Shown here: piece after piece, positions 1-64,000 of the stretch | Position numbering within the stretch: position 1 is the stretch's first letter | Layout of the letters: each line of letters starts with the position of its first letter | From: Verpa conica | Taxonomy: Eukaryota; Ascomycota; Pezizomycetes; Pezizales; Morchellaceae | Direction of reading: 5' to 3' | DNA length: 64,000 nucleotides | Assembly: GCA_033030425.1 (NCBI GenBank) | Contig: JAUFSD010000024.1 | Coordinates: 62,001 to 126,000 of the forward strand | Notes under the pieces: generated by a model | Told to the model about the DNA's origin: nothing | The model's input: only the letters and a program-made list of their open reading frames with translations | Databases searched by the model: none | Position numbers and translations under genes: made by a program

Positions 1-2983
1 GCTCAATCTCAAGCAGCCTTTGATCCTGGATTTCTAGTAATAGTAAGCATACATGGTTATTTAAATATACGCAAAATCAGTCCTGCCTACCATCAACGTA
101 TATCTCGTCTAGTACACTCTCAATCTTTTCCCTCAACTCCGGATTATTTGAAATCGCATCGAGTACGGATCTCACTCTATCCGTGTCATCCAAGTCCCCT
201 AGCTGGTGTCTCCGTTTTTCATAATTTTCGTACATGTCGTAGATTAAGTCTCTATCACCACTAGTAATGAATGTGGGAGAGATAGTTGGGCCCTTAATTC
301 GGTACTCGTCGCGCCCCAAAGGCTGGAAGTTATTCGATGCTGAAGCTGACCCTTTGATTACACCAATAATCTCAATGAATGCTAGTGCAACCGGAATTCT
401 TTTCGTCACTTCAGATGAGAATGATTGCCAATATCCTGCGCTAAATACCGAGAAATCAACCAAGTGTGATTTTCGCAATAACCGACGATGCCCCTTCCCC
501 ATAGAGAATTCCGATTTATTAGATCTCTGGGCTGCATTTTTCTTCGAGGCGGAAAAGTCTTGCCGGTTGGCAAATCTAGCTCTAGATGTTAGACGAGAAT
601 TTTAGTTCTTGTGTGATTGACAAACCTCGTCGTATTTTCCAGTAGTTTCATGAAATGATCAAACGTGCAAACGAGAGGGAAATCTTCATCCTTGATCGAA
701 AAGATTGTATCGGTGACTTCCCTGTCTTCTTGGGCAAGTGTGTGTTGAAGATCCTCTTCTTCGGGTGTGGTACTGGCTCTATTTAGTTGTGTATCAATCA
801 GACGTTTCGTATAGAGCTCTAGCTTATTAGACAGCACACGTGAGCGAGTAAGGAGAACCTTCAAACTCATATTTTAAACTTAAATTAGCATTATAAAGAT
901 TCCACTGAATGGGGGCCCCGGAAACAGAAGGGGTTTACATGCCTGACGTCTTGGTCTTCCTATGTTCATCATATTCCCTGTCATATACCTCCCAAAAAGC
1001 TTATAAACAAGACATGTAGTCTTTCCGGTCCCGCTCCTACCAAGAATGAGCGTTGATGTCTTATTATTCTTGATGATCCCAAGCTCTTCTTCCGATGGGA
1101 CCAGCGGAAACTCGGCACACAAGTTTTGTGAAACGAGGTTATCAATGACTGTCTGAGTAAGTGTATAAAAGACTCTGTCTATAGAACCGGGGGTTAGCGG
1201 CACCTATCGAGAGTGTTAACCGTACTAACCTGACAGAAACTTATTGTCACGATCAGACCCCACGACCTCAGTTGAGATCTCTGCAGTGTTTGAGTTGGAT
1301 ATAACACTGCACTCGGCTGGCAGGTTCCTGCCAGTAGGCTCGTCAAACAGAACGAGTTTACACGCCGCCATTTGAGATGGTGAGTATGTTTTCTGAATGC
1401 GAATGATGTTTGGAATGGACTTCGATATCTATTATACATCAAGTAAGCAAGATAATTAGTCAATTCAACCTCGGAATCGTTGCAAACCTCTTTGAGATCT
1501 CCGATTTTCCACACTAATGAGAAGCGTGCTGTTAGCATCCCACTTTATCTATTTATAAATTTATAGATACCGCACCTTTTACCAACTGCATTGTCCGGCC
1601 TGATACCTCATCGAACCCAGAATCCACCTGCCACAGTATCCGCCCATTGACCCCATAGACTGCCGCGTAAAGGGTTCCCTGGGTACTTTTCCTCTCGTTT
1701 GGGTTCCCAGCTGGCGAACATAGTGACCTTCGTCTCCACTCGCCGGAAGCAAGATGTACCAACTTTGCTTCTATATGCTCAAAGTTTCCTAGTTTCCCAC
1801 GGTGTCAGTATAGCGTATTGCCAGGGAACTCAGGGGGATTACCTTCAAAGCGAGACTGTTCTAAGTCCTTAAGAGCTTGCGAGGAAAGAAAAACTCTCCA
1901 GACCCCCAAACCTTTGCCCAGAAACTTTGTAAAAAGGATTGAATCTGTGCTAGGCTCCGGTACTACAGCCGCTGCAGTTTCCCAATCTTCTTCCTCTTGG
2001 TAAAAGTTCGCTGAACGACTTGCGGAAAGGCTGTAACACGGCCTACAGGGGAACGAACCAAGCACACCCTGTAACACCTTAAGAGTCTCCTCTTTTTCAA
2101 GCCTATCAAGGGCATTCGACAGAGCACGTTCCGAAGCTGGTTTATCGATTTTAAAGTACTGCAACAAATCCAGCACCTCCGGAGACAGCTGAAGACCAGA
2201 CCCTTGTTTTTGAGCTGCGTTGCCCGATTTTTTATCTGTATCCCGGAGCTTACGCATATTCTTGGGGAGTGGTAGGTTCTTGGAAGCTTTGGGAGAGCTA
2301 CAAGTTTGGCGTACATCGACTAACCTCTTTTTGAGATCTTCTAGTTTTCGCCAGACGGTGATTTGCTCGGAAACACCGTGATTGCTGTCGCAGTGTAAGC
2401 ATAGGTTTACGAACTTCTTCGTCCATGCTTCAAAAATCTCAACGTCAAACAAAGTGGTGCTGAAAGAATTAGTCCATTCCTTCATTACTTTACTGCTGGT
2501 TTCACCAGACACCAACGCTTCTAGGAATTTCTCTCTCTCAATTAAGCGCTTAGCGAGTGCCTCCAACGGCCGAGCGTGGAACGGTAGCGAGAAGTCGATA
2601 ACTGCTGCGAAAAGGTCCTGAAAACCAATTTTCGAGTGAAACTGCTCAAAGTCATCACTGAGGAGTGGGAGAAGGAAGCTCTGAACAAGCTCTTCTGGTA
2701 ACCCATGACCAACAGTTGATCTCCTCCTTGATTTCTGGGTGGATTGATCGATGGAATTGCTTTTCAGCTGCTTGAAGAATTGAGAAATCCTCGATGCGTA
2801 TAGATCGAAATCCGAGAGGAACTTGACCAAGAGATCGTCATCATCGAGAAGCCGGGAAACTTGGCTAGGGTCACGCTCAAGCTGGTGGTAGACGGGAATA
2901 CACGATTGTAGGGTCAGATATCCATCGCCGAAGATAAGAATGGTGAAGTCCTTCGGAACGAGCGAAGCTCTTCTAGATGCCAT
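1..2983 (-). CDS. TRANK1-like UvrD/SF1 helicase-family protein, 3' end beyond window
   Basis: This is the N-terminal part of a large protein of the TPR-and-ankyrin (TRANK1-like) group of superfamily 1 ATPases; the cellular role of the fungal members is not settled. Exons read 2983-1843, 1788-1576, 1513-1488, 1428-1230, 1178-943, 858-626, 581-91 and 33 to the edge. All phases agree, giving about 857 visible codons. A Walker A motif GRSGTGKTT lies near residue 573, followed by RRQVLLTRS and further on HLVDFSVF. A Walker B-like VDEIQD is formed across the last intron near residue 847. This order and spacing match the family. The first ~380 residues carry no domain I recognise. The start at 2983 is the first in-frame Met. 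Introns are 44-84 nt; the one at 859-942 appears to be of GC-AG type. The C-terminal helicase half and any TPRs lie outside the window. The family call is confident; exact exon ends are inferred. Confidence 0.85.
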
Positions 2984-5192
2984 TAAGCTTGCTAGGGTAT
3001 GGGTTTGTCGTATATGTTGTGATGGACTTTTGCTGGAATTTTTGCTTTATCGATAAGAATGAAAACTAGAGCCTTCAAGACGTGAGAAGCAGATTAGATT
3101 AGGAGTGGGGGGGGAGAACAAAGAGCCCTATCATGGTGTGTTGACCAGATAAAAGTTGGCATGTCTCAATCGAGCCCCCCAGATGCCCGCTCTTGACGTA
3201 AACAGCGAATTAGACGACGGTGAAGGTTGGATGCCTGAATGAAAGCCAATAGTATGGACAGCTGCATGGATTGCTGGTTGCCTGAAAGTCTCATGCGGTA
3301 ATGCCCAAAGGGATGAGATGTGCAAATGACCGGAACTGGCTGTATAACAGATCACGTGACTGTCTTATTTCTAATACCAGGTGCATTAGAATCTTATCCC
3401 CGCGCGGGGTACTCGGTAGTACTGGGTAATAGCAGGAGTACTGCTAGAAACAAAGCGACCAGTACCAAATTTACAATTATCAAAAGCTAAAGGCTGAAAG
3501 GTTAACTTCTAAAGAGCCGCGACGAGACCTGTGGAGTACCTTTGTTTATCTGGAGGTCAACTTACACGCGGGTTAGGGCTGTATCCTGCTGCCCAGCCCG
3601 TTATCAATCCCTCCTGATATTACATCTAGTACCATCCCCAGCAAGCCAAAGTAATTTTACGTACCACAATTCTTAAATGTATCTTGCGATCGGATGTTTG
3701 AAAGGAAGATAAAAAAGCTCGACTCCCATGACCGCGGCGATATCTGTCACTTGGCGCTTAACATGTTTCGCGTCTCTGATTAAGCGACAGGCCCGCCTAC
3801 CACTCTTTGTACGCAGAAGTCCGAATCCAGACGTACAGTGGACAACCCTTTATAGTAGTTGCTCAGAAAGACGCCTTGGAAAATTCTGGTCTCATGCCCA
3901 GCCTCTATGGCAGCTTGCCTCCGGTGCTTGCAATTGGTGGGGATGGGAACGAGCCTAGGAAAATGCCTCGCAGGCCACACCCCTTCCTGGCTTTTGGCTT
4001 ATGGAAAAAGCACTCATGGTTTTTATTTTTAAAGAGCTTAGAGATACACACATCGTTGCTTTCTTGTTTGAGCAAAAGGGGGAGACTCGGAGCTATTTAC
4101 TATAACCCACATCCAAAATTTCAGAAACTTTCAAAGAGTATGGGTATCCACCCTACACGTGCGGGGGCAGCGGATATCAATTGATCTTGCGAAGCTAGAC
4201 CGAAGCCGTACATACACGTAACCCTGCTAAGGATTAGTCCCAGGTACCCTTCTATATAGCACGAGTCAAGGTCCCTATAGTCTACCCCGCACAAGGATGA
4301 AGTAACATTGTCATCACAGATGCTCACTCGGTTTTTTACGTGCACATCTCGCGAGGTCAGCAGCAACGGCATACCCGAACCCTATAGGCCCAAGAGCTCA
4401 GAATCAGGCTTGCTAACCCTAGCCCCTCCAGGAACGCATTGCCTAGATGCGCGCTCCAAGAAACTTCATGTCCTTCATTTCTAGAAGAGTGACACGTAGC
4501 GGGAGGTAAGACCTCACCAACCTATGGAGTACCCAGCGTTTCCCCGGCATGGGGGGAAAGCGGTTGGGAGACTGCACCATGAAAGACGGAGGAGGTTTCC
4601 TTGCCATATCATACCGTGCCCTCTATCACAACCTAAAATAGGCTCATAGGAACACTATAGTCAGTTATTATATGACGAGTACCATCTAGCGACGAACAAG
4701 TGGTCTAGACAACAAAGTATCTGCACCTTCTTTGCTAGACAATCCCTGTTCTCCGCCACCGGGCGAACGAGTGTACCTCGAAGTTACAAGGCCCCACCAT
4801 AAACTTTAACGCCTGCAGTCATGATAATTACAATAACAAACGAAATCTTGATAATATACATACTGAGCCTGATTGCCTAGCCAACCAGCTAGCTGTACTA
4901 GGGTATGAGGGTAAGTGACTAGAACTGTCTCCGATTGCGCAGGACATTGGCAGGAGCCTAGTTAGATATCGCTTGTCACCTCTTAGAGAATATCACCACC
5001 ATCCTCCAACCGTACACAACTTGCTAGTTCTGAACAGAAGCGAGCCACAGTACTTCTGGACTCTTTGCGTGGCGCACACCAGATTTGGGCCTATCGGCTA
5101 GGTCTTGGTCCCTTTTGTACACACGCTAGTACTAGAAGGAAAGTCTAGCGATCGGGCGGTGCAGTAGATACCCCAAGATATCTCCCCAACTA
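2984..5192. other. Gene-free stretch upstream of the helicase gene
   Basis: I see no supported gene here. Short open frames exist on both strands but lack codon continuity, splice context or known motifs. The stretch up to about 3360 probably includes the promoter of the leftward helicase gene. The rest is unique-looking, mixed-composition DNA. Confidence 0.5.
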
Positions 5193-5331
5193 CAGTCACA
5201 CCTCGCTATAAGAAACCTCGCTATAAGAAACTTTTTCTAGGTCAATCTGGATCTTTCCACACCAAATTCACCTTGCTATAAGGAACAAAATCCACTGAGT
5301 ACTTGGCGTTTCTTATAGCGAGGTACAACTG
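5193..5331. mobile_element. Small TIR element (pogo/mariner-like MITE)
   Basis: The ends are an inverted pair of about 24 bp. The left end begins CAGTCACACCTCGCTATAAG, and the right end read on the other strand begins CAGTTGTACCTCGCTATAAG. A second copy of the CCTCGCTATAAGAAAC core sits directly inside the left end, and a degenerate one near 5274. The 139-bp element has no coding capacity. Ends starting CAGT followed by CTCGCTATAAG resemble fungal pogo/Fot1-type termini. A clean TA duplication is not visible at the right end, so the exact boundary is uncertain. Confidence 0.6.
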
Positions 5332-5395
5332 TGCCTCCAAGCATTCTTCACTAGGAACTAGACCTCTAATAGGTCATGAAGGCCTTGAGTACTAG

Positions 5396-6050
5396 TGTCA
5401 CGGGAGGAAGTCACGTGTTGTCTTGGCACCGGTCTTGGCACCAGTGCCATAAAAGAAATCAGTCAGATGTATGGTGCGCGTGGTTTCAGATGTCGACCAA
5501 CATTTTGGACCGCTATTCTGATGCCCCTGATAGACCAAATCTTCCAGGAAAAGTAGGGAATTCTTTTATAGTATGATTAAACATTCCCTACTTTTTTCAG
5601 GCCATGGAGACCAGTGGTTGTTGTGGAATAAAGCCTCAATTTTAGGTGCAGAAAATGCACTGTGGAACGTTCCTTAAAATACCTACACCATGATGATATA
5701 TACTTAGGCAACTTTTTTCCTAAAATTAATATTTAAAGGGCTTCTTATGTCTTTATAATATCTAGTGACTTGGATCTAAATAGTTATATTCATAGGGGAG
5801 GTTTTACTAGGGATAGAGGGATATTTTCTCTTTGGGGAGAAAGTAGCCTGTAGAATTGGTATATTTTGGCATACTTGAGCATATTTAGGCACACTTGGGC
5901 ACACTTGGGCATAATAGGGGCGTTCCACCCTAAAATATGATTGGTCGATATTTGAGCCCGTGCGCACCATAGCTAGATCCTCATCTTTAATCAAAACCGT
6001 ATATGTAATCGCATGCGCCACTTGCCTCTGAGCGTGCCTTGGCTTACAAC
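5396..6050. repeat. Dispersed repeat copy split by a MITE (partner at 14400-14555)
   Basis: The two outer parts (about 5398-5471 and 5972-6050) match, in order and orientation, a continuous stretch at about 14400-14555. Shared landmarks are GTCACGGGA, TCACGTG, TCTTGGCA at one end, and CATGCG, CACTTG, GTGCCTT, GCTTACA at the other. The insertion at 5472-5969 explains the difference. The identity of the host repeat is not recognised. Confidence 0.7.
5472..5969. mobile_element. 498-bp TA-flanked MITE (Tc1/mariner-like), nested in a repeat
   Basis: The terminal inverted repeats are about 28 bp: left TGGTGCGCGTGGTTTCAGAT, right (reverse complement) TGGTGCGCACGGGCTCAAAT, both followed by a TCGACCAA block. 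The element is flanked by TA at 5470-5471 and 5970-5971. The related repeat at 14400-14555 has a single TA at the corresponding point, so it is an empty site. No transposase frame is present, so the element would have needed a protein supplied in trans. TA target duplication points to the IS630-Tc1-mariner superfamily. Confidence 0.85.
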
Positions 6051-7110
6051 TAGATAGAACTTACGCGAGGAAGATGATATTAGTTCATATAAATGTTCCG
6101 ACCGATACGAGTATTAGCCACATCTGCACCGCCCGATCGCCCCCACCTAGCAGCCATTTATGCCCTACTTGTGGCTGAGACATGGTAAAGATACCCCTGT
6201 CGGGTCAAAGAGGGGTATCTTGCCTGCGCACACCCAGGTGCGCACTGGGCTTATCATTGGTAGACGTAGCGGCACAACACACGAGGAGCACTCATATCGA
6301 CAGCGAATTCAGCTCCTACCAGACACAGGCCTATCCTGAGCACTCCTTCTACAAAGAGGTAAACACATCGAAATTCCTGCAACTACAGAAGCGGGGGTTT
6401 TGGAAGTCCAAAAGTGCCCTTATGGGCCTTTAAACGGAGGGACTATGAAGATGAAGCCCGAACGACATTACCCAAGAGCACTCTATGTGAGATTTTAGCT
6501 CATGAGGTGGAATACATCTCGACAAGACGATGAGTATGTCATTTTTGCGAGATGCTTGCTCAGGACGGAGGTTCTTGCATTCAACTACGACATACTTTAG
6601 GTATATGTCCATTACCAGATATGGAATAGTGCTTATACTCAGTCTACCTTCTAGGAGATCCATTGGCTAACACACAATGTTACTGGCTGCAGAGACTACC
6701 TACTTGAAACCAGGAAGGTATCGCGCTTTACAAATCGAGCGACTTCGAGGGAAGAGTGGCTCTACGTGGCTAGAAGAGCCTCTCGTCTCCAAGGAGCGCT
6801 CACACAGTATGAGTCGAGGCTGGATTCCCGACTCCGAAAGAAGTATTTGGATTTCGAGAAGGAAAATAAGCATAAAGTACGTCCCACAACTTGGGAGACT
6901 AAAACCCTTCTTACTCCCCTCCTCTTCAAACCTTAGGGACAGTGTCTGGATGGACCTGTTGGCGACTGTGTCAACTTCAGCCAGCCAGCCACTTTCAACC
7001 TTTAACATTGTACAATCTGTTTGGAGGTATTCCTTACTTTTCTCCCCTTTCGCAAGTTACTTATTTACAATGCGCCAATATCTAATCTGAAACCTTAGCT
7101 CAAACACAAT
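6051..7110. other. Gene-free stretch before the split zinc-finger gene
   Basis: No supported gene is seen. The last few hundred bases probably hold the promoter of the rightward gene starting near 7111. Confidence 0.4.
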
Positions 7111-7511
7111 ATGACCATTCTCGTCGCTCGGCGCCCCCAGTTTTCTAGAAGTCTACGCCGAATCCCATATCATGCTCGACGCTTCGAGCCCAGCTTCTCC
7201 CCGGCACGATTTCAGGCTTGTTGGATGGTCTTACGAAAAAAGTCTCATAAAGTGCTTTTACCTCCGGGTGACGTTACACAGAAGAGAATTAGGGAGGAGG
7301 GTTTGCTTGACGGCAAAGACGCCGATTATGAAAAGGATAACACTGAATGGGACGACCAATGGGAGGGCTTTCTGGATGAAGACAAGCTCATAGACGAGGC
7401 AGCGGTAGGCGAGTCCTTATTCCGTGCTGAGGGTGCCTTTCAGGGAGTAAAAACTGTCCCCAACGGCACTCCGCATTCATCATCGGCGGCCGGAAAACGT
7501 GCAGCAAGAAC
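7111..7511 (+). pseudogene. 5' part of a zinc-finger-like gene, cut by a copia retrotransposon
   Basis: An open frame starts with ATG at 7111 and is broken within codon 134 by the retrotransposon at 7512. The visible 133 residues are basic at the N-terminus, then acidic and low in complexity, with no catalytic motif. The target duplication AGAAC (7507-7511) is repeated at 12255-12259. Reading across with one copy of the duplication continues in the same frame into the 3' part (12260 onward), and the joined exons total 483 codons including stop. This is direct evidence that the two pieces were one gene before insertion. The start codon is the first Met of the frame and is not otherwise supported; an upstream intron is possible. 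Confidence 0.7.
7507..7511. repeat. Target site duplication AGAAC, left copy
   Basis: The five bases AGAAC directly precede the left LTR and are repeated directly after the right LTR at 12255-12259. This is the length expected for Ty1/copia integrases. Confidence 0.9.
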
Positions 7512-7718
7512 TGAAGTTCAGTGTAAAGTGAAGATGATGATTCTATTAAACAAGTGGGAAAACTGTCCCCTATTTATACAACTATGTTCTGTTACACAAA
7601 AATAATATGAGTCATTCTCGCCGGAATGCTCTTCCTTGTTCCATAAACTTCCACAACAAACTAGATAATTCCATTATCTTAATACATGACTAATACATGA
7701 CAAATGTACAATTTAACA
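7512..7718 (-). repeat. 3' LTR of the copia element
   Basis: This 207-bp repeat is identical to the one at 12048-12254 except for one base in the word TTGTTCC[A/G]TAAAC (A here, G in the other copy). On the element strand it begins TGTTAAATTG and ends GAACTTCA, so it has the usual TG...CA ends. It is the 3' LTR because the polyprotein runs on the minus strand. Confidence 0.95.
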
Positions 7719-7727
7719 CTTCCCCTC
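7719..7727 (-). promoter_or_regulatory. Polypurine tract of the copia element
   Basis: On the element strand GAGGGGAAG directly abuts the 3' LTR, the position where plus-strand DNA synthesis is primed. It overlaps the polyprotein stop codon (7726-7728) by two bases. Confidence 0.8.
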
Positions 7728-10700
7728 ATTTGTTACCTCGTATTGAGATGGCATGTTGAAGGTGTGCTGGTTTTGGTAGACCTTTTGTGAGAATGTCGGC
7801 TATATTGTCAGAGGTGGAAACATATTCTAGAGAGAATATTCCTGATTCGTACCATTCGCGGGTAGAGTGGTATTGAATATCGATATGTTTGGATCTATCA
7901 TGGATTCGTGGATTTCGAACCAGCTCAATGGAGCCAGTGTTGTCAGCGTGTATTGTATAGTTGTAAGGTTGACCAAGTTCTGTTAGGCCGGATTTTAACC
8001 ATACAAGTTGCTTCGCGGTTAGGTTTAGGGCCATGTATTCCGCTTCGGTGGTTGACGTAGCAACTGCTCTTTGTTTGCGACTTCTCCAACTAATAGTTGA
8101 CTTTCCAAGTTGAAAGACGTATCCAGAAAAGGATTTTCGATCAGAGATGTTGGAACCGAATGAGCTATCTGAGAACCCATGTAACGTGTTGTCAGAGTGT
8201 TTGGAGTAGAACAGTGTCCAATCTTTAGTGCCTTTGAGATATCTGAGAACTCGTTTGGCAGCAATTAAATGTTCTGCCGTAGGACAGGAAGAAAACTGGG
8301 AGAGAAAAGTGACTGTATGAGAGATATCGGGTCTGGTGCCGATGCTGGCATACATAAGGGATCCGATTATGGATTGATAGAGTTTTTGATTATCTATCAT
8401 GGACTCTGTTGTTCCTGTTGTGAGTAGAGTGTTGGGTTCAAGTGGCGTGCCAACTGGTCTAGATTCATGCATTTGGAACTTTTCAAGGAGTTTTTGTATG
8501 TATCCCTTTTGAGAAAGGTGTATGCCATCAGAGGTGCAGTCAATTTCTAATCCCAGGATGTATTTGGATTCCCCAAGGTCTGTGCATTCGAAATCTGTCA
8601 TGAGAGACTGTTTGATGCTTTGACGATAATTGTTACTGGGTCCAAATATCATAATGTCGTCGACGTAGACGGCTAAATAGATGTGTTCTGTGGAATTAAT
8701 GAACACACATGGATCGAAGTAGGATGCTTTGAATCCTTTCAGTTTGAGGGAGTCGACCAGGCAGGCGTACCATTCTCGAGGAGACTGTTTCAATCCGTAG
8801 ATGCATTTGCGAAGTTTACACACTTTGTTGTCTTGTTTGTATCCTTCTGGAAGTTCAAGATAAATTTCTTCCTTGAGGACACCGTGGAGAAAGGCAGTTT
8901 TGACGTCTAACTGAATAGGAATCCAGTTGTTGTGGGCAGCAAGAGCTAGTAGGAGTCGTAGAGAGTCATAACGGGCAACTGGTGAGAAGGTTTCATCGAA
9001 ATCGAGACCTGGTATTTGTGAATAACCTTTGGCGACATATCTGGCCTTGTATCGTTCAATGGTTCCATCTCGGTTGTATTTTGTTTTGTATACCCATCTT
9101 CCTTTCACGACTTCTCGATTTTGAGGTCGTTCTACTATATCCCATGTGTTGTTTTTAATGAGTGCGTCGTATTCTTCCTTCATTGCTTTATTCCAAAGTT
9201 CCGTGTCTTCCCCTGAAGTGGCTTGTCGAAAAGTGACTGGATCGGTGCTGATGTAGGCATAGTGAACTGGGATGTCAGTTGCAGTGTTTGCTCGGGCTTG
9301 ACGAAGTTGTCTCCTAAGATCATTCCTTTGTGTTCTATGTTCTTTTAAGGAATCGTCTTTTAGGCGTTGGTGATCTCGAGGGTCTTCGTTTTGTTCGATA
9401 ACTAGGAGGTCATCTTTCAGATCTCTGTCTAGTTTCTCAATTTTGGCTTGTATTCTGCGTATTTCTGTGTCCCTTTGTTCCTGTTCGATTTGAGTTGTTT
9501 TTTCGACTGGTTTCTTTTCTCTTGTTGACCGTCTGGGTGTTTGGAATGGGGGAGGAATTGGTATAAATGTTTCCTTTTTTGTTGGAGATAGTGGAAAGTC
9601 TCCTGGTGTGTGTGTTTCTGGTTCTTCATCAGAGTCTGATAGCGGAAGTATAAATTCTTTTTCTTCCCCTTCATCTTCTAAGGGAACTGCTTCTTTTCCT
9701 TTTGAAGATGACTCTGGTACTGACGCTTCGAGTTTTGGAGTTTCTATAGGAGGGTAGGAGACATCAATCGATACTTCCCCTGAAGCTGGAGGGGGGAACG
9801 TGATATCTCTAGTGACTACCACCTTGTGTTGAGATGGTATCCAAACTCGGTATTGTGTGTCGCTGTCTGTGTATCCAACAAATTTTCCTTCGACTGCTCT
9901 TGGTTCTAATTTGCTTCCGGCTGGCCTGGCTTCCTTGTGAATATGGATGTAGCATTTCTGACCGAAAGGGTGAGCATGTTTGATTGTTGGTTTCTTTCCA
10001 TGGAGTGCTTCGTATGGGGTTTTATCCTTTAGAGCACTGTGTAGGAGTCTATTTTTGAGATAGACAGCAGTTGAGTACGCTTCTTGCCATAGGATTCTGG
10101 GATGGTCCATTATCATGCATCGAACCATTGTGGTTACCGTCCTGTTGAATCTTTCGGCTACCCCATTTGATTCATGGGAGTATGGTGGCGTTGTCTCTTG
10201 AGTAATGCCCTCTTTTCCGAAGAAGGTCTTGGTATTTTTGTTGACATACTCGCCTCCTCCATCAGCTCTGAACCTTTTTATTGTGGTGTTATGCTGATTT
10301 TTGACTTTGTTGGTGAAGTGTTCGATGGCTTTACACGCATCGTCTTTATTCTTTAGGAAATAAATCCAAGAATAGCGAGTGTAGTCGTCTATGAAAGACA
10401 TATAGTACTGGCATTTGTCCTGAGACATTACTCTTTGTTTACCAGAGAGATCTGAATGGACTAGTTCGAAGGGTTGTGTGGCTCGAGTACTTATTGTCTT
10501 TGGGACCAAATGAGTGCTTTTTGAAAGGGCGCATGGTCCGCAGTGGAAGTTACTTGGTTTCTTTGGGAGATTGGTACGGTCGGCATATAGGCTATGAAGA
10601 CTAGACGGATGTCCGAGTGCTTCATGCCATTCAGAGTAAGAGGAGAGACGTGCTACATTTTCAACTATTTGTACATTCCAGTGCCCGTTTACCAATTTTC

Positions 10701-11967
10701 CCCAGAGTAATTCCTTTTTACCCTTTTTAACAATTTTACTTCCTCCTCCTGCATCGACTCTGCACCCCTTTTTGTCAAGAACGGTCTCGGAGATGAGACC
10801 AACTGGTCCGAACGTGGGGACGAGGAGTACATCAGTGAGAACGACTGAAGATCTTCCTCCGTCAGGGAGCCAACACTCGATGAGGATATCTCCAATTCCT
10901 GGAGCTCGGTGAGCGGTCCCATCAGCTGTTCTAACGATTCCGTCGTAAGGTCGAACCGTGGTGAAGAGTTCTTTATAGGGAGAGATGTGAGCAGTTGCGC
11001 CAGAGTCGAATATCCAAGATGAGGAGGGCGAGGAATTGTGGCGTACCATTAGGACGGTTGCCGAATTATGTGTGCTAGTGGAGGCGTTATCCTCCTTTCC
11101 TTTTCCTTTTCCTCCTTTCTTTCTCCATTCCTTTTCCTTTTTGAGCCTTCTGCAGTCATCGTGGGTGTGATTTGTAAATTTCTTTCCTGTTTTTGCCAGA
11201 CAGTAGGTACAATGTTTCTTTGTGCTATGACTGGTGTTGAAGACGGTATTTTCGGAGCTGCCGGTTTTATTGGCGGATAGATCGGTGAGTCTATTGTAGA
11301 CGTCTTCGTAGGAAAGGTTCTCCTTGGTTTGGAGATTGTCGATGATGTTTTCCATTGAGGTGGCAGTGTTTAAGGAAACAAGCAGCAGGGCTGCTTTGGC
11401 TCGGTTGGAGTTTGCGACGGAGTGGAAGTCCTTGGATAGTCCTTCTTTTGTTGTGTCCTGGCATCGTTGCTGAAACCTATTCCATTGATTTTGGAAGGTG
11501 GTTAGGTGGTCTGCAAGGGAGGTATTGTCCTGATAACGTAGGTTCAGGAGTGTTGTGAGAATGTTGATCGTAGTTGCTGGAGTTTCCCTATCGAAAAGGT
11601 CTTTAAGGGCTTTCCAGGCACCGTGTGCGCTACCGGCGGCAACGACTGTGGTTTGTAGTTCTTCTGATACACCGTTGAGTAAAAGTGCGAGAGCTCGCTT
11701 AGAGACGGTTTTCCATTTCTGGTGTTCTTCGGAGGATTTGTCGGTTGGTTCTTTATACTCGCCACTCACATTTTCCCACCATTCAACTGAATCAAAAGTA
11801 ATCTTCCAGGCTCCTGCCCAGGTCTGATAGTTTGACTGTCCAGTAAGAACGGGAAGTCTATCTGTCTTGACCATGAGATTTCCCATAGGATTTGGGATGG
11901 CAGTGCTCGTAGGTTGGACTACGGTTTCATCACCGGACTTGCTTGTAGAAGCTGCTCCTGAAGACAT
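7726..11967 (-). CDS. Copia Gag-Pol polyprotein, 1413 aa
   Basis: One frame encodes all functions for retrotransposition in cytoplasmic particles. Gag occupies roughly residues 30-250. A zinc-knuckle-like motif (CTYC ... HTHDDC) lies at about 253-272, the aspartic protease triad DSG at 321-323, and integrase with HSDLSG and DDYTRY motifs follows from about 500. Reverse transcriptase has FDETFSPVAR and the YVDD box near 1101-1104. RNase H lies at the C-terminus, with the TEAEY motif. Length and order fit Ty1/copia elements. No frameshift separates gag and pol, so Gag must be made in excess in another way. The start at 11967 is 80 bases inside the 5' LTR. All key residues are present and there is no internal stop. 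Confidence 0.95.
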   Translation of the reverse strand: MSSGAASTSKSGDETVVQPTSTAIPNPMGNLMVKTDRLPVLTGQSNYQTWAGAWKITFDSVEWWENVSGEYKEPTDKSSEEHQKWKTVSKRALALLLNGVSEELQTTVVAAGSAHGAWKALKDLFDRETPATTINILTTLLNLRYQDNTSLADHLTTFQNQWNRFQQRCQDTTKEGLSKDFHSVANSNRAKAALLLVSLNTATSMENIIDNLQTKENLSYEDVYNRLTDLSANKTGSSENTVFNTSHSTKKHCTYCLAKTGKKFTNHTHDDCRRLKKEKEWRKKGGKGKGKEDNASTSTHNSATVLMVRHNSSPSSSWIFDSGATAHISPYKELFTTVRPYDGIVRTADGTAHRAPGIGDILIECWLPDGGRSSVVLTDVLLVPTFGPVGLISETVLDKKGCRVDAGGGSKIVKKGKKELLWGKLVNGHWNVQIVENVARLSSYSEWHEALGHPSSLHSLYADRTNLPKKPSNFHCGPCALSKSTHLVPKTISTRATQPFELVHSDLSGKQRVMSQDKCQYYMSFIDDYTRYSWIYFLKNKDDACKAIEHFTNKVKNQHNTTIKRFRADGGGEYVNKNTKTFFGKEGITQETTPPYSHESNGVAERFNRTVTTMVRCMIMDHPRILWQEAYSTAVYLKNRLLHSALKDKTPYEALHGKKPTIKHAHPFGQKCYIHIHKEARPAGSKLEPRAVEGKFVGYTDSDTQYRVWIPSQHKVVVTRDITFPPPASGEVSIDVSYPPIETPKLEASVPESSSKGKEAVPLEDEGEEKEFILPLSDSDEEPETHTPGDFPLSPTKKETFIPIPPPFQTPRRSTREKKPVEKTTQIEQEQRDTEIRRIQAKIEKLDRDLKDDLLVIEQNEDPRDHQRLKDDSLKEHRTQRNDLRRQLRQARANTATDIPVHYAYISTDPVTFRQATSGEDTELWNKAMKEEYDALIKNNTWDIVERPQNREVVKGRWVYKTKYNRDGTIERYKARYVAKGYSQIPGLDFDETFSPVARYDSLRLLLALAAHNNWIPIQLDVKTAFLHGVLKEEIYLELPEGYKQDNKVCKLRKCIYGLKQSPREWYACLVDSLKLKGFKASYFDPCVFINSTEHIYLAVYVDDIMIFGPSNNYRQSIKQSLMTDFECTDLGESKYILGLEIDCTSDGIHLSQKGYIQKLLEKFQMHESRPVGTPLEPNTLLTTGTTESMIDNQKLYQSIIGSLMYASIGTRPDISHTVTFLSQFSSCPTAEHLIAAKRVLRYLKGTKDWTLFYSKHSDNTLHGFSDSSFGSNISDRKSFSGYVFQLGKSTISWRSRKQRAVATSTTEAEYMALNLTAKQLVWLKSGLTELGQPYNYTIHADNTGSIELVRNPRIHDRSKHIDIQYHSTREWYESGIFSLEYVSTSDNIADILTKGLPKPAHLQHAISIRGNK

Positions 11968-12035
11968 GGTTTGGTATTGGGTGTATGTGTTTGTGGGAGA
12001 AGGTAAAGAATAGCGGGGTTTATTGTGCAGAACCC

Positions 12036-12047
12036 GGGCTCATAACC
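12036..12047 (-). promoter_or_regulatory. Primer-binding site, internal initiator tRNA-Met type
   Basis: Directly downstream of the 5' LTR the element strand reads GGTTATGAGCCC, which is complementary to GGGCUCAUAACC. That is the anticodon arm of initiator tRNA-Met (CAU anticodon in the loop), not a tRNA 3' end. Drosophila copia is known to prime from such a cleaved 5' half-tRNA, and the adjacency to the LTR here fits that mode. Confidence 0.7.
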
Positions 12048-12254
12048 TGAAGTTCAGTGTAAAGTGAAGATGATGATTCTATTAAACAAGTGGGAAAACT
12101 GTCCCCTATTTATACAACTATGTTCTGTTACACAAAAATAATATGAGTCATTCTCGCCGGAATGCTCTTCCTTGTTCCGTAAACTTCCACAACAAACTAG
12201 ATAATTCCATTATCTTAATACATGACTAATACATGACAAATGTACAATTTAACA
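12048..12254 (-). repeat. 5' LTR of the copia element
   Basis: This is the partner of the repeat at 7512-7718, of the same length with one mismatch. On the minus strand it lies upstream of the polyprotein and should carry the element promoter and the start of the R region. Confidence 0.95.
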
Positions 12255-12259
12255 AGAAC
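12255..12259. repeat. Target site duplication AGAAC, right copy
   Basis: This is the second copy of the five bases at 7507-7511, immediately after the 5' LTR. Confidence 0.9.
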
Positions 12260-13411
12260 GACCAACGCTCCCCACACCACAATAGGGGGACCGGTTAAAG
12301 CCTCAAACTCCCAAAAAAGATCAAGACGGGACGACGACGACGAAGAGCCGAAGCGCAACCGGAAACGCCAGGGTGGTAGCCGGGCCGACACACCGCAGAT
12401 CAAGCACCATGTGTGCCCCTACCGACTTCGGGATCCCCCAACCTACGCCTTTCCCGGGACACCTGAGGTCTGTGCAAAGGGAATTAAGCCGGGTAGAGTA
12501 CGGGAGCATCTTCGACGGCACCATCTCCAGCCTGTACAGTGTCTAAATTGTGGAAGGCGAGGCGACCTGGGGCAGATTAAAGAACACAAGGAACGTGGCA
12601 CATGCACTCGGCGATCGGATATCGTCAAGGTTCCTCAGGAGGTCTTGGCCATTGATGAGCAGCTTACAAGACAGCCGAAGACAACCTGGGAGGAGATTTG
12701 GGCGCTGTTGTTTGGACCTGATGTTCCACTTCCGCATGAGGCCGATAGATGTAGGTGTCAATGATTGTACAGCGTACCATATGATGACTAATGAGCTCAT
12801 AGACATCCCCATTTGCCAACCTCCAGAGGGTAAAGAGCTCGTAGACGCAATGGTAAATTGGGGGGGTCCAGCCATAGGGCAAGCTTTCTTGCGCTCGAAG
12901 GAGTTTCAGCAGATCTCAGACAAATATCCCTGTATCTTTGAGGGATTGGGTATGTCGCTCTTTTATACACAGAATCCAGAGAGTCTGTTGACACAGTGTA
13001 GTCGACGAAGAGAAAGATGAAGACCCACAGATGAAGTTGATCGTTTCCATGATTGAAGAGGCAAACCGCAAGCGCAAAGATTCACAGACTGAAAGCAACA
13101 CCTCCGCTGTCGAGGCTTTATCATTCATACAAGCACCATCCAACGCCAACACAGATTTGAGTCAAGAGGCTACTACTTATGAGGGCCTGCCGCAGGGATT
13201 ACACTCTGTGGTTGCCGATATCCCAACCGCTGGGAATTTTGTTGATGAATATTCCGCTCCCACGTGGGCTGGGGGTTTGCAGACTTGGCCCTATGAGGTT
13301 CCGGCAGTTGGACCGGTGCCTACCGAAGATGTTCCTAATGAGGATTCGCCTAATGAAGATGAAGCTTGGGCTTGGGTAACGAGTTTTAACAAGTTTGAAT
13401 ATGAGAGGTGA
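12255..13411 (+). pseudogene. 3' part of the split zinc-finger-like gene
   Basis: The frame restored across the transposon continues 12260-12750, 12803-12949 and 13002-13411. Introns are 12751-12802 (GTAGGT...CATAG) and 12950-13001 (GTATGT...GTGTAG), both in phase. The region holds a Cys/His array: CPYRLRD, REHLRRHH, QCLNCG, EHKERGTC. This matches the degenerate C2H2-like module of a large fungal family of unknown, probably nucleic-acid-binding, role. WEEIWALLFG follows, a block also found in the paralogue at 17127-18561 (WVQIWTLLFG). Downstream is an acidic tail. Without the transposon the product would be 482 residues. The remaining piece lacks its own promoter and N-terminus, so it is probably silent. 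Confidence 0.75.
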
Positions 13412-14397
13412 GGGGTGGATGGCAGGACGGGTGTAGGTGATAAAGTGATAAAGGGGATTTGTTGGCTGCCTAATTAGGGGACTTTGTTACTTTTTTAAGT
13501 TTATGGAGAGGCTTGGGGGGTTTTATGGTTTAGGGTATTGCGGGATTGGCTTAGAGATATAGGTATAAAGAAGGTACTGAAACCTTTCTCCAGCTATCTC
13601 TCTTAGTCTGCTAGTCTACCAAGTAGTTTCTATTCATCTGCTTTAACTATTATCATCGTTCTATAAGCAGAGGCGAGCCCAGGAGTGTGCGCCGAGTCCT
13701 ACTAAAGGTTTTAAAAACGCCAAACGATGATCCCAAGGTCTGCCATAAGCTCTTCCTAGCTGTGAAGAGAACTATTTATATTGTTAGGCCCTAATATTAC
13801 TACTTAACTTGGACAGTTATAATATCCTAAAAAATGTTTTATTAAAGTTCATTTTCCACTACTTCCAGCTTCGACCCACCCGGGGTAGAGATCCGGAAAA
13901 TACAGAAGACACCAATAATCAGGGTATCCCTAATTAATCTAGTAGCTAACCAGTTCTCAAGATCCTTGTGGCATGCGGGTGCCAAGCGGCGTAGTCTCGT
14001 CAAACTCTGTATCCGATGGATTGTAACTTGTTTTAGTGTTCGTCATGGGGGCTGGTCCCCTGCCGGGGGCCCGGTTATTCCCGAACAGAACCCTGGGGTT
14101 CTTATTGCCACAACTGACACAAAAAATCAATTTTTATATAACAAAGAACTCTAGAGTGCCAATTGAAGAAAGATTAGATCCAGAGTGAGTGAAAAATGGG
14201 GATTGCTACCTGTCACTCTATTGTCAGTGTATTTCTTACAAGCCCATTAAGTCAGAGGCACAAATAGATAAGCCAAGGCGTCAATACTGTTAGTTTAGGG
14301 AGTTCTAGCTAGCAGATACCCTAACTAATTCAAATTACATTAGATGTCTACTAAGTTAGGGGTCTTGTTCCTTCCCTCCTGCCGTTCTCTTCTCTCT
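13412..14397. other. Gene-free stretch after the split gene
   Basis: No gene is supported. It should contain the terminator of the split gene and AT-rich spacer. Confidence 0.4.
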
Positions 14398-14399
14398 AA

Positions 14400-14555
14400 G
14401 TGTCACGGGAACAGATCACGTGCTCTCTTGGCATCTGTCTTGGCACTGGTGTCGTAGAAATCACTCGAATGTAGCTAGTTCACTATCTTTAATTTAATCG
14501 TTACATGTAATCTCATGCGTCACTTGTCTTTGAACGTGCCTTAGCTTACAGAGGG
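14400..14555. repeat. Dispersed repeat copy carrying the empty MITE site
   Basis: This is the continuous counterpart of the split repeat at 5396-6050. At the point where that copy holds the 498-bp MITE this one reads ATGTAGCTAG with a single TA. The two copies are clearly diverged in sequence but colinear. Confidence 0.7.
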
Positions 14556-14872
14556 TATTGGAGGGACTCCCAGTGTGCCAAGCTGCTGAGATACTCCATA
14601 TTTACTCTATATCGTTATCAGATTTTACTAAGAACAGTTACCTAACCGGGTATAGTTTACAAGCAGGTATTATCAAGCGACAAAGATATTTAAGGTACGT
14701 CCTACAGCCAAGAATATATATATATAAATGTGTGAAGCTCTTCTCTACCAAAAGGCAATCAACGATATACCCATCTACTTTATACTTTATCAAATATGCT
14801 GGAGTAGAGGGTAGAAGAACGCTTGATCAACTATCTATGATGAGGGGGCCTTTCTGACCTACTCCCCACTAT

Positions 14873-15024
14873 AGTGGAACATTGATAGTAGCATAGTTTA
14901 CTATACGGTTCCCCCAATAAGTATTTTGCGCTGGGGCCACCTTGTTAAAGGCATAAGCTTGATACCAGAATACAAAATTCACAAAATTCCAATCCCGACC
15001 GTATGCTACTATCGAGGTTCCACT
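14873..15024. mobile_element. 152-bp TIR element (pogo-like MITE)
   Basis: The outer ends form an imperfect inverted repeat of about 24 bp: AGTGGAACATTGATAGTAGC on the left and, reverse complemented, AGTGGAACCTCGATAGTAGC on the right. AGTGGAACCTCGATA-type termini are typical of fungal pogo/Fot1 relatives. It has no coding capacity and no clear target duplication. Confidence 0.6.
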
Positions 15025-15555
15025 GCAGTTCTCTTTGACGAGTGATATCACGTGAACAAAAAAACCCACATCTAGCGCTTGTTATGAAGCGGTTTAGTAT
15101 CTCAAAATTTCACTGTTCGTTACACTGTGTCTGAACTCTAAAGTGCAAAGTCTCACAAGGTTGATATAAGATTTCTGGAAACTTCTGCCCCGCTAACTTG
15201 CCAGCGTATCTGAATATTAATGACATAGAGGCCCATAGCTAAATCCGAAACTAACTAAACCGAAACCCTCCGAAAGACCCCGACCTGTCGGGGGTTTTTC
15301 AGCTAGTTCGGGGGGTCTTCTAGATAGCTCGGAACTGCTAAAGGTACTTAGGTTTGCTTGCTGGCTCCACACAAATCTAAGTACCAAATTTACCCTGAGA
15401 GTCCCCGAGCCGAAATATGTCCGAAATGCGGACTGGGCAAGCTCGGAGGGGCTAGTACACCAGACTACGGTTCTGCGCAGCAATTAAACATGGGAAGGAA
15501 CGAGACTAGTGTGTACCATACCTAGAAACCAAATAAAACTTCCCATATAGCTAGC

Positions 15556-15807
15556 ATTATACGTTATCAAATCTACCCGAACATTTAGATTGCACCTAAG
15601 CAAATCTCCTACAACAACCCCCACCCCAAAAGCTTGACACAAACAGTCACACTAAGCTTATAGCCACTATAGCCCCTGGGGATTTCATAAATAAAATTAT
15701 CTTTCTTATAGCTATTGTGGATGTGGAGTAAAACTTGCTCAAAGATGCTTTTGCATACAAAATGTGGCTACAACGCAAATGTTCGGGTAGTTTTGCTAAT
15801 GTATAAT
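15556..15807. mobile_element. 252-bp TIR element
   Basis: The terminal inverted repeats are about 35 bp. The left begins ATTATACGTTATCAAATCTA and the right, reverse complemented, begins ATTATACATTAGCAAAACTA; both continue into CCCGAACATTT. The inside is AT-rich and non-coding. The family is unknown to me. Confidence 0.65.
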
Positions 15808-15945
15808 AGTAATATGAAAGTAGAAATAGATCTACCTCAAACGCGGGGAAAGCGTTTGGTGGATTCTCGATTTTAGTAGTTCTTGCTCAATATAGGACCC
15901 CTCCCCCGAGGTAAAAGCCTTGTAAATAATTTTATAATATTGCTA

Positions 15946-16364
15946 TGGTGCGCGTAGTCTTAAATGTGCTAGCCGAGCTCGGGTGTGGAACACGGTCTGT
16001 GCCCTGTAGAAAATGAAAAAGATCCTCTCAGCTCAGCTATTTGTCCATTAGGGTAAAATACCGTCAATATATGATCCCAATAGAAATTTACCTCTAGTCT
16101 ATCTCTTCCTAATGGTTATGCCATGAGTAGCACCTATCATGCACTAGGTACTTCCAGGAGTGGTTCTATTTTGTACTTTTTACAGCAAAAAATGAAGTTT
16201 TGTCCCACAACAACCACAGATGCCCAAGCTTAATAAGGGATATATGGTGCTTTATTAGCACTTTAAAAGACCACATATCTTTTGCTCAGTGCCAGTAATT
16301 TAGCTTGATGTGGGAATCGGAATATCGTCTCAGGTTTGCGGCACATTTAAGACTGCACGCACTA
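15946..16364. mobile_element. 419-bp TA-flanked MITE related to the one at 5472-5969
   Basis: The left end is TGGTGCGCGTAGTCTTAAAT and the right end, reverse complemented, is TAGTGCGTGCAGTCTTAAAT, both followed by GTGC. TA flanks both ends (15944-15945 and 16365-16366). The first nine bases match the 498-bp MITE, so both probably used the same Tc1/mariner-type transposase. It carries no open frame of note. Confidence 0.65.
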
Positions 16365-17126
16365 TATATAATTGCTCTACTGAGCTGTTTACTTTAGTGC
16401 GATAGCCGCAGGGCCCATATCATGTACTTAAATGAGCAAGTTTGGGGTGGAGGTTATTTTGAGTGAGGTAGGAGTCTGCCTCTAGGAAAATAAGCCATTC
16501 AATAACCAGGAACTCTCGCATAATTTCTAATACATAACTCAATTGATAGTCCTAGGTAAAAATATGAAGCTTTCCTATATCGTTCATAGTTTTACTATAA
16601 TATAACATGGTTATCTCAGATTCTAGCAATCGTATAGGCTTCTTTGGCCAAAATCAATACCTAAGCAAAGATGCCATTGTGTTTTGTTAGGTGTTATTGG
16701 TGGGTGTGTCTGTACTAATTTCCAACAACCACATAACTTATTTGTGTAATGAAAAACATAAAGGATAATTAGAGCGTGTAGAATATAGCTCTGTTGAGAG
16801 ATCCCGATAATACTCATTGTAATTAATTTCACTAGCTAGTGTCAACTTGTCTAAGATAAATAAAAAGGGAAACTGGCGTTGCCAAGCATATCACTCTGGC
16901 CTTAAGCCTAGTCTCTGAAACTCAATCTCTGAAGTCTGGCTCATAGGATGTAGGCATGTCTATAATAGTAAGCTTCCACGTTCCTTGATATCCCTACAGT
17001 GCTATTCACTGAAACCAAGTACGTTTCTAGATCCTCATCCCGGGCGACATTTAGAGCATTCTGGTCCTTCCTGGTCCGCTACGACGTCTGATGGCGCTAG
17101 TTAGTTGATAAATTCTTTATCCATTA

Positions 17127-18561
17127 CTATATATTGATGAGGGTACCTTGATTATGGATCACCTGAGGGTGCCGTGTATTGTCCTCCGGTTTGAGTAGCT
17201 GTTGGGCTAGTGATGGAAATATTGGACGCAGAAAATTATTCATGGCTGCCTCAAGCTCCCTGAGCTGGGGGCCAATATCAATGGCTAGTATTCGAATTAG
17301 CTCATAAATATCCCGAGGTAGAGCTTGAGACCTACTTTGTTCTGTTTCTGGAGGAACAGGAGTGGTGTCTCCAAAAAGGAGAGTCCAGATCTGAACCCAA
17401 CTCATTCCATGTTGGCTAGTGAGCTGCTCATTCAAATTTTCTGTCTGGTGGCTGGCCCTCTCAAAAAAATCCCTTGGGGAGCAGCTGGCATCTTTCGTGT
17501 GTTTTTCGATTATCGCCCTATCCCCACAAAATCCGCAGGTTAAACACTGCGCTGGTTCGAGGTGCTGTCTTAGGATATGCTCTCTAGCGGTATGTCAACA
17601 CATCTATCTATATATATAGAAATACATATCAGGCATACTTGAGTTTTAGGGTTCCGTTTTTACATGCCCTGTGTACTCCAGTCGGGGAGTACATCTCATC
17701 ATCACGATATCGAAGATAGTAAGGACAAGCATATAGGTTGACATCGGTCAAAGAGGGGACCTTCTCCTCGCAGCCCCGCCTCTTCCCGCGGTGTTCAGCT
17801 CCATCCTCTTCGCCTTCCGACTCAGGAACTAGGTCGCGAAGCCTTTTTACTCCTGATAGCCGGGAGGTCGATCCCCCTGATCTGGCAGTCGGGGATAATG
17901 GTGCTCCCAATGCACCTCCGGACAAACGCCGACAGGCACTTATGCTCCGGACCTCGGTATCGTGCCTGCCGAGCAACTGCGCTAGTATCCTGGTGCTAAG
18001 GAGCTGAACATCGGTGGGGCTCGCTGCTGACTTAGGGGCCTGCGGTCTACAAGACTGGCCGGGAGAACTATTGCTGAGACTACCTACCTCCTCCTCCTCC
18101 TCCTCCTCCTCCTCCATAGATATATAAGAGTGCATCACAGGACTATCATGAATACCAGAACCCAATTCCTCGCTCGGACCTACTCCGATCTGTCCATCCT
18201 TGAATATAGCCATAGAGGTCTGTGGCTCCATTCTCCCATGGGATGGGAGATGCTTTTTAAGGTCCCCAGGTGTGTCGAATCGAAAGGAGTAGTCCGGGGA
18301 ACGGCGGGGAGAGTTTTGTATGTCATATGGTGTATATCTCCTCATATCCTGCTTCACTGAATAAACTCTAATTGAGTTTTTGCCGGAGGAAGGGTTTATG
18401 TCATAGGTAGGGTGTACTTTGTCGTAGGAAGGGTTTTGAGGGTCCCGTGGGTTCTCAGACCCAAGTTCTTTACTTGCTCTATAGAGGAGAGATGGAGCCA
18501 GCCAGTCAGGGTTAGGTGTATCTGGGAATCGGCGGCAGAGTTGGTACGTGTATGAGCTCAT
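17127..18561 (-). CDS. C2H2-like fungal protein, paralogue of the split gene, 459 aa
   Basis: There are two exons, 18561-17639 and 17583-17127. A 55-nt intron (GTATGC...GCTAG) splits the zinc-finger-like helix and joins as LKLKEHILRQH. The first ~260 residues are low in complexity, with an acidic run coded by CTC repeats at 18091-18117 and a basic stretch near KRRGCEEK. The Cys/His module follows: ACPYYLR, HRACKNG, EHILRQH, QCLTCG, EKH...C. Then comes WVQIWTLLFG, the block shared with the gene interrupted at 7511/12255. Such proteins are common and lineage-expanded in fungi, and their function is not known. The exons sum to 460 codons without a stop, so this copy looks intact. Whether it is expressed cannot be told. 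Confidence 0.75.
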
Positions 18562-20986
18562 CGGCTCTTGTGGTGCGAACCCGCAATATAGCTATACTAT
18601 TTTGCGCTGTAGAGCTTGATCTCAGTTAACTCCTGCTTCAGCAGACTCATTTATACCATAAAGCAAGTCAACTTTGCGGAAGTGCCCTGAATGCCCGAGT
18701 GGTTTTGCTGACTATGCTAAGGACGAGGGTCTTGTATGATTGGCTGGGTTTATCCAGGGAGTGAGATGCCCCACTAACTGAAGGTTCATGATCCAACGAA
18801 ATCTAGAAGCCTTTACTGAGGAACATTGGCTGATGTATGCCTAAAAGGGGTTACTGCGCAGGTGCTGAGCGCTCCTTGATGGGGGCTGCCCAACCCTAAT
18901 CAAGGTCCATATCTTTGGGTTTTCTGAGCACTCCTTGGGAGGGGCACCGCGCGCGTCATGCACGCATTTAACTCCTCATTGGTTGGGGCGACTCGCTTAC
19001 CTACCTCTTATATTTAATTAAGGCTTTTGAAATTCCAGGCGGAAGGTAACAGGGCGCCATGTCTTGCCTACTGTCACATCGCACCGGCGCACATACTTAG
19101 TAGGAAAGACATGGCACTCCCAGCTACCGGTAAATCATAGTGCGAATAAAATTCTGAACCCAGCGCCTCATGCTTCCCGATCTGTTTTACATATACTGTC
19201 ATAGCGACCCCTGTTCGGCGACTGTACTTGGCGGGGTAAAGCCAACACCCGCGCACTACTTCTTGGCATAATTACATCAGTAGACACTATTCGTGATTCG
19301 TGATACTGTCCTGCATGATGCTACTCAACTCTGCTCCGACAGTTCACTTTACCATATCATGACAACAAAGCCATGCCATAACACAACTCCAGTTGGCACA
19401 TAGATTCTCGGAGGAGTGCTTGTAGATATTCGTTAGAAATCGACTACTTATATTTGAAGGAGCTAGAGATAGCTCAAGAAGAGGGATAATTATTTCCTAG
19501 AACAGTCCGAATTAATTATCATAGGTACATATAGGCTGTAGTAAAAAATGCGAAAAAATTATGGAAGCCTGAGAGATGCCTAGAGAGACCTCCCCTATTT
19601 TTTTTGCGACCGTAACTTTCTTATTATCTTCATTTTCACTCTGGGCGCTGTACCCCTTTGGTTTGCTATGTTGAGATTTGGTTGTCAGTATGTCATGGTA
19701 TAGCTAGCAAACGTTCGCTCTCATTTCTACTGGAGGCTGCATATACCCATGACAAGATTTTTACAATCATAAGAGATAGGGAAGGCCTCTCTAGGCCTCT
19801 CTCAGGCTGCCAGATTTTCTTTCGGTTTTTTTACTACCACCAATACCCAGGATAATTCTAATTGTGCTGAGAGGTACTAATCTCATTCTGTGTATTACGG
19901 TTGCCGTAGTAGGTGTGTTCCTTATTGTATAGAGATGTGTATTTCTTGGTATAGAACTCATTTGTTAACTACAATCAGCCTTTCTAACTATACCTCAGGG
20001 GCAACTACTTAATAAAAAACAGTAGAAATGTTTCCTATGCTATTAATAAAGTATTTAACCCTCTTATTACCCAAATGAAATCGCGGTTGTGGGTCTAGGC
20101 ATGATATTAAGGGCTACTGAGAGGGCTTTCTAATAAGGTACACCTGTGATCAAATGCGCGCGTTTTCCATGTTTTGTAAAAATATTATTTACAATATCAT
20201 AACCACCAACTATACTACCAATTTTACCAATTATTCTAATACAGCAAAATAAATATCCTGAGACTAATTTTAAATTTACTGTCTGTATAAGCAGAGTTCT
20301 CTATACAAAAAGAACAATCTGCGCATCTGGTCATGCCTATGTACTTTATAGACCCTTAAAATTGGTCTTTACATACAAATCTAGCCGTCTAACTCCTATT
20401 ACTTAGTAATTAATAAGAATACACGGAGCTTTATCTATATATTGTCAGGCTCCGTATCTTTTACTTATGATCGGGTGCACTTCTCTGTGAGAATCCATAT
20501 GTCGAGTAAGGGGGAGGTTGTGCTGTGGCGAAGTTTGGTTATCATGGTATGTCATTGTATCCCTTGGCCTGGTGAAAATTGCTGCCTGTCCAATATCATT
20601 ACAGTATTTGAGTGGGGTACCTGGCAGAGTCAATACTTGAGAGGGTCAAGTCGTCTGGCCCCCACTTTAGAAGCCGCATCGCTAGAGTAAGGGATAGCAA
20701 ATGTTCGCTCCAAATCCTCAGCTACGTATGTAGGAGGGCTGCCGCCTGCTGTGCACGACATAAGCTAGCTAGCCCAAACCCGTATGGTTTGCACTCATAG
20801 TTGTCAAACATTTCCCGTAGGAGTGTTTGATAGCCCCACCGAATAGCTCTTCGCTTACACTCATGAGGGCAGGATCGCTTCATGCTGGCTGGTGGGGCGA
20901 CAGTTAGCACTTTCCTCTAAAAAAAAAAGGCTTCTGACCACGCCCACGGTCTCTACGCCCCCCAAGACATCCACGGGGCTGATTTG
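18562..20986. other. Gene-free stretch
   Basis: No gene is supported. Short frames on both strands lack motifs or splice continuity. Confidence 0.4.
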
Positions 20987-21105
20987 TACTCATAATCACA
21001 CGACGTTTTGAGAACGGACTACTATTGCATACCGTACAAAACTGTAGTCTTGGCATATTTTTATCATTAGCAGTCCATTCTCAAAACGTCATGAGATTAC
21101 GAGTA
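20987..21105. mobile_element. 119-bp near-palindromic TIR element
   Basis: The arms of about 34 bp are inverted copies. The left begins TACTCATAATC and continues into CGTTTTGAGAACGGACT; the right, reverse complemented, begins TACTCGTAATC and continues into CGTTTTGAGAATGGACT. About 50 bp of non-coding loop separates them. It is probably a MITE; a hairpin RNA is an alternative. Confidence 0.55.
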
Positions 21106-21630
21106 GAGGTTCTACCGGGGGTACGACGAATTCTACAGAAAGTAGAAAATAAACTTCAACAGGTTTGAACCTTTAGGTTATTTTAGTAATTTAAAGGGCT
21201 GCCTTGACTACCATAAAACTTTGGTGGGATTCGTCACACCCCCGGGTTCGCCATACCCCCAGGCGTGCCTCTAGATGACCCTTGAGCCTTTAGTAGCAAG
21301 ATTATAATTGCTGTGCGTGCACAGTGACGATCGATCTCCAGATCACCTTTTGTGAAACTATTCTCGGGTAAGAGCCAAAAAACAGGTGTGTACTGCGTTG
21401 TTACTCGCGGCAGTGTGTAGCCGAAATAAAGATCAGTGTCCTTACCAAAACCAACGGATAGATATAGAAATTTCTCTATATCCAATAGATAAGCTTCCTA
21501 TCATGTCAGAGACCCCCACCGCCGGGTGTTTTTTGGCCGTCACGGGTAGAATAGCCTGAGTGAGATGCAGACCGTTCTAAAAACACTAGTCATTTGTGAC
21601 TAGTAGCATTTGAGAAATTCGTTCCGCTGC

Positions 21631-22310
21631 AGGCCCATAGCGACCAACACGAAGTAAATTAGGAAATTAGGAATTAGAAAATAAAAAGTGAAAAATTGAG
21701 GAAATTGAAAAATATGAAAATAGATAAATAGAGATGGGGAAAAAAGTATAAATACAATAGTTAATTCATATTAGTTTTCATACTAGAATCTTTAGCTAGG
21801 CTACCTCATTAGTTCAACCTGACTTTACATACTTAGGTTTATATGATAGGTATTATTTATACTTTCCGGATTTTCCACATTTTCCACATTCTCCACATTT
21901 TCCACATTCTCCACATTTCCCACATTCTCCACATTTTCCACATTTTCCACAGTTTCCGCGTTTTCCGCATTTTCCGCATTTTCCGCATTTTCCGCATTTT
22001 CCGCATTTTCCATTTTCCCCTCCTAACTTTCACCCCTAATTTCTAAGATTGTATAACAAGGGCTAGCTGGGGCTAATACTAGCTCTAACTAAGCTTAAGT
22101 AGCCTATAATAAAGTGATAGATAAGTAAAAAGCCTAAGGGCATGAATATCTTATAGGAATAAATAAAGTATTATTTATATAATAGAAAGGATAATATTTT
22201 AGTTTAAACAATCTATTCCTCTTTACTAATTTTTCGCTTTTTCACACTCTCACATTCCCATATTTTCATTTCCCAATTTCTGATTTTACTTCGTGTTGGT
22301 CGCTATAGGC
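21631..22310. mobile_element. TIR element with a degenerate minisatellite inside
   Basis: The block ATAGCGACCAACACGAAG (21637-21654) is repeated in inverted orientation at 22289-22306, with weaker pairing beyond on both sides. The inside is AT-rich and contains the short tandem array at 21866-22015. No transposase frame is seen. The right end is interrupted by another TIR element at 22314. Confidence 0.6.
21866..22015. repeat. Degenerate 9-bp minisatellite
   Basis: About 16 units of a 9-bp motif TTTTCCACA, shifting to TTTTCCGCA in the right half. Read as protein it gives monotonous EN-rich or HI-rich strings, so the open frames on both strands here are artefacts of the array. Confidence 0.8.
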
Positions 22311-22313
22311 CTC

Positions 22314-22767
22314 TACGGCGGCTCGTATCTACCAAATGCCAAAAGATAGGAAAAGAAGTTGCCACATCTAACTTATTGTAACCACAACCACCATGCCCAG
22401 CAAAAAAGAGTCCCCTCTTAATGCAGGAAATAGTAATTATTTTCTTTGTAGGAAAAAATGTAAAGAAGTAGAGTGAAAATACCAGCTTAGCTAGCTGTAC
22501 TCTGGGGGTTGGTTGTCATTCACTAATATGAACTTGGGGTAAACATGGCAACCATGGCACCCACTAAAAAGCGATTATACTTTCAACATTTCATACAAAG
22601 TGTCATAATTTTTACTACATATATATTCTTTTGTTTCTAATTCCAGTATGGTATAGTTAACCTGGAATTTATAATTTAAATCACCTTAAGCTCAGATTGT
22701 GGGTGTGGTGGGTTGCAAGATACAGGCTCGCCTGTGTTTTGGCATTTGGTAGATACGGGCCGCCGTA
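22314..22767. mobile_element. 454-bp TIR element with GGCCTC target duplication
   Basis: The inverted ends are TACGGCGGCTCGTATCTACC on the left and, reverse complemented, TACGGCGGCCCGTATCTACC on the right, both continuing into AAATGCCAAAA. GGCCTC is present at 22308-22313 and again at 22768-22773, extendable to TAGGCCTC if two end bases are counted. It sits at the right terminus of the TIR element at 21631. Superfamily is unclear; an 8-bp duplication would suggest hAT. Confidence 0.7.
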
Positions 22768-23341
22768 GGCCTCTGTAGCAGGGGTGCTTTACACTAAAAC
22801 CTGTAGAGTTGACGTCTAGGATATTAAAAAGGCTGATACTCCTTGGTTAAGACTGATTCGACCCATGCTGTATCGCAACGGAGTTTCTTAAATAATACGG
22901 TAACACGTATCGCCCCACATTCTTTTCACCAGAGGCTGTACTACCACCCAATCTCCTGGTGTTATTATGTAGGTAGCTGATTGGACACTACTGATTACTC
23001 GGAAAATAACTTTTCCAGAGGGGTAAAGGCCATAAGCAGCTCCAAGCTTTTGAATTTCGCCTAAAAACCTATTTCTCCAAGTCACGTCAACTTACTTGCA
23101 CGTCCCGGCGCTTGAATTCCAGTAACTGTTGATCACCTGGATATCTCACAGAAAAAAAAATGCATTTATATAAGCGCATCTACTCCCCCACGGACCCTCT
23201 TGTCCTGCTCTAGGCTGCCGACGGAAAACTCCTATGCATTATATAAACCCCCGCCAGGAAATACTCCCATAAGCAAAGCTGAGGGGGGGGGAAAGGAAAA
23301 GCAAAAGATATGTATAGTAAGACCACTGGCACATCTTGAGA

Positions 23342-24012
23342 AGTATGAATGAATGAATGAATGAATCAATCATAAGTACATGTAGCTCAAATGCTAAGGT
23401 ATCCGAACTAACGTACCCAAGAGTGAAAGCGGGAACAAAACAACCAATCACTCAACAGCAACTTCTCTCTCAAAAATGTAGTCAGAGCCCTCTTCCCCCT
23501 TAAGGGTTATATAAACTCTATCATCCCCACAATTATCTTCTTAACGTTACCTAAGTCGACTCCTATTATTTCTGCTAGGTATCCCGAGAAGTATATATAA
23601 TGTAACAGTCTTAACCTTTGCGCTTAAGCAGGTTGTCTGGGGTTTACCATAAAGGTTGGTTATCGGTGAGAATGGACTTGTGCCCCCGACATTCTCCCCA
23701 CAACCGGAATCATTATTAGACCTCGCTTTTAGCCTCGCTGGGCCCCCTATACCGACCCTAGTATTGGCCTGAAAGTCTCGAAGTTACAGGCTCACCTTGT
23801 AGAGAAAAGCGTTGTACATCTGCATGGCTGTATGGAGCTCTTTTTAGTACCGTTATAGCAACAATCATAGTATATCGTTCTTTTGAGCCTGTAGGAGAGG
23901 CTGACTTTGATTGCATAAGCATGTTTGGCCTTGTATAAGATAGTGAGTTATTTTGGAATAAATAGATGGATGAATGAATTAATCATAGTACATGCAGCTC
24001 TAAGGCTATTGT
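23342..24012. repeat. Two copies of a GAAT-rich retroelement end
   Basis: At 23342-23420 and 23942-24012 a GAAT array is followed by AATCATA, GTACATG and AGCT. Reverse-complemented relatives occur at 24584-24644 and 55185-55246. In the orientation of those two, the family ends in a TTCA array, like the 3' tail of a non-LTR retroelement. Confidence 0.45.
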
Positions 24013-24330
24013 AATCGCACTCCCACTATCAAAGATGCTTACAGGGCTTCACCCCAATGGGTGTGGAATATCCCAACCGGCTCAAGGCCAGCAAACACCA
24101 CTTCAGGTCCGCATGTCCTATCTGGACTTATAGAAAGATAAACCGCTAGGGTGTCCCCTCAACCAGGGAAGAAGGGGCACTCTTGAACGAGAGCTGGGAG
24201 AGCCACTCACGCTGGAATACAGCTTATACCCCGGGAAAAAAAGGAGCACTGGCTGTGGGGAACCCTCCTGTGGACAGAACCCAAACAGAAGAGAGCAGAA
24301 GCACGCAAGAGGAGAGGAGACAGTGAGGAA

Positions 24331-24468
24331 GAGGAAGACCAAAGAGAAGCAGGGGAAGCAAGGAGGGAAGAAGAAAGTGGATGGGGAAGACTGTGGGAAG
24401 AGGAAGACCAAAGAGAAGCAGGGGAAGCAAGGAGGGAAGAAGAAAGTGGACGGGGAAGACTGTGGGAA
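24331..24468. repeat. 69-bp tandem duplication, purine-rich
   Basis: Two consecutive 69-bp units beginning GAGGAAGACC differ at one visible base. The surrounding 24290-24530 is strongly purine-rich on this strand and resembles 55044-55140, which also precedes a copy of the GGGTTGTCGAATACC retroelement end. The frames crossing it are artefacts of the repeat. Confidence 0.75.
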
Positions 24469-24583
24469 GATATAAGTGAGGGCGGGGAAGAAGGTGATCA
24501 GAGTTAGAAATAGGAGAACAGGAGGGAAATGAGCGGCTTTTGTTTTACTTTTTACCTTTTCGCGGGTTTTTACCTTTTTGCTT

Positions 24584-24644
24584 GGGTTGTCGAATACCAT
24601 AGCCCTAGGGCTCTATGTATTTATGATTAATTCATTTATTCATA
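24584..24644 (+). repeat. Retroelement 3' end copy
   Basis: It starts GGGTTGTCGAATACCATAGC, contains CTATGTATTTATGATTAATT and ends in TTCATTTATTCATA. It matches 55185-55246 closely. Purine-rich DNA then pyrimidine-rich DNA precede both copies. The tail-like end suggests a truncated LINE or SINE. Confidence 0.5.
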
Positions 24645-25306
24645 AACCCCTAGGCCAAAAGGAACTCCAGTCCTTCCGCCTAGGGTCTTTCGCCCATCTC
24701 GACACTTATGGTTTTTGTAGATATATCGTACGTGTAGAGACTCTCTATCATAGTTTAGCTAACAAAGCATTTTCTTTACTCTATTTAGAGTTTCTATGCG
24801 TAGTCTTTGCACTTTTTAAAAGTAGGTTAGTAATGTAGCCCACCGTGTGACAAAAAAAACACCCCTACTAGTCATATCTAGAAGTAGCGTGTGACAGGTA
24901 CTCTACTGTTTTGACACCCTCAATTTATAACTACCGGACGACAGCAAGGCACCGATGCCGAGGGTATCAATGATTACAGTATAGCAGTTGCAATCTGCTA
25001 CTTGATCCTGGTTTTAAGTAGAACATGTTGGTATCGCAATATGAACCGGGACAGGATATGTTAAAGCGCAAAAAACACCCATGGCACCAAGCATATCGCT
25101 AGTCTAGGGATATACTATAGGCGAGGTCTTAAGAGATATAGGTAGTATTGAAAACGTAGTTATTCTCCAAGCTAAGGTAATTGCAATAGAATTTTCCTAC
25201 AGACGCAAACCAACCAAACTCCATTTATATAAACCCAAGTAGAAGTCAAAAGCAAATAAAGAGATATAGAAAAGAGTGTCCAAAACCACCCGCCCCGTGC
25301 ACTTCA

Positions 25307-25504
25307 TGTTTGTGGGTACGTCTAATAAATCTAGTAGATGATTACTGGGCGCTTATAGCAAGATTATATATGCAACAGATCCCTATTGCTTGCTGAACTA
25401 TTACCCACACCCCAAACCCCAAGTAATAATTCAGCAGGTAATAAAACTCTAATGGTGTTATCTTTCTACAAGTGTTTAATTATATTAGACTTACCCACAA
25501 ACCT
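25307..25504. repeat. Fold-back element, left duplication copy
   Basis: The outer arms GTTTGTGGGTACGTCTAAT and, at the other end, ATTAGACTTACCCACAAAC are inverted copies, with weaker pairing toward the centre (CCCCAAACCCCAAGTAAT). The corresponding element in the right duplication copy is 27743-27945. Confidence 0.6.
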
Positions 25505-25980
25505 GAAGCACCAGGGTTAGGGGTATGGAGATGGTATAGGTTCCACATTATTTGTATATTAGCCAATAGAGCGGATAATCCCGCTGTCATCTTCATTCCC
25601 TACCCCAGGTAAAATAAGTTAGACACAGCCACTTAGCACCTCATTCAACCTGACACCCTAAGCACAGCTTAACTGTGGCCCAAAGGTCCCCATATCCCCA
25701 TTACGTCCTCCTTCCCACATCAGTCTCTCCATTTATCCCTCATTTGCTCAAACTCTACTCTTCTATAATCCATAGGGTACCGTCGCAGGGCCAGGCAGCT
25801 TCCCTCGCACTTATACCACACACTACACTACTAAAAATAATAGAGTTGGTGTTGGAGTATGGCCGACAGCGGTCGATCACATAGGCATGTAGGGTATAAG
25901 AGGTCGGGCTTACCCCCCTCCTCTAGGCGTATTATCGAACGATCATTCTATTGCTCGCACCCGTACTTTCACAGTTGGTG

Positions 25981-26340
25981 TTGACGGCGTCGCAATGTTC
26001 TCCTCGTCGCCGTGTTTCCTACTCTGTCTGCGCCGCAAAGTGTTGTGAAACTCGTAAAAGATATCCCCTTGAAGGGGCTCTGCTAGAAGACCTTGATTTC
26101 ATAGTAGTTGGACTGCGGGGCTTCGATCCTACAGAGTCACTGGGGATCTAGTTCGGGGATCACACTAGGTGGGGTATGTTTTAAGCCGGGTTTTTTGAAT
26201 TGCAGGTGCAATCCTATGTTATCTTGAACTTGTTTCGCAATCTATAATCCCGTTAGATATTCTGAGCCCTTCCTTCGGTGCTACAGTATTGGGGTGGTAA
26301 CTAATAGGAGTATGTTTGAACAGGGCCTGGTAAGTAGGAC
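25981..26340 (-). pseudogene. Relic of the CorA-like gene 3' end
   Basis: On the minus strand this stretch aligns with the last membrane helix and tail of the gene at 28166-31515. PLFTLVLL is kept from the helix, and further on LRRRQ and HGDEEN from the tail, but frames shift and stops intervene. It is a decayed fragment within the left duplication copy, without the upstream exons. Confidence 0.65.
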
Positions 26341-26869
26341 CAAAGTAAAAAGCGGTATAACAAATGCAAGGTAGTATAGTTTTTGGTGCTCTCAAAAGAC
26401 ATTAGAGGTGGTTTCTACAAGGCTCTTGAAGGAGAGAAGTTTATAATGATTGGTAGTAACTTAAGACGGTGAGCCTTGAAGCTCTAAGTAGGGAGGTAGT
26501 CCCTGCACGTGCACGTGCCAGCTATTTCATCAGGCATCGATCTGTCTCGTGGTAATGAACAAGGGGAGTTTGGAGCCAATAGGTAGTAAAGTATCCTAGC
26601 CTTGGCTTCTCTCTTGCAAAGCACGGCGTAATTCCTGCCCGTCGCCAGGTGGTACTCGCCGCGACCGGGTGAAGAGATGTACTACTTGCTCTGGTAGCCA
26701 ACACCCCACCTGACATTCTTTTATCTATATTCTAGGCCTGCAGGGGAACACTATTATGGTAGCGATAACTGCTACCGCCGGCTGGTTGATATAATTGGAC
26801 AGTACTGATAAGAGAACCCGGGAAATGGCTTTAGCCGAACATCAAAACGCGCAGGCAGCACTAAGGTCT

Positions 26870-28560
26870 TAACCTCCAGACCACTTGTTCTTCCAAGTCA
26901 CCCCACTTACATATTCCGGCACTTGTATTCCGATGGTTGAACATAGATATCCAACAAAAAACACCGCTACGTATATAAGCGCATGACGGCAATGCAATAC
27001 TCCAATCTACCACCAAAAAACAACGCTTGGCTACTGAAAACATCCACCACTCCTACAGCTCAAAATATTCCCCATCAGGAAATACCCCATAATCAAAGCT
27101 GCAGTGGAAAAAAAAAAAAAAAGATACAAAGTAAGATCACTGAGTTTCCCTGAGAAATAATTGTAGTGTAAAAGTCCTTTTTCTAAGGTAGGTGGCCTAG
27201 GCATTTCCGTGGGGCTTGGTTGTCGGTGCGCAGGTACGGCTCTGTGCCTATGATATTTTCCCCACGCCCGGAACCTCTATTTAACCCCGCTGCTAGCCTT
27301 CCTAGATCCCCTGATTGGTCCTAATATTGGTCTGAAAGTCCTAAAACTACTAGCCCAACCAGGAGGGGAAGTTTACACCTTTACACAGCACTAGAGAATT
27401 ACTTATACCGTGACAGCGAGAATCACGGTATATTATCATTTGGTTTTAATTCCTTTAAGCCTATTAAATCTGAAAGACTTGAGTGCTCCGATAGTTTCCG
27501 TGCAACAGCAAAGCGTTGAGACCAAGGGCCTTGATAAGTGATAAAGGCTTAAATAATAAGTCACATCGAAAACTATGCTATCCCTAAACTTAGGGTAGTT
27601 GGTAGCAGTATAAATCACATTCAAACATATGTAAATCAAGAAAAACTTCATGTATACACCCAGCGGACTGAACTAAGTCGAAACAAAGAAAAAAGATAAT
27701 AAACAAAACGTATCCCAAAACCACAACCCCCCTCCCCTGTTTAGGTGTGCGGGTAGGTCTAATGAATTTGATACATAACTATTGAACACCTGCAATAAGA
27801 CTATCTTCCTAGAATTATCTTACCTACTAAATAACCGAAGCCTCAAACCCCAAGTAATTCAGTAGGTAAGATGAATCTAATAAGATAATCTTATTGCAAA
27901 TATTCATTAGTTAGCCATCAGATTTATTAGACTTACACACAGACCTGAAACACAAAAAAATAAACACCGACATATGGCACCTCATTCACCCCTCAATACA
28001 GTTCAGCCGCGGCCCACAAGATCACCACAGTCCTATCCAATCCCTGCCTCCACCCCCTCCTCCATAAGTCTCCCTTTATTCCTTCATCTACCCAAACTAT
28101 TCACTTCTACCATCAATTATACGATGTAGCCAAACCAAGTAATCCAGTCCATCCCCTAACGTAAACTATTTCTCTATAGTCGGTTGAGTCTGTGTTGGTG
28201 GCACCGCCCTATTCTCCTCATCGCCGTGACTATCCCTTTGTCTGCGGCGCAAAAAACCGGTGAAATTCGTAAAGGATATCCCCCTTGAGAGGATCCTACT
28301 AGAGTGCTTTGGATCCGTATTAGCCGAGACAGGAGGATCCTGTTCTTCAGTGCCACTGGAGCCTAGCTCCTCGGGAGTCCCATTGGGTGGGGTTTGTTTT
28401 GGGTCGGGTTTTTTGGGTTCCAAACGCGATCCTATGTTATCCTCGATCCATTTCGCAATCTATAGCCTCGTTAGAATTCTGAATTATTAGATATTGCCAC
28501 GGGGTGGTAACTAACAGGAACGTATTTGAATAAAATCCAGAAAAGCAGGACCAGGGTGAA
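26870..28560. repeat. Right copy of the segmental duplication
   Basis: This is the partner of 22890-26350. It overlaps the 3' end of the intact ankyrin-CorA gene and continues about 1.3 kb downstream of it. The divergence is large enough that only blocks of 10-25 bases are identical. Confidence 0.6.
27743..27945. repeat. Long fold-back (hairpin-forming) element
   Basis: Nearly the whole stretch is palindromic, with arms of about 90 bp. Left-arm words GGTAGGTCTAAT, GCAATAAGACTATCTT and ATCTTACCTACT recur in inverted order on the right as AGTAGGTAAGAT, AGATAATCTTATTGC and ATTAGACTTACACAC. Only about 25 bases separate the arms. A fold-back MITE is likely; a structured RNA is possible. Confidence 0.65.
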
Positions 28561-31515
28561 GAGAGGCACAACAAGAGCAATATACCATAACCAGCTTGGG
28601 TTATTTTCTAGTATGTTCACATTCATTCCAAATAGCCCCTATTGAGGTTGGTCAGATTCCGAAATGTAGTACCGGTAGGTTTAACTTACTGTGACAAATG
28701 TCAATGGCAGAAAGATAAACTTAGAAGAGTGTCAGTATTTTTCTTCGATAAATAAAGACAAGTCTTACCGTAATCCAGCTAAGTCTCTTCATACTCATCG
28801 ACATACTATTAGAGGCAGCAGCCATTTTGATAGAGGTCTCAGACATGATGATAGATCTTCGGGCCTCGTATATTGAAACTAGATTGAATTCCTGTAAAAC
28901 ATCCATATACATTAGCTAAGTCCCTAATCCCAATCTTAAAGCTTGAGATACCCACCAGTTGAATCATTTCCTTTGTTTCTTCTTGCAAGTACGATATTCC
29001 ACGCCCACATTCACTACTAAATGTCTCGATTTTCGAGGAAAGTTCCTTGATTGCCTCAAGCCCCTCAATATCCTCTCCACCTTTCTCAATCTTCTTAGGT
29101 TTCTCAATCTTCCTAGGTTTCTCAACACCCCCCCTCCCTTTTTTAGTCGTCTCATGGCTTTGAGTGTCATTCGTACCCTTTTTGATCGTCTCATTTTTCT
29201 CAGTATCTTCCCATTCTGATCACCCCGTTTCCCTCGATATCCTCCTCAATATCCGTGATAGCCTGGGATCCCTCAATTCCCCCTTCACCTTTCATGGCCA
29301 CATTAGGTTTCCTAATATCACCATCACCATCACCATCACCATCACCACTATCAGCGTCATCGTCATCGTCACCAAGGTCCATCAGCTCTGTGTACAGGGC
29401 ATCATGTACTTTGAAGGTACTCAATAGATGCTTTGATTTGGATATGTGAAGTTCCAAGCCTACACGAAGCTTGCTCCACTGCTGACTGTCATTTAATAGA
29501 AAGCTAATAATTTTAGCGTCTTCCCCTGCACTATTTAATTGGGCTTCACGCTACAGAGTCCAGGAAAAATCAGTAACGAGTATGCGGTAGAAAACAAGGA
29601 CAGACCTTTTTCAAGGAGGATTTACCATTTCAGACAGGTGTATCTTCGCCTTTTCAAAAAGCTCTAGCCAGGTATCACGGACATGGTCTAGAAATAAGCC
29701 GAAGAACTCAACTGCATGACTAGGGATCGAAAGATACTCTAAGTTTAGTGTACCCCGATATACCACAGATCGCAGGAATTGCCAACCAGGCTCGTCAGGA
29801 GCCTCATCTGACTCCTTTTTACGAGCCCCGTAGGATTCTCTCATTATCCAGGAGATTTCAACTTTCCCAGTCTTAAACCGGAATGGTTCTATTGACGTAC
29901 GAGATGCATTTTCGGTAGATTTGACTCCCGCATCGTGGAGAAAAGTATTAAAGCATACGTAGCCAACTAATATAACTATTCGGGGGAATTTCCAACTTAG
30001 AAGGGCGCCTAGGGACTAGGGACTAGAATAAAGTACTTGCCTTTTGCGGGCTTTAATGATAAGATATCCTGATTACTAGGAATGGCTTTTAAGAACCCTC
30101 CATTTATGCCCCCATCATCATTCAGAGTAGACCACGCCCATTTAACCACCACATCTCCCCGCACAGAGCTCGGGTACCTGAGTCTCTTGAGATAGGTACA
30201 AGGATCTGCGAGGCTTTCGGCCATGTCGAGATTTTCAACGGAGCTTTAGCATAATACGGTACGGTAAGCCAAATCGGTGAGAATTTAAATAGAGAAGTAG
30301 AATAAATACCTACCCAAACAAATAAATCGATGGCCCTAAGTGGGATAATCTCGATAAGCATGTACTGTTTCTATCGGGTATACTAATCGACCTTTTTTGG
30401 GTTGGCTTCCCCCTCAGAATGATAGTATCCTGGTTATCTTTGATACCACCCAGCAGGCCAATTAATTTGTCTGTCCTCAAGCCGTCAGTAATGGCACCTT
30501 TTTCAAGTAGATCGTTCACAATGTTGACAAATCCACCATCAAGTGCGACATTTAATGGCGTTTTTCCCGAATTATCTTTAATATCTATATTAATGCTCCC
30601 TTCAGCCAAGATCATGGAAACTAGCTCTCTATCTCCTTTTTTTGCAGCGATATGGATTAATGTTGATCCAAAATAATCCCTTTCGTTGACGTTACACGCA
30701 CCCCACTTGAGCAGCAAGCCCAATATGTCCGCACCTTTTTGACATGCCTTATGTAGGAGAGTTTGACCAATGTTATTTTTCTGGGGAGCACCAGCACCGG
30801 CTTCTATAAGTAACTTCAGCACATTTTTATGAGAGTATCCTACAGCTTCCCATAACGCCGTACTCCCCTCAGCCCCGGCATCTATCAGTAGCTTCACCAA
30901 GTCTTGATGTCCACCCTCCGCCGCTGCCTGCAATGCCGTCCTCCCATGATACCTTGCCGGCGGTGCATTGACATCAGCCCCAGCATCTATCAGTAGCTTC
31001 ACCAAGTCTTGATGTCCACCCTCCGCCGCTGCCTGCAATGCCGTCCTCCCATGATACTCTGCCGGCGGTGCATTGACATCAGCCCCAGCACTTATCAGTA
31101 GCTTCACCAAGTCTTGATGTCCACCCCCCGCCGCTGCCTGCAATGCCGTCCTCCCATGACTCCTCCCCGGCGGTCCATTGACATCAGCCCCAGCATCTAT
31201 CAGTAGCTTCACTAAGTCTTGATGTCCACCCTCTGCCGCTACCTGTAACGCCGTTCTCGCAAGATACTTTGACGTGAAAGACTTACTACCATAATCTGTA
31301 CGTATAGAAATACCGCCGTCACTATGTATCTCAGTTACTTCCGATTTTCCGTTATTAAACTTCCCAAGTGGCGGCGGGCAGCGCGCAGTGACATTTGCCC
31401 CATCTTCTAGTAACCGCTTTACCATCTCATAATCTCCTTTCCCAGCTGCTAATACCAGCTCATCATTTATCGTAATACTCCGTCCACCCTCTGACACAGG
31501 TTCGGCCGAACTCAT
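28166..31515 (-). CDS. Ankyrin-repeat protein with CorA-like metal-ion transporter domain, ~959 aa
   Basis: Nine exons are proposed: 31515-30314, 30243-30041, 30008-29626, 29550-29289, 29215-28956, 28891-28769, 28719-28690, 28638-28516 and 28459-28166. The sum is 960 codons with no stop. Exon 1 encodes about ten ankyrin repeats (residues ~15-350), four of them nearly identical. The rest is a fungal CorA-like domain: an acidic/basic low-complexity insert, a helical stalk (SIYEARRSIIMSETS), then FIFLPLTFVT, the GLFGMNV signature spliced from two exons, and a second membrane helix before a cytosolic tail. CorA proteins move Mg2+ or other divalent ions across membranes; GMN is the selectivity loop. 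Ankyrin-CorA fusions are common in fungi, their role unknown. The link between exons 1 and 2 and the 32-nt intron 30009-30040 are the weak points; two separate genes remain possible. Confidence 0.7.
30890..31250 (-). repeat. Tandem ankyrin-coding DNA repeats of about 105 bp
   Basis: Within exon 1 of the ankyrin-CorA gene four consecutive units share long identical stretches, for example CAGTAGCTTCACCAAGTCTT. They encode repeats of the form HGRTALQAAAEGGHQDLVKL. Silent differences are few, so the expansion is recent or is homogenised by gene conversion. Unit number may vary between strains. Confidence 0.85.
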
Positions 31516-34234
31516 GTCAAGTTCTGGCAGAGGCCACGCAGAAACTGATTAGAGATTGATGAGTTGCAGAGGTGGGGCAAGGCTGTAGGATTCGGTTGGT
31601 CCAGGGAACCTGAGGCAGTCCGGGATAGATGTAACAGGGGTCAGCCAAATATTGGTATCTCGGTTCGAGGGCGACCTCCTGTAGGTAGGGCTGTAGTTAA
31701 GTTGATCATAGTATGCGATTAGCCCTGTATCCCATAAAATCGGTAATATTACTACGTACCTCTTTTTCTGTTGCTTTGTTTGTGGGATTTCTCTGGCACA
31801 GGGCGGTGAGCCTTAGGAATGATGGATCTTTGTAGTAGTGAAATGTTGTTGTTTGATTGATAGGGAGGGAGAATTGCGCTGCCGATGTGAAGCAGTCTAG
31901 GCACTCGGGTCTGGGAGGGAAGGATATATGCGCTTATATATTCACTCCCTAGCGGGAACAGGAGAGTTTCTTGTAGGATACCGAGGTGGTGAGGGTCGTT
32001 GGGTTGGGAACCCTGAAACATGGAGGTTAAGTGATCTAAAGGAACAAGTGCTGCGAGCTTAGCTGTTCCTCATAAGATATTTTCTAGTGGCTGTCAGCAG
32101 TGTCCTATCATATCAATTACCATATAGCTCCCTCATGGATTGGATGGTAGCAGCAATACCTGCGTTTCCGTGCAGCTCCACGACCAAGAGGAAAGAAGCC
32201 CAGATAGAAATATTGAGAAACCAGGGTCTGATTATAGGGTCTTTTGGTCTTTTTTGCCACTGCACATGGCACAAAAGATGATATAGAAGTCAAGAGGCGA
32301 TCAACCATTGTGATCCTCGATCTTTACTCATACTGCAGAGTAGCTACACACGCGCAGTGCATGAGCTGAAAATTGCCCACGATCAAATAAGAACCTATGT
32401 ACAGTTCCCGGCAGAATTATTGTGGAAACATAGCCAATGCTGACGCTGGAATCTTCGCCGAGAACCAAGGAGGCCAATCAAGGACATTAGTGTTGCACGC
32501 CACACTTCCACAATATGTCGAGTCAGAACACATAAGGTGATGATTACATAACCATCACGTGACAGAACCTATTACCGATTTCTACTGCAGGGCGGACCAA
32601 TGCTCTTTTCCCTTTCAGTAATCGTAGAAGTTGTAGGCTTCCCAGCAAGGCAGTAGTGAACAGCTTAACTTACACGAAACGAACACTACATGTCTAACAT
32701 ATCAATATAGGCCCCTCAGTGGTGGTAAGTAGGCTAATAAGTAGATATCACTGTACGCGCATAGACTCAACGGACTAATTCAGCATAACTAGGCGCGTTC
32801 ACATAATATAGCCTTACAACGACCTATTATTACTTACTAAAACGGCCTATTACTACTTACCACAACGACCTAAAAACCCAAGCCGCCAGAAAGGCCACCA
32901 CAAGCAATATTATGATCGACACGAGAATAGAAACTTCGAGTAAATATTATGAATAGATATTTATCATACTGTTACCTAGTTCTGTTCTGTTATATTTTCT
33001 CGTAGGCTTGATAGTAGCTATTACTAGTTTTGTGCTTGTCCTAGTATTTATTCTCTTTTATACGGTCATGAGCACTCCGAGGTCCCCGGATCACACTAAA
33101 GGTAACAATATGGTAGCTATTAGGAACCTACAATCAAGGTCCCAAATATCACGTGGGGTATCGAGGTATCTCGCGATCTAGCGGTGTTTCGGGGGTCCCG
33201 GGGTCCGTAGGATTTCATGAGACAGTCCATGGCTCAGTATTATAAAAATTAAGCCAGGCATTTAACTGAAAATCTCGAAACTACCTATATCTAAAGAAAA
33301 TCTAGGAGTTACACTACTATGTTACGAAATTTCTTCGTAAAAGGGGTATAGAAATCTAAAGCCTTCGCTAGAAAATAATGTGTATACTGAACCACATCTC
33401 TTCACCGAACTATTAACCTATCACATATAAGTGAGATTATTATACCCTATCTTTTTACTATCAAGCCTGGACTATATCCGACTATCGTACGATAGATATC
33501 TGCTGCCCAAAGAGTCGTATGACGGTTTCCGCATCATAGGGGTGTTCATGAGCTGTGAAAAGGAGGCTAGATAGTTGTAGTTTAAGGGGGGTCTCGGTGC
33601 TTCAGAAATTATAACGCCTGCGTATATAGCGTTCACGCCACTGATACATCTATACGGTACAATTTCTGCTAGATACGATATAAGAATACGACTGGGGCGG
33701 AGAAATCTCCGAAGCCGATGCCGACGTCTAGAGGCTTTCTAAATACGGTTTAGTGAGGCTCTTCATAGTATTAGGGTGGAGCGCCCAAGACACTTGAACC
33801 ATCCTGTAGCAGCACGTCTTAACTTTTCCCCCAAGAATAGTCAAAGAGAGTTGATATTTTTTTGTAGATAAAACTGTGAATATAAAAGCGAGAGTAGTCT
33901 TTATATGTACAGCTAGGCACTACGTGTTGTTTTTGGGTAATTAATTAATTGTTGCCAAACATCGGTAGGTACGCGCCGTCGCACCGTCAAACCGATGCTT
34001 ACCCCTGGCCTCTGGATATCTAATCAATTGCTACAGGGATTCACAGCGAACACGAGAGCGAGCCCTCAGCCTTATGAAGGTATGAACAGGCCTGCCAAGA
34101 GCCCCGCCAGTAACATGCATTCCCCTACAGGCAGAATTAAGTGGACACCTAACACGAAATGTACATAAAGCTCCCAGCAGCCATGTGTGTGTTTGAGTAT
34201 CACTACCATTCATTCACACTGCACAGTACCTATC
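31516..34234. other. Gene-free stretch between divergent genes
   Basis: No gene is supported. It separates the leftward ankyrin-CorA gene from the rightward oxidase gene and should hold both promoters. A weak inverted pair built on GTGGTAAGTAG (about 32722 and 32860) may be a small TIR element. Confidence 0.4.
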
Positions 34235-35936
34235 ATGAAGACTTCTTCAATTGCACTCTCTGCTCTGGCGTCGTTGGGCTCTCTGGGCTTTGCGAACGCT
34301 TATAGCGACGATGGGCTAAAGCTACTTGGCTCAGAGATCGGGCTGTCGGTGACCCAGATTAATTCTTTAGTGGGCTTGTACGGAGAAAACGATGTGCATC
34401 TAGCTTGTACGATGATATATACTCTCTTCCCGTATGTCACAAAGCTCCCCGACGAGACAATGGCGCATAAAGTCATGTCTAAGGTCAATTGGTAAGTGAC
34501 TACAGACTATATACCCTTTCCTCCCGCAGATATGGGAATTAAAAAAAAGCTTACATCAACCTAGGTCAACCCGCGCACATCTTTCTCCCACATGCATATA
34601 CTCCCCCGAGTCAGCGGAGGCTGCCGCAATTGGTGTCAAGATTGCTTCTTTCCTGACTACGCCATTTGCTATCAGGAGTGGGGGCCACACTCCCGAACCC
34701 GGACCCGCTTCAATTAACGGGGGGATTCTATTCTCCCTCGATAACCTAAATCAGGTCGAAATCGATAAGGAGAAGAATATCGCCAGTATTGGTCCCGGGA
34801 ATACATGGAGTCGGGTATACGGAGAGCTTGAGAAGGAAGGGTTCCTGGTTACGGGGGGACGTGTCTCACCCGTAGGAGTTGGCGGACTGGTTACCGGAGG
34901 TATGCATATTTAATCCCTTACAGCTCCAGCCCACACTGACTCTCTAGGGGGGCTATCATTCTTCTCCGGCACAGAAGGCTTCGCAGCAGACACCGTCCAA
35001 AACTTCGAAGTCATCCTCAGCGACGGCAGCATCGTCAATGCCAACGCGACCTCCAACCCCGATCTATGGTGGGCCCTAAAAGGCGGGGGCAACAACTTCG
35101 GCATCGTCACACGATTCGACATGAAAGCCATCCCCAAACCCGACGGCCTCATCTACGGCGGAAACCTCTACTTCCTCCCCTACCAGTACCCCGAAGTACT
35201 CAAGGCCGTCGCAGAGTTCCAAGAAAACGGCCAGATCAATGACCCCAAAGCAGCCATCACAATCTCCTTCGTCCGGATGCCTTCCGAGACACAAGAAATC
35301 TGCCTCATCAACGTCTTCCACCAGGACCCCACAGAGACGGTTCCCCATTCTCTACAGGGGTTCTTTGATATAGGCCCGATCCAGAACACCGTCACTACCC
35401 AGCCGCTTAGCACTTTTGTTGCCGAGGTGTATGGGATTGTCGCACAGGCGCCGCAGATGCGACAGATGTTCAAAAACTCGGCTATACGCGTGAGTCCCGA
35501 GATGTACCAATACGTGGTTGATGAATACAAAGCCAGCTACGAGCCGCTCAATAGCACCCCTGACATCCTCACCGCGCTGACATACCAACCAATCTCTACT
35601 GCAATGGTTGATGTAGCGAACTCCACCGGGGGCCGCGCAATGGGGGTGCCGAGGGAGCCGCATGTGTGGTTTTGTCTTAGTACACAATGGACGCGGGAAA
35701 CAGACGATAAGCTGATTCTTGAGACCGCGAAAAAATTCCTTGGGAAGATCGAGAAGAAGGCGAAGAAGTTGGGTGTATGGGAGGAGTTCAAGTATCTGAA
35801 TGATGCGTCGGTGGATCAGAATGTTATGCAGAGTTATGGAAAGGAGAATCTAGAGAAGATGAGAGAGGTCGCAAGTAAATATGATGAGAAGGAGGTATTT
35901 CAGAAGTTGGTGCCAGGGGGGTATAAGCTGAAATAG
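34235..35936 (+). CDS. Secreted FAD-linked oxidoreductase, berberine-bridge-enzyme-like, 526 aa
   Basis: Exons are 34235-34491, 34565-34899 and 34948-35936; the sum is 527 codons including stop. The start at MKTSSIALSA gives a clean signal peptide of about 20 residues. The FAD-binding domain shows RSGGHTPEPG, in which His127 is the expected site of covalent FAD attachment, then GGLVTGGGLSFFSG across the second intron and GGGNNFGIVTRFD. The substrate domain and a BBE-type C-terminus follow. Family members oxidise alcohols, sugars or phenolic and alkaloid substrates with O2, and many work in fungal secondary metabolism. The second covalent FAD link (a Cys in some members) is not evident. The next gene, 800 bases downstream on the same strand, is a P450, so a shared pathway is possible but unproven. 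Confidence 0.9.
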
Positions 35937-36737
35937 TGGAGGGGTGTGTTTTATATGTACAGAGTTTGTCTTTATTACTATAGGTCATAAATATAACAAA
36001 GAACTTTAAGGCCTTGCGTTCGGACCCGCGGAATACTCTCTCCTCCAGATATCAACCTGTTGAAGAGTATATTTCTTGTTTTATATCCTACGTATGACAG
36101 CATCACTCGAGACGGCGATTAGAATTCCTAGATCGTTTGTTCACATATTCAACCTTCACTTCGCTCAGAGTATTATCTAAGCACCTCTGTAGAGTAGGGT
36201 AGCTAGCCAGTTATGTTGCGAGTGATGGCATATGATGAACACATGATGAATAACAGTGGAAGCTCGTAGTATAATTCGAATATAACAATAATCCGGTGGT
36301 ATAGCCTCCATGAAGCTATACCGTGAGACTTTGAGAACGAGTGCATGATATGTTTTATAATATACATCACGACAGGTACATCGCCGGAATAGGGCACACT
36401 ATACGAGAACTTACACCCACCGCGGTTAAAACTCTTAAAAAGGCTATAATATCCAGGTTATACAAAACTACAAGAAACTATGTATCAAGCTAGGAGTAAC
36501 AGAGTCTTCATAGATACACCCAGGGTATTCTAGATATAGGACGAAAGTCCCGATCTGACAGCGAGCGTCATCTCCCGAGTAAACATCTAGCTTGGTGTAT
36601 CACAACCTCACCCCAGCAAGACACACTGGCAAAAGTACCCGTAAAAGAAGGACCTTATTTCTAGACGTGCTCTGAGCGCAGAGTGTGAATATAAAAAAAC
36701 AAGTTCCCAGGGAATTGTCTTTGGGTATAGTAACATC

Positions 36738-38718
36738 ATGGATTGGCACCAACTCTACCACCTCTTGGCCTGGCCATCAATATTGATATTTTGCTGCGCC
36801 TACACGGCATGGAGGGTTCTCATTATTATCCGAAGATTATTCTTCCACCCTTTATCATCCTTCCCAGGGCCAAAGATTGCCGGTGCGTCTAGTGTTTACC
36901 GGATGTATTATTCCATATGGAAATCTGGCGAGATGCTAGCCCAGATAAGACTACTTCACAAGGAATACGGTATGAGCTCAGCTAGGAGACTATACCTACT
37001 ATACTTATAAGGTACTAATCTTGGTTGTAATAGGCCCAATCGTTCGTATCGGTCCGAACGAGGTATACCTTCTGACTCCTTCTATGTGCGTAGAATATAT
37101 TATGACCCAAATCAGCTTCATTTTAGCAACCCCGAAGTCTACCACAGTATCTACGCCTCTAGTAAGAAATTCACCAAAGACCCTCACTTCTATGCCACGT
37201 TTGCCCAAGAGAGCGCAATTTTTGGGATAATTTCGCCTTTAGCCCACAAACTACGGAGAAATCTATTATCCCCTCTCTTCTCTCGGAGGGCAACTTTAGG
37301 TATTGAGCCACTAATTCAAGCAAAGGTTCGCTTTCTAGAATTAATCCTCTTATCCACTCAAATGCTAACTTCTCAAGGTGGATAAATTCTGTATGCGGCT
37401 CTCCCAAAGGTATAGTAAGGGCAAAGCATCCAATATGTGTTTGGGATATTCTTCGATGACTATCGATATTATCAACGAGCTTTGCTACGGGAAGTGCCTA
37501 GGAGAACTTGAAGCGCTTCGCGATGATGGCTTTGAGTCACCTCTAGTCATGTCAACGAGATCTTCCATAAACTGGACTATTTGGATGTATCGGGATTTTC
37601 CATGGGTGCGGGAGGTTGTCGTTCAATTGCCAGAGAGGCTTGCCAGCATAATTACTCCATCAAACACATGGACAATCATGATGATGAAATTAAGTCAACA
37701 ACGCCCCCTACAGTTCTACTCTTACTGATTGAAATAGACTCTCGCAAATATAGTTGATAGTGTACTCCACGACCCCTCTATATGTAACGAAAGCCCCCAT
37801 CCAACAATCTTTGGACGACTTTTGAACCCCGACCTATCAAAAGGGCATGTTCTACCCTCGCGTGAGGCTTTGATTCAAGAGGCAATGGGCTTTGTTATGG
37901 CAGGAAGCATAGAGCTTACAAATGCCCTCACATATGGGACATTCCACGTGTTGAATGACCCCAAAATCCTCCTAAACTTAGTACAGGAGCTAGCTTCAAT
38001 CTGGCCGGACCCGGACCAAACAGTACGGTTTGAGGTTTTAGAGAAACTCCCATATCTGGTTAGTCTACAAGACCTTATGCGGCATCATCCCTGCAGTATA
38101 TTTACTCTTTTAGACTGGCGTTGTCAAAGAGAGCTTGCGCCTGACTCACGGTGCTGTATCTGGGCTCCCCCGGGTGGTCCCAGAAGGCGGGGTAGAGCTT
38201 GATGGAGCTCAGATTCCTGAAGGGGTATAATCCTTTCTCCCGTATATTCCTCGGTGATAAAAAATAACATTAGAATAGACTATTGTGTCGATAAGTGCAA
38301 CCTACCTCCACCTCGATGAATCAGTGTACCCCAGGAGCCAAGATTTTATCCCAGAGAGGTGGATTGGAGACAACTACAAAGACAACCTCAATAGGAATCT
38401 CGTTTCATTCTCGAGGGGCCCTCGTCAATGTATTGCAACTACGTGAATAATCCTTCTTAATAAATATAATAAGATTATATAATGCTAATAGAGATATAGC
38501 TTGGCATATATGGAGCTATACATGGCCTTTGCTAATGTATTCAGGAAATTCGATATGAAGCTCCATGATACAGGGTAAGTGGGAGGTTACTCCCCCAAGT
38601 TATAATATCAAGAACCTAACATAGAACTCACAGGCCGGAGGATTTCATATGGAAGGAGTTCTTCGGGCCGGTATTCATCAACCGGCCGCTGCACGTGTTC
38701 ACAAAACCACGGAGATAG
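36738..38718 (+). CDS. Cytochrome P450 monooxygenase, 508 aa
   Basis: Nine exons restore a full-length P450: 36738-36969, 37034-37062, 37116-37325, 37378-37693, 37754-38058, 38114-38224, 38279-38442, 38500-38574 and 38634-38718. They sum to 509 codons. A membrane anchor occupies residues ~8-30, followed by the proline hinge [10 protein letters not shown]. Also present are VRIGPNE, the I-helix at about 312-318, the ExxR motif KESLRL, the FIPERW block and the heme loop [11 protein letters not shown] with Cys452 as iron ligand. These are ER-bound oxygenases fed by P450 reductase. The I-helix reads AGSIELTN where AGSDTT-like sequence is usual, so the normal acid-threonine pair is altered. The donor at 37694 (GTCAAC) is unusual. 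The overall sequence resembles P450s of fungal secondary metabolism; the substrate is unknown. Confidence 0.85.
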
Positions 38719-38925
38719 TACAAGCAAGGTTCTTGGAGAGTGTTTTGTGGACAGACAGACTGAGTTTCATTCATAATAAGTAAAAGAGCTAGCTAAGGTT
38801 GTTTTTCCAAATACCAAATGACCTTCATCTCAAACAATATGGCATTGTTTACTTGGATGGCCAAGACACAGTAGGAGCTATTGAGTTAAAAAATAATATT
38901 AGTGAAAGGTACATCTAGTGATCAT

Positions 38926-39515
38926 TTAGGTGGGGTTCTTACTGGCTCCGTAATAGATCATGCCATCACCCGGTTGAGCATCGAAAACATTATCAGTAGA
39001 TATATCCCAGATAGCATCCCCGGCATCCGAATCATAGGTAAGTTGCAAATACGGTAACTTGCAAGAGCCATAATCGTCTTGACAGCCGCCACCACAGTAG
39101 TAGGAATCACTACCGCACCACCCCTAACAGTTCTTTAGCCTTTCATAGAAACCAGTTACCATATTCATGAGGAAGAGAAACTTACAATAGGAGAGCAGCA
39201 AAGACCGGCATTCCCTGTCCCACAGGTAAAACTAATGCCTCCGCCTTGATTTGTTGGTCCGCACTGGTTGGCGTAAGTACCACTAGTGGGGGACTGAGTA
39301 CGCTTGACGAGAATACTGCGTTCAGTTAGGAATGCTTCCGGCAACGGTTCATCGCGTCTGAATACGAGATCTCGCTTGCGTGCACCGACAGCCGTACCGC
39401 TGGAAGCGTAGAATTTGAAGGGGTCGGCGGCCGCATCGGGTTTTGGGATAGCAATAGGGGTTCCGGCCACCAAGGTGGTCAAGAAAAATGCAACAGCTAC
39501 AAGAAGGAGTTTCAT
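38926..39515 (-). CDS. Small secreted protein with one hevein-type chitin-binding domain, 175 aa
   Basis: Two exons, 39515-39186 and 39123-38926, are joined by a 62-nt intron (GTAAGT...TGTTAG). The product starts with a signal peptide (MKLLLVAVAFFLTTLVAG). A pro-like region with KR dibasic sites follows. The chitin-binding domain runs from QCGPTN through LCCSPIGWCG and YYCGGGC to DDYGSC, with all eight cysteines in hevein order; the intron splits it between SPI and GWCG. The tail of about 45 residues (LTYDSDAGDAIWDISTDN) is unassigned. Such proteins bind chitin in fungal walls, as wall components or as effectors that shield hyphae. The start is chosen at the signal peptide; an upstream in-frame Met at 39665 is less likely. 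Confidence 0.8.
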
Positions 39516-42500
39516 GGTGGATGATAAGTACAGGGAGTATAGTTGAAAAAGTCCTGTAATAATTACTGAGGTGATAGAGAGAAGAAGCTCTATGGAGAAA
39601 GAAGTATCTATTGTGGATGATCTATAGCTTTTATATACAGCCTTAAAGCTATATTTCAAATTCAAAAAAAAACCGGGGATGCAACCCGAAATTTACTAAT
39701 AGTCTAAGAGAGACTGGCGCAAGAAACTACGGAATACTTTTATTGTTATGGGTCGGCTATCTTCAAGTTGCTTGTCCTCCAGATACGAGTATAAGCGAGC
39801 TAGACAGGAGCTTGGGTTTTTACTTGGACTTCTTTGATAGAATTAGTGGTTATAGGCCACAGGACGTTGATAATTTCCTAATCGGGGTCTCAATAGGCTG
39901 AACGCTTTAACCTCTAACTACCGGATGATGTATATTGAAACCCTAAACAAAGGACCTATAGGGATAACAAGCTATAATATCAGTCATTCTTTTATGTAGA
40001 TAACATAGATAGTAATGATCTGTAGTTACGTGTTCAAGCTATCCGGGCCAGTAGCGTAGGATCCTCAAGAAAACCCCCTAAGGGCTAGTTAGGATCTACC
40101 CATACAAGTTAGAACTCACGAGGCCCCAACGGGGGGTGATACACACATTCATACTAGACTGTCTAAACCAGGATCTCTTTGTCTACTCATTCCGATCAGT
40201 AAAAATTTCAGGATATAATAGGATGAAATATCTTCCTACCGAGAACGCTAACAATCTCCCCGCTAGAAATACCCCTAGACATAAAAATTCCAACACGATA
40301 AGACGCTATATTATATCTGTGTTTAGACCTGCTGATAAAATTCGGGGGCCTAATGGTTATAGAGTAGTGTTACATACACCAGTATGAATCTCCCAATGAT
40401 CTCTAAATTTTGCGAAATTATAATAGTTATATCCCTAGGCTTTAAGATCGACTACATACTCATCAAATTAACCTCCGCTAGAATACCACGAGATTCAGCC
40501 AGATAAGACTATTAGTCATTACCACGAAACTCTCATGAGAAAAGTAACAATTTGAAGAAATATCTACTATAAAAATGCTTCTCGAGGACGATCAAGTGTT
40601 GGACGATTATATTAGAGCGATAAGTCAGGTTCACGGCGGGTCAGCTTTATTCGCGTACGTACATGGGAGAGACCTACTTATCATTCTCTAACACTAACTC
40701 TCATAGGTCTATTTACTGGTTTTTTATTGTCTTTTCCACCTTACTTGTGGGGGTGATTTATTGGGGGAGTCGCCAAAACAGTGGCCTTCGGTATCACTAG
40801 AATTGTTTGCCCTACGCCAGTCTTCATATTTAGCTCTGGGGCTTGGGAGAAAATCTTCTCTAGAAATTCATCCAGCGGATGCCTCAAGACTATTAGAAGT
40901 GTTGATCTTGTGAGTTTAAGATTCTATCACATCAAATAATATCTCATTCTCAAACATCAATAACATGCTAGAGATACGGGGATGTAGCCACAAAAAATTG
41001 CACATTAGGCGAAGGAAGTAGGGACTGGCCTAAGAAACATTGGCCCCATATACTCATACCATACGCATATACGAGCCTAAGCATCTCCTTAGTTCTGAAC
41101 TATACATAACCTATTTCCTATTTAGATCTCTGGTCTAGAGCTGGGGACCTGCGAGTAACGTGATTTCACAAGTGGGTGGGAGTTGCCTTTTTACTAAGCA
41201 TTCCTCTTAACAGACTCAAATAATCATAAGACCTGAAAGTCAAATTCAAAAGAGTTGATCTATTATGTATGTCTTAGGGAGTTGGTCTTAGAGGCTTCGT
41301 AGGTGTAGTTATTACTAAGTAGATCAAACGTTACACCAAATAGGATATATCCATTATTACCTTGAGTTAATCACCCCGCAATATCTCTACTGCGCTATTC
41401 TAACTCCGCGGTAGAAGCCAATTGATTCTATATATACATACTCAACCTGCAGCCTCAATCGAATGCACTAGTCATGATCTCTGCTACGTTTGACAAGCCT
41501 CTCGAGCGGGGGTACGGTTTTACAGAAGGGACTTAATTCTGGAAGCCTTTATTAGCTTATGCATGCAAAAGGTATAACATATCACATTTACCATGCAAGT
41601 GTCTTGAGCTCTCCAGCAAAGACAGGTGACAGCAAAACAACGTCAAGAATTTTAAGCACTTTTCCTGTCAGTGCTTCCAATAGGAGATTCGGCTTGGCGC
41701 GTGAAAAGTGCAGAGACCCCCCCTCTTTCATGTTCTAGGTGTCACAAAGATGGACGTCACTTTTCTCAGGTGCAGCAGTGGGTGGATATAAATAGGTAGT
41801 TTAACAGTGCATTTCGAGAATTATATTTAGGGGAGGTAATTTGTTACAAGAATTGAATATTGGAGACGTGCATGCAGGTCCTCTCCCGCACTTATAGGAC
41901 AACAAATTGTGTCTTTTTGGACCGCGCATTTTGTACCGCGGCCGCGTGCGTTTGATAACGGTTATTGCAGGAGTATATGTAGTGATGAGGCTTAATGTCG
42001 CGTCGACGCGCGTGTAATTAGTGTTTCGGTTAAGTTTCAAATAATAGTGGAAGTTCAAGAACCTATAGTTTAAGAAGAGATTTTTGTCCTTTCATATATC
42101 AGCCACTACTTGGGAGTGCTGTTTCATAAGGTGGGGAAGGTTACTGTAAGTCGTGAATGGCAGTCGCGGACAACACCGAACACCACATCACGATGAAACA
42201 GCTCCCTTGAAGAATTGGTTTCTTACCCGACTATCAACCCAGTCATACGATCATCTGCACCGGATTTGTACGAATCTCTAGACCAGGAAATTGCACCCTG
42301 GTTTAAGCAGAGTTACACACAACTACCGATCGAGTGGGTACAAGGTAGTGCACTATCCTCAAGAGGCTCTAGAAGAAGGGTATAATCAATCTATTTTGCC
42401 AGAAGCGAGCACATCGCGAATAAGCCTGGTAGACTATTTCATAAATGCTTATGAAAACAGTACCAAAACTAGAATGGTCGCGGGTACGGTTGCGCCCTAA

Positions 42501-43798
42501 AGAAGCAGGGCATCCCAAGCTCTTTCTAGCTACAAGCTTAGAGATAGATGTAAGCTGCGCTTACTATCTTTCGATACCATGGATTATCAAGTGCACTCAT
42601 GACGAATAGACTCGCATAAGTGCTAAGATTAGACCAGTGAATGGTTAGATATAAGAGACACGAGGTGGCGCTTTGAGAACATCAGACCAAAGCTCCAGCT
42701 TAGGTAGTAAGCTCAGCGTGAGTGTGAATATGTAGGTACCTAGCTATCTTGAGCGTAGACATGTGTTGTAGAGCCCCACCAAGACTCCGGTGAATAATCA
42801 CTGACTCTATCTGTGGGTATTTTGTGTAAGTGGGCATGTCTGTGGGGATATCAACGCTCTCGGGAAGACGGCAACGGCACCAAAATGCTTATCTTTTTGC
42901 TTATCCAAGTAGGGCATACAAGGATATACTATTCGGTCGGGCCGTTTATATCTAGTTACAGATGAAGGAAATTGGACCCAAACTTAGAAGATCGGTTGGT
43001 GGTACAAGAGGTAAGTATGCAGACTTCCTCAAGCTGCAGTGGCGCGCCGTTAGAACTGGAACCTTTAGCCTGCCTGGGCCAACTGTGGGTACTTGCGCCT
43101 GGTGGGGAATTATTCCAACGTAATTTCTGTGTGGCGATGTGGCTGTGTAGGATTATTCCCAGCTGTATTATCTTCACCGCCATCCACAGCATAACGCGTT
43201 GAAGCGCCTATTGTATATGTTTCGCCCAAACAATAGTGTTTAACCTCGGTGTCTACCTGTGATAAGAGTCTCCCACGATATGGAATACTATACAAAACCT
43301 CCCCACGTTACATGTCCAACGGTGAATCTCCAAAGCAGATTAAAGACTGATAATCTTTCCCTGGTTAGCTTAATGCCCAGGGTTCAGATATAAGACCATA
43401 CCCTTCTTCACGGAACACTACTGGTTATCCTAACCCCGCATGTCCGAGGCTGGTTATCTATCCATATGCGTACACATGTCCGGCTGTGCAGCTCAGCAGC
43501 GAATCAAGTGTAGATCAATTCCTGGCAACTCGCAGCGACGACCACCTTCTTCTATGAGCCAGGTCGGAATGATGATGACCACTTACTTCTATTCCTGGAG
43601 GGGTTATTCTCCTGTAATTATTATCAGTAGCTCCCCTCAAAAAGGATCACATGTCCGCACCCGATATTTTGTTTTCTCACTAGAAAATCGTCTGCCCTGC
43701 CTGAGACTTAATCTCACACACGACCATTTTCTCCCCCGTGGGGTCAAACTTCTCAAATTCTAAACGTCGATTGCGGAACGTACAGCTTTTAAACTACC
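39516..43798. other. 4.3-kb gene-free stretch
   Basis: I found no gene here with motif or splice support. Open frames are short and unlinked. The last few hundred bases contain short pyrimidine-rich runs, as in fungal promoters, before the UNC93-like start. Confidence 0.4.
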
Positions 43799-46475
43799 AT
43801 GGCGGATCAACCTACTGAGGTCGCGCCAGGAACGCAGGAAGGTGCCTTGACTCGTGGGAAGGAACGAGTAATCCTAGGCGTCAAGATTGCTCCATGGCGC
43901 TCACCTCTAGCGCAAGGTACGTTCTGACTGTTTCTCTGTATTTGCACGTTCGCCTGAGTTGACATGAAGCTTAGTTATTCTCGTCGGTTTCGTGTGTTTC
44001 TTATGTCCTGGTAAGTTTGTCTATGGATTCCTCCCGGTGGTGCGACCACAGCTAGTACGCAGGACTGACAAAGATGCGTAGGAATGTTCAATGCTTTGGG
44101 AGGGTAGGTCCATACTTCACAGTTAAGCAGAGAGTAAGCAACTACTAACAAACATCGTCGTAAAGAATTGGCGGAGGAGGTCAAGTGAGTAATTAACTGT
44201 ACCACTCGCGACTAGGACCGTGCTGACCTTCCCGTAGCTTGATACCAGCGTCCAATCGAACGCAAACACAGCACTATACACAACATTCGCAGTTTTTGGT
44301 TTCTTCGCTGGAACATTCTTAAACTACCGTACGTTCTAATCGCCCAGTTGTTTTTTTGGCTTATCGCGTTTCTTGTGGCGCTATTGTGGGCGTACAAACC
44401 GAGGGAAGGAGGCGGTTGCACAAACTCAAGTACTAGACTGACGGCATTAATCTAGTCGGTGCGAAACCAACCTTGGCGTTTGGCGGTTTTGGTTATGCTC
44501 TCTATGCTGCATCGTTCCTATGCTATAACCATACGCAGAATAGAGGGTTTGTGATTTTCGCTGGTGCGCTGTTGGGTGTTTGCGCGGCTTTGCTATGGTG
44601 TGCGCAGGGAACTGTCATGATGGTAGCGCGATCCTGATTTGTGCAGACTTCGGGTCCCTGGTGCTAACTGTTTGTAGTCGTATCCGGTCGAGAGTGAGAA
44701 GGGCCGATATATTGGCATGTTTTGGGGTATCTTTAACACGGTATGTGGTGAATAGAAGGGCTACGCTAGGTTTGGCTGCTAATATTTTTATTCTAGGGTG
44801 CGGTCATTGGATCGATCATCCCAATCGGTAAGTTCTTTACCCTCATTTTTGTAATTCGGATTATCAGCTAACTAAAACTCCCAGCTACGAATTGGTATAT
44901 ACAATTACTCTAATAATTATAGAGTCGAATGCTAAAGATTTACAGGGATCAACCCGACGCATCGAATGTATCAGACGGTACCCCCCCTACTCTCTACTAC
45001 CTATAAATCTATACTAACAGCTATACAGGAACATATATCGGGTTCTTAGTCCTCATGATGTGTGGTGCCGTACTTGCATTTTTCCTCGTCCCCCCAGAAA
45101 AGATCATCCGAAAGGACGGAACACGAGTTCAACGCATCCACCATCCCTCTGCACTGTACGTATATTACCCCGACTACAAACTCCCTACCACTAACTGACC
45201 TTCATAGCTCTGAGATGCTCGGGTTATGGGCAACTCTCAAATCCGACAGCTACATCTTACTTCTCTTCCCCTTCTTCTGGGCCAGTAACTGGTTCTACAC
45301 ATACCAACAAGTTAGTTAGCCCCACGCTTCGAGCCAACCATAGCTGGGATTTAGAGCTAACGGTTATAAAACCTCTAGAACAGCTATAATGTGTATATGT
45401 TCAAGCTCCGCGGACGTACCTTCACGTGAGTTTCTACACCAACGAGGGGGGGGGAAACATTCCACTAACAATTCTAAAGCAACTTGTGGTACTGGCTCGC
45501 CCAAATCATTGGTCCGTACCAATACCTCCCTTACCACCACAATCCCCCCATAAACTAACGAACTACCATAGGTGCCCTCGTATTCGGTTTTTTCCTCGAC
45601 AACACCCGAATGACCCGTCGCAAGCGAGCAATCTGGGGCTGGATCGCTCTATTCGTCGTTGTAAACTCCATTGTGAGCACCACCCCCACAAAGTCTATAT
45701 AAAGACATACATAACTAACCCTGCTTTAGTGGGGAGGTGGTTTGAAACCCTTACTCGGATCATCCAGGGCGAAAGTAGACGCAAAAGAGAACCCAGATCT
45801 CGATGTCTTTGGTATATATATACCCCGGCCGCATTTAGTAAAGGGTTTTTAGGAACTAATATGGTTTAGATTCGGATTACACTTGGTATTTGCTTCTGTA
45901 TCTATTTTACGGATTCCTTGATGCGGTATGTGTAGCCCTAGAATGAACCTTTATGATGAGTGTTACTGACGAGATTATAGGTCTGGCAAACTTATGCGTA
46001 CGCTACTACCCCCCCCTCCAAGACCAACCTTAATGCTAATACTAACAACTCTCTAGATACTGGCTAATGGGTGCTCTATCTAACGAAGTAAGCGCACGCC
46101 CCATCCTACTCTACTAAAAAAAACCATACTAACACCCCCCTCTTACAGCCCCGTAAACTCGCCTACTTCGCTGGTTTCTACAAGGGAATCCAATCCGCCG
46201 GTGCTGCGGTCGTATGGAGACTAGATGCAACTAAACACAGCTACTATGTACTGTAAGTATAGCAGTACCCCCCCCCCTTTTTCTGTTCCAAGATACTTAC
46301 AGTGATAAGGTTCGGTACTTCGTGGGGGCTTTGTGTTATTGGTATGCTTTTCGCAATTCCGGTTATTTGGTATCGTGTCCACGATACAGAGATCACGGAG
46401 GCGGATTTTGTAACGCCTGGAGAGAAGGGGATGGCAATGGAGAAGGTGGATGAGAGGCATGAAGATAGAGTTTGA
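43799..46475 (+). CDS. UNC93-like major facilitator superfamily membrane protein, 484 aa, 21 exons
   Basis: The product is a multi-pass transporter of the fungal UNC93-like branch of the MFS; its substrate is unknown. Exon ends: 43799-43916, 43975-44010, 44082-44103, 44166-44184, 44238-44328, 44456-44622, 44678-44740, 44797-44827, 44885-44894, 44946-44977, 45029-45155, 45208-45310, 45379-45425, 45480-45511, 45572-45672, 45730-45811, 45870-45925, 45981-45997, 46057-46087, 46149-46252 and 46310-46475. They sum to 485 codons. Recognisable helices or loops include GFVCFLCPGMFNALGG, YTTFAVFGFFAGTFLNY, GRYIGMFWGIFNTGAVIGS, GTYIGFLVLMM, FFWASNWFYTYQQNSYN and YFAGFYKGIQSAGAAVVW. Exons of 10, 17, 19 and 22 nt are forced by the protein frame. 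No stop or frameshift is found, so the gene looks intact. Neighbouring genes suggest but do not show a role in metabolite export. Confidence 0.85.
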
Positions 46476-46961
46476 CATCTCTAGGATGATGTGTAGGATG
46501 TGAATGAATGTTTCTTAGCGTTTGTTATTTAAATTATAATCATGACGGTTTTTCTAGATGCGTTGATCTTGGAATATATATCGCATAGTAAAGTGATAGA
46601 AAATACATTCAGCAAATGCCTGGACCGCTCTATATTATAAAGGTCGGAATGTAATGACAATCACGTGGGTATTAGGAACTAGGCCCCAGTCCCATACCTC
46701 CTCGTAAAATGTATTAGACAAACCCACTAATGTACAGGCCTCGATTATAAATATTCCCTACTGAAGGATAACATCTATAAAATAAATTGTTTACTCAGTG
46801 CAGCCAAGACAATCCATGGCTCTAAGCAATAGTATTCACTTGGAGGTTTTACAACAGGTCATCAGGATCTTTACTGAAAAGAGAATCATTAGTCAAATAT
46901 TTACCTATCAGGAAGCTGCCTTTAACCTACTTCTCAAAACCAAGTATATTCCCCTATCTTC

Positions 46962-49326
46962 TCATAGGCGCTTTGCCTTTTTAGTCTTCACTACTGCCAC
47001 TCCCCTCGGGACCTTGATGGAGTTCCTATTAAATATTTTTCTTGGCAGACTCCCCTGGTTTTTTGGTACAGGTCTCTTTATCACTTCCTTTGCGTTGAGA
47101 ATTTGTTCGAATCCGAAATCACCGAGGAGGAACTCCAACGCCATCCCAAGATCTCGGGCATGGAAAATCTTACACCTTCTCATAGTCAGCACCCCCTATA
47201 TAGTATGATTTCTAGCGTAAGTACTCACCCCTTCGTTAACGACTTACCAACCCACCTATCTAGCTCAAATATAATCCCGATCTTTGATAGGAAAACTGTT
47301 CTCATCTCTCTTAGTAGCTTTTCACGGCTGAAACCTTCGGAGCGATTCCAACGAAGCCCTAGTTCTAGATAAGCGCTAAAAATATATCTATAATTCAACT
47401 TCCCCTCTAGAGTCCTCCTAGCCTCATCACTCTGATGATTCTCAACATAACCTTCCCTAGCCTTTTCTAAGAACAATTTTTCCTTGTTCTTTTCCGCTCC
47501 CTTCCCTTTATTCAAGGCACCAATGGCTGCATGAATATTGGGAAATATTCTTAGCAGCTCCTTGAAAAGGTTTTCAACCTCCTGTTCAAATCCTATCAGC
47601 GCTTGCTTCTTTGCCCACTCAGCCTCCCCATTTTTCAAAGCGCTGAAAGATATCAGTATATCACGACATCGCTTCGAACTCCTCTCAAGAAGACCATTCT
47701 TAATTAGCCGCTCTAAAGAATCAGTGCTATGTTCAAAAACAAAGATATCAATTTGCCCATCAACAGTAGATGGCCCACATCCATTCTTAACTGTCTCTAG
47801 CGGTTCCTTCTTGTGCTTCTCTGGAAATATTCTCTTGACTGTACTATAAAGATCAACCGACGGGCTTATCTGGAGTTCACCAAGTCGATTGGCACAGTAG
47901 AGCTGATCAAGACGCATCTTTGCCTTTACAAATGATGGTCCTGACCAATAGGCTGGATCAGCTACCTTTCTCTGATCTATTGCTAGTCAGCAGAATCTCC
48001 TTATCCAGATCAAAACCGCCAAACAACAAACCTTTACGATTATCCAACAGTCCCCCTGTCAGGAAGAGGTCCCAGAAGCTTAGTATATTCCTCTTTTCAC
48101 GGAAGTCGTAGGTTTCCAAAGGAATGCAACCCCGGATATCATTTAGTAACCGCGATACAAGCGCACCGCCTGAATCTTGGTCTGAGTCCTGGTCTGAGTC
48201 CTGGTCCGAATCCGAATCATCATTCAAAAGAATTGAAAGACATAGATCACGCCATATCCAGACCAGGATACCGTATGGCTGATAACCGGCAACATTCTTC
48301 CATTCCTTGATTACTTTGTTTTTCCTAGTTCTTAATTGGACGGATACGCCGTATTTCATATCCTCTAAATCGTAACTAATTTCATGTTAGGGTAGGGTCA
48401 ATTAAACAAGGCTTTGAGTACGAACTTATCCCCTAAACGATCAAGTTTATTTATTGTATCCGCAGCGTACATGAGGCAGTTATGTGCATCTTCGGGGCTA
48501 CCTGAATCTTCAATGCCTAAGGAAACTAGATGAATACTAGGGATCCAATCGAGAAGTACTCTAATTACGCGAATCTTAATGTTGTTCTGACAGGAGCATT
48601 TTTATAAGCAAAACTTCTTTAGAAAGACGTTAATATCATAGATATTACCTGGGACTTTTTGAAAGACAGTTCATTTTTCGAGTTCATCTCTTGGGGTTTC
48701 GCTTTCCTAAGCCCCTTCATAAGGCTCCCCACTGCTTTTCTGGTAACATTGAGGTTAAATTCATACTCTAGCTCTCCATCTTCATGTTGTATACCCGAAG
48801 ACTGTGGGGCGACCCATTCTGGGGTCGGTTGTTGTCTCGACCCTAGACCATGGTTTGTCATACTGATATTCCCGGACTCAGGAACCACCTCTGTTGAGTC
48901 ATCAATAGCAGCCAAATCATCGACTTGTGAATTATCGAGCCAGCTCTGAAAAGCCATTGGAGTTACCGTAAGCTGGGGATTGATGGAAGTCCATTGGTCA
49001 GAGGGCTGCTGCTGGAGCTGTTCGTTGTTTTCTGTAGCGACAACATCGGTTTCGCTGAAGGGAACAGGGGCACGGAGGACCCTAACCTTACGATGTGTGA
49101 ACATTCTGGACTGATGATCTTGATAACCAGGGTAATGTGGGGGTGGGTAAGTTTGTCGTTGTTCGTAGGCAGTTGGCGAGTGACGGGTGATGATTTCGAG
49201 TGTGACATCAAACCCTAGCCCGTCTGACGTTGCTGCCGACTCGCTTAACACTGCCGTGGCTTGGCATCTACAGCCTGATTGGGGCTCTACAGCAGCCCCA
49301 CTAACCTGAGAGAACCATGCCTTCAA
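46962..49326 (-). CDS. Multi-exon gene of unknown function
   Basis: Several coding blocks on this strand follow one another with splice-like borders. They are 49326-48649; 48586 to about 48400; about 48375-47960 (from YDLEDMKYGVSVQL, with a DSDQDSDQDSD repeat); 47917 or slightly above to about 47240; and a last block ending KTKKAKRL at 46962. The first intron, 48587-48648 (GTAATA...TGTCAG), is in phase. The others I could not fix with certainty. The N-terminal 230 residues are Q- and P-rich and look disordered. The 47.2-47.9 kb block is rich in charged helices. I recognise no domain. The right intergenic border (49327) and convergence with the UNC93-like gene on the left suggest one transcription unit, but two genes are possible. 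Confidence 0.5.
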
Positions 49327-50195
49327 GCCTCATGTCTTGGAATCATGTTAAATTGACTGTGTTTTGGTGCTGCATATGCACGGCTACCAGTAGACTTTCT
49401 CAAGCACTTAGAGGTCCAATATCCACCCCTCTTCAATTCTCTAATGTCTAACGAGCCTGATTAGCACAGAGCATACATATGACTCAGGTTGTGTGGTCGG
49501 AATAATGATGACCCTCCACTAAGTCTTGGCTCAGGGCTGAACCAGTCTGCTGGGTTAGATAGAACCTCAACTCCTCGCGATCAGCACCTTTCTCTTGTCC
49601 TCTTACAATCGGTAGCTCGATTCTATGAGGTCAATTGCACATCGCGGGGTCTAGCGGCTGCCTCAATGACTCCTCCTCCATCGGCAATTAGCTATTGCTC
49701 TAGAGGATCCGTGCACGCGGGGAAGGACAATATGTACCTACACGACTCCACCCAAGGTGATTGGGGTACGGTAGGGCTGAGATATGCATTGGCTCGAGTC
49801 CTCATTGGCCGCCTGAATAGATCCTTGTGAGCTTTAACAGATCCTTTCCGTTCGTGGGTCTGATATCATAGATATGTAATAGGACGGCATGTTGGGCTGA
49901 CTTTGTTTTTTGTGATACGAAAACATCTCAAGCTTAGATCGACTACTGAAAGATTCAATTTAAGTTGTGTCATAGAGATAGTCATTGATTCGTGTTGATC
50001 TACAGCTCTCGATGCTGAGGCCGGTTTACCCGTTCAATACCCCCGAGACTCTTATTTAAACGGCTTCTCCCAGCTTCAGGCAATCTCATCAATCTCTCAT
50101 AGAGAACCATCAGTAGTTGTAGAGCCTCTGCTACTCTACCTCAATATTCTACATACTAAATCTATAACCTCTCCGCTTCTTTCGAGTCAGCCATC
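49327..50195. other. Divergent promoter region
   Basis: The region lies between a leftward and a rightward gene. No coding sequence is supported. The last 100 bases before the rvt start are pyrimidine-rich, as in many fungal promoters and leaders. Confidence 0.4.
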
Positions 50196-52871
50196 ATGTC
50201 GTCATTCTCTCAAACCCTCAACTCCATCACCACTACCAAACTCCAAGTGCTCTCCAAGCAGCACAAGGAATTTAGTTCCCACAAGGAAAAGACTTTATCC
50301 TCAGTCAACGCTTCAGAAAACCCACGGGAGAGAGTTCAAGCACTCCTCGATGGCATCAAATCCTGGCGTAGCACCGACACAACCTCTACAGAATCTTCCT
50401 CCTCCGAAACCTCTCATTCAGCCTATGTTGACAACGTCGAGAGATTCATGTTACAAGCCAAGTGCGACCCTAGCATTGGTAAAACCAATCTGGGTGAGTG
50501 GGAATACAAGCTCACTCAGAAGCTTGAGACCGAAAAAGTCAAGTTCGAATACGCAGAGCTATTTGGGAGGCTATTGACCGAGTGGATTGCTAGCTCTGCT
50601 ACCCCCGTAGAGAAGGCCACAGAAAAAAACTCGTCCGAGGAGACTTTTGAGAAGGTCGGAAGGAAAGAGATGCATGAGCAACGCTCTATCTTCGAGTCCC
50701 ACGTTTTCACAGAAAAGGAAACCGACCCAGCTGCCATTCTAGCATACCTTGACGAACTCTTTTTATCTTCTAAAGAGGGTAAGGCCGAGCTCAAGAAGAT
50801 TCGCCAAATGACACGAAGGTTCAGCAAAACGCTCCTCACCAAAACAAAATTCACCGTTGATGACCTTAAATTAACAATTACCTCCCTGCTGGCGGCTGAT
50901 CTTTTATCAAACGAGAAGCGGAACACCCTCAAAGAATTCACCCAGAACAAGACAGTACTCACCGAAGTGGCTGATGTCCTCAATATGCACCTTTCCGCGT
51001 TATCATCGTGGTCCTGGACTAATGATGAAATCGATGCCATCCCCGTCGAGATGCGGAGGCAATTGAACGGCAAATACCGTATTTTTATGGACGAGGAGAT
51101 CCTACAGGCCATTTTCTTACACTATATTGGTATCAAGTGGGCCGTTGAGTTCAAGAAAACCTTCAAGTTTGTCTTTGCATCTAGCGCCTGGAAGCAGCCT
51201 ACGAAGCCACTTTCGAAAGATGAAAACGAGAGACGTGAATATTTCCTGCATGAAAAGCCAAGTGTTATGAATCAATGTCAGCTTGATAGTCCCAGGACAA
51301 TTGATGAAACAAGGCAGTCGAAGCAGAGAAATTTGTTTTTCATGAACCAGCTTCCGGACAGTCTTCAGAAAGCCAAGGCATCTTACGACGACGACAACGA
51401 CGACGACGATGGTGACTCACAGAGCGACAAGGCTCAGATGTCGGCAGTAGAAATTAAGCAATCTCTGCTGCATATCGTGACAACTGAATGTCTCCTCAAC
51501 ACCACATTACACGATAAGTTCACCGTTGTCCGTTCCGACTTTTCATGGTTCGGCCCAAGCTTGTCTCACACTTCCATGATGACCGTCCTCCGCTTTTTTG
51601 GAGTTTCCGAGATTTGGCTCACCTTCTTCCAAAAATTCCTGTCGGCACCCCTTAGGTTCGTCGTTGACGGGCCCGAGGCTCCAATTCAGACACGGAAGTG
51701 TGGGGTTCCCATGTCTCACAGCCTGAGTGACCTCTTTAGTGAGGTACTGCTGTTCTGTATGGACTATGCAGTAAATCAGCGCGCAGATGGCCTCTTTCTC
51801 TATCGTATACACGATGACTTCTGGTTCTGGAACAGCGATCCTACTGTATGTGTGAAGGCTTGGAAAGAGATGAGTACCTTCGCTCAACTTGTCGGCCTAG
51901 AGTTCAACTACGAGAAAACGGGCTCCGTATCTGTCGGACAACCACTACACCCGGATCTCCCTGAAGGATCTATTAAGTGGGGATTTCTGAAGTTTGAGGA
52001 GTCTGGGCAGTTTGTGATAGACCAATCCCAGGTTGACGTCCACATCGCTGAACTCAAGCTTCAACTTGCTGCGTGCCCCTCCGTTTTCGCTTGGGTACAG
52101 GCATATAACAGATATGTGTCATCCTTCTTCGTCAACAACTTCGGTTCGCCACCTGCGCAATGTTTCGGCCAGAGACATGTCGACATGGTCATCAACACTC
52201 TACAGCGAATTCAGCTGGAGCTCTTCCCAAAGCACCAAGGCTCGGTGACTGAATACCTAGCTGAAGTGATCCAAGAGCGTTTCGATGTCCGTGATATCCC
52301 GACTGGCTGGTTCTACTGGCCGGTCTCCATTGGGGGGTTGGAGGTTAAAAATCCATTCATAACCCAGTACGCAATTCGCGATAGCATTTGCGTTGATCCT
52401 TTGCAAGTGATACGGGAGAGGATTGAGTCCGATCACCGAGAATACGATTCTTTGCAGGAGAGCTGGGATAACGGTACTACTAAAAAGCCTTACACCCAAA
52501 ACAAAAAGCTACAGGAAGAACCCTTCCCCTCCTTTGAGGAGTATGTGCTACATCGCGAGCGACGCCTTATTTCGTGGAAGAATACCTATGATGAAATGTT
52601 GCTGGGACCATATGACTGCGAGATTCCACTGGCGGCGGAACTTGCAGCTAAGTTGAACGAGCTGTCGTTTGAGGTGGCAAATCTGACTGGGACTGGAGGA
52701 ATTTCGCGGGGTGGGTGGGAATCGATGAATGTATACTGGAAGTGGATTGTTGCGTGCTTTGGTGAAGGGATGATCAAGAAGTGGGGTGGGTTAGAGGTTG
52801 TGAGACCTGGGATCCTCCCAGTTGGGATGGTAGATGCGTGGAAGAGTAGGAGGCTGAGGTGGGAGCAGTAG
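50196..52871 (+). CDS. rvt: rvt-type cellular reverse transcriptase, 891 aa
   Basis: An intronless frame encodes a protein matching the rvt group, single-copy RT genes known in fungi, other eukaryotes and some bacteria, which are not part of mobile elements. The N-terminal ~250 residues are charged, helical and probably coiled-coil. The RT core follows, with an acidic insertion (DDDNDDDDGDSQSD, ~400-415) between early motifs, as rvt proteins have an extra loop there. Motif A is SDFSWFGPSL (Asp448), then CGVPMSHSLSDLF, and motif C is IHDDFWFW (Asp540, Asp541). All three catalytic aspartates are kept. A long C-terminal domain of about 300 residues is family-specific. There are no integrase, endonuclease, gag or flanking repeats. 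Known rvt proteins polymerise nucleotides in vitro; their cell role is unknown. The start Met at 50196 is the first of the frame. Confidence 0.85.
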   Translation: MSSFSQTLNSITTTKLQVLSKQHKEFSSHKEKTLSSVNASENPRERVQALLDGIKSWRSTDTTSTESSSSETSHSAYVDNVERFMLQAKCDPSIGKTNLGEWEYKLTQKLETEKVKFEYAELFGRLLTEWIASSATPVEKATEKNSSEETFEKVGRKEMHEQRSIFESHVFTEKETDPAAILAYLDELFLSSKEGKAELKKIRQMTRRFSKTLLTKTKFTVDDLKLTITSLLAADLLSNEKRNTLKEFTQNKTVLTEVADVLNMHLSALSSWSWTNDEIDAIPVEMRRQLNGKYRIFMDEEILQAIFLHYIGIKWAVEFKKTFKFVFASSAWKQPTKPLSKDENERREYFLHEKPSVMNQCQLDSPRTIDETRQSKQRNLFFMNQLPDSLQKAKASYDDDNDDDDGDSQSDKAQMSAVEIKQSLLHIVTTECLLNTTLHDKFTVVRSDFSWFGPSLSHTSMMTVLRFFGVSEIWLTFFQKFLSAPLRFVVDGPEAPIQTRKCGVPMSHSLSDLFSEVLLFCMDYAVNQRADGLFLYRIHDDFWFWNSDPTVCVKAWKEMSTFAQLVGLEFNYEKTGSVSVGQPLHPDLPEGSIKWGFLKFEESGQFVIDQSQVDVHIAELKLQLAACPSVFAWVQAYNRYVSSFFVNNFGSPPAQCFGQRHVDMVINTLQRIQLELFPKHQGSVTEYLAEVIQERFDVRDIPTGWFYWPVSIGGLEVKNPFITQYAIRDSICVDPLQVIRERIESDHREYDSLQESWDNGTTKKPYTQNKKLQEEPFPSFEEYVLHRERRLISWKNTYDEMLLGPYDCEIPLAAELAAKLNELSFEVANLTGTGGISRGGWESMNVYWKWIVACFGEGMIKKWGGLEVVRPGILPVGMVDAWKSRRLRWEQ

Positions 52872-53036
52872 ATGACAAGTGAGGGGGAATGTATATAGGT
52901 CATGGTGTTGTGTATTAGGAGAATTCATGTTTATATCAGAGGAATGACTTTCTGTTTACGCTCAACTATCTACAAGCGAAGGCTATGCCCCCAAGCCGTT
53001 ATAATACAAGCGATATATGATACATCCCCCACCCAT

Positions 53037-54248
53037 CTAATACCTCCTACCCTTCCGTGAATGGCCCTCAAAACTCTCCAGAGCACGATCTTCCATATCT
53101 CCAAACCAGAGAATGTAGTCAGCAATCTCAGTACTCTTCTTCATCCTGGCCATGTCAAGGGCGGTGAAGCCACTGGCATAATCCTCACACTCGAGCGAAG
53201 CCCCCTCCTCTATCAAAACCTTTGCTATCCCATTGTGCCCACCCAACACCGCCAGATGTAGTGCCGTATGCCCATCACAATCCTGCCTATCTATATCAAT
53301 CCCATTATCTAGTAGCTGTCTAATAACACCCTTAAGCCCACACTCTGCCGCAATATGCAACGCCGTAGAACCCTCCCACCTGAACCCATCATCTGCAAAC
53401 TTTAATAACACCATCATGAGCGGCGAATCATCATCAGCATCTAGCACCAACCCAAGCGGCGTATTTCCATTATTATCCTCGATCGAAACCGACCGACCAG
53501 CCCCATTCTTGAGCAGCAACTTGACCAACGGTACATCATTCTCCGCAGTCGCAAGATGTAGCGGAGTACACCCCTCCTCATCCTGACAATTAACATCAAC
53601 CCCCGCTTCGAGTAGTAGCGTTATAGCCGGTGTATTACTCTCATTTATTGCGTTGCAGAGCGGCGTTGACCCGTATGAGTCTCTAGCCCCGATATCTGCC
53701 CCATTGTCTATAAACAACCTGATGATATTCTCACTACCGAACCGGACCGCCCAATGGAACGCCGAATCAACATAATCCATTTCCTCATTGTTATCATAAT
53801 CACACGCCCCCATCTCCAACAACTGGCCCACGACGGCCTCCTGGTGTCTGCGTATCGCCCAAAAAAGCGAGGTTCCAGTGAATCGCTCCGAAGGTACTCT
53901 TGTGTCTTCAGTCACGGTGATGCGGGCTCCGCGGGACATTATGTCGGCGATTGTCTTGTCGGTGCATTTGTTGGGGCTTTCGTGGATCATGGTGTCGTAC
54001 CCCATCACGTCGATTCCTGAGGCGTTCTCGAGGATTAGTCGCACGAGTGGTTCGTTCCCGATTGCGGCGCTCCAGTGCAGAGCGACGACGCCATACTCGA
54101 TCTTGTGGACGGCAAGGTGGTGTAGTAGCGGGATGAATACGTGCGCGAGGCGGCGGTTGGTTTGGCAGAGTGCGCTGAGGTCGGTGGGGTCATCGAGGTG
54201 GGATTGAATGAGGAGGAGAAGCTCGTTTGGTAGGTGGAGGAGGCTCAT
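53037..54248 (-). CDS. F-box and ankyrin-repeat protein, 403 aa
   Basis: A single exon. The N-terminus is an F-box-like segment (LHLPNELLLLIQSHLDDPTDLSALCQ), which in the family recruits Skp1 of SCF ubiquitin ligases. From about residue 55 to 395 at least nine ankyrin repeats follow, with clear cores such as GYSTPLHLA-type words (CTPLHLATAENDVPLVKLLL, TALHIAAECGLKGVIRQLLD, TALHLAVLGGHNGIAKVLI). The C-terminus is basic (SRKGRRY). Such F-box/ankyrin proteins are multi-copy in many ascomycetes and are thought to be substrate receptors, with the ankyrin part binding the target. It is unrelated in sequence detail to the ankyrin-CorA gene. No intron or break is seen. Confidence 0.85.
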   Translation of the reverse strand: MSLLHLPNELLLLIQSHLDDPTDLSALCQTNRRLAHVFIPLLHHLAVHKIEYGVVALHWSAAIGNEPLVRLILENASGIDVMGYDTMIHESPNKCTDKTIADIMSRGARITVTEDTRVPSERFTGTSLFWAIRRHQEAVVGQLLEMGACDYDNNEEMDYVDSAFHWAVRFGSENIIRLFIDNGADIGARDSYGSTPLCNAINESNTPAITLLLEAGVDVNCQDEEGCTPLHLATAENDVPLVKLLLKNGAGRSVSIEDNNGNTPLGLVLDADDDSPLMMVLLKFADDGFRWEGSTALHIAAECGLKGVIRQLLDNGIDIDRQDCDGHTALHLAVLGGHNGIAKVLIEEGASLECEDYASGFTALDMARMKKSTEIADYILWFGDMEDRALESFEGHSRKGRRY

Positions 54249-54520
54249 CTTTGAAATGTTGGTAAAAGTGGGATAGAGGGGTGTATGGAAGGTTTCACTA
54301 TTGATGTATATAATGTGTTGGATGCCTGAACTGGGGTAGTTACTAGATCCGGTAGCCGCTTTTGTGCTTGGTCACAGAGGTAATAATTGATTTTAATTAA
54401 ATCTCGGTTGTTTTTAAGATTTGTGCAGTAATAATGGCTTGATTAGGTGAACCCGTACTGTAAGAGTATGACAGATAACTAATCACTGCTGTAACACAGG
54501 TAGTTTAGTCAATAGCCCTA

Positions 54521-54785
54521 CTACTACTACTACTACTACTAGAGCACTCACGGTCGAACGATTCTATATTTTATTTTATTTTCCCTTGGTTTTGTTGGTA
54601 TCCCACGAAAGATAGAAACAACAGCCAAAACTAAAAAGCAGTTCTGCTGACTATCGGGTACCCAAGCCCCGCCAAGGGGCTTGAGATCAACATACGTCTG
54701 CTGGTGACCGGGTTCGAACGCCAGCATCGTTGCTGGCACCGGGGTTTGGGACCCCCCCATTGTACCGTTAGGTTAGGGGCCCCAG
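54521..54785 (-). mobile_element. SINE-like element with tRNA-type promoter boxes
   Basis: On the minus strand the element begins near 54785. It has an A-box-like TAACCTAACGG, then, about 50 bases on, a B-box-like GTTCGAACCC, and it ends about 200 bases later in a run of TAG triplets (54521-54541). This is the layout of a tRNA-derived SINE. It does not fold as a real tRNA, because the arms next to GTTCGAA do not pair. No flanking duplication is obvious. Confidence 0.5.
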
Positions 54786-55184
54786 TGAAACATAATGGTT
54801 TTCCTGTGCTCTTGACCTCTTGTCGCTGGTACTTGACTATGGGGGCTGCTGGAATATTGGTGTAGGGGGGCTACTCTCTCTAAAGTGGAAATGCTGGCAA
54901 CAGCTCTTGCTTCTCGGTTTTGATAGATACGTACGGGTTTGAAAAACGATGCTTTTGACCAGTAATTACATCTAATATTGGATTTATAATTTGAAATTGA
55001 CTCTACTCACTTTTTGTTAAATACCCCTACCGATTATAGTTTTACCCATGAAGAAGAAGAAGAGGGATGGGCGGAGGAAGAATGGGGATGAGGAGGACGT
55101 AAGTGAAGAGGAAGAAGAAAGGGAGTAGGGGCGAGAATGAACAATGTTAGGAACTTTTTTCTTTTTCTTTTTATGTTCTTATTT

Positions 55185-55246
55185 GGGTTGTCGAATACCA
55201 TAGCCCAAAGGCTCCATGTATTTTATGATTAGTTCATTAATTCATA
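55185..55246 (+). repeat. Retroelement 3' end copy
   Basis: It is close to 24584-24644: starts GGGTTGTCGAATACCATAGC, ends in TTCATTAATTCATA, and is preceded by pyrimidine-rich then purine-rich DNA. It is probably the truncated 3' end of a non-LTR element. Confidence 0.5.
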
Positions 55247-55613
55247 GTGGTACCCATCTTTCTATGGGTGATTACTTGTAAGACATTAGATGAAACTGAC
55301 CGTTTTCGCGTTAAACAACCAGTACGCTGTATCATGAGCCATCACTCGTCTACCATCGGCTGAATTTTCAGCGTATAGATAAATTGATTATAATAGGGTT
55401 TTTAGAACCTTTAGGATATCACAGGTGGCTAGAGAATTAATATCCTAGCCACCCTTACCTCTAATTGAGTTCATAAGCTCATAAACCACTTCCTCAATTA
55501 TACTACACTGAAATTATGTTCCCACTAACGTGCCAGCTTTTAAAGTACCCTTGATTAGGTCATACTCAATAAATAACGCCTTCATTAAAACAAAAATCAT
55601 CACATCTCTAGAG

Positions 55614-58014
55614 CTAAGATCTAGAAACAGCTTTTAATACATAATCCCCACCCTCCAAATCTGTAAGCCAGAATCTGTCAAACTCATCACTCTTATACTT
55701 TACACTATAACTCTTCTTCATCACCGAACCCTTTTTCACCCATACCTCCAGCACCCCATCCTTCCCTCCTGTCGGGATTCCAATACTCCCAGTTGTTCCC
55801 GCAGGCGTGCTAACCTTTAGGTTGAACGTATTACGCGTACGAGTCCACGCAGACGTAAAAGTGCCAAGTGATGTCGAAAACCCCGCATCAGCAGATTTGA
55901 GGTCTCCCGGTTGGGGAGAAATCAACCAAGTGTTTCCAGACTCAGTCAGGAGTTGGATACCGGCAATAAACGTCTATGAACTAATATCAGCACTAACCCC
56001 TATAATTATAACGATTAACTGTACTAAAGACCTACCGTCATAGTGCTTGTAGGCCCAGTAGCCCAACCATGCGCATGAGAGATCCTCGCATCGTTGTTAT
56101 ACGGCGCGTAGTGTAATTCACCCGTAACGCTGTACCCCTCTATGAAAGTGGAGTTAGTCATCCTTGGGTCGTCTAGCATGAAATCACCCCACATGAGCCT
56201 CATGAGGTCTAAGGCGTTTTGGGTATTATTCGCGATGAAGTGAGCCTCAAGCTCGAACCCTGATATGAACGGCGAGACTGCATCAAGTGCCTCTGGCGCC
56301 GGTGCTCCGTAGTCCCCCCACCTATTGCGGAGAGACTCCGAGATGGTGATTGCGCGCTCAGCCGGCGCAACGCCTGCCTTAATCGCCCACACATTACCGT
56401 CTTGGGGGTGCAGGGTTGTATCTGTTTCGTTATCCTTGTAGAGACCCGCGCTGGCGTCCCAGAGGACGGTGTTGACAGCAGACTTGATGTTGACCATGTA
56501 TCCACTATAGTCTTCGATAACAGAGCTATCGTTGAGTATCGTAGCAAGGTTTATACCTAAGCCCAGAGTGTAGTAGAGAATCGAGTTCCCCTCGATGTTG
56601 TAGCTCCCCAACCAGAAGCGGAGCCAATCGGCGCTAGAGGTGATGTTGGCCATGCCACTAGAGTCAATCTGGGAGACACTCCATTCCATGGCGAGTTTCC
56701 AGGCGTCCCATTTGCCTTGGAGGTACTCAAGATCGCCGGACCAGTGGTAGTAATCTGCAACACCGATCAGAGTGTAGAGGTGGTAGGTAAACGAAATAAT
56801 TCCTGCTTCGCTGAAGGGCACCCCGGCATATGGGAGAACGCCGTTTTCGAGCTGTAGTACAAAGAGGGAGTCGAGGGAGTTGGCGGCGGAGATGAGGTCA
56901 AATGTTGATACTGCTAATCCAGGGACCGCGATAGCCTATTTCTGTTAGAACGTGTACAGTCTATTTGATGGTAGATATTATTTAATAGCAGGCAAGAGCC
57001 TCGATCCAATAAGTGGCCGGCCACTTCTTGGTCTAAACCCTTGTCTACCACTAGATAGTATTCGTCTTTTACCGTGAAGGACGATAATAGACTTGAAAGG
57101 TGACAAACCATGTCTCCAGCCCAAACAAGGCGGTCTCTTTTTGCGCCATCAGAAAGAGCTGAGCTTCCATTCGTTATGGTATAGTTATAACTAGAGTGGG
57201 TTAGGGTTAATTCTAGGATTTATAGAATTTATAGATATCGTTTACTACTTACTACCACGGGAGAGTTCCATTCACAACAGTATCTCTTTCAACTACCCCG
57301 AAATATATGAGCGAATTACCGCGGGTGGGGTCGATAGTGACAAGTTGGTTTGTGTAAGCACCCGCGTACCAGACCCTAGAACAAATAAGACAATCTATAC
57401 TATTGAGCCCGCTGAATAAAGGCTTACCGGTTAAGTTGCTCATCATCACAATGGAACCACCCAGTATAGTTCTGCAAGGAATTATCCTCCCAGTGCGGCA
57501 TCGCGGTGAAGTAAACATAGGCATCACTGATCTCCACAGCTTCACCTGCAACAATACTTAGATACCTAAAGCCGCCCCTCTCCCTCTCGAACGGTGCTGT
57601 ATAGCTGCCAGCGCCGTCAATCTGGAAAACCAATGGCTCATCCAAGCCCGCGTCTGCTGTAGCATCACACGCCTCGCCTGAAATCCACAGTGAAGATTCA
57701 GAAAATGTTACATTGACGGATTTGGCTGTCACCGCGTCAGAGTCCCCTACAACCAGGGTAACCCAGCCAGCAATGTTTTTGCCAAAATCGTAGGTAACCG
57801 AGGAATTGGCAGTGAGGAAAAGGGACTCCGAGGGTGAAGATGAAGAGGCTAGTAGATTGGACTCGCCAGAGACCGTGCCATTCGTGCCGTAGACGGAGGT
57901 AGGGCGGACTACTCGCGAGGGCGGGGCGAGGATGTACTCCTTGTAGGGGATTTCAGCTATCACGGAGCTTGCAAAAGCCAGTACCGAAAGAGAGATCTCT
58001 GGAATCCAACGCAT
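55614..58014 (-). CDS. Secreted alpha-L-rhamnosidase-like glycosidase (GH78), 683 aa
   Basis: Five exons, 58014-57428, 57375-57253, 57190-57109, 56935-56036 and 55973-55614, sum to 684 codons. The start at MRWIPEISLSVLAFASSVIA gives a signal peptide. An N-terminal beta domain is followed by the (alpha/alpha)6 catalytic core, marked by DGAKRDRLVWAGD (residues 250-262), the acidic-Arg-Trp block around the GH78 active site, and by YYHWSGDLEYLQGKWDAWK. A C-terminal beta domain (DLEGGDYVLKAVSRS) ends the protein. Such enzymes release terminal rhamnose from plant pectin and glycosides outside the cell. The third intron is long (173 nt, 56936-57108). An upstream in-frame Met at 58164 exists but lacks a signal peptide. 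Substrate specificity within GH78 cannot be read from sequence. Confidence 0.85.
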
Positions 58015-60452
58015 CTTGTAGGTGAGCTCCGACCTGTGAATGGCCCGATATTTGCAACGTGCGACAATGGCATCTTTATAGTTGTTGACCTGTATCTCTA
58101 GAGGGGGGGATAACTTGTTACTCGAAAGGAGGCGAAAGCCAAAGTCTGTAGTGTCGTAACACATCTCCGGTGCTTGGCATCATCACCATCCCAACCCTGA
58201 TCCTCGGCCCCCCGCAATTCCCCCACAACTTCCCCACAACTTAGATACCCCTGGCCAACCCGAACTCCGATAGCCCTAAGGACCTCTAGTTATATCCTAT
58301 TGATCACTACCGCTTGCCCATCATTCCTGTTCTCGGGCTTTCGGTGTGAATATTCCCGGAGACGAACTGACAAACACCTTCGTAATCGTTTAGCGTACTC
58401 GTCTCCGCTCGTTGGCAAAAGACCTAGATTTCATATAGCGGTGGTGGAAACTTGACCCTGTGCGGTGCGGAGATAAGACCGATGCGGGGCATTGCTTGTA
58501 CGGTGTGTTTAGCGAAACGTGAGGCTCATCACTACCACTACGTAACCCTAATTGCAGCAGAACATGCAAAGACTTAGGTATGAGATCGATACTCGGTGTA
58601 ATTTTGTATCGATAATGGCGAGGGATACGTCACTACATCTAGAAAGCTATCTTGGTGCCGAGGCTTCTCCTGTCACGTAGCATTTGTCAAAGCACTCAAA
58701 CGCCATATAAACTATGTAAATCTAAACCCTTTTAAAAAAAAACACCGAGGCCCAGCGATGGTAACTGATGTAGAAATACTACTCTAGTGGTCAAACATAG
58801 ATGTACATACGGGGGAGATATGCTTTGAGGGGAACAACGTTTATCCTTAACTGCCTAAAAGAGTACATGCACTCTTACAAATAGTACCAACTAGAGCATA
58901 GTCTATATGATAGAAACCCTGTTACATAAGTTAGGGCACCATAGGGCAAGCGGAGTATCTTCGGCAAAACCACACAATATACTCTTTAAGCGTCCTGTGT
59001 AGCGCATCATGGATCGAGTCCCGGAAATGGGTAAATTAAAATAATTACTCCGACCTGCAGTAGGGGATATTGCCAAGACTATAAAGAGGCACTACTACAT
59101 TAATAAAGTACCAGTGTTAGAGCAAGAGAGTTAAATCATCATATATCACTCGGGCTTCAGTTCTACTTCTTTCTGTATGAATGAATGAATGAATTTATCA
59201 TTTAAGTAACTACTTTCTGTAAATAGCTGCCTAATCAGGTATAGAGTATGTCACAGATAGGTACCATCAGGTGAAAATGAGGCACTGTATTAAGTCTATG
59301 GGAAGCATTTAGAACCCTGGCTTAAGCTAACTACGGTCTAATACCGAGGATATATAAAATGGTATACAGGGGATAAATAGGTTCTTGAGCCTTATAATAC
59401 TTCAGTTCCGCTTATTGACCGTAGAACATATCCAAATCAGCTAGATAAAAAACACAAATCTTATTCAAGGATGTCAATCTATACTCATGGAATACGGTAT
59501 CCAGACACACGACGAGGTAGTGTATAAGAACACAGGGCCCAGGAAGTTCGACCTCATAATGGATCTAATGAAGTATAAAGTAATGAAGAATCAGCACCCA
59601 TCTATTAGCTAAACAACGATCTAGTATCATTAAGGATTCTAAAGAGGGAATAATTCCCCTTCTATTTCTCGTACTCAGTCGACTGACATATAATAATAAC
59701 TACAAGCTATCTTAAAGCATAAACATAACCAGTCCTTACAGAAAGAAAAAAAGAAAAGAAAAACACGGAATAGCACCTATATAAGTCCTCCATAATAGCC
59801 CAGATTTATAAGGGGAAAGGAAAAGAAAAAAAGCAAAAGAAAGATATAAAGAAACCTATTCATCTTTCTACCATTCCGGACTATTAAATTAAAAATGGGA
59901 CAGATAATTCCCCCATGGGACGGTTTTATACACCCCGCTTGGAAGCCTACGCAAGCTAAAGAAAGATTCCACAAGCAGAAAAATAGATCCTATGGTATAA
60001 ATAATAATCGTGTGGTGGAAAGCGATGAAGGATGTAGTGGGGGGTAATGGAAGAAGTAGTGACGGCAATGGAAAGCGATGGAAGTCAATGAAAGACACCC
60101 CACTGCAGCTCCTGCAGAGCCCTGGAGCTAAACTTACTCAAGGAACATAAAGCCACGTTCGAACATGGTGGCTATGCCTCATTAATTATCACACCAGCAA
60201 GGATATGAATCTTAAGCATCAAATCAACCAACCCAGTATGAACCTAAGACTTGTTACTTTAATATATTATTGGGTATATATCTCGACACCAGGTATACAA
60301 CGTGCCGTTTTTTTTTTAAAAAAAAAAAAATTTCTCATCCCAAGAGATCCATTAACAAATATTCATGATGAAAGAATTGAGTAGAAAAAAAAACCCAATA
60401 ATAATATACCGTCCACAAAAGTATGACGAATAAATCACTTCCCTACCATAAC
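58015..60452. other. Gene-free stretch with GAAT array and A/T runs
   Basis: No gene is supported. It contains a short GAAT array at about 59176-59193, similar to those at 23342 and 23942, and an A/T homopolymer dyad at about 60307-60331. Its left part must hold the rhamnosidase promoter; its right end is the 3' side of the DUF6589 gene. Confidence 0.4.
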
Positions 60453-63400
60453 CTACAATCCCCAATCAAATCCAAAATCTGGCGCAAAGAATAGATTCCT
60501 CCTCTTCCATTCCTTTTCTCCTTCCACTTGCTCTGGTTCCTCCGCCTCATCAATGATACCTTCCTCCCCACCCGCAACACCAGGAACACTCGCTGCCAGC
60601 GCATCACCTCTTTTGCAGAACTCTTCCAAGAACCCACTCGCCCTGACTTTCTCCTCTCCATTCGCTAATAGATGTTCCACCCTAAAACTCGCCTTCCTTC
60701 CCGCCACCCACTCCCCAACCCGTCCCTCCCGAAGCTCCTTCACTAGCTTTGGGATCTCTTTGTCAGGGTCTACATTCTCCGCTGGACTCTTCCATTGATT
60801 TGCTGTCCTCGGTGCTGTCCCCAGGGCTTCCTCGGCGTTCCGGACAACTTTAGAGATGGTTCTGATATTCGGCGTCGCGACCTCACGGAAGAACTCATAC
60901 TTCGGATTATCGCGCAAATCAAATACCGTTTTTGTCTGCCGTAGGAGTTGCTTCATTGCAAAATCAGCTTCCTGGTACTCACCTGATACTTTTGCGGCAG
61001 CCGGATGAGATGAAAGAACTGGATATGCTGCACCAGCAGGTTTGGGAATTATCATGGATCCGAGGATGGCTTTCCGAAGCTCGGGGGACCATTCATTCGT
61101 TAGCCCTGACACGAGGTCTAGCAGTTCCCTGGCCATCCTCTGGGATCTTGGAGAGGTAAGGGATTGGAAGGCTGTTGCGAGCCAGGTTAGGATATGGAGG
61201 AGGTTGTCTATTGATGATGAGGCGATGCATTCCAGCAGCGAGAAGTAGACAATTGAATGTTGCATTAAAAGCATGTGATTCTCAAAAACCTCATCCCTGT
61301 TTGATGCGTCGGTAATTGATTGGTACGCTTTGACGGTCTCAGGGTCGAGATATGTATCGTAGACTTTCGTGATGATATCAAGAACTTCCTGTTTAGTCTT
61401 TGGACCTGATTCGCGGATTTTCGTCACCGTAAGGATAGAGTCGATCAAGTGCGACTCGAGGGAGTGGAGCAGAAGGCCTTCCGCATATTGGCCCGTTACC
61501 GAGAACCCAAAAATGAGGAATTTACGATTCATGATCTGCATATGATGGCAGAGACTAGTGAGATCTTTGTCATTCGGCTTCCCGTAGTGCTGCTTCAACA
61601 ACTCGAGAAGGAAAGATTGTCGGATATCAAATAGCTGTAGCACAGGGTGTATATTATGCAAGACAGAGTCTGCAGGTGCCGAATTACGTGCAGATTTCAG
61701 CCCTTGAATTGTTTCAAGATTGCCTGCCCAGATCCAGAGACGATCGCCGGGATCAGGGCCTTTCAGGTGTTTCGTCTCGAAGCCCAAGTATTCCGTAACG
61801 AGCTCCAAAACAGACATTTGTTCTTCAGGCTTTTTAGGATTGACACGCTTCATACTCGGCATTGGGAATAGATCTTCCTCTGATACCTGCGTTGACCCAT
61901 TCTTCACTTCAGTCTCGGAACCGTTCTGGGCCGTCTGAACTGCTTCTGCTGCCGAGACATTACCGGAAGTAGCCGTTGGGCCTGTAGTAACTATCTCGCA
62001 TACTTCATCCTCTGCTATAATCTCCTCAACCTTTGGCCACATCCGTTTCATTGCCCGCCATACACTGCGTCTTGCTTGGTTTTTCCAAAACGCCTTCCCG
62101 TCCTCATCAGCAAGTAAAAATCTCGTCCCATCATCTGCACCCCCACCCGCAGGGCCAGAAGCCCCCGGATTAGCACTCCCAGGCCATGTTGGTCCTGAAG
62201 TTACGCTTGGTGTTGGGGGTGCATAGTAGAAATCACCGTTGGGGGCTGGAGTAGGCGCATCATAACCGGGAGTTGTACTATATGCAGAGTTTGAGAATTG
62301 ATACCCGTAGAAGGCTGCCACACCAGAACTAGGACCCGCGCCGTTACTACTGAATGGGCCGGCAGAGGGCGGGTCTTTGGCAGCAGGTGCAGGTGTGAGG
62401 GCCACAGGGAAAAACTTCTCACGACGGAATGAGGACGAGGTTTTTATCATTCCCTTAGTCAAGACTGGGGTTGAAGCGGGGAGCCTGATAATAAATGGAA
62501 TAGTAGCACATGGCGCAAAGTTGTCAGCCCGGAGATGATCTTTCGGTGAAGGATGGTAGGTGGCCTGCGATATTACAAAGGCTCTTTTTCCATGCAGAGG
62601 ATCTGGGTTCGCCGCCTCCGGGACAGTGGCTTCCGCTGAGGGAAGTGATTTTCGTTTTGCAGATCTGGAATTGACTCTGGGGGCGCCAGGGCCACGGACC
62701 TGGAGGTCAGATCCACCGAGTTCTGCACGTAATTTCTTTTTTGTGTCGTCACCGATAACCCGCAATACTAATCGTTAATCGTTAGCCCAACGTCCACCCC
62801 TAACCCTCACTAAGAACGAATTGAAGCACAAACCGTTATCGCCAATGACTTTCCCTTCGCTACCCACTCCCAATGTACGTAGAGAGTTCAATGGCCCTTT
62901 CCGAACCCCTTGAGCATACAAATAGAGTCCCAACCACTTCTGGAACTTATTCCTGACCTGAGAACTCGCCAGTAGCAAAAGCATTATCGTGACAGTCAAA
63001 GGCGGGTTCGCAGACGACGTACCCACGGCCCCAGGCCCAGGATCCACTTTCCTCCGCTTCGGCGCTGGCTGCTGCGGCTGCTCATCGTTCTGTGCCGAGG
63101 CAGCAGATTGTGCAGCTTTCGCCTCGACTCGTTCGCGATCGGATGAAGACAGGGTCTCTAGGAGGCGCCATAGCAGTGGGGCTTTCCGCTCGCATTGCCG
63201 TTGTACCTTGACAAGGTCGAAGTTCTCGAGACCTTCCTTGAGAATCTCACCAGTCGTTCGTCCGCGGGATTCGGTAGAGTTGGCGCGCACATCGACGTTG
63301 ATCTATATAGACAACAGCTTTCTCAGAAAAAATAAATAATAATTCGAGTAGGTAGGTAGGCAGTAGAAAGATACGCGCGCACATATTTTTCTTCTTTTTC

Positions 63401-64000
63401 TCTTTTTTTTTTTTATAAGGGAAAAAAAAAAAAAAAAAAAAAGATATCCGCACGGAACCTAGGTAAAGAGAGAAAGAGAGAAGAGGGAACGAACGCCGCC
63501 CTTGACGAGTCCCGAGTCAAATTCATCCTTGAATACGCCACCAGCCCACGACACGGCAATCTCATCGCCCCCGTTCTCCCTTGCGCGCTTCGAGGCCATG
63601 AATATTTCGAGAAGGGACTTGATGCCGCCATGGGTGTAGAATAGGCTCACACGCCGGCGAACAGCGGGGTCTTCGCTTGTGAATAGGTGCACGAGAAAAT
63701 CTGATATAGAGGTGAAGCCGAGAGGTTTGAGAGAGTCCAGGACCGAGAGGAGACGGAGCGGTTCAGGCGACTGGGCGGTCACGGGCACGGCAGGTGGGGG
63801 ACCTTGTGCCAATAGTGGGGGTGGAAGGGGCCCGGGCGGTGGACGCACGGGAGGCGCAATGAGTGGGACGTAATACTGCTGGTGAAGATGATGCTGCTGT
63901 TGCTGAGGAATATGCTGCTGCGATATATGTTGTTGGTGCTGCTGAAGAAGCGCCTGCTGGTGTTGCTGCTGCTGCTGCTGGTGCTGCTGCTGCTGCTGGT
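60453..64000 (-). CDS. DUF6589 protein with glutamine-rich N-terminus, 5' end beyond window
   Basis: Visible exons are 64000-63495, 63302-62864 and 62767-60453; the last two sum to 918 codons in phase. The N-terminal part is Gln/His-rich (CAG repeats at the window edge) and then proline-rich. Next come LRLLSVLDSLKPLGFTSISD and GLYLYAQGVRKGPLNSLRTLG, typical of proteins with DUF6589. A disordered Pro/Ala/Ser region follows, and then DUF6589 itself: GDRLWIWAGNLETIQGLKSA, FDIRQSFLLELLKQHYGK, ELLDLVSGLTNEWSPELRKA and a conserved final helix (PNIRTISKVVRNAEEALG). The domain has no known activity; it is multi-copy in many fungi and often near mobile DNA, so a transposon origin has been suspected. 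The 192-nt intron (63303-63494) contains a poly-A run. Confidence 0.75.
63968..64000 (-). repeat. CAG trinucleotide array coding for polyglutamine
   Basis: On the coding strand CAG codons are interrupted by CAC and CAA, giving Gln runs with single His residues. The array continues past the window edge. A related looser Gln/His stretch occupies 63885-63967. Confidence 0.85.

What the first reader, a model, noticed from the sequence alone, without database searches (positions are those of the whole stretch)
50196..52871. Intronless rvt-type reverse transcriptase with intact catalytic residues
Seen: 891-aa frame with motif A SDFSWFG, motif C IHDDFWFW, an acidic insertion loop and a long unique C-terminus, and no transposon features around it. 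Known: rvt genes are selected as host genes in fungi and can be induced by stress, but their template and product are unknown. Inference: this fungus keeps a functional cellular RT, lying between an orphan gene and an F-box/ankyrin gene. The lack of introns stands out in a window where most genes have many.
Basis: partly seen in the sequence, partly recalled or inferred. Interest (0 to 1): 0.8.

Follow-up and report, generated by a model that had tools for sequence, protein, structure and literature searches.

The report
Fungal cellular reverse-transcriptase-like gene (rvt)
This is an intact copy of a known but poorly understood fungal host gene, rvt, that resembles a reverse transcriptase but probably strings nucleotides together without a template under stress; the same genome holds a second, quite different copy, and mosses carry close relatives that look borrowed from such fungi.

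Summary
The 891-aa frame at 50196-52871 is real, complete and intronless, with all three catalytic aspartates. [quoted passage not shown] AlphaFold (pLDDT 90) gives an RT hand plus the family's insertion between motifs 2 and 3. (1) The gene is not single-copy: a second copy (61% identical) has an RGG-rich insert near its C-terminus, shared by its two closest relatives. (2) The nearest named non-fungal relatives are moss genes (61-63% identical), which group with pezizomycete rvts; fungus-to-moss transfer is the simplest reading, though the exact donor branch is unresolved. (3) The best library match is the bacterial RT_UG37, listed with defence RTs (271 bits; next model 28). Catalytic residues are kept, but the bulky sugar gate five residues after the motif A aspartate is glycine (106 of 108), and the Gln of PQG is gone (107 of 108). 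That fits reported non-templated, terminal-transferase activity. Best explanation: a stress-induced, template-independent, possibly tyrosine-primed nucleotide polymerase. A new member of a known kind.

The parts
50196..52871 (+). rvt gene, 891 aa, single exon
50196..51035 (+). N-terminal helical domain (residues 1-280; long helices 3-39, 96-135, 146-170)
   Evidence: AlphaFold model; the coiled coil of the family is recalled, and a crude periodicity check was uninformative
51039..51095 (+). fingers hairpin, motif 2 region (residues 282-300); motif name by my reading
51090..51518 (+). insertion between motif 2 and motif A/3 (residues 299-441, 143 aa; median 133 in 108 rows)
   Evidence: loop 2a named in PMC5718144 (passage)
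51384..51431 (+). disordered acidic loop with conserved Tyr397 (104 of 108)
   Evidence: pLDDT below 50 at 399-410
51522..51563 (+). motif A, catalytic D448; D+5 is G453 (no bulky sugar gate)
51693..51731 (+). motif B, RKCGVPMSHSLSD: PQG replaced by PMS
51801..51833 (+). motif C, catalytic D540 D541 (108 of 108)
52023..52868 (+). thumb and C-terminal helical region (residues 610-891)
52113..52115 (+). invariant Tyr640 (108 of 108)
52734..52736 (+). invariant C-terminal Tyr847 (108 of 108), candidate priming residue
   Evidence: role inferred
50051..50060 (+). TATA-like CTTATTTAAA, 145 bases before the ATG; also 91 bases before the paralogue's ATG
   Evidence: 69 of about 2000 random 200-bp pairs from the window share a 10-mer
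49480..49486 (+). TGACTCA (CPC1/GCN4-type site, name recalled) 716 bases upstream; the paralogue has one about 247 bases upstream
   Evidence: weak, 8.8% of random 800-bp pieces have a TGASTCA

Best explanation
The gene encodes an rvt protein: a host-owned polymerase with a reverse-transcriptase hand that has lost two contacts that a templated RT normally uses. Shown here: family, full set of catalytic aspartates, no bulky sugar gate, no PQG Gln, high-confidence fold, two divergent copies. Reported by others: N. [quoted passage not shown] rvt activity is non-templated, and intact catalytic residues are needed to relieve stress. Inferred: this protein adds nucleotides, probably including ribonucleotides, without a template; growth may start on a tyrosine of the protein itself (Tyr847 the first candidate); it is made under amino-acid or translation stress; and the polymer or its synthesis helps the cell through that stress.
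For: Family: 313 homologues at E <= 0.001 among 7996 scored candidates, 120 listed; RVT_1 only 20.4 bits, below its 29.6 cut-off, so it is a divergent RT. In 108 sequences D540 and D541 are in 108, D448 in 105 with Glu in 3, G453 in 106, Gln of PQG replaced in 107, Tyr640 and Tyr847 in 108. Motif A of one host TERT and three host LINE frames aligns without a gap and has Phe, Phe, Phe and Tyr where rvt has G453. Replacing the Tyr gate of Tribolium TERT by Ala raised kpol for rGTP 1,490-fold (PMC7274783, passages). Terminal transferase and induction: PMC3520738 (passage). Non-templated polymerisation and need for catalytic residues: PMC10680173 (passage). Protein priming is known in DRT9 and DRT10 (PMC12483538, PMC12632851, passages).
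Against: No activity was measured. The bacterial Herpetosiphon RVT is recalled to prefer dNTPs, so the glycine gate may not decide sugar choice, or may differ there. An RNA template or ncRNA partner, as in DRT9 or TERT, is not excluded: no Rfam family reached its gathering score in the window, but an undescribed RNA would not show. The distance of Tyr847 from the active site could not be measured, because no model coordinates were found in the Python box. The upstream TGACTCA sites are weak evidence for stress control. The three rows with Glu for D448 (P0097, P0114, P0120) show that motif A is not absolutely fixed.
Confidence: 0.6

Rival explanations
1. It is an RNA-templated RT working with its own noncoding RNA, as DRT9 (poly-dA) or telomerase do, making a defined repeat or homopolymer DNA.
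Against: Published rvt activity is non-templated; the PQG Gln and bulky gate are gone; no RNA family reached its gathering score in the window.
Confidence: 0.2
2. It is a retroelement or a recent remnant of one.
For: Its fold is closest to R2 and LINE-1, and the genome search lists 150 RVT_1 matches.
Against: Pfam at E <= 10 gave RVT_1 and nothing else, so no endonuclease, integrase, RNase H or gag domain; two loci only, 59-61% alike, no shared neighbours, no flanking duplication; kept at full length across fungi.
Confidence: 0.03
3. It is a structural, non-catalytic RT relative, comparable with Prp8.
Against: The two motif C aspartates are unchanged in 108 of 108 sequences and motif A in 105 of 108; catalytic residues are reported as needed to relieve stress.
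Confidence: 0.07

Closest known systems
rvt genes of fungi, e.g. Neurospora crassa RVT (Gladyshev and Arkhipova 2011; paper not held)
   Same: catalytic motifs, insertion between motifs 2 and 3, host-gene status
   Different: two divergent copies here, where rvt is described as single-copy; the second copy has an RGG-rich insert. No direct comparison with the N. crassa protein was made.
Moss rvt: Ceratodon purpureus (two sequences) and Physcomitrium patens
   Same: 61-63% identical over 99-100% of the length; sister group in the trees
   Different: in a plant; probably acquired from a pezizomycete-type fungus
Bacterial RT_UG37 (PADLOC PDLC03776, described there as DRT)
   Same: profile match over residues 10-727 of 891, 271 bits
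   Different: no bacterial sequence could be fetched to compare; the match leaves the last 164 residues uncovered; no evidence of phage defence here
DRT9 (PDB 9ioa, 9nlv, 9vma, 9vku)
   Different: 499 aa against 891; uses an ncRNA template (PMC12483538); sequence similarity limited to about 86 residues
R2 and LINE-1 ORF2p
   Different: 10-14% identity; no endonuclease domain found here; rvt core groups apart from this genome's LINE rows

Membership tests
rvt (RT-related cellular genes) | RT core with catalytic D..DD | tested here: met
rvt (RT-related cellular genes) | large insertion loop 2a between motifs 2 and 3 (PMC5718144) | tested here: met
   residues 299-441, 143 aa; median 133, range 124-199 in 108 rows; motif 2 placed by my reading
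rvt (RT-related cellular genes) | long branch separate from other RTs | tested here: met
   17 rvt rows one group, branch 3.36, support 80/88, only moderate, with long-branch warnings
rvt (RT-related cellular genes) | single-copy | tested here: not met
   two loci in own genome. I do not treat this as a bar: the second locus is itself an rvt, and Ceratodon also shows two sequences, with locus tags 1G and 9G from two assemblies
rvt (RT-related cellular genes) | not part of a retrotransposon or virus | tested here: met
rvt (RT-related cellular genes) | purifying selection | tested here: inconclusive
   codon positions differ 0.29, 0.22, 0.59 between the copies; dN 0.30, dS not computable
rvt (RT-related cellular genes) | conserved synteny | not testable with these tools
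   no DNA of relatives in other species could be fetched
rvt (RT-related cellular genes) | N-terminal coiled coil and multimer formation (recalled) | tested here: inconclusive
   long N-terminal helices in model; periodicity check weak
rvt (RT-related cellular genes) | non-templated polymerisation, terminal transferase | not testable with these tools
   needs biochemistry
UG37 / defence-associated RT | match to RT_UG37 profile above other RT profiles | tested here: met
   best hit in 15 of 15 rvt proteins scanned, 214-271 bits; not listed for 7 of 7 host LINE, LTR and TERT frames, the TERT list being cut at 25 of 31
UG37 / defence-associated RT | common branch with bacterial UG37 in a tree | not testable with these tools
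   no bacterial member obtained
UG37 / defence-associated RT | phage-defence activity | not testable with these tools
   needs experiments; eukaryotic gene
Non-LTR retrotransposon (R2/LINE) | endonuclease domain and multiple genomic copies | tested here: not met

The most novel reading that the evidence does not exclude
Eukaryotic rvt and the bacterial UG37 group are one cross-domain family of template-free, tyrosine-primed polymerases that have lost the sugar gate and so make protein-linked RNA or mixed polymers as a stress or immune response; some fungi have split it into two paralogues, one with an RNA-binding RGG tail, and passed it to mosses, where it was kept.
Probability: 0.15. Interest if true: 0.75.

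Novelty: new member of a known kind. Interest (0 to 1): 0.42.

Why it matters
rvt is described in print as the only RT group with members in both bacteria and eukaryotes (PMC5718144, passage), and none of the passages I read says what it makes in the cell. The alignment gives sharp, cheap tests: one residue (G453) that may explain ribonucleotide use, and one invariant tyrosine (Tyr847) that may prime. A natural pair of paralogues in one genome, one with an RGG-rich insert, and copies in the laboratory moss Physcomitrium give two further ways to study it.

Tried and rejected
Considered and rejected: retrotransposon origin of this copy; RT without catalysis. The copia element in the window (RVT_2) is a different RT and far away.

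Led nowhere: two scans of bacterial and archaeal genomes and one of viral contigs gave no relative. Plasmids gave none with P0001 and only short weak matches with P0041 and P0071 (at most 24% of the query, mostly annotated as group II intron RTs in the listed rows); phages gave two at 14% coverage, E 0.05 and 0.1. So no bacterial rvt could be used to root the tree. A 390-aa piece of an RNA polymerase subunit (taken to be RPB2) did not name the species: the named hit of highest identity was Tuber melanosporum at 76%, a partial Ascosphaera atra sequence (69%) scoring slightly higher. Folding the C-terminal 192 residues alone failed (pLDDT 38.9), so that part was not searched by itself; residues 1-146 are hardly tested by the fold search. 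The viral structure library gave only RT and RNA-polymerase hits of low TM-score among the rows shown, bar a few oddly named ones. Neighbour comparison of the two loci gave the gene itself and two short hits of 17 and 37 residues. The exact place of the moss clade is not fixed: AU tests do not reject trees that hold the other pezizomycete rows together (p 0.207, 0.125, 0.089). [quoted passage not shown] On UG37 in print: a search for UG37 with reverse transcriptase listed 11 papers, none on this RT by title; the UG/Abi paper is not held; UG37 does not occur in PMC12632851. Other eukaryotic rvts outside fungi and mosses were not seen, because only the best 120 hits are shown.

Rows dropped: of the 120 listed homologues, 107 plus the query went into alignment A2; 13 partial, fused or overlong ones (P0008, P0039, P0048, P0093, P0101, P0102, P0103, P0109, P0113, P0115, P0116, P0118, P0119) were left out before any count. 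193 of 313 homologues were never listed and not examined. Trees: 109 rows, 38 chosen rows, 27 chosen rows, 24 chosen rows. PADLOC: 15 of 122 rvt sequences in hand were scanned. Among those given to Pfam, P0041 passes the RVT_1 cut-off (33.7 bits) and the moss protein P0015 has no hit.

Full report
What is there. The window (C24:62001-126000 of a 45.8-Mb genome in 25 contigs) holds one open frame of 891 codons at 50196-52871, plus strand. It begins and ends where its relatives do. Pfam sees only a sub-threshold RVT_1 (20.4 bits against a cut-off of 29.6, E 4.4e-4). The neighbourhood is ordinary: a 235-aa frame without Pfam match upstream, an F-box and ankyrin protein downstream, no tRNA and no Rfam match at gathering score in the window, and no repeats that would mark an insertion.

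What it is. The search of about 5.8 billion proteins gave 313 relatives among 7996 scored candidates, of which the best 120 are listed. Eurotiales, other Ascomycota and Basidiomycota follow near 40%. One is called RTlike1 (Aspergillus parasiticus). The set fits the published class rvt. I read passages of PMC5718144, PMC3520738, PMC10680173 and PMC3610870. The founding paper is not held; from recall, it reports multimers and an NTP preference for Neurospora RVT, and a later paper on Herpetosiphon RVT reports dNTP use, an N-terminal coiled coil and priming that depends on C-terminal tyrosines.

Link to a bacterial group. Against PADLOC the protein matches RT_UG37 at 271 bits (E 3.7e-81, residues 10-727), while the next model, RT_UG4, scores 28 bits. 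UG37 is the top hit in all 15 rvt proteins scanned (5, 10; 214-271 bits). It is not listed for any of seven control frames of the same genome, which I label three LINE, three LTR and one TERT from their look, the TERT list being cut at 25 of 31 families. In the whole genome the model finds exactly two loci, at 284.5 and 265.1 bits. The same model also rings in 3 of 14 control prokaryote genomes at E <= 0.001, so low scores mean little. I could not fetch a bacterial member. The reading that UG37 is the bacterial side of rvt is therefore an inference from a profile match, and I could not check whether it is already in print.

Residues. In 108 sequences D540 and D541 are invariant and D448 is Asp in 105 and Glu in 3 (P0097, P0114, P0120). 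The residue five after D448 is Gly in 106; the Gln of the usual PQG is Met or Ile in 100 and still Gln in 1; Tyr640 and Tyr847 are in all 108. In the alignment with host RTs, motif A runs without gaps against TERT and three LINE rows, which have Phe, Phe, Phe and Tyr there; the three LTR rows are misaligned at motif A and are not used. In telomerase the gate Tyr keeps ribonucleotides out (PMC7274783, passages). So a loss of sugar discrimination is expected. This agrees with the reported terminal-transferase activity and non-templated polymerisation, but is not a test of either.

Second copy. C14:21199-24006 holds a 935-aa paralogue (start corrected), 529 of 871 aligned residues identical, with the aspartates of motifs A and C kept and an RGG-rich insert before the invariant Tyr region. 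Its closest relatives P0023 and P0027 group with it (100/100) and also have RG-rich inserts; Ascobolus P0036 and P0096 have similar ones at the same place. These four are all the rows with three or more RG there among 108, the paralogue coming on top. The two loci share no neighbours. Both have a TGACTCA upstream and a TATA-like CTTATTTAAA. Chance levels are not small: 8.8% of 800-bp pieces have a TGASTCA, and 69 of about 2000 random pairs share a 10-mer, so I treat this as a lead for stress control.

Mosses. Ceratodon purpureus has two relatives, on contigs of 29.0 and 16.8 Mb, and Physcomitrium patens one, 61-63% identical to this protein. They fall with five sequences of unnamed organisms in one clade (100/99), whose sister is the window's gene (94/97, 94/91; 98 by SH-aLRT). 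Rooted on other Ascomycota, the mosses sit in a clade with the Tuber, Morchella and Maublancomyces sequences (99/98) and within it apart from Tuber (99/94) (81/86). AU tests, however, do not reject trees in which the fungi of this clade stand together without the mosses (p 0.207, 0.125, 0.089). So the mosses carry a pezizomycete-type rvt, but whether their branch is nested within these fungi or beside them is open. The direction, fungus to moss, rests on the gene being widespread in fungi while only two moss genera appear among the named plants in the 120 rows. Horizontal transfer of rvt in general is already in print; my two searches on the moss case turned up no paper on it.

Verdict. What is new is modest: an additional member, a two-copy genome with an RGG paralogue, the moss grouping, and a residue-level account that can be tested. 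I rate it as a new member of a known kind, interest 0.42.

Noticed in passing
7726-11967, - strand: Copia-type retrotransposon frame of 1413 aa with gag, integrase and RVT_2 domains, uninterrupted.
   Followed up: no
L002:1495-4299 (C14:21199-24006): Second rvt copy about 21 kb from the contig end, with an RGG-rich insert near its C-terminus; the first 300 bases of the contig show no telomere repeat run.
   Followed up: partly
P0097, P0114, P0120: A small rvt group has Glu in place of the motif A Asp and a longer insertion loop.
   Followed up: no
51384-51431: Tyr397 is kept in 104 of 108 sequences inside an otherwise variable, disordered acidic loop; a possible modification or priming site.
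   Followed up: no
60453-62765, - strand: 770-aa frame with DUF6589, a family that I recall from fungal mobile elements.
   Followed up: no
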